NCBI GenBank assembly: GCA_002841685.1
Contig: PHAM01000045.1
Span: 1 to 15,404, forward strand
DNA from: Elusimicrobia bacterium HGW-Elusimicrobia-2
GTDB taxonomy: Bacteria; CG03
Length of the DNA: 15,404 nucleotides
Reading direction: 5' to 3'
Shown in pieces: positions 1 through 15,404 of this stretch. Both the position numbers and the translations under genes were made by a program. Each line of letters begins with the position of its first letter. The first letter of the stretch is position 1. The notes below the pieces were generated by a model. That model was not told where the DNA came from. It did not search any database and saw only the letters and a program-made list of their open reading frames with translations.

Positions 1-2
1 AG

Positions 3-524
3 GCGACGGGAATAAACGCCCCCGGCAACTGGTCGTCAATCTCCAACGCCTCAACCGCCTGTGTCGTCAAAGTTCTCGGCGTTTCCGTTTCAACCGACAC
101 CTATAATTTCGGCGAGGTGGACTTGAGCGCTTCCTCTGTCACTGCTTCAGGGATCACCGTAAAGAACACGGGGAATGTTTATCAGGATTATTCCATGAGA
201 GTTTCTTCCGTCACCCTTTTTGACGGCTCTCCTTCCGTGTGGAAAGCCACGGACACGGCTGTCGGTTATAACCTCTTCATACTTTACGGGATATTCCACG
301 GGGAAAAGCCGGAGTCAAATTATTTTGTGAATCAGGACACGGTGACGGCTGTGGATCAAACAAGCGACAGCGAGAGATACAGTTATGACGGCAGCCAGAC
401 GGGAGCAAGCGTTCCGAAGCAGGAGGAAAGAACTCTCTGGCTGAAACTTGATATGCCCACAGCCGTGCTCACATCCAAGCAGGAAAAAATTAAGGTGACC
501 GTCACTGCGGGGAAAAGCCCATGA
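3..524 (+). CDS. Secreted beta-sandwich protein, 5' end cut by window
   Basis: The frame is open from the window edge and ends at TGA 522-524, so the start and any signal peptide are missing. A GTG at 117 is internal: coding clearly continues upstream of it. The visible part is rich in Ser, Thr, Val and Gly with alternating hydrophobic residues, typical of an extracytoplasmic beta-sandwich. It is a paralogue of the protein at 3056-3583. Both share a Val-rich strand, then Y-x-FG-[ED]-V, an 'ITVKNTGN / ITLTNNGS' strand, a Trp, and near the end a 'LW-x(3)-DMPT' motif followed by a final strand. I recognise no named family. Its TGA overlaps an ATG at 521 (ATGA), which suggests translational coupling to whatever originally followed. 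The natural neighbour is probably the chaperone-like gene at 1459-1983, now separated from it by inserted cassettes. Confidence 0.8.
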   Translation, partial: ATGINAPGNWSSISNASTACVVKVLGVSVSTDTYNFGEVDLSASSVTASGITVKNTGNVYQDYSMRVSSVTLFDGSPSVWKATDTAVGYNLFILYGIFHGEKPESNYFVNQDTVTAVDQTSDSERYSYDGSQTGASVPKQEERTLWLKLDMPTAVLTSKQEKIKVTVTAGKSP

Positions 525-537
525 AAATAAATACGCC

Positions 538-571
538 AAAGGGTTTTCTACAAGGGCTCCGCCCCGGCGGA
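538..571. repeat. Half REP element plus GC-rich palindrome
   Basis: Positions 538-551 read, on the - strand, GTAGAAAACCCTTT, which is the 5' half of the REP copies at 3915 and 4069. Directly beside it, 558-571 is a perfect dyad, TCCGCC-CC-GGCGGA, of the same type as those at 1473, 2986 and 4164. It lies just after the ATGA junction that ends the first gene. Confidence 0.6.
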
Positions 572-595
572 TGCAACATTCCTATCGGGGTAAAT

Positions 596-709
596 TTATT
601 TGACCGGTTGGTGTTTCTCTTTTCTGTCCTGAATGGAAATAACCACGCCAAGGAATATGGCAACAACTGCCAGCGTGGCGAAAAAAATATAAAGCTGAGT
701 TTCCTGCAT
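596..709 (-). CDS. Cassette 1 protein B: 37 aa single-TM membrane peptide
   Basis: This 37-residue protein has a short polar N-terminus (MQETQ), one hydrophobic helix at about residues 6-25, and a basic tail containing Q-D-R-K-E-K-H and ending in VK. A strong ribosome site, AAAGGAG (717-723), lies 7 nt before the ATG and inside the last codons of gene A. The A stop and the B start are separated by exactly two bases (TAA-AA-ATG), so translation is probably coupled. Three further copies of the arrangement lie at 1015-1110, 2079-2186 and 2490-2603. All have one helix followed by an [I/Q]-x-RK-x-H tail, and three of the four end in AK or VK. The function is unknown. The tail is inferred to be cytoplasmic from the positive-inside rule. 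Confidence 0.75.
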   Translation of the reverse strand: MQETQLYIFFATLAVVAIFLGVVISIQDRKEKHQPVK

Positions 710-711
710 TT

Positions 712-903
712 TTACGCTCCTTTATCTGCTAAAATTCCTATACCGAATAAAATCAAAAAAACAGCAATACCGATTAAAAATAATTTCATCTCAAAGCCGG
801 TTCTTGACGCGAGAGGGCCTAAAATAAGTATAGCCGCAACCAGCTTGCAAATATCGAGAAATGTTTTAGAAACATTTTCTCTCTGTTTCTTTGTTAATCT
901 CAT
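712..903 (-). CDS. Cassette 1 protein A: 63 aa two-TM membrane protein
   Basis: The protein starts MRLTKKQ, then an amphipathic segment with a conserved Asp17 and Lys20, two hydrophobic helices (about residues 20-35 and 42-58), and a short charged tail. It aligns without difficulty to three others in this window (1113-1304, 2189-2377, 2606-2794). Shared positions are M-x-L-T near the start, L-x-K, D17, K20, a 'LG' pair at the end of helix 1, and a Phe before helix 2. A longer frame begins at a GTG 15 nt upstream, but no ribosome site precedes it. The promoter geometry places transcription at the internal ATG, so I chose 903 and a leaderless message. Gene B follows after 2 nt. It vaguely recalls tiny two-helix DUF6722-like proteins, but I cannot assign a family. 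Confidence 0.78.
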   Translation of the reverse strand: MRLTKKQRENVSKTFLDICKLVAAILILGPLASRTGFEMKLFLIGIAVFLILFGIGILADKGA

Positions 904-908
904 GCTGA

Positions 909-937
909 ATTTTCGCACAAACGGGCGGTTTTGTCAA
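909..937 (-). promoter_or_regulatory. Promoter of cassette 1 (leaderless)
   Basis: Read on the - strand, TTGACA (932-937), a 17-nt spacer and GAAAAT (909-914) precede the ATG at 903 by 5 nt. Transcription would begin at about the A of the ATG. Cassettes 2 and 3 have identical spacing. Confidence 0.6.
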
Positions 938-1014
938 GGAATAGTAAAATGAAAAATAAAAGATTATCCCCAAAAATCTCCACTGCCTCATTCGGTAAAG
1001 CGGGAGTCGGCGAT

Positions 1015-1110
1015 TTATTTCGCCGGATGTTTCCGCTGATAATGAACGATAACTCCAAGCGCGATGGTAAGAATTATCATGATAATAAAAAAGAGTCCAA
1101 GTTGATCCAT
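1015..1110 (-). CDS. Cassette 2 protein B: 31 aa single-TM membrane peptide
   Basis: This is the shortest of the four B proteins: MDQLGLFF, a continuous Ile/Leu-rich helix to about residue 22, then H-Y-Q-R-K-H-P-A-K. A near-perfect ribosome site (AAGGAGG) lies within the last codons of gene A, and the A and B genes are separated by TAA-TA-ATG. The stop codon lies in the loop of the dyad GGCGA-AATAAA-TCGCC, so the conserved C-terminal 'AK-stop' doubles as the hairpin loop. The frame is too short for most gene callers. The clean ribosome site, the helix and the three sister copies make it credible. Confidence 0.75.
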   Translation of the reverse strand: MDQLGLFFIIMIILTIALGVIVHYQRKHPAK

Positions 1111-1112
1111 TA

Positions 1113-1304
1113 TTATTCCTCCTTTTCTACGAGCAAACCTATGAATACAAAAGAAACAACTGAAAGGATTCCGGAGGCAAATGTCAGCGGTTTGAATTTT
1201 TCGGGGGTTATTATCTGTCCGAGAACAACAAGTGTAAAAGTTACTCTTGCAAAGTCATACAGAACTCTTGCCAGGCTATTACATCTTTTTTCTGTTAATT
1301 CCAT
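1113..1304 (-). CDS. Cassette 2 protein A: 63 aa two-TM membrane protein
   Basis: The protein starts MELTEKR and has Asp17, a first helix ending in V-V-L-G-Q, then P-E-K-F and a second helix (about residues 41-58), finishing V-E-K-E-E. The last codons (GAA AAG GAG GAA) are themselves the ribosome site of gene B, so the acidic/basic C-terminus is partly set by that overlap. A frame extended upstream to a GTG at 1319 exists without a ribosome site. The promoter spacing favours the ATG at 1304. It is a paralogue of the A proteins of cassettes 1, 3 and 4, closest by eye to cassette 3 (MELT start, V-V-L-G-Q, G-F/K-F). Confidence 0.78.
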   Translation of the reverse strand: MELTEKRCNSLARVLYDFARVTFTLVVLGQIITPEKFKPLTFASGILSVVSFVFIGLLVEKEE

Positions 1305-1309
1305 ATCAA

Positions 1310-1338
1310 ATTTTTGCACAAATTGGAGTAGGTGTCAA
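1310..1338 (-). promoter_or_regulatory. Promoter of cassette 2 (leaderless)
   Basis: On the - strand, TTGACA (1333-1338), a 17-nt spacer, AAAAAT (1310-1315), then 5 nt to the ATG at 1304. The geometry is the same as at cassettes 1 and 3, and there is no ribosome site between promoter and start. Confidence 0.6.
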
Positions 1339-1350
1339 GGTTTATTAAAA

Positions 1351-1438
1351 GTAGAAAGGGCTTTAGCCCTGTTATGTAGAATCAGCCCTAAAGGGCTTTC
1401 TACCTGCTATGTAGAACCAGCCCTAAAGGGCTTTCTAC
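1351..1438. repeat. Cluster of three REP elements
   Basis: GTAGAAAGGGCTTTAGCCC starts at 1351 on the + strand. Two direct copies of a 28-bp unit at 1376-1403 and 1411-1438 carry GTAGAA at one end and, on the opposite strand, GTAGAAAGCCCTTTAGGGC. The inner stem is GGGCT/AGCCC in the first and GCCCT/AGGGC in the others, so both arms changed together. The GTAG foot and the loop are unchanged. The convergent pair at 1351 and 1403 resembles a REPIN. Confidence 0.75.
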
Positions 1439-1458
1439 ATCGTTATCAGATAGCAGTT

Positions 1459-1983
1459 CTGAAGCTGAAAGTCCGCCATGGCGGGGGCTTTCTACGCGCC
1501 GCTTTCTGTTTACTGTTTGTTTCTTTCGCTTTCGCGGTGAATATAATAACGCCTTTTGTCGGCGTTTCAGCGTCGGGCGTTGTTCCCGGCGAGGCATATT
1601 CGCTCAAAGCTCACGGCTTGAGGACGCTCAAAATTTACAACAAAGGCGCGGATAAAATTACGGTGAAATTTAAAGCTGTTGCGGATGCGCCCAAAGACGG
1701 TTTTGAGGAGCTGCCGGATGTGAAGTGGATAAGTTTTGAAAAAGAAAGTCTTGATATAGCGCCGGGCGGTTTTGCCGAAACCGATGTAATTATTTCGGCG
1801 CCGCAGGATAAAAAATTTTACGGCAGAAGTTTTTCGGCTGTCATATTAAGCGCGGGCGCGGGCGCGGGCGGCAACATTTCCGCGGGTTTGAGGAGCAAAC
1901 TCTATTTTACGACGGTGAAAAAGAAAAATCTATGGCAAAAAATAAAAGGAATTTTTCGCGTCGGCAAGAGGGTGGAAAAATGA
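1459..1983 (+). CDS. Periplasmic Ig-fold chaperone-like protein, natural start missing
   Basis: From 1489 the frame gives a convincing signal-peptide core (F-L-R-A-A-F-C-L-L-F-V-S-F-A-F-A). A single beta-sandwich domain follows, of about 130 residues, with P-G-E-x-Y-S-L-K, a 'KIYNKG' strand, 'EELPDVKWISF', and an 'IISAPQD' strand before F-Y-G-R-x-F. The same landmarks appear, in two copies, in 4238-5161. The overall pattern recalls DUF916/pilus-chaperone-type domains; this is a resemblance only. There is no ATG, GTG or TTG in frame between 1195 and 1489. The nearest possibility is a CTG at 1459, which is the coordinate given. Repeats and cassette 2 sit where the start should be, so the gene is either decapitated or translated from the far upstream ATG at 949. 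It ends with TGA overlapping an ATG at 1980. Confidence 0.6.
   Translation: MKLKVRHGGGFLRAAFCLLFVSFAFAVNIITPFVGVSASGVVPGEAYSLKAHGLRTLKIYNKGADKITVKFKAVADAPKDGFEELPDVKWISFEKESLDIAPGGFAETDVIISAPQDKKFYGRSFSAVILSAGAGAGGNISAGLRSKLYFTTVKKKNLWQKIKGIFRVGKRVEK
1461..1495. repeat. GC palindrome with REP-like flank
   Basis: CCGCCATGGCGG (1473-1484) is a perfect palindrome. It is preceded by GAAGCTGAAAG, shared exactly with 4155-4165, where it also precedes a CCCG..CGGG dyad. The right side ends CTTTCTAC, the complement of the REP foot GTAGAAAG. The element abuts the signal-peptide codons of the next gene. Confidence 0.6.
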
Positions 1984-2063
1984 GAAATAAAAAAATACCT
2001 ATTCGCAAAAGCGGAGGGATTTTTCCGAAATTGAACGCACTGCGCTCAGAATTGACCTTGACG

Positions 2064-2093
2064 CAAAAATCCGGCGGCTTATTTAGCCGAATG
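2064..2093. repeat. Cassette 3 end element, hairpin over the B stop codon
   Basis: This 30-bp segment matches 2430-2459 at 27 positions. On the - strand it reads CATTCGGCTAAATAAGCCG, encoding H-S-A-K-stop and forming CGGCT-AAATA-AGCCG, followed by GCCGGATTTTTG. It could be a weak terminator or a recombination end of the cassette. Confidence 0.55.
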
Positions 2094-2186
2094 ATGCTGT
2101 TCTTTTCTGTTTTGACGAAGAACAATAAAACCGCTTATAAAAACGAAAGCAATGATAACTATGCTAATTATATAAAAGCCGTCCAT
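2079..2186 (-). CDS. Cassette 3 protein B: 35 aa single-TM membrane peptide
   Basis: The protein starts MDGFYIIS and has a Val/Ile/Phe helix to about residue 23, then the tail L-R-Q-N-R-K-E-Q-H-H-S-A-K. The upstream G-run (GGGGGGAAA) serves as a ribosome site and also encodes the C-terminus of protein A. A and B are separated by TAA-AA-ATG. A longer frame to 2288 exists but only reads the A gene out of frame, so the ATG at 2186 is chosen. The tail matches the other B proteins at Q-x-RK-x-H-x-AK. Confidence 0.75.
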   Translation of the reverse strand: MDGFYIISIVIIAFVFISGFIVLRQNRKEQHHSAK

Positions 2187-2188
2187 TT

Positions 2189-2377
2189 TTATTTCCCCCC
2201 TATTAAAACACCCCACACAAAGCAAGACAGTGTTACAAAGAGGCCGGTAAGTAATTTGTATATAGAAAAACCTGTGGGAGAGACCCACTGCCCGAGTACA
2301 ACAATCGCGAGGAATATTTTTCCTACATCCAAAATTAGCTTGCTTAAACTTTCTTTTTGCGTATTTGTTAATTCCAT
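2189..2377 (-). CDS. Cassette 3 protein A: 62 aa two-TM membrane protein
   Basis: The protein starts MELTNTQ, with L-x-K, Asp17 and Lys20 as in cassette 1, a first helix ending V-V-L-G-Q-W, then S-P-T-G-F and a second helix finishing G-V-L-I-G-G-K. An ATG 15 nt further upstream (2392) would add MQRFD. The promoter geometry identical to cassettes 1 and 2 and the lack of a ribosome site favour the ATG at 2377. Protein B follows at 2 nt. Function unknown; two membrane helices and a conserved amphipathic N-terminus are all that can be said. Confidence 0.78.
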   Translation of the reverse strand: MELTNTQKESLSKLILDVGKIFLAIVVLGQWVSPTGFSIYKLLTGLFVTLSCFVWGVLIGGK

Positions 2378-2382
2378 ATCAA

Positions 2383-2411
2383 ATCTTTGCATAAATAAAA
2401 GGCTGTGCCAA
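2383..2411 (-). promoter_or_regulatory. Promoter of cassette 3 (leaderless)
   Basis: On the - strand, TTGGCA (2406-2411), 17 nt, AAAGAT (2383-2388), then 5 nt to the ATG at 2377. The elements are weaker than in cassettes 1 and 2, but the distances are the same. Confidence 0.5.
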
Positions 2412-2429
2412 CTTGTCCCGGTTCGCTCT

Positions 2430-2459
2430 CAAAAATCCTTCGGTTTATTTAGCCGAATG
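2430..2459. repeat. Cassette 4 end element
   Basis: On the - strand, CATTCGGCTAAATAAACCG is followed by GAAGGATTTTTG. It is a near copy of 2064-2093 and forms TTCGG-N9-CCGAA with a following T-run. It contains the stop of the detached tail described at 2445-2489. Confidence 0.55.
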
Positions 2460-2489
2460 CTCTTTTTCTTTCCTGTCATGGATGGAGAA
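2445..2489 (-). pseudogene. Detached second C-terminal tail of cassette 4 protein B
   Basis: Directly after the B stop codon, in the same frame, 14 more codons read F-S-I-H-D-R-K-E-K-E-H-S-A-K and then stop. This matches the tail of cassette 1 protein B (I-S-I-Q-D-R-K-E-K-H-Q-P-V-K) and the H-S-A-K end of cassette 3. Cassette 4 therefore carries two C-terminal tails in tandem, of which only the first is translated unless the stop is read through. Confidence 0.6.
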
Positions 2490-2603
2490 TTAATGGGAGC
2501 GTTTAAGGTGGGATTTCCGCTGGATTTTATCAACAATAATAAATACCATAACCACAATAATTGCACCAAAGGTCATGAGAACTCCAAGTGGAATTTGAGC
2601 CAT
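2490..2603 (-). CDS. Cassette 4 protein B: 37 aa single-TM membrane peptide
   Basis: The protein starts MAQIPLGV and has a helix to about residue 24, then D-K-I-Q-R-K-S-H-L-K-R-S-H. It has the best ribosome site of the four (AAGGAGGT), lying in the final codons of gene A, with TAA-AA-ATG between the genes. The tail keeps the Q-R-K-x-H pattern but differs in its last residues. An unused tail of the common type follows in frame after the stop. This is the most diverged B copy. Confidence 0.75.
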   Translation of the reverse strand: MAQIPLGVLMTFGAIIVVMVFIIVDKIQRKSHLKRSH

Positions 2604-2605
2604 TT

Positions 2606-2794
2606 TTACAACACCTCCTTTTTACTTAAAAATATTGCAAGGATAAGACAAAACAAAAATACGCAAAAAATAACAATTCGAGAAAATGGTTGGAATTTTA
2701 GAAAAAAATCACTTGCAAAACCGGCTATAAGAATAATTTTGGAAAAGTCAAAAAGCGTTTTTGCCAAATTTCCTTTTTGTCTTTCATCTAACAT
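2606..2794 (-). CDS. Cassette 4 protein A: 62 aa two-TM membrane protein
   Basis: The protein starts MLDERQKGNLAK, with the conserved L-A-K, Asp16 and Lys19 (one residue earlier than in its sisters). Two hydrophobic segments follow (about 20-33 and 40-56), finishing L-S-K-K-E-V-L. The usual 'LG' after helix 1 is absent and the second helix is very Phe-rich, so this is the most divergent A copy. The surrounding DNA is visibly AT-rich compared with genes after 5182, suggesting foreign origin of the cassettes. An upstream TTG at 2809 opens a longer frame but has no ribosome site. Confidence 0.72.
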   Translation of the reverse strand: MLDERQKGNLAKTLFDFSKIILIAGFASDFFLKFQPFSRIVIFCVFLFCLILAIFLSKKEVL

Positions 2795-2799
2795 GTTTG

Positions 2800-2829
2800 A
2801 ATTTATCAAAAAATGGAAGAAATTGTCAA
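2800..2829 (-). promoter_or_regulatory. Promoter of cassette 4 (leaderless)
   Basis: On the - strand, TTGACA (2824-2829), an 18-nt spacer, TAAATT (2800-2805), then 5 nt to the ATG at 2794. It is one base longer than the other three. Confidence 0.55.
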
Positions 2830-2849
2830 GCCATTTGGCAAAGGAGGTA

Positions 2850-2951
2850 ATGCCTATGAAACAGATTTGGAACGTTGAACGCAGTAGATGCAGAAAGCCC
2901 TTTATGGCTGCTGCATACTGTGTAAGTAGTTGCCGGATTTATCCGGCTTAA
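2850..2951 (+). CDS. Possible leader peptide, Cys-containing, REP-derived in part
   Basis: A perfect ribosome site (AAAGGAGG) precedes ATG-CCT-ATG at 2850 and 2856, opening a frame of 31-33 codons (M-K-Q-I-W-N-V-E-R then a Cys-containing stretch) that stops at 2949-2951. Its middle (2890-2910) is a degenerate REP and its last codons form a perfect hairpin (2932-2947), right before the next AAAGGAGG. The second ATG may belong to an older gene start. As a protein it has no recognisable feature. It could act as a translated leader for the secreted protein that follows, or be fortuitous. Confidence 0.3.
   Translation: MPMKQIWNVERSRCRKPFMAAAYCVSSCRIYPA
2890..2947. repeat. Degenerate REP and adjacent perfect hairpin
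   Basis: 2890-2910 matches the GTAGAAAGCCCTTTAGGG version of the REP with two mismatches. 2932-2947 is GCCGGA-TTTA-TCCGGC, a 6-bp perfect stem ending 4 nt before the AAAGGAGG ribosome site, where it could influence access to that site. Confidence 0.5.
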
Positions 2952-2983
2952 AAGGAGGTCCGATTATGGACTGTTTAAAAAAG

Positions 2984-3000
2984 GCCCCGCCGCGGCGGGC
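2984..3000. repeat. GC-rich perfect palindrome
   Basis: CCCGCCGCGGCGGG (2986-2999) is a perfect palindrome lying a few codons after the start codon at 2966. It belongs to the same class as 1473-1484 and 4164-4181. Confidence 0.6.
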
Positions 3001-3055
3001 AGGTGTTGTTGGAATGTTGAAAAGTGTTTCGTCATTGACGAAAGGAGAAAACAAA

Positions 3056-3583
3056 ATGAGTAAGAAACTTATTGGTTTAGTTGTTGTTATGATGCTGGCT
3101 GCGGGTACCGCGATGGCTGTGGACGAGTCCGTGGTGACTGTTACGGTAACGCCTACAGGCTTAAGTGTGAGTTTGACACCGCCCACTACGACCTACGCAT
3201 TCGGGGACGTTGCTGTTCAAACATCTTCAGGCGCTCTTACACCGATAACATTAACCAACAACGGGTCGGTTGGCGTAACCCTGAAGAAGAATATTGGCGT
3301 AGAGCCTGCCGCCTGGACTGCTGGGGCTACCGCAGCTCCCAACGTGTATGTTCTGTATGTGGCCACTTCTACCACGCAACCGAGTTATGTCGATTTGGCC
3401 GCAAATTGTAAATATGCTGCATCGCTTGCGTCAAATAACCTGACAGATGCTGCGGGCTTTGGCGGCGGAGTTGTCGACTATGACGACAAAGTTGTACTGT
3501 GGTTTGCTATAGATATGCCGACGACTTCAGGTTCTTCGTCTGCCCAAACCATAGTAACTCACATTGACGCTACACAGAACTAA
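3056..3583 (+). CDS. Secreted beta-sandwich protein, 175 aa
   Basis: The ATG at 3056 has AAAGGAG 8 nt upstream and begins a textbook signal peptide (M-S-K-K-L-I-G-L-V-V-V-M-M-L-A-A-G-T-A-M-A, cleavage after residue 21). The mature part is Thr/Val-rich with P-T-G-L-S-V-S-L, Y-A-F-G-D-V, 'ITLTNNGS', W-T-A-G, 'YVLYV' and a late V-L-W-F-A-I-D-M-P-T motif. All of these landmarks recur in the partial protein at 3-524, so the two are paralogues. An in-frame ATG with its own ribosome site at 2966 would add 30 residues rich in Lys/Arg/Pro before the signal peptide. I prefer 3056. It is probably an exported structural or surface subunit; the neighbouring chaperone-like protein would be its partner by inference only. 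Confidence 0.85.
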   Translation: MSKKLIGLVVVMMLAAGTAMAVDESVVTVTVTPTGLSVSLTPPTTTYAFGDVAVQTSSGALTPITLTNNGSVGVTLKKNIGVEPAAWTAGATAAPNVYVLYVATSTTQPSYVDLAANCKYAASLASNNLTDAAGFGGGVVDYDDKVVLWFAIDMPTTSGSSSAQTIVTHIDATQN

Positions 3584-3783
3584 GGAAAAGCGAAGCATAT
3601 GATTTAATGCCTGAATTTATGAATGCGTGTAGTTAATAGGATGGCTATACAGAGCGGCATAATTGCGTAGAAATACTTTAAAATAGTATTTAGAGCTATT
3701 TAGTCGCTTTTGAGTGTTGGCTGCAGCCCTGCCTGTTATAGGCAGGGGGGCTGGTAATTGACAAACGCAGAGTTGTAGGTAGG

Positions 3784-3804
3784 CAGGGCTAAAGCCCTTT
3801 CTAC
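3784..3804 (-). repeat. REP element
   Basis: On the - strand, GTAGAAAGGGCTTTAGCCC, the same variant as at 1351. It is a single copy, oriented toward the hairpin at 3724-3753. Confidence 0.7.
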
Positions 3805-3914
3805 GGAAGTTCAGGCATAAGGTGCATGCTATGAACTGCACTGAATCTCTTCATAAGGAGAAATATATGTAATTACCCGTCTGTAAATTTAAGATACATA
3901 GCTGTTAGAGGGAA

Positions 3915-3992
3915 GTAGAAAACCCTTTAGGGTTGCTATCTAAGTGGATAGTTTTAGGGTTGCTGATAAAGCAGGGCTAAAGCCCTTTCTAC
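3915..3992. repeat. REPIN-like convergent pair 1
   Basis: 3915-3936 is GTAGAAAACCCTTTAGGG plus TTGC on the + strand. 3972-3992 is the GGGCT/AGCCC variant on the - strand. Between them, 3952-3963 is a decayed half copy (TTTTAGGGTTGC). Bases from 3952 onward parallel 4080-4120, so this pair looks like an older, partly rearranged copy of the second pair. Confidence 0.65.
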
Positions 3993-4068
3993 CAGAGGTG
4001 TTGAAGATTAGCAGCTATAGTAGTTGGTAAGCAGAGCAAGCTGCATGTGCTATTGCATAGCAGTAAGT

Positions 4069-4119
4069 GTAGAAAACCCTTTAGGGTTGCTGATGAGGCA
4101 GGGCTAAAGCCCTTTCTAC
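4069..4119. repeat. REPIN-like convergent pair 2
   Basis: 4069-4090 (+) is the ACCCT/AGGGT variant and 4099-4119 (-) the GGGCT/AGCCC variant. They face each other across 8 bases, and both have the GTAG foot outermost. The downstream GGAGG at 4121 is followed by the ribosome site of the small frame at 4144. Confidence 0.7.
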
Positions 4120-4143
4120 CGGAGGTTTGTAAAGGAGCAGATT

Positions 4144-4236
4144 ATGAGTGATATGAAGCTGAAAGCCCGTCGTGGCGGGCTGATAAACGGGGATCGCAAA
4201 CCGCTTATTGCAGAAAAATTCCCAAGGAGAAAATGA
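4144..4236 (+). CDS. Possible 30-codon leader overlapping a palindrome
   Basis: AAAGGAG (4131-4137) stands 6 nt before an ATG that opens 30 codons: M-S-D-M-K-L-K-A-R-R-G-G-L, then a basic stretch ending P-R-R-K. The stop TGA at 4234-4236 ends one base before the ATG at 4238, and the ribosome site of that gene lies inside this frame. The codons for K-A-R-R-G-G are the palindrome at 4164-4181. It could be a coupled leader or only the remains of a start displaced by the repeat. Confidence 0.35.
   Translation: MSDMKLKARRGGLINGDRKPLIAEKFPRRK
4155..4181. repeat. GC-rich dyad with GAAGCTGAAAG flank
   Basis: AGCCCG (4164-4169) and CGGGCT (4176-4181) form a stem. The preceding GAAGCTGAAAG is identical to 1461-1471, so the two are copies of one element. 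Confidence 0.6.
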
Positions 4237-4237
4237 A

Positions 4238-5161
4238 ATGGTCATGAAAAAGTGTTGGAAAATCTTAGTTGCGCTTTTACTGGCAAGCCAGAGTTTTGCC
4301 GCAATGCACGGACTTGCGACAAAGTTTGGGGAGGTGATTCTTTCAGGAATGTATCCAGGGATGGTTTACAGCATGAAGAAGGAGAGAAAGCTACCGTATA
4401 CCGTCATAAATAACGCATCTGAACGCGCGGAAGTAGAGGTCACAATTGCCAAGCCGACTTCGTCCCAGTTGAAAGAGAATTATGAAGAGATTCCCGACAT
4501 AACCTGGGTTAAGGTTTTTCCGGCGCATTTCACACTTGAGCAGGGAGAAGAAATGGACTGCGATTTAATCATTTCAATTCCGGAAGAAGAACAATTTACG
4601 AACAGACATTTTCAGGCTATGGTGAAAACTCAGTTAGCGGCAAAACCGTATTCTCCAGGTGTGTCGCTCGCATTTTCTTATTCAAGCCGGATAAGGTTTT
4701 CAACAGGGCCGCGGCCGGAAAGCATTATTCAGGAATACCGCGAGAAAATTATGGAAGCGTTACAGATCAAGATAGAGCCCCTGAGTTTTTTCATTGATGA
4801 GAAAATCGTTCCCGGTAAAAAGACCCGTCTTGATGGTAGGAAAAACAACACCGTGCAAGTGATAAACAGAAGCAGGGAAAACTTCAGTTTTAAGTTTTCG
4901 GTGCCGTCGAGAATAAAGGACTACGGTATTGTCACTGAGTATGAGCCGGTACCGGCCGAGGTGAAGGTGACAATAAAAAAGAAAAAGATGAAGGTGAAGC
5001 CGCGAAGCATCAGCGATATTGTGATGGAAATTGCAATTCCGGATAAAGAGGAATTCTACGGAAAGAATTATGCCTTTGTTGTTGTTGGAAAGTTGATGGG
5101 TTTTGATATTCCGATAGAACTTTTTTCAAGAGTGTATTTCAGGACGGAGGAAAAAAAGTGA
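4238..5161 (+). CDS. Periplasmic protein with two chaperone-like Ig-fold domains, 307 aa
   Basis: The ATG at 4238 has AAGGAG 8 nt upstream; a TTG at 4208 gives a longer frame but no ribosome site. Residues 1-21 are a signal peptide (M-V-M-K-K-C-W-K then a hydrophobic core ending S-Q-S-F-A). Domain 1 (about 25-155) has P-G-M-V-Y-S-M, a 'TVINNAS' strand, 'EEIPDITWVKV', a 'LIISIPEEE' strand and R-H-F. Domain 2 (about 170-305) repeats the pattern: V-P-G-K, 'VQVINRS', Y-E-P-V-P, a 'MEIAIPDKEE' strand, then F-Y-G-K-N-Y and a final R-V-Y-F-R-T. The two domains probably arose by duplication; the single-domain relative is at 1459-1983. The fold type (N.S strand, PD.W strand, IP(D/E) strand) recalls DUF916 or pilus-chaperone proteins. 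The role as chaperone or surface partner of the beta-sandwich proteins is inferred. Confidence 0.8.
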   Translation: MVMKKCWKILVALLLASQSFAAMHGLATKFGEVILSGMYPGMVYSMKKERKLPYTVINNASERAEVEVTIAKPTSSQLKENYEEIPDITWVKVFPAHFTLEQGEEMDCDLIISIPEEEQFTNRHFQAMVKTQLAAKPYSPGVSLAFSYSSRIRFSTGPRPESIIQEYREKIMEALQIKIEPLSFFIDEKIVPGKKTRLDGRKNNTVQVINRSRENFSFKFSVPSRIKDYGIVTEYEPVPAEVKVTIKKKKMKVKPRSISDIVMEIAIPDKEEFYGKNYAFVVVGKLMGFDIPIELFSRVYFRTEEKK

Positions 5162-5181
5162 TGAGGAAAGAAAGGTAAAAA

Positions 5182-7836
5182 ATGGTTAAATACCTGCAGC
5201 AAAAACTGGTAGGCGCAATATTTATATTGCGTTGTGGTTGTATGCGCAGACTAAAGTCTGCGGCTACATCTGCGGCTACCATTGTTATGCTTTCTGCAGG
5301 TATTTCTGCGCCTTTATTTGCGATAACTGCTGCAACTATTAACGTTTCTGTCAGGTCTTCCCATAACGTAGCACCGGAGAGGATTACTGACCTTACGGCC
5401 ACCACTGGTGGCGTTCAGGGCAGAATAGAGCTTTCATGGACAGCTCCTCAGACATACTTAGACATAAAAGTCGGGGATTACTACATCAGGTGGAGCTCGT
5501 CTTCCGTCAATGACGCGCCTTTTACGGGCGACACAACCGCGTGGTGGAACGCTTCGGGAGGACAGGACCTCTACGGCTGGATGAATGATCCCGGAGAGAA
5601 TCTGAATTTCACTGTCAACGGTCTCATCCCGGGTACCACTTATTACTTCGCTATTACGGCCGAGGACGAGTTCGGCAATATCAGCAGTTTTGACATAAAG
5701 ACCCAGGCGCTGGCACAGGCGAACGCAACGGCGGGGCTTGATTCAACAGTACCGGGTTCAATTCTCAATCTGACGGCTTTTACGGGAGATAATGAGGGAG
5801 AAGTGAAACTTTTCTGGACGGCTCCGGGCGATGACGGGACTTCGGGGCAGCTTACGGCGAATTTGCCGCCGAACTTTACACCTTATGTTTATAAAATGAA
5901 AGTGAGCGATTTCTCGCTTGCGCCTTACGGCGGTTCGGCGGATGCATGGTGGACAATGGCTCCGACGGTTAAACCTGTGCTGATATCCACGGCTCAAATT
6001 CCGGGGACGGAACAAACGGTTGTTATAACGGGTCTCACGCCGGGAGCGAAATTGTGGTTCGGTATCAAGGCCTATGATGACGGCGGCAACTGGTCATTTA
6101 CGCTCAATGTGTCCTCGGCGACGGTGTCTCCTGATGTGATGGGGCCCTCGCCTGTGACGGATATGGTCGTTGCAGACAGCAGCACAGCCAACGCCCTGAC
6201 TCTAAGATGGACGGCGCCGGGCGACGACGGAACGGCTGGCGATATTGTAAACGGAAGATTCAGGATACAGTATTCAACCTATGCCATAGCGTGGAGTTCG
6301 GCTTCGGCGCAGGTTGTTGTTTCAAGCTCAATGGCGAGTGGCGAAATACAGACTTATGAGGCCGGCTCTCTGTTAAGCGACAGCACATATTACTTCGTGC
6401 TCTGGACGGCGGATGACGGCCTCAACTGGTCGGCTCTGTCCAATACGGCTATGGGCTGGACGCTGGACAATATCGCTCCGGCGGCGCCAACGGGCGTGAC
6501 AGCCATAGCGGGAGACGCTTTTATTTCGCTCTCGTGGAACACTAATACGGAAGATGATTTCAGCGCTTATCAGATTTACAGGTCCACGGACAACAGCGTT
6601 TATACGAATATATTGAGCACGGACTCGCTGTCCTTCACGGACACTGGCCTTACGAATTTTACGACATATTATTATTACCTGACGGCGAAAGACGGCTCTG
6701 ACAACGAATCAGTTGCTTCGGATATGGTTTATGCTACGCCTAAGACAGTTATTACCGACTTTATAATTCCGGATGTGCCGGGCGGCGTTTATGGCGAATT
6801 CAGCGCGGACGCAAGTTCATTTACGCTGAGATGGTCGATGGTGACAATAAACAGCGACGGCAGCGCCTGCGTAGATTTTGCCGGTTACAGAATATACAGA
6901 GCCACGGGCGTGTGGGGGCCGTTTAATCTGATAAACCAGTCAACCATAGCGGCGAACACGGAATACACCTGCTTGCGTTCAACGCAGACGTATTTCTACG
7001 CCGTGACGGCATACGACAGCGCTTCGCCCGTCAACGAAAGCGGAATGTCAATGTGCGCGGACACAACGGATGAGTTAAATCTCTGGATTGCCGCCGACGG
7101 GGCCGCGGTGCGGATACCCGCGGAAATCGCGGCGGTTCTCAGGAACGGTTATGACGAAGACATAGTTATTTCAACGGATTCCAGAAAATCCGCCGACGAG
7201 AATTATCCTTCCGGCAGGGTGCTGAGAAGCTATAATTTTGAGACGCGCAAAAATAATTTTGCAAAAGACAAGGTGAATTTTGTCTTTGATAAATCGCTCG
7301 CTGAAATTAAGATTTATTACTATTACGACATTGTCACCGACAGCGACGGCGATCGCGTGATAAGCGCGCTTAAAGTCAAAGAGAGCGAGACGCGGAATTC
7401 TCTCGCTCTTGTGTGGTTCAACGGCGTTGAGTGGGTGAAAATCGGCGGCGAAGTGAACACCGCCGAAAACTGCGTTAGAATTCTGACGGATAAATTGGGC
7501 AGTTATCAATTGAGGGTGGCGCCGCGCGCTACGGCCTTCAGCGTCATAGACGGCCCGATCCCGAAGATATTCACGCCTAACGGCGACAATCTCAATGATG
7601 AGTGCTCATTCTATTATGATAATCCTAATAGTTTCGCGCCTTCCGGCGAGGTCTTTGACATAAGGGGCAGAAAGGTCTCGGATATGAAATTCGGCGGCAC
7701 GAGTTCTTCCGTTTCGGGTTCGCTGGTGTGGGACGGGAAAAATTCCGGCGGCCAATATGTTTCACCGGGCGTTTATATATGGCAGATAAAAGCGGAAGGC
7801 AAAGTTTATAACGGAACAGTGGTGGTGGCAAGATGA
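5182..7836 (+). CDS. Large surface protein: five fibronectin-III-like domains plus FlgD-like C-terminal domain, 884 aa
   Basis: The ATG at 5182 follows an AAAGG site. A second ATG at 5242 (M-R-R-L-K) also opens a perfect signal peptide (cleavage about residue 47 of the long form). A REP-like element forms this part. Five beta-sandwich domains follow at about 64-175, 190-315, 322-428, 432-520 and 529-628, several with fibronectin-III landmarks (L-S-W-T/N, L-R-W, Y-Y-F..T-A-D/E-D). Residues about 632-778 are a linking domain. Residues about 790-884 carry I-F-T-P-N-G-D-N-L-N-D, 'FDIRGRKVSDM', V-W-D-G-K-N-S-G-G, 'SPGVYIWQIKAEG' and end G-T-V-V-V-A-R. Such a terminal module is known from FlgD_ig and CHU_C-like cell-surface proteins and may be a sorting signal. 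The stop overlaps the next ATG (ATGA). Confidence 0.9.
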   Translation: MVKYLQQKLVGAIFILRCGCMRRLKSAATSAATIVMLSAGISAPLFAITAATINVSVRSSHNVAPERITDLTATTGGVQGRIELSWTAPQTYLDIKVGDYYIRWSSSSVNDAPFTGDTTAWWNASGGQDLYGWMNDPGENLNFTVNGLIPGTTYYFAITAEDEFGNISSFDIKTQALAQANATAGLDSTVPGSILNLTAFTGDNEGEVKLFWTAPGDDGTSGQLTANLPPNFTPYVYKMKVSDFSLAPYGGSADAWWTMAPTVKPVLISTAQIPGTEQTVVITGLTPGAKLWFGIKAYDDGGNWSFTLNVSSATVSPDVMGPSPVTDMVVADSSTANALTLRWTAPGDDGTAGDIVNGRFRIQYSTYAIAWSSASAQVVVSSSMASGEIQTYEAGSLLSDSTYYFVLWTADDGLNWSALSNTAMGWTLDNIAPAAPTGVTAIAGDAFISLSWNTNTEDDFSAYQIYRSTDNSVYTNILSTDSLSFTDTGLTNFTTYYYYLTAKDGSDNESVASDMVYATPKTVITDFIIPDVPGGVYGEFSADASSFTLRWSMVTINSDGSACVDFAGYRIYRATGVWGPFNLINQSTIAANTEYTCLRSTQTYFYAVTAYDSASPVNESGMSMCADTTDELNLWIAADGAAVRIPAEIAAVLRNGYDEDIVISTDSRKSADENYPSGRVLRSYNFETRKNNFAKDKVNFVFDKSLAEIKIYYYYDIVTDSDGDRVISALKVKESETRNSLALVWFNGVEWVKIGGEVNTAENCVRILTDKLGSYQLRVAPRATAFSVIDGPIPKIFTPNGDNLNDECSFYYDNPNSFAPSGEVFDIRGRKVSDMKFGGTSSSVSGSLVWDGKNSGGQYVSPGVYIWQIKAEGKVYNGTVVVAR
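5244..5267 (-). repeat. REP-like element inside signal-peptide codons
   Basis: On the - strand: GTAG, then CCGCAGACTTTAGTCTGCG, a 7-bp stem around the CTTTAG core found in the other REPs. It encodes R-R-L-K-S-A-A of the signal peptide, and GCGGCTAC is repeated at 5272-5279. Confidence 0.7.
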
Positions 7837-9413
7837 TGAAAAAAATAATTAAACAAATCATCGCTCTGACAGCGCTTCTGCTGTTTATGCCCGCTGCCCC
7901 CGTGCGGGTATTCGCTTCTTTTGAAGACCTGGGAGCGGGAGCAAGGGCCGCCGGTATGGCCAACGCTTTCACGGCGATAGCCGACGACGCTTATGCCGTT
8001 TATTATAATCCCGCGGGCCTTGCAGGGCTCAGAAATCCGGAGGTCGCCAGCTCCATGGGTAAGATGTTCATGAATCTTTCGGATAATTCGGATATAGGCG
8101 ACACGAATCTTATGATGGCCTATCCTTTGAAATTCGCGGTGCTGGGCATCGGAGTGAAGAATTTCGCGCTGGACGGCTATTACGGCGAAAACCAGTACGC
8201 TTTCGCGGCCGCCAGGCGCTTCAGATATTTTGATATGGGTGTTTCGCTCAAACAGATGACGGTGGAATACGGCTCCACAAAATACACGGCTAATGCCATA
8301 GATAATAACACAGGCCTTGCCGGGGGCGCGGGCGATCCCGTGTTTGATTCGGGCCTTTCCAAGAGCGGCTTCGGAGCGGATGCGGGCATACTGAAAAATT
8401 CGGGAGATATGCGTTTCGGTATCTCGCTCCAGAACATTGTCGCTCCGGATATGGGCATTAAAGAAACATATAAGCTGCCGCTGCGGATAAAAACAGGTAT
8501 GGCTCTGATAAAGCCCGGCTATAAACTGTCGGGAGAATATAATAAAGAAGATGCCGGCGGGGGTTTCAGGCTGGGCGCTGAAGTGAATGTTCTGACTTTC
8601 TTCAGATTGCGCGGAGGTTTTGAATACGGCCCGGACATCGCCAATATTTCGGCAGGGGCATCTTACAGGATGAATCTGTTCTCCTTTGATTACGCTTTCA
8701 CGCTTCCTCTGAGCGGTGTGGAGGGAACTCTGGGGAATCACTGGATAGGGCTTTCTGTCCGTTTCGGCGAGCTCCCCGAGCAGGTCATGGCCTCGGAGAA
8801 AACGATCCGCGAGCCCGGCGCGGCGCGCGAAAAGAAAGATCCGATGACAGAGAAGATCAGAAAACTAACGCTGAAAAATATGAAACGGCTTTATTTGTTA
8901 GCGCTCGCCGCCGAGAAGAGAGGAGAATATGAGAATGCGAGGCGGTATCACCAGCAGGTCATCTTTTATAATGTGCCGACTGTCGTCTCCGGCGACCCTG
9001 AGATAATGGAGCTTATCTCCAAATCCAGAGAGGCGCAGGATAAGCACGGGGACAGGGTGAGTTCCGCTCCCACCGATATAGAGCTTATGAAAAAACATTT
9101 CTCCGCGGCGACGGAATATTACAAAAACAAAGAGTATGAAAAAGCTGTGAAAGAATGGAAAAAAGTTCTTGAAATAGACCCTGCGCACAAATTATCGCTG
9201 GCGAAGATAGCGCTTGCCGAAGAGGAACTCGCCAAAGAGAAGGAACAGGATAAGCTGAAGAGAAAGAAAGAGCATTTTTCAAAAGCCACGGTATATTATA
9301 TAAAAGGCGAATATGCGCAGGCCATAAAGGAATGGCAGAAGGTGCTGGAGCTGGATCCGTCGCACGAGCTTTCGCGCCGGAAGATCATGCAGGCGCAGGA
9401 AAAATTAAAATAA
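7833..9413 (+). CDS. PorV/UPF0164-like outer-membrane barrel with TPR tail, 526 aa
   Basis: Residues 1-28 are a signal peptide. The mature N-terminus F-E-D-L-G-A-G-A-R-A-A-G-M-A-N-A-F, then A-D-D-A-Y-A-V-Y-Y-N-P-A-G-L-A-G-L, is the hallmark of the PorV/PorQ (UPF0164) family of FadL-like barrels. In type IX secretion PorV escorts cargo to the surface. Alternating beta strands continue to about residue 310. Residues about 340-526 contain helical repeats; the last two are clear TPRs (Y-Y-K-N-K-E-Y-E-K-A-V-K-E-W and Y-Y-I-K-G-E-Y-A-Q-A-I-K-E-W, each followed by V-L-E-[IL]-D-P). PorV proteins normally lack this tail, which would lie in the periplasm and offer a protein-binding platform. Its start overlaps the stop of the fibronectin-III gene, so the two are co-translated. 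Confidence 0.88.
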   Translation: MMKKIIKQIIALTALLLFMPAAPVRVFASFEDLGAGARAAGMANAFTAIADDAYAVYYNPAGLAGLRNPEVASSMGKMFMNLSDNSDIGDTNLMMAYPLKFAVLGIGVKNFALDGYYGENQYAFAAARRFRYFDMGVSLKQMTVEYGSTKYTANAIDNNTGLAGGAGDPVFDSGLSKSGFGADAGILKNSGDMRFGISLQNIVAPDMGIKETYKLPLRIKTGMALIKPGYKLSGEYNKEDAGGGFRLGAEVNVLTFFRLRGGFEYGPDIANISAGASYRMNLFSFDYAFTLPLSGVEGTLGNHWIGLSVRFGELPEQVMASEKTIREPGAAREKKDPMTEKIRKLTLKNMKRLYLLALAAEKRGEYENARRYHQQVIFYNVPTVVSGDPEIMELISKSREAQDKHGDRVSSAPTDIELMKKHFSAATEYYKNKEYEKAVKEWKKVLEIDPAHKLSLAKIALAEEELAKEKEQDKLKRKKEHFSKATVYYIKGEYAQAIKEWQKVLELDPSHELSRRKIMQAQEKLK

Positions 9414-9425
9414 AATGGAGGGTAG

Positions 9426-9647
9426 ATGAAAAAGTATATGAGAATAGGCGAGGTGGCGGCGTTCTGCGGCGTGAGAAAATCAACGATACGCCATTATACG
9501 GACATGGGGATTCTTCCCTGCGAGGGGGCTACTCCCGCCGGGCACAGGCTCTATGACGCGAGAAAAACGATGGTGCGGGTGCAGCTGATAAAGAGCGCGA
9601 GCTCCCGGCGGACCTCGCTTGCGGATGTGAAAGCGAAACTCAAATGA
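9426..9647 (+). CDS. Minimal MerR-type HTH DNA-binding protein, 73 aa
   Basis: The sequence M-R-I-G-E-V-A-A-F-C-G-V, then T-I-R-H-Y-T-D-M-G-I-L-P and a wing G-H-R-L-Y-D, is the winged helix-turn-helix of MerR regulators. The following helix resembles the usual 'L-x-x-I-K-x-A' segment. The protein stops where the coiled-coil dimer helix and effector domain would begin, so it is only a DNA-binding module. The ATG at 9426 has GGAGG 4 nt upstream. It starts 12 nt after the PorV-like gene and is on the same strand, so it is likely in the operon. It may control this operon; no divergent MerR-type promoter is visible beside it. Phage-type excisionase-like roles are an alternative. Confidence 0.85.
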   Translation: MKKYMRIGEVAAFCGVRKSTIRHYTDMGILPCEGATPAGHRLYDARKTMVRVQLIKSASSRRTSLADVKAKLK

Positions 9648-9671
9648 ATAAGGTAGAAAAATGGGAAAAAT

Positions 9672-9736
9672 GGGACGTCCTTAATATTATGAATGGGGGG
9701 CAAAAATTATGAAAAAATGTAGGACGTCCCCTTTTT
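9672..9736. repeat. GGACGTCC dyad element overlapping a gene start
   Basis: GGGACGTCCTTAAT at 9672 and GTAGGACGTCCCC ending at 9731, with TTTTT after it, form an inverted pair around the ribosome site and ATG of the next gene. A diverged copy lies at 12403-12461 and a fragment at 10139-10154. It is probably a small non-autonomous mobile element. Confidence 0.65.
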
Positions 9737-10137
9737 ATTTTGTTATGGCGGCGCTGATTACGGCGGCCGCGTTCCGGTCGCCGCTCTGCGGCGCCGCCGG
9801 AGGTTTTTCTTATCAGGCGGCTCCGAAGATAATCACGCCAAACGGCGACAAGTTGAACGATGTTTTCTTTGTGTTTTACAAGAATCTGGACAGCCAGAGT
9901 TCTCTTTCCGGAAAGATATTCAACCTGATGGGAATGAAGGTCGCCGATATGGCGAACACCGGCGGCGCGGGCGTGATCCTGACGGCGCCATCCGGCGGCT
10001 GGCACCCGCAGTCCGCGGATTCATGGGAAGGTTATTTTAAGTGGTCCCCATCAAGAGGCATTTCTCCTGGGATATATATATGGCAGATAGAGGCGGAAGG
10101 GCAGGTTTACACGGGCACGGTAGTTGTGGCGCAATGA
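9709..10137 (+). CDS. Secreted stand-alone FlgD-like C-terminal domain protein, 142 aa
   Basis: A G-rich site (9695-9700) precedes the ATG by 8 nt. The N-terminus (M-K-K-C-R-T-S-P-F-Y-F then a hydrophobic core to about residue 29) is a signal peptide whose first codons are the GGACGTCC repeat. Residues about 38-142 are one domain: I-I-T-P-N-G-D-K-L-N-D, 'FNLMGMKVADM', W-x-P-S-R-G-I-S-P-G-I-Y-I-W-Q-I, ending G-T-V-V-V-A-Q. This matches, feature for feature, the last 95 residues of the 884-aa protein at 5182. It is therefore essentially only the terminal module, an unusual arrangement for what is normally a C-terminal domain. It may be an accessory or a capping subunit. Its stop overlaps the next ATG (ATGA). 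Confidence 0.85.
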   Translation: MKKCRTSPFYFVMAALITAAAFRSPLCGAAGGFSYQAAPKIITPNGDKLNDVFFVFYKNLDSQSSLSGKIFNLMGMKVADMANTGGAGVILTAPSGGWHPQSADSWEGYFKWSPSRGISPGIYIWQIEAEGQVYTGTVVVAQ

Positions 10138-12359
10138 TTAAAAAGGGAACATCCCGCAGAATATTGACTGACAAATCTGTCAGCCGTGAATCGGGCAAGC
10201 GCATAATAGCGGGTTTCCAGCCATTTCTGTCTTTGTTTCTGTTACTGTCACACTGTCTTGCACCGTCCCCTATAAGGGCGGATTTTGAACAGCTCGGATG
10301 GTCGGCGGCATCCGCCGGTATGTCAAACGCGGCGATGTTTTCTAAAAAAATACCGTCGCTGTTTTATATCAACCCCGCCGCTTCGTCGTATTTGGAAGAT
10401 CCTGTTGTCGGTATGGAGTATGAAAATATGTATCCCGGCCTTTCCGACGCAAGCGGACTCAGCAGGAATATTTTCACATACACTCACAAACTGGAGGCCG
10501 CCGGGTGCGCCGCCGGATTTGAGAAATTTTCGCTGGATAATCTTTATTTGGAGAGCACTTATATAGTAAATTATTCAAAAAATTTCAGGGAAAGATGGTT
10601 TGCCGGAGGAAATTTAAGGGTTCTGCAGAAACACTACGGGTCAGACCGCTATACCCTGAACGCCATCAATGACAACGGCTCCGCTTCACTCCAGCCGGAT
10701 CCTCTTTTCGCGTTGAACGGAACCGGCATGACCGCGTTTACCTTGGACGCGGGTTTCACGCGGATTTTTTCCGGGGGCTGGTCGTTTTCAACAGCCGCGT
10801 CTTTTCTTACAAGCCCCGACACGTCTCTGGGCGGCACCTATAAGAGAAAACCTGACCTGTCGGCCGGGGCGGTTTACGAAACGGAATCCATAACGGTGGG
10901 TGAGACCTTGCGTTTTTCCGGAGGAGATTACTGGTTTGACACGGGTTTTGAGAAAAGAATGAAAACGCTGAAATTAAGAGGCGGACTGACCGCCGGAAGC
11001 GGCCAGTTACGCCTTTTTTCAGTGGGAGCGGGCTATCTGCATCTGCAGAAGGTTTCTTTTGATTACGCTTTTATCTATCCCCTCGCGGGCATCAAGGATT
11101 CTCTCGGCCGTCACAGGATGTCGGTGTCTTTTGTTTTCGGCGGCGGAAAATCGGACGAAGACCCCGATCGCGCGAAAATGGCCGAAAAAACAGACCTTGA
11201 AAAGATCCTGGAACAGGCGCGTCTGGCTTTCGCGGAAGAAAGGTGGAAAGACGCTGTAGAGCTCTCCCATAGAGCGCTTCTCATCGAGCCCGACAATGCG
11301 GCCGCGCTCGAGATTTATAATGGAGCTTCGGATAAGCTCAGGGTTTTGTTTGAACCGCACGCCGCAGCGGCCGCGCGCCTTCTGAACGAGGGGCGTTTCG
11401 CCGAGGCCGAATCAAAGTATAATGAGGCGCTGGCCCTCAATCCCTGGGAGGAGTCTCTGAGGGAATTGAGCGAAAAAATCAAGAAAATAACAGCCGTCAC
11501 GCCCCAGGCTCTGGGCGAGGGCAGGATCCCGCATCTGATGAGAGCCGCGGTGCGAGCCTATATGAACAAGGATCAGTCACTGTCGGTTAACGCGGCTGTT
11601 TATCTTGCGCAGCTGGACAAGTCTATCGTCGCTGAAAGCTTGCGGGACATAATAAAGGACGAATCCCCCGAAAAATACAGGGAACTGAGATTGATAAAGG
11701 GCATGAATCTTGTGGAGCAGAAATTATATTCGTCGCTCAAAAATATCTATAACGCGCGCTATGACCTGGCTATCATAGAATGCAACGAGGTGCTGGACCT
11801 GGAACCGCGCAATGTGCTGGCTCTGACGAGGCTGGGTTCGGCTTATTACGCTCTCGGGAAAAAAGAAAAAGGGATAGAGGTGTGGAGAGATGCCCTGAAA
11901 TATGATCCCGGCAATCGGGACATACTGGAATTCATGAAGATCCCGCCGGAGACTTCCATAAAAGAAGTTTATGAGACCAAGCAGAGCGAAGAGTCCGGCG
12001 CACTCTTAAAGATCAAAAAACTTTATCTTCAGGGCGCGGCCGCGGCGAAAAGAGGTGAGGCCGAGAAAGCCAAAGTGCTGTTTAAGGAAGCGTCGGAAGT
12101 TGCGGGCGGCGGGGATGAAGGGGAAGAATACAGGCGCAAATCAGAAGATGGCCTTAAGGAAGCCCGCCGTAGTATCGAGCAGGCGAACGAAAACACGCGA
12201 AGGCTTATGAAAGCCCATTATTCGGCGGGCATGTCTTATTATAAGAACGGCAGGTATTCCGAGGCCGTTTCCGAATTCAGGAAGCTCCTCTCTATCAAGC
12301 CCGGACATCAGCAAGCGCTTAAAATGATTGACTTATGCAGGCAAAAAATGGGAAAATAG
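10134..12359 (+). CDS. Second PorV-like outer-membrane protein with long TPR region, 741 aa
   Basis: I chose the ATG at 10134, which overlaps the previous stop; the frame remains open further upstream but that part only reads the previous gene out of frame. Residues 1-49 form a long signal peptide whose first residues (M-I-K-K-G-T-S-R-R) derive from a repeat. The mature start D-F-E-Q-L-G-W-S-A-A-S-A-G-M-S-N-A and N-P-A-A-S-S-Y-L correspond to the PorV-like protein at 7833, but the A-D-D motif is lost. The barrel-like part ends near residue 345. Then come several TPRs (for example E-R-W-K-D-A-V-E-L, G-R-F-A-E-A-E-S-K-Y, Y-D-L-A-I-I-E-C-N-E-V-L-D-L-E-P, and the last Y-Y-K-N-G-R-Y-S-E-A-V-S-E-F). 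It is probably a paralogue specialised for scaffolding rather than cargo passage. Confidence 0.85.
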   Translation: MIKKGTSRRILTDKSVSRESGKRIIAGFQPFLSLFLLLSHCLAPSPIRADFEQLGWSAASAGMSNAAMFSKKIPSLFYINPAASSYLEDPVVGMEYENMYPGLSDASGLSRNIFTYTHKLEAAGCAAGFEKFSLDNLYLESTYIVNYSKNFRERWFAGGNLRVLQKHYGSDRYTLNAINDNGSASLQPDPLFALNGTGMTAFTLDAGFTRIFSGGWSFSTAASFLTSPDTSLGGTYKRKPDLSAGAVYETESITVGETLRFSGGDYWFDTGFEKRMKTLKLRGGLTAGSGQLRLFSVGAGYLHLQKVSFDYAFIYPLAGIKDSLGRHRMSVSFVFGGGKSDEDPDRAKMAEKTDLEKILEQARLAFAEERWKDAVELSHRALLIEPDNAAALEIYNGASDKLRVLFEPHAAAAARLLNEGRFAEAESKYNEALALNPWEESLRELSEKIKKITAVTPQALGEGRIPHLMRAAVRAYMNKDQSLSVNAAVYLAQLDKSIVAESLRDIIKDESPEKYRELRLIKGMNLVEQKLYSSLKNIYNARYDLAIIECNEVLDLEPRNVLALTRLGSAYYALGKKEKGIEVWRDALKYDPGNRDILEFMKIPPETSIKEVYETKQSEESGALLKIKKLYLQGAAAAKRGEAEKAKVLFKEASEVAGGGDEGEEYRRKSEDGLKEARRSIEQANENTRRLMKAHYSAGMSYYKNGRYSEAVSEFRKLLSIKPGHQQALKMIDLCRQKMGK
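10139..10183. repeat. Repeat fragment and perfect dyad in signal-peptide codons
   Basis: AAAAAGGGAACATCC (from 10140) matches the complement of AGGATGTTCCCCTTTT at 12446-12461. CTGACA-AATC-TGTCAG (10168-10183) is a perfect 6-bp stem. Both are translated as the N-terminus of the 741-aa protein. Confidence 0.5.
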
Positions 12360-12402
12360 CAAATGTGCGCGCTTACAGGAAAAAATAAAAAGGAGAAAAA
12401 GG

Positions 12403-12461
12403 AAAAAGGGGATGTCCTTAATTAAATTGAGTATGAAAAAAAGTAGGATGTTCCCCTTTTC
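12403..12461. repeat. Second copy of the GGACGTCC-type dyad element
   Basis: AAAAAGGGGATGTCCTTAAT at one end and GTAGGATGTTCCCCTTTT at the other, with GAGTATGAAAAAAA between. It is laid out like 9672-9736, including ATGAAAAAA just before GTAGGA. Both possible starts of the FliG-like gene lie within it. Confidence 0.65.
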
Positions 12462-13815
12462 TATATCCAATAAGTATCGAAAGTCAACCCCTGGCACCAT
12501 TTTGTTTTTTTTGATTTTCGCGTCTTCATTGTTTGCCGATACCGCTACTATTGAAAATCAGGTTTCGCAGGTTCTGACAAAGGTTTTTAATCTGAGTAAT
12601 TTTTCCGTTTCCGTCAGAGAGGTCCGCTATACGGAAGTGGTGGATATAGGAAAAGATAAAAGGAATCTTCTGCCCGGCGTGCCGGTTGAAGAAAAACTAC
12701 AGGACATTTCCGATAAAAAACTGCTCGAGCGCCAGCGTCTCCTGATAACTCTCATCCTTGAGGAAGGTATTGCCGCCGAACTTGAAAAAAGGATAGAGGG
12801 TGTGGTGAGAGTCTCTCTGAGCCTGAACGATGAGGATTCGCTGAAAATAATAAAAGAGAGTTTTGCCGCTCAAAAACGCGGTGCCGCTACCGCCGACGGT
12901 TCCCCGGCCGCCGCTATGAGCGCGGGCGCGGCGATTATCTCATACGTGTCTCAGCCCCAGAACATGGTTCTTCTGACGGTAATATTGATCATATCCGTTT
13001 TCCTGTTCGGGCCGCTCAGATATTTTATGAAATATATGGCGCAATATTTCGCCAACGCCCGGCCCGGCGAGGCAACCGGGGTGAACATGGATGAAACTTC
13101 CTCCGTGCGCCAGATGCCGGTTAATCTCCTGAGCGCCACCCCCGAATCAAAGAAGACTGAGGAAAGCGAACAGCGGCCTTTCGCTTTCATCAATGACAAA
13201 AATATAGCCAATCTGGCCTTTTTGCTCAAAGAAGAAACTTCTGAAAGGATCGCCGAGGCGCTCGGCTTTTTGAAAGAGTCACTTGTGGAAAAATTCCTGC
13301 AATATTTTCCCGAAGAGAAACAATCCGACATAATGAGCTTTCTGGTTTATAAAAAGGAGCTGGATAAAGAGGATATTATTGACATGGAAAACTCAATCCG
13401 TGAAAAAATAAATTATGTTTCAGGCGGCCGCGAACAGCTCTTGAGCATGCTTGAAAATTCGTCCCGCCAGGTGCAGGAGCAGTTTCTCCGTCATATCGCC
13501 GACGAAGATCCTATAATGGCCTCGGAAATACGAAACAGCGTGTTCCATTTTGAGGATCTCTCCCGCCAGGGCACCCATGTGATACAGACGGTGCTGAGGT
13601 TTGTGAACACGAGGAATCTCGCGCAGGCGCTCCAGTTTTCCGAACAGGAGGTGCAGGACAGGATTTTCGCGGTGCTGTCGGAGGGGGCAAGAGAGATCGT
13701 CGTCGAAGAGCTTGAACTCCTGCCGTCAAATTCCGCCGCCAGCGACAGGGAAAAGAAGAATATCGTCGCCGTTATCAGGCGGCTGAAAGAAGCGGGCACG
13801 ATAGAACTTATATGA
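12412..13815 (+). CDS. Membrane-anchored FliG-like rotor protein with periplasmic N-terminal domain (FliF/FliG hybrid), 467 aa
   Basis: The ATG at 12412 has an A/G-rich site just before it; an ATG at 12433 would shorten it by 7. Residues about 27-42 are a signal peptide core (I-L-F-F-L-I-F-A-S-S-L-F-A). Residues 44-180 are periplasmic, with a segment weakly resembling a FliF ring-building motif. Residues about 184-204 are a TM helix. The rest is cytoplasmic. About 263-310 matches the FliG middle domain (N-I-A-N-L-A-F-L-L, F-P-E-E-K-Q-S-D-I). About 345-467 matches FliG from the second ARM segment to the end (E-D-P-I-M-A-S-E-I-R, F-H-F-E-D-L, V-I-Q-T-V-L-R-F-V, final R-R-L-K-E-A-G-T-I-E-L). Acidic residues E432/E433 align with E. 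coli FliG D288/D289. FliG normally is soluble and binds FliF; here the ring-anchoring part appears built in. MotA and MotB follow. Confidence 0.85.
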   Translation: MSLIKLSMKKSRMFPFSISNKYRKSTPGTILFFLIFASSLFADTATIENQVSQVLTKVFNLSNFSVSVREVRYTEVVDIGKDKRNLLPGVPVEEKLQDISDKKLLERQRLLITLILEEGIAAELEKRIEGVVRVSLSLNDEDSLKIIKESFAAQKRGAATADGSPAAAMSAGAAIISYVSQPQNMVLLTVILIISVFLFGPLRYFMKYMAQYFANARPGEATGVNMDETSSVRQMPVNLLSATPESKKTEESEQRPFAFINDKNIANLAFLLKEETSERIAEALGFLKESLVEKFLQYFPEEKQSDIMSFLVYKKELDKEDIIDMENSIREKINYVSGGREQLLSMLENSSRQVQEQFLRHIADEDPIMASEIRNSVFHFEDLSRQGTHVIQTVLRFVNTRNLAQALQFSEQEVQDRIFAVLSEGAREIVVEELELLPSNSAASDREKKNIVAVIRRLKEAGTIELI

Positions 13816-13825
13816 CGGAGGTAAT

Positions 13826-14587
13826 ATGGATTTAATGACACTGGCGGGTCTGGCGCTGGGAGCCGGAGCTGTCTGGTATGTGCTTTCGACCGGCGGCATT
13901 CTGGGGATCCTGTTCAATGCTAACGCCGCGGTGCTGGTTTTCGGCGGCGTCATCGGGGCGACTCTCATCACTTATCCCTGGAGACTGATCAAAAAACTTC
14001 CCAGATGCGTTTCTTTTATTTTTTTCACGCCGCGTTTCTTGTCAAATGAAGATATAATAGAGGTGTTTGAGAGTATCGCGAAAAAGGCCAGAAAAGACGG
14101 GATAAGCCAGGGTCTCCTGGATGAAATACCTCCCGATAATTTTTTTCAGCGCGCGATAGGCCTGCTCATTGACGGCTTTGAGTCGGATTTCATAAAGGAA
14201 ACGCTTTATAACGAGATATCATATTTTAAAAAACGGCATAATCAGATATCGGATATTTTCAAATCAATGGGGGCTTACGCGCCCATCTTCGGGCTTCTCG
14301 GCACGCTCATAGGTGTCGTTCAGGTGCTGCGGAATCTTTCCGATCCGGCGAGCATGGGCGTTTCCATGGCCATAGCCATCACGACGACATTTTACGGCAT
14401 ATTCTCCACGAATTTTTTGTTTCTTCCCACGGCCGGGAAATTATCCGTGCTCACAGATACGGAAGCTCTCACCAAGCAGCTCATAGTGGAAGGCACGATA
14501 TCTCTTCAAAAAGGCGAAATACCGTCTGTCGTGAGAAAACGCTTACAGGCCTTTCTGGCGGATTCAGACAAGGCCTCAAAAAAATAA
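13826..14587 (+). CDS. motA: MotA/PomA-family stator subunit, 253 aa
   Basis: GGAGG lies 5 nt before the ATG, 10 nt after the FliG-like gene. Four helices are visible: about 4-20, 30-50, 147-168 and 180-202, with a long cytoplasmic loop between the second and third. The family prolines are present as Pro153 (A-P-I-F-G-L-L-G-T-L-I-G-V-V) and Pro201 (F-L-P-T-A-G-K-L). The loop has K-K-A-R-K-D-G, where Arg89 matches E. coli MotA Arg90; the family Glu98 position is a Leu. The length is typical. It should form the A5B2 ion-driven stator with the MotB that follows. Zorya ZorA is an alternative family, but this protein lacks its long C-terminal tail. Confidence 0.93.
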   Translation: MDLMTLAGLALGAGAVWYVLSTGGILGILFNANAAVLVFGGVIGATLITYPWRLIKKLPRCVSFIFFTPRFLSNEDIIEVFESIAKKARKDGISQGLLDEIPPDNFFQRAIGLLIDGFESDFIKETLYNEISYFKKRHNQISDIFKSMGAYAPIFGLLGTLIGVVQVLRNLSDPASMGVSMAIAITTTFYGIFSTNFLFLPTAGKLSVLTDTEALTKQLIVEGTISLQKGEIPSVVRKRLQAFLADSDKASKK

Positions 14588-15298
14588 ATGGAACAGATAA
14601 ACGGCGCCGAAACCGAAACCTGGCGCGAACTGTCTCCTGATACGGTAATTGAGGCTGAGTCGGAAATGCCGGTTGAGGAATCTCCCGTCTGGCTGACGAT
14701 CTATTCCGACCTGATGACAAACCTTATGCTTTTTTTCCTTATGCTTTACGGTATAACGCGCATGAGCGTTGACGCCAAAACCACAATACTGGATTCCATA
14801 GCTTCGCATTTTGAGGGCGCGGTGAAACGGGATGCGCTGCGTGAGTCTTTTGAGAAAACGGCCTCGGATATAAAAAACACCGCCGTCGAGGCTCTCGGCA
14901 ATCCGGTGATCTCAAAAGTGATAATAGAGCCGTCGGGCTACAGGATAATACTTAAAGCGCCGGTTATGTTTGATTCCGCCGACGCGTCAATAAAAAAAGC
15001 GGCAATGAAGGATTTGAAAGAACTGGCGTCTTTTATAAAAACAATACCCAATGTCATTGAAATCGCGGGGCATACCGACGATATACCCGTTGAAGGCACG
15101 AAATGGCAATCAAACTGGGAGCTTTCTCTTTCCCGCGCGGAAAGCGTCAGGCGATTTCTGACGGGATGCGGTATCACAGCGAAAAGATTGTGCATTTCCG
15201 GATACGGTTCCACCCGGCCCATTTATCCCAATGACAGCTTTGAAAACAGGCTGCGCAACCGGCGCATAGAGATAATCGTTATGGAAACTGGCAGATGA
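14588..15298 (+). CDS. motB: MotB-family stator subunit with OmpA-like peptidoglycan-binding domain, 236 aa
   Basis: The ATG directly abuts the motA stop codon with no clear ribosome site, so coupled translation is likely. Residues 1-34 are cytoplasmic and acidic. The single TM helix (about 36-56) begins W-L-T-I-Y-S-D-L-M-T-N-L-M, with Asp41 as the ion-binding aspartate (E. coli Asp32). Residues about 60-105 are the linker/plug region. About 108-234 is the OmpA/MotB domain: G-H-T-D-D-I-P, N-W-E-L-S-L-S-R-A, S-G-Y-G, and N-R-L-R-N-R-R-I-E-I-I. It anchors the stator to peptidoglycan. The full set of catalytic and anchoring residues suggests a working motor. Confidence 0.94.
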   Translation: MEQINGAETETWRELSPDTVIEAESEMPVEESPVWLTIYSDLMTNLMLFFLMLYGITRMSVDAKTTILDSIASHFEGAVKRDALRESFEKTASDIKNTAVEALGNPVISKVIIEPSGYRIILKAPVMFDSADASIKKAAMKDLKELASFIKTIPNVIEIAGHTDDIPVEGTKWQSNWELSLSRAESVRRFLTGCGITAKRLCISGYGSTRPIYPNDSFENRLRNRRIEIIVMETGR

Positions 15299-15326
15299 AG
15301 ATTAGCTTGAATTATTCATACTCTCA

Positions 15327-15388
15327 TGTCATTCTGAGGAGCGTTAGCGACGAAGAATCTAAGATTTCTCGCTTCGCTCGAAATGACA
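15327..15388. repeat. MITE-like element, TGTCATT ends
   Basis: TGTCATTCTGAGGAGCG at the left and, on the opposite strand, TGTCATTTCGAGCGAAGCG at the right, with GAAGAATCTAAGATTTCTC between. The ends are inverted and imperfect. Similar TGTCATTCTGAG elements are widespread in unrelated genomes. It stands 28 nt after motB, in otherwise gene-free sequence. Confidence 0.7.
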
Positions 15389-15404
15389 GAATGTATGCCA
15401 TTCA

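Follow-up and report, generated by a model that had tools for sequence, protein, structure and literature searches.

A FliF-FliG fusion protein encoded with MotA and MotB in an Elusimicrobia genome: a putative flagellum-independent rotary motor

The window, by which we mean the whole 15,404-nt stretch of DNA analysed from Elusimicrobia bacterium HGW-Elusimicrobia-2, carries a three-gene operon in which a protein joining parts of FliF and FliG is followed by MotA and MotB. The stop codon of the fusion gene is separated from MotA by 10 nt, and MotB follows MotA with zero spacing. The fusion ORF could alternatively begin at an in-frame ATG at position 12433. The operon, the parts of the fusion protein and the upstream genes are as follows.

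5182..7836, + strand: secreted fn3 protein with a CHU_C-like C-terminal sorting domain (Pfam/NCBIfam matches)
7833..9413, + strand: second PorV-family barrel with TPRs (PorV_fam 1.4e-16, under the curated cut-off)
9709..10137, + strand: small secreted protein with a CHU_C domain (Pfam)
10134..12359, + strand: PorV/PorP-like outer-membrane barrel with TPRs, encoded directly ahead of the rotor gene; the mechanical ORF opens at 10041 (Pfam/NCBIfam, gene-order survey)
12412..13815, + strand: FliF(RBM3)-TM-FliG(M,C) fusion, 467 aa, proposed one-protein rotor (ORF, Pfam, profile and structure matches)
12412..12537, + strand: N-terminal leader with signal peptide, residues 1-42 (hydropathy; AF2 pLDDT <50)
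12532..12867, + strand: periplasmic RBM3-like domain, residues 41-152, alpha-beta-beta-alpha-beta (AF2; FliF S-rings as top structural matches; hhalign against true FliF)
12637..12723, + strand: reduced loop at the beta-collar position, residues 76-104 (AF2 model, alignment)
12670-12684, + strand: near-invariant motif LPG(V/I)P inside that loop
12955..13017, + strand: single transmembrane helix, residues 182-202 (hydropathy, AF2)
13210..13419, + strand: FliG middle domain, residues 267-336 (Pfam FliG_M 1.2e-4, structure match)
13492..13809, + strand: FliG C-terminal torque domain, residues 361-466 (Pfam FliG_C 1.7e-24, structure match)
13705-13710, + strand: acidic pair E432/E433 of FliG_C, at the place of E. 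coli D288/D289 (alignment)
13826..14587, + strand: MotA, flagellar-type stator A subunit, 253 aa (Pfam MotA_ExbB and NCBIfam)
14588..15298, + strand: MotB with TM helix, proton-carrying Asp (SDLMTNLM), plug and OmpA-like peptidoglycan-binding domain, 236 aa (Pfam, hydropathy)

The contig ends 106 nt beyond MotB, while genes for a histidine kinase, a response regulator and a further MotB come next in the operon of a sister genome (G003); the window operon is therefore likely to be a truncated copy. The DNA at the contig end (15317-15404) resembles an interspersed repeat (GTCATTCTGAGGAGCGTTAGCGACGAAGAATCT) that was absent from every other locus compared, and it is possibly the reason for the operon being cut. 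At the other side of the window, three overlapping ORFs (521-2951) have repeated DNA stretches of 46-47 nt in common, 70-83% alike, and are probably intergenic repeats read as ORFs. A frameshift or contamination artefact in the fusion gene was rejected, since many independent MAGs carry the uninterrupted fused frame in a syntenic position; chance was excluded as well, because 11 further genomes of the phylum have the same fused frame open.

A profile search with the fusion retrieved FliG M-C with an E value of 2e-59, and structure comparison of the whole AlphaFold model with FliG gave a Z score of 18.2. The FliG_M score of the window copy is under the Pfam curated cut-off, whereas relatives score over it. 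FliG_N is not present in the window fusion, and the FliG equivalog model TIGR00207, whose match starts at model position 106, scored 82 bits and did not reach its cut-off of 226.7. Of 21 proteins, 19 carry E-E as the acidic pair in the torque helix; the D288/D289 numbering of this pair in E. coli FliG is common background knowledge. The fusions do not conserve basic residues at the positions equivalent to E. coli R281 and R297, and the K264 equivalent is Q in the window fusion. The FliM-binding EHPQ, carried by T. maritima FliG in the profile alignment, is not kept in the window fusion, which has EETSER instead, and the position is variable in relatives; this loss fits the absence of FliM/N described below. 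The M and C folds with the acidic torque pair show, by homology, that this part of the protein is FliG. In a tree of the FliG M-C region, every fusion fell on one side of a branch; however, support was weak (68/72) and several branches were long, so no claim can be made on a single origin of the fusions or on their origin inside or outside flagellar FliG.

Hydropathy analysis of the fusion revealed only a signal-peptide peak at residues 25-47 and a TM-helix peak at 179-202, which places residues 43-180 in the periplasm and the FliG part in the cytoplasm. Pfam YscJ_FliF_C / FliF_C (PF08345) matched the two other fusions of the genome (6.7e-5 and 2.7e-4) as well as fusions across the phylum. When 15 fusion N-termini, with the window copy first, were aligned by hhalign with seven true flagellar FliF proteins from Omnitrophota, the match was collinear across the RBM3 region (98.1%, E 6.7e-14). 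The same N-terminal profile retrieved Salmonella, Vibrio and other FliF structures together with SpoIIIAG from the PDB at E values of 3e-5 to 0.003, Salmonella FliF being at 3e-5. In the AlphaFold models, the domain is built as helix-strand-strand-helix-strand, the RBM3 order given for Vibrio FliF (PMC11481574). Structure comparison of the whole fusion model retrieved FliF rings at residues 40-152 (Z 9.2); with the domain alone, 14 FliF entries ranked first (Z 10.9 to 9.3), against 8.8 for the best non-FliF entry. The AF2 confidence for this domain was moderate (mean pLDDT 71). RBM1, RBM2 and the first FliF TM helix are absent from the window fusion by hydropathy and AF2, RBM3 following the signal peptide directly. 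Sequence profile and fold, and not layout only, thus show by homology that the periplasmic domain is the ring-building RBM3 of FliF. A GVPG motif is present in the corresponding insertion of some true FliF proteins; its parallel with LPG(V/I)P is tentative, as the profile alignment fails to pin the two motifs together.

An earlier note on this DNA, made without database searches, had placed the three genes and their 10-nt and zero spacings, and these held exactly in the ORF calls. Its description of the fusion (signal peptide, periplasmic domain, one TM helix, FliG middle and C-terminal domains) was likewise borne out by hydropathy and Pfam. The FliF-like character, which was a guess there, was supported by sequence profile and AlphaFold fold and was refined, the FliF part being RBM3 only, with no RBM1/RBM2 or first TM helix.

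The window MotA matched MotA_ExbB in Pfam at 5e-23, and its best NCBIfam matches were to MotP/MotA/PomA (about 1e-53), with TolQ at only 2e-4. An R90-like residue is retained in this protein, but E98 is not. The window MotB matched MotB_plug (7.5e-10) and OmpA (2.7e-19) in Pfam. A channel Asp, a plug and an OmpA domain separate flagellar stators from generic ones (PMC12505986; FIT class), and by homology the window pair meets these criteria and has a flagellar-type MotA. The dedicated stator proposed in the earlier note is thus supported.

A second MotB occurs in some related operons. In the C-type operons described below it has T, S or N at the channel Asp, while MotB1 keeps the Asp (all seven aligned pairs), and the second MotB in the B-type operon of G003 has N at this position. 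In one Omnitrophota genome (G252), both MotBs keep the channel Asp. The Asp-less proteins might form an asymmetric B1B2 stator or serve as a non-conducting anchor; they were found at the following positions of C-type and G003 B-type operons.

L005:5236-5913, Asp-less second MotB
L030:939-1613, Asp-less second MotB
L037:21-650, Asp-less second MotB
L043:6680-7351, Asp-less second MotB
L045:12632-13276, Asp-less second MotB
L047:3-728, Asp-less second MotB
L049:7770-8414, Asp-less second MotB
L029:9072-9878, Asp-less second MotB

Flagellar genes were searched for in the host genome, a draft MAG that is 96% complete. No match was obtained there for FlhA, FliM/FliN (PF01052) or flagellin (PF00669), all of which were detected in flagellated controls (four for FlhA). 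A separate FliF or FliG was not found either, since the three FliG_C and two FliF_C matches of the genome all lie within fusions. FlhA was missing from all 16 genomes of the phylum, with positive controls. As far as these genes go, the host probably has no flagellum; rod, hook and other axial genes were outside the searches.

The host genome contains three fusion operons. FliG_C is present in 12 of the 16 genomes of the phylum, whose MAGs were deposited mostly as 'Elusimicrobia bacterium' and also as Caldiserica and Sumerlaeota, and it always lies within long frames of 384-740 aa. Gene order is conserved across the phylum in three types.

A-type (C79, L004): PorV-TPR barrel, fusion with C-terminal TPRs, ~1200-aa coiled coil, MotA, MotB
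B-type (window): fn3/CHU_C proteins, two PorV-TPR barrels, fusion, MotA, MotB; G003 adds the histidine kinase, response regulator and second MotB
C-type (C48, L005): GAF protein or barrel, fusion, MotA, MotB1, MotB2

The coiled-coil protein between rotor and MotA in A-type operons (L004:2225-6073; homologues in L033, L038 and L041) has no signal peptide and is weakly conserved. Downstream of the A-type motor of the host genome, two genes after MotB, a PilZ-domain protein is encoded (L004:9903-10346, 8.6e-11), which is a possible candidate for a c-di-GMP brake. In C-type operons of the window's family, the position just upstream of the rotor is occupied by a GAF-domain gene instead of the PorV barrel (L005:1894-2355, L030, L034, L040).

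The survey was extended to 384 genomes of a second phylum, that of an Omnitrophota MAG. Ordinary FliG of 339-369 aa was found in nine of them, and two (G251 and G252) encode a signal peptide, RBM3-like domain, TM helix and FliG within one protein. FlhA is missing from these two genomes and present in all four flagellated Omnitrophota tested. A PorV/PorP-like barrel with TPR lies directly upstream of the fusion in G251, and MotA and two MotBs stand in succession on another contig in G252. Omnitrophota hits of ~470 aa (L116-L118) were rejected as FliG, their sequence resembling MgtE transporters. A scan of the genome contig collection with an A-type profile matched the fusion only in this phylum of the host, the remaining matches being TPR; the patterns of the scan fell in the acidic linker and TPR, so absence elsewhere is not demonstrable. 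The mixed fusion alignment was too diverse for a collection-wide scan.

The observation in the earlier note that no other flagellar gene was in view therefore held genome-wide for FlhA, FliM/N, flagellin and for FliF_C/FliG_C outside fusions. A flagellar locus without separate fliF and fliG in the same genome, which would have refuted its proposal, was not found. The survey it suggested, of genomes with the fusion and no flagella, yielded the 12 genomes of this phylum, none with FlhA, and the two Omnitrophota genomes lacking FlhA.

Of the 26 fusions, 17, from both phyla, are preceded by a PorV-TPR gene whose end lies no more than 500 nt away, namely 10/10 of A-type (those with upstream DNA), 4/5 of B-type, 2/9 of C-type and 1/2 in Omnitrophota. 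The window barrels score under the PorV_fam cut-off, whereas an A-type relative exceeds it (145.8 vs 90). From gene order, the barrel at 10134..12359 is inferred to be the likely partner of the motor, and the fn3/CHU_C-like protein at 5182..7836 may be surface cargo. The output of the motor is placed at the outer membrane because PorV-TPR genes lie upstream and CHU_C proteins lie beside the window operon; the weak linkage in C-type operons means that this connection is not universal.

We propose, with a modest margin of confidence, that the operon encodes a rotary motor that is driven by ions and independent of a flagellum, has a single protein as its rotor and is coupled via the periplasm to an outer-membrane machine. 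Ring formation, rotation and output are inferred. Copies of the fusion would assemble through RBM3 into a membrane ring displaying a FliG torque ring without FliM/FliN, and peptidoglycan-anchored stators would act on the conserved acidic helix of FliG_C to rotate this ring. Since no export gate or flagellin was found, the torque would be taken up in the periplasm, where the TPR domain of the upstream PorV-like barrel is its most likely recipient. It may serve surface-protein movement (gliding, adhesin transport) or power the export of proteins with CHU_C-type C-termini. A classical switch is not expected because FliM/N are absent; control may be exerted by the associated histidine kinase/response regulator of the sister genome or by the PilZ protein near the A-type operon, and the three paralogous motors may have different tasks. 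The homology to motor parts is strong, and the domains, their order, the stator type, the conservation and the absence of the tested flagellar genes are shown. The earlier note suggested that ring and torque face are provided by a single protein and that the motor might be a rotary one without a flagellum. This is supported, with rotation itself inferred, and is refined in that the operon is one of three paralogous motors and is tied to a PorV-like gene. The weakest step is the output, as there is no evidence on what is moved. Against the proposal stand the lack of any experiment, the restriction to monomer models (no ring or rotor-stator contact model), the non-conserved R281/R297 equivalents, the change of K264 to Q, a MotA without E98, the weak C-type PorV linkage and the draft state of the MAG.

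Three other explanations were weighed. That the operon encodes an ordinary flagellar rotor with fused FliF and FliG, or the relic of a lost flagellum, is suggested by the flagellar type of FliG M/C, FliF RBM3 and MotAB, and by Chlamydia, where a truncated FliF-FliG fusion persists alongside few flagellar genes (PMC4768692). However, it is largely refuted and very improbable: the tested flagellar genes are missing from the genome and FlhA from the whole phylum sample, and decay is at odds with the three paralogous operons being intact and with the conservation of torque acids and MotB Asp across several families. The fusion might instead act as a ring or scaffold to which the stator transmits conformational strokes, with no continuous rotation, as proposed for Tol, Exb or Agl. 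The lack of a FliM/N ring and the loss of the R281/R297 equivalents speak for such an envelope machine, and the Asp-less second MotB and outer-membrane partners recall envelope-spanning energizers; but no role other than that of a rotor torque domain is known for FliG_C, its fold and acidic pair are retained, and MotA/MotB are nearest to flagellar stator models and not to TolQ/ExbB, so this reading appears unlikely.

It remains possible that the motor powers type IX-like protein export across the outer membrane and not motility. PorV/PorP-like barrels and CHU_C-type C-termini surround the operon, and in Flavobacterium the MotAB-like GldLM motor drives both secretion and gliding (PMC8986121). 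On the other hand, the SprA_N search gave no match in the data searched, although no control genome gave one either, and the barrel gene is missing from several operons. PorV-family barrels and CHU_C-like domains are also widespread outside T9SS, as is generally known.

The proposed rotary motor shares with the flagellar rotor and stator (FliF MS-ring, FliG, MotA/MotB) the RBM3 and FliG M/C folds, the acidic torque pair, a flagellar-type MotA and a MotB with Asp, plug and OmpA domain. It differs in that FliF and FliG are one protein without RBM1/RBM2, the first TM helix and FliG_N, that no FliM/N, export gate (FlhA) or flagellin was found, and that an outer-membrane barrel gene is linked. Chlamydia, thought to be non-flagellated, also has a natural FliF-FliG fusion (PMC4768692), but this keeps other periplasmic domains, has no SpoIIIAG-like RBM3 and contains FliG_M only, and Chlamydia has FlhA; the window fusion keeps RBM3 and FliG_C, with MotAB in its operon, and MotAB are not among the few flagellar genes given for Chlamydia in that paper. 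Engineered FliF-FliG fusions of Salmonella and Vibrio have the identical domain order, although they are artificial, join full-length FliF and FliG and reside in flagellated cells (PMC4768692, PMC11481574); those of Salmonella still assemble and rotate, and that of Vibrio forms 34- or 35-fold rings. GldLM of type IX secretion/gliding (PMC8986121) and AglRQS of Myxococcus are MotAB-related ion-driven motors whose action, without a flagellum, is on the outer membrane or the cell surface; unlike the present system, they have not been described as having a FliG or FliF rotor, and their A/B subunits belong to other subfamilies. The ring-building fold is shared with SpoIIIAG (Z 6.7) and the injectisome ring protein PrgK (Z 8.2), but these match less well than FliF and have neither a FliG domain nor a stator.

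A non-flagellar FliG motor was not described in the open-licence literature searched, which did not cover bioRxiv preprints, and the truncated Chlamydia fusion was the only natural precedent found. The parts are thus known and the assembly is new. A bolder reading, which taken as one joint claim could fall either way, is that these operons represent the first known class of flagellum-free, FliG-based bacterial rotary motors. Each would combine a one-protein membrane rotor (S-ring domain, TM helix and torque ring) with its own flagellar-type stator, sometimes asymmetric with an Asp-less MotB, and would drive an outer-membrane machine; specialised paralogues would exist in one phylum, and the class would occur also in Omnitrophota.

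The flagellar rotor has so far been known only within the flagellum. If the proposal is true, a stand-alone rotor-stator pair in one operon would mean that the torque module is separable, and it would provide a minimal system for FliG and MotAB rotation without switch proteins. It would also bear on the origin of the flagellum, the motor being either older than the flagellum or detached from it and reused, which the weak FliG M-C tree leaves undecided. Finally, it would add to the known ways in which force is generated on the surface of bacteria, here in lineages for which no cultured members were found.
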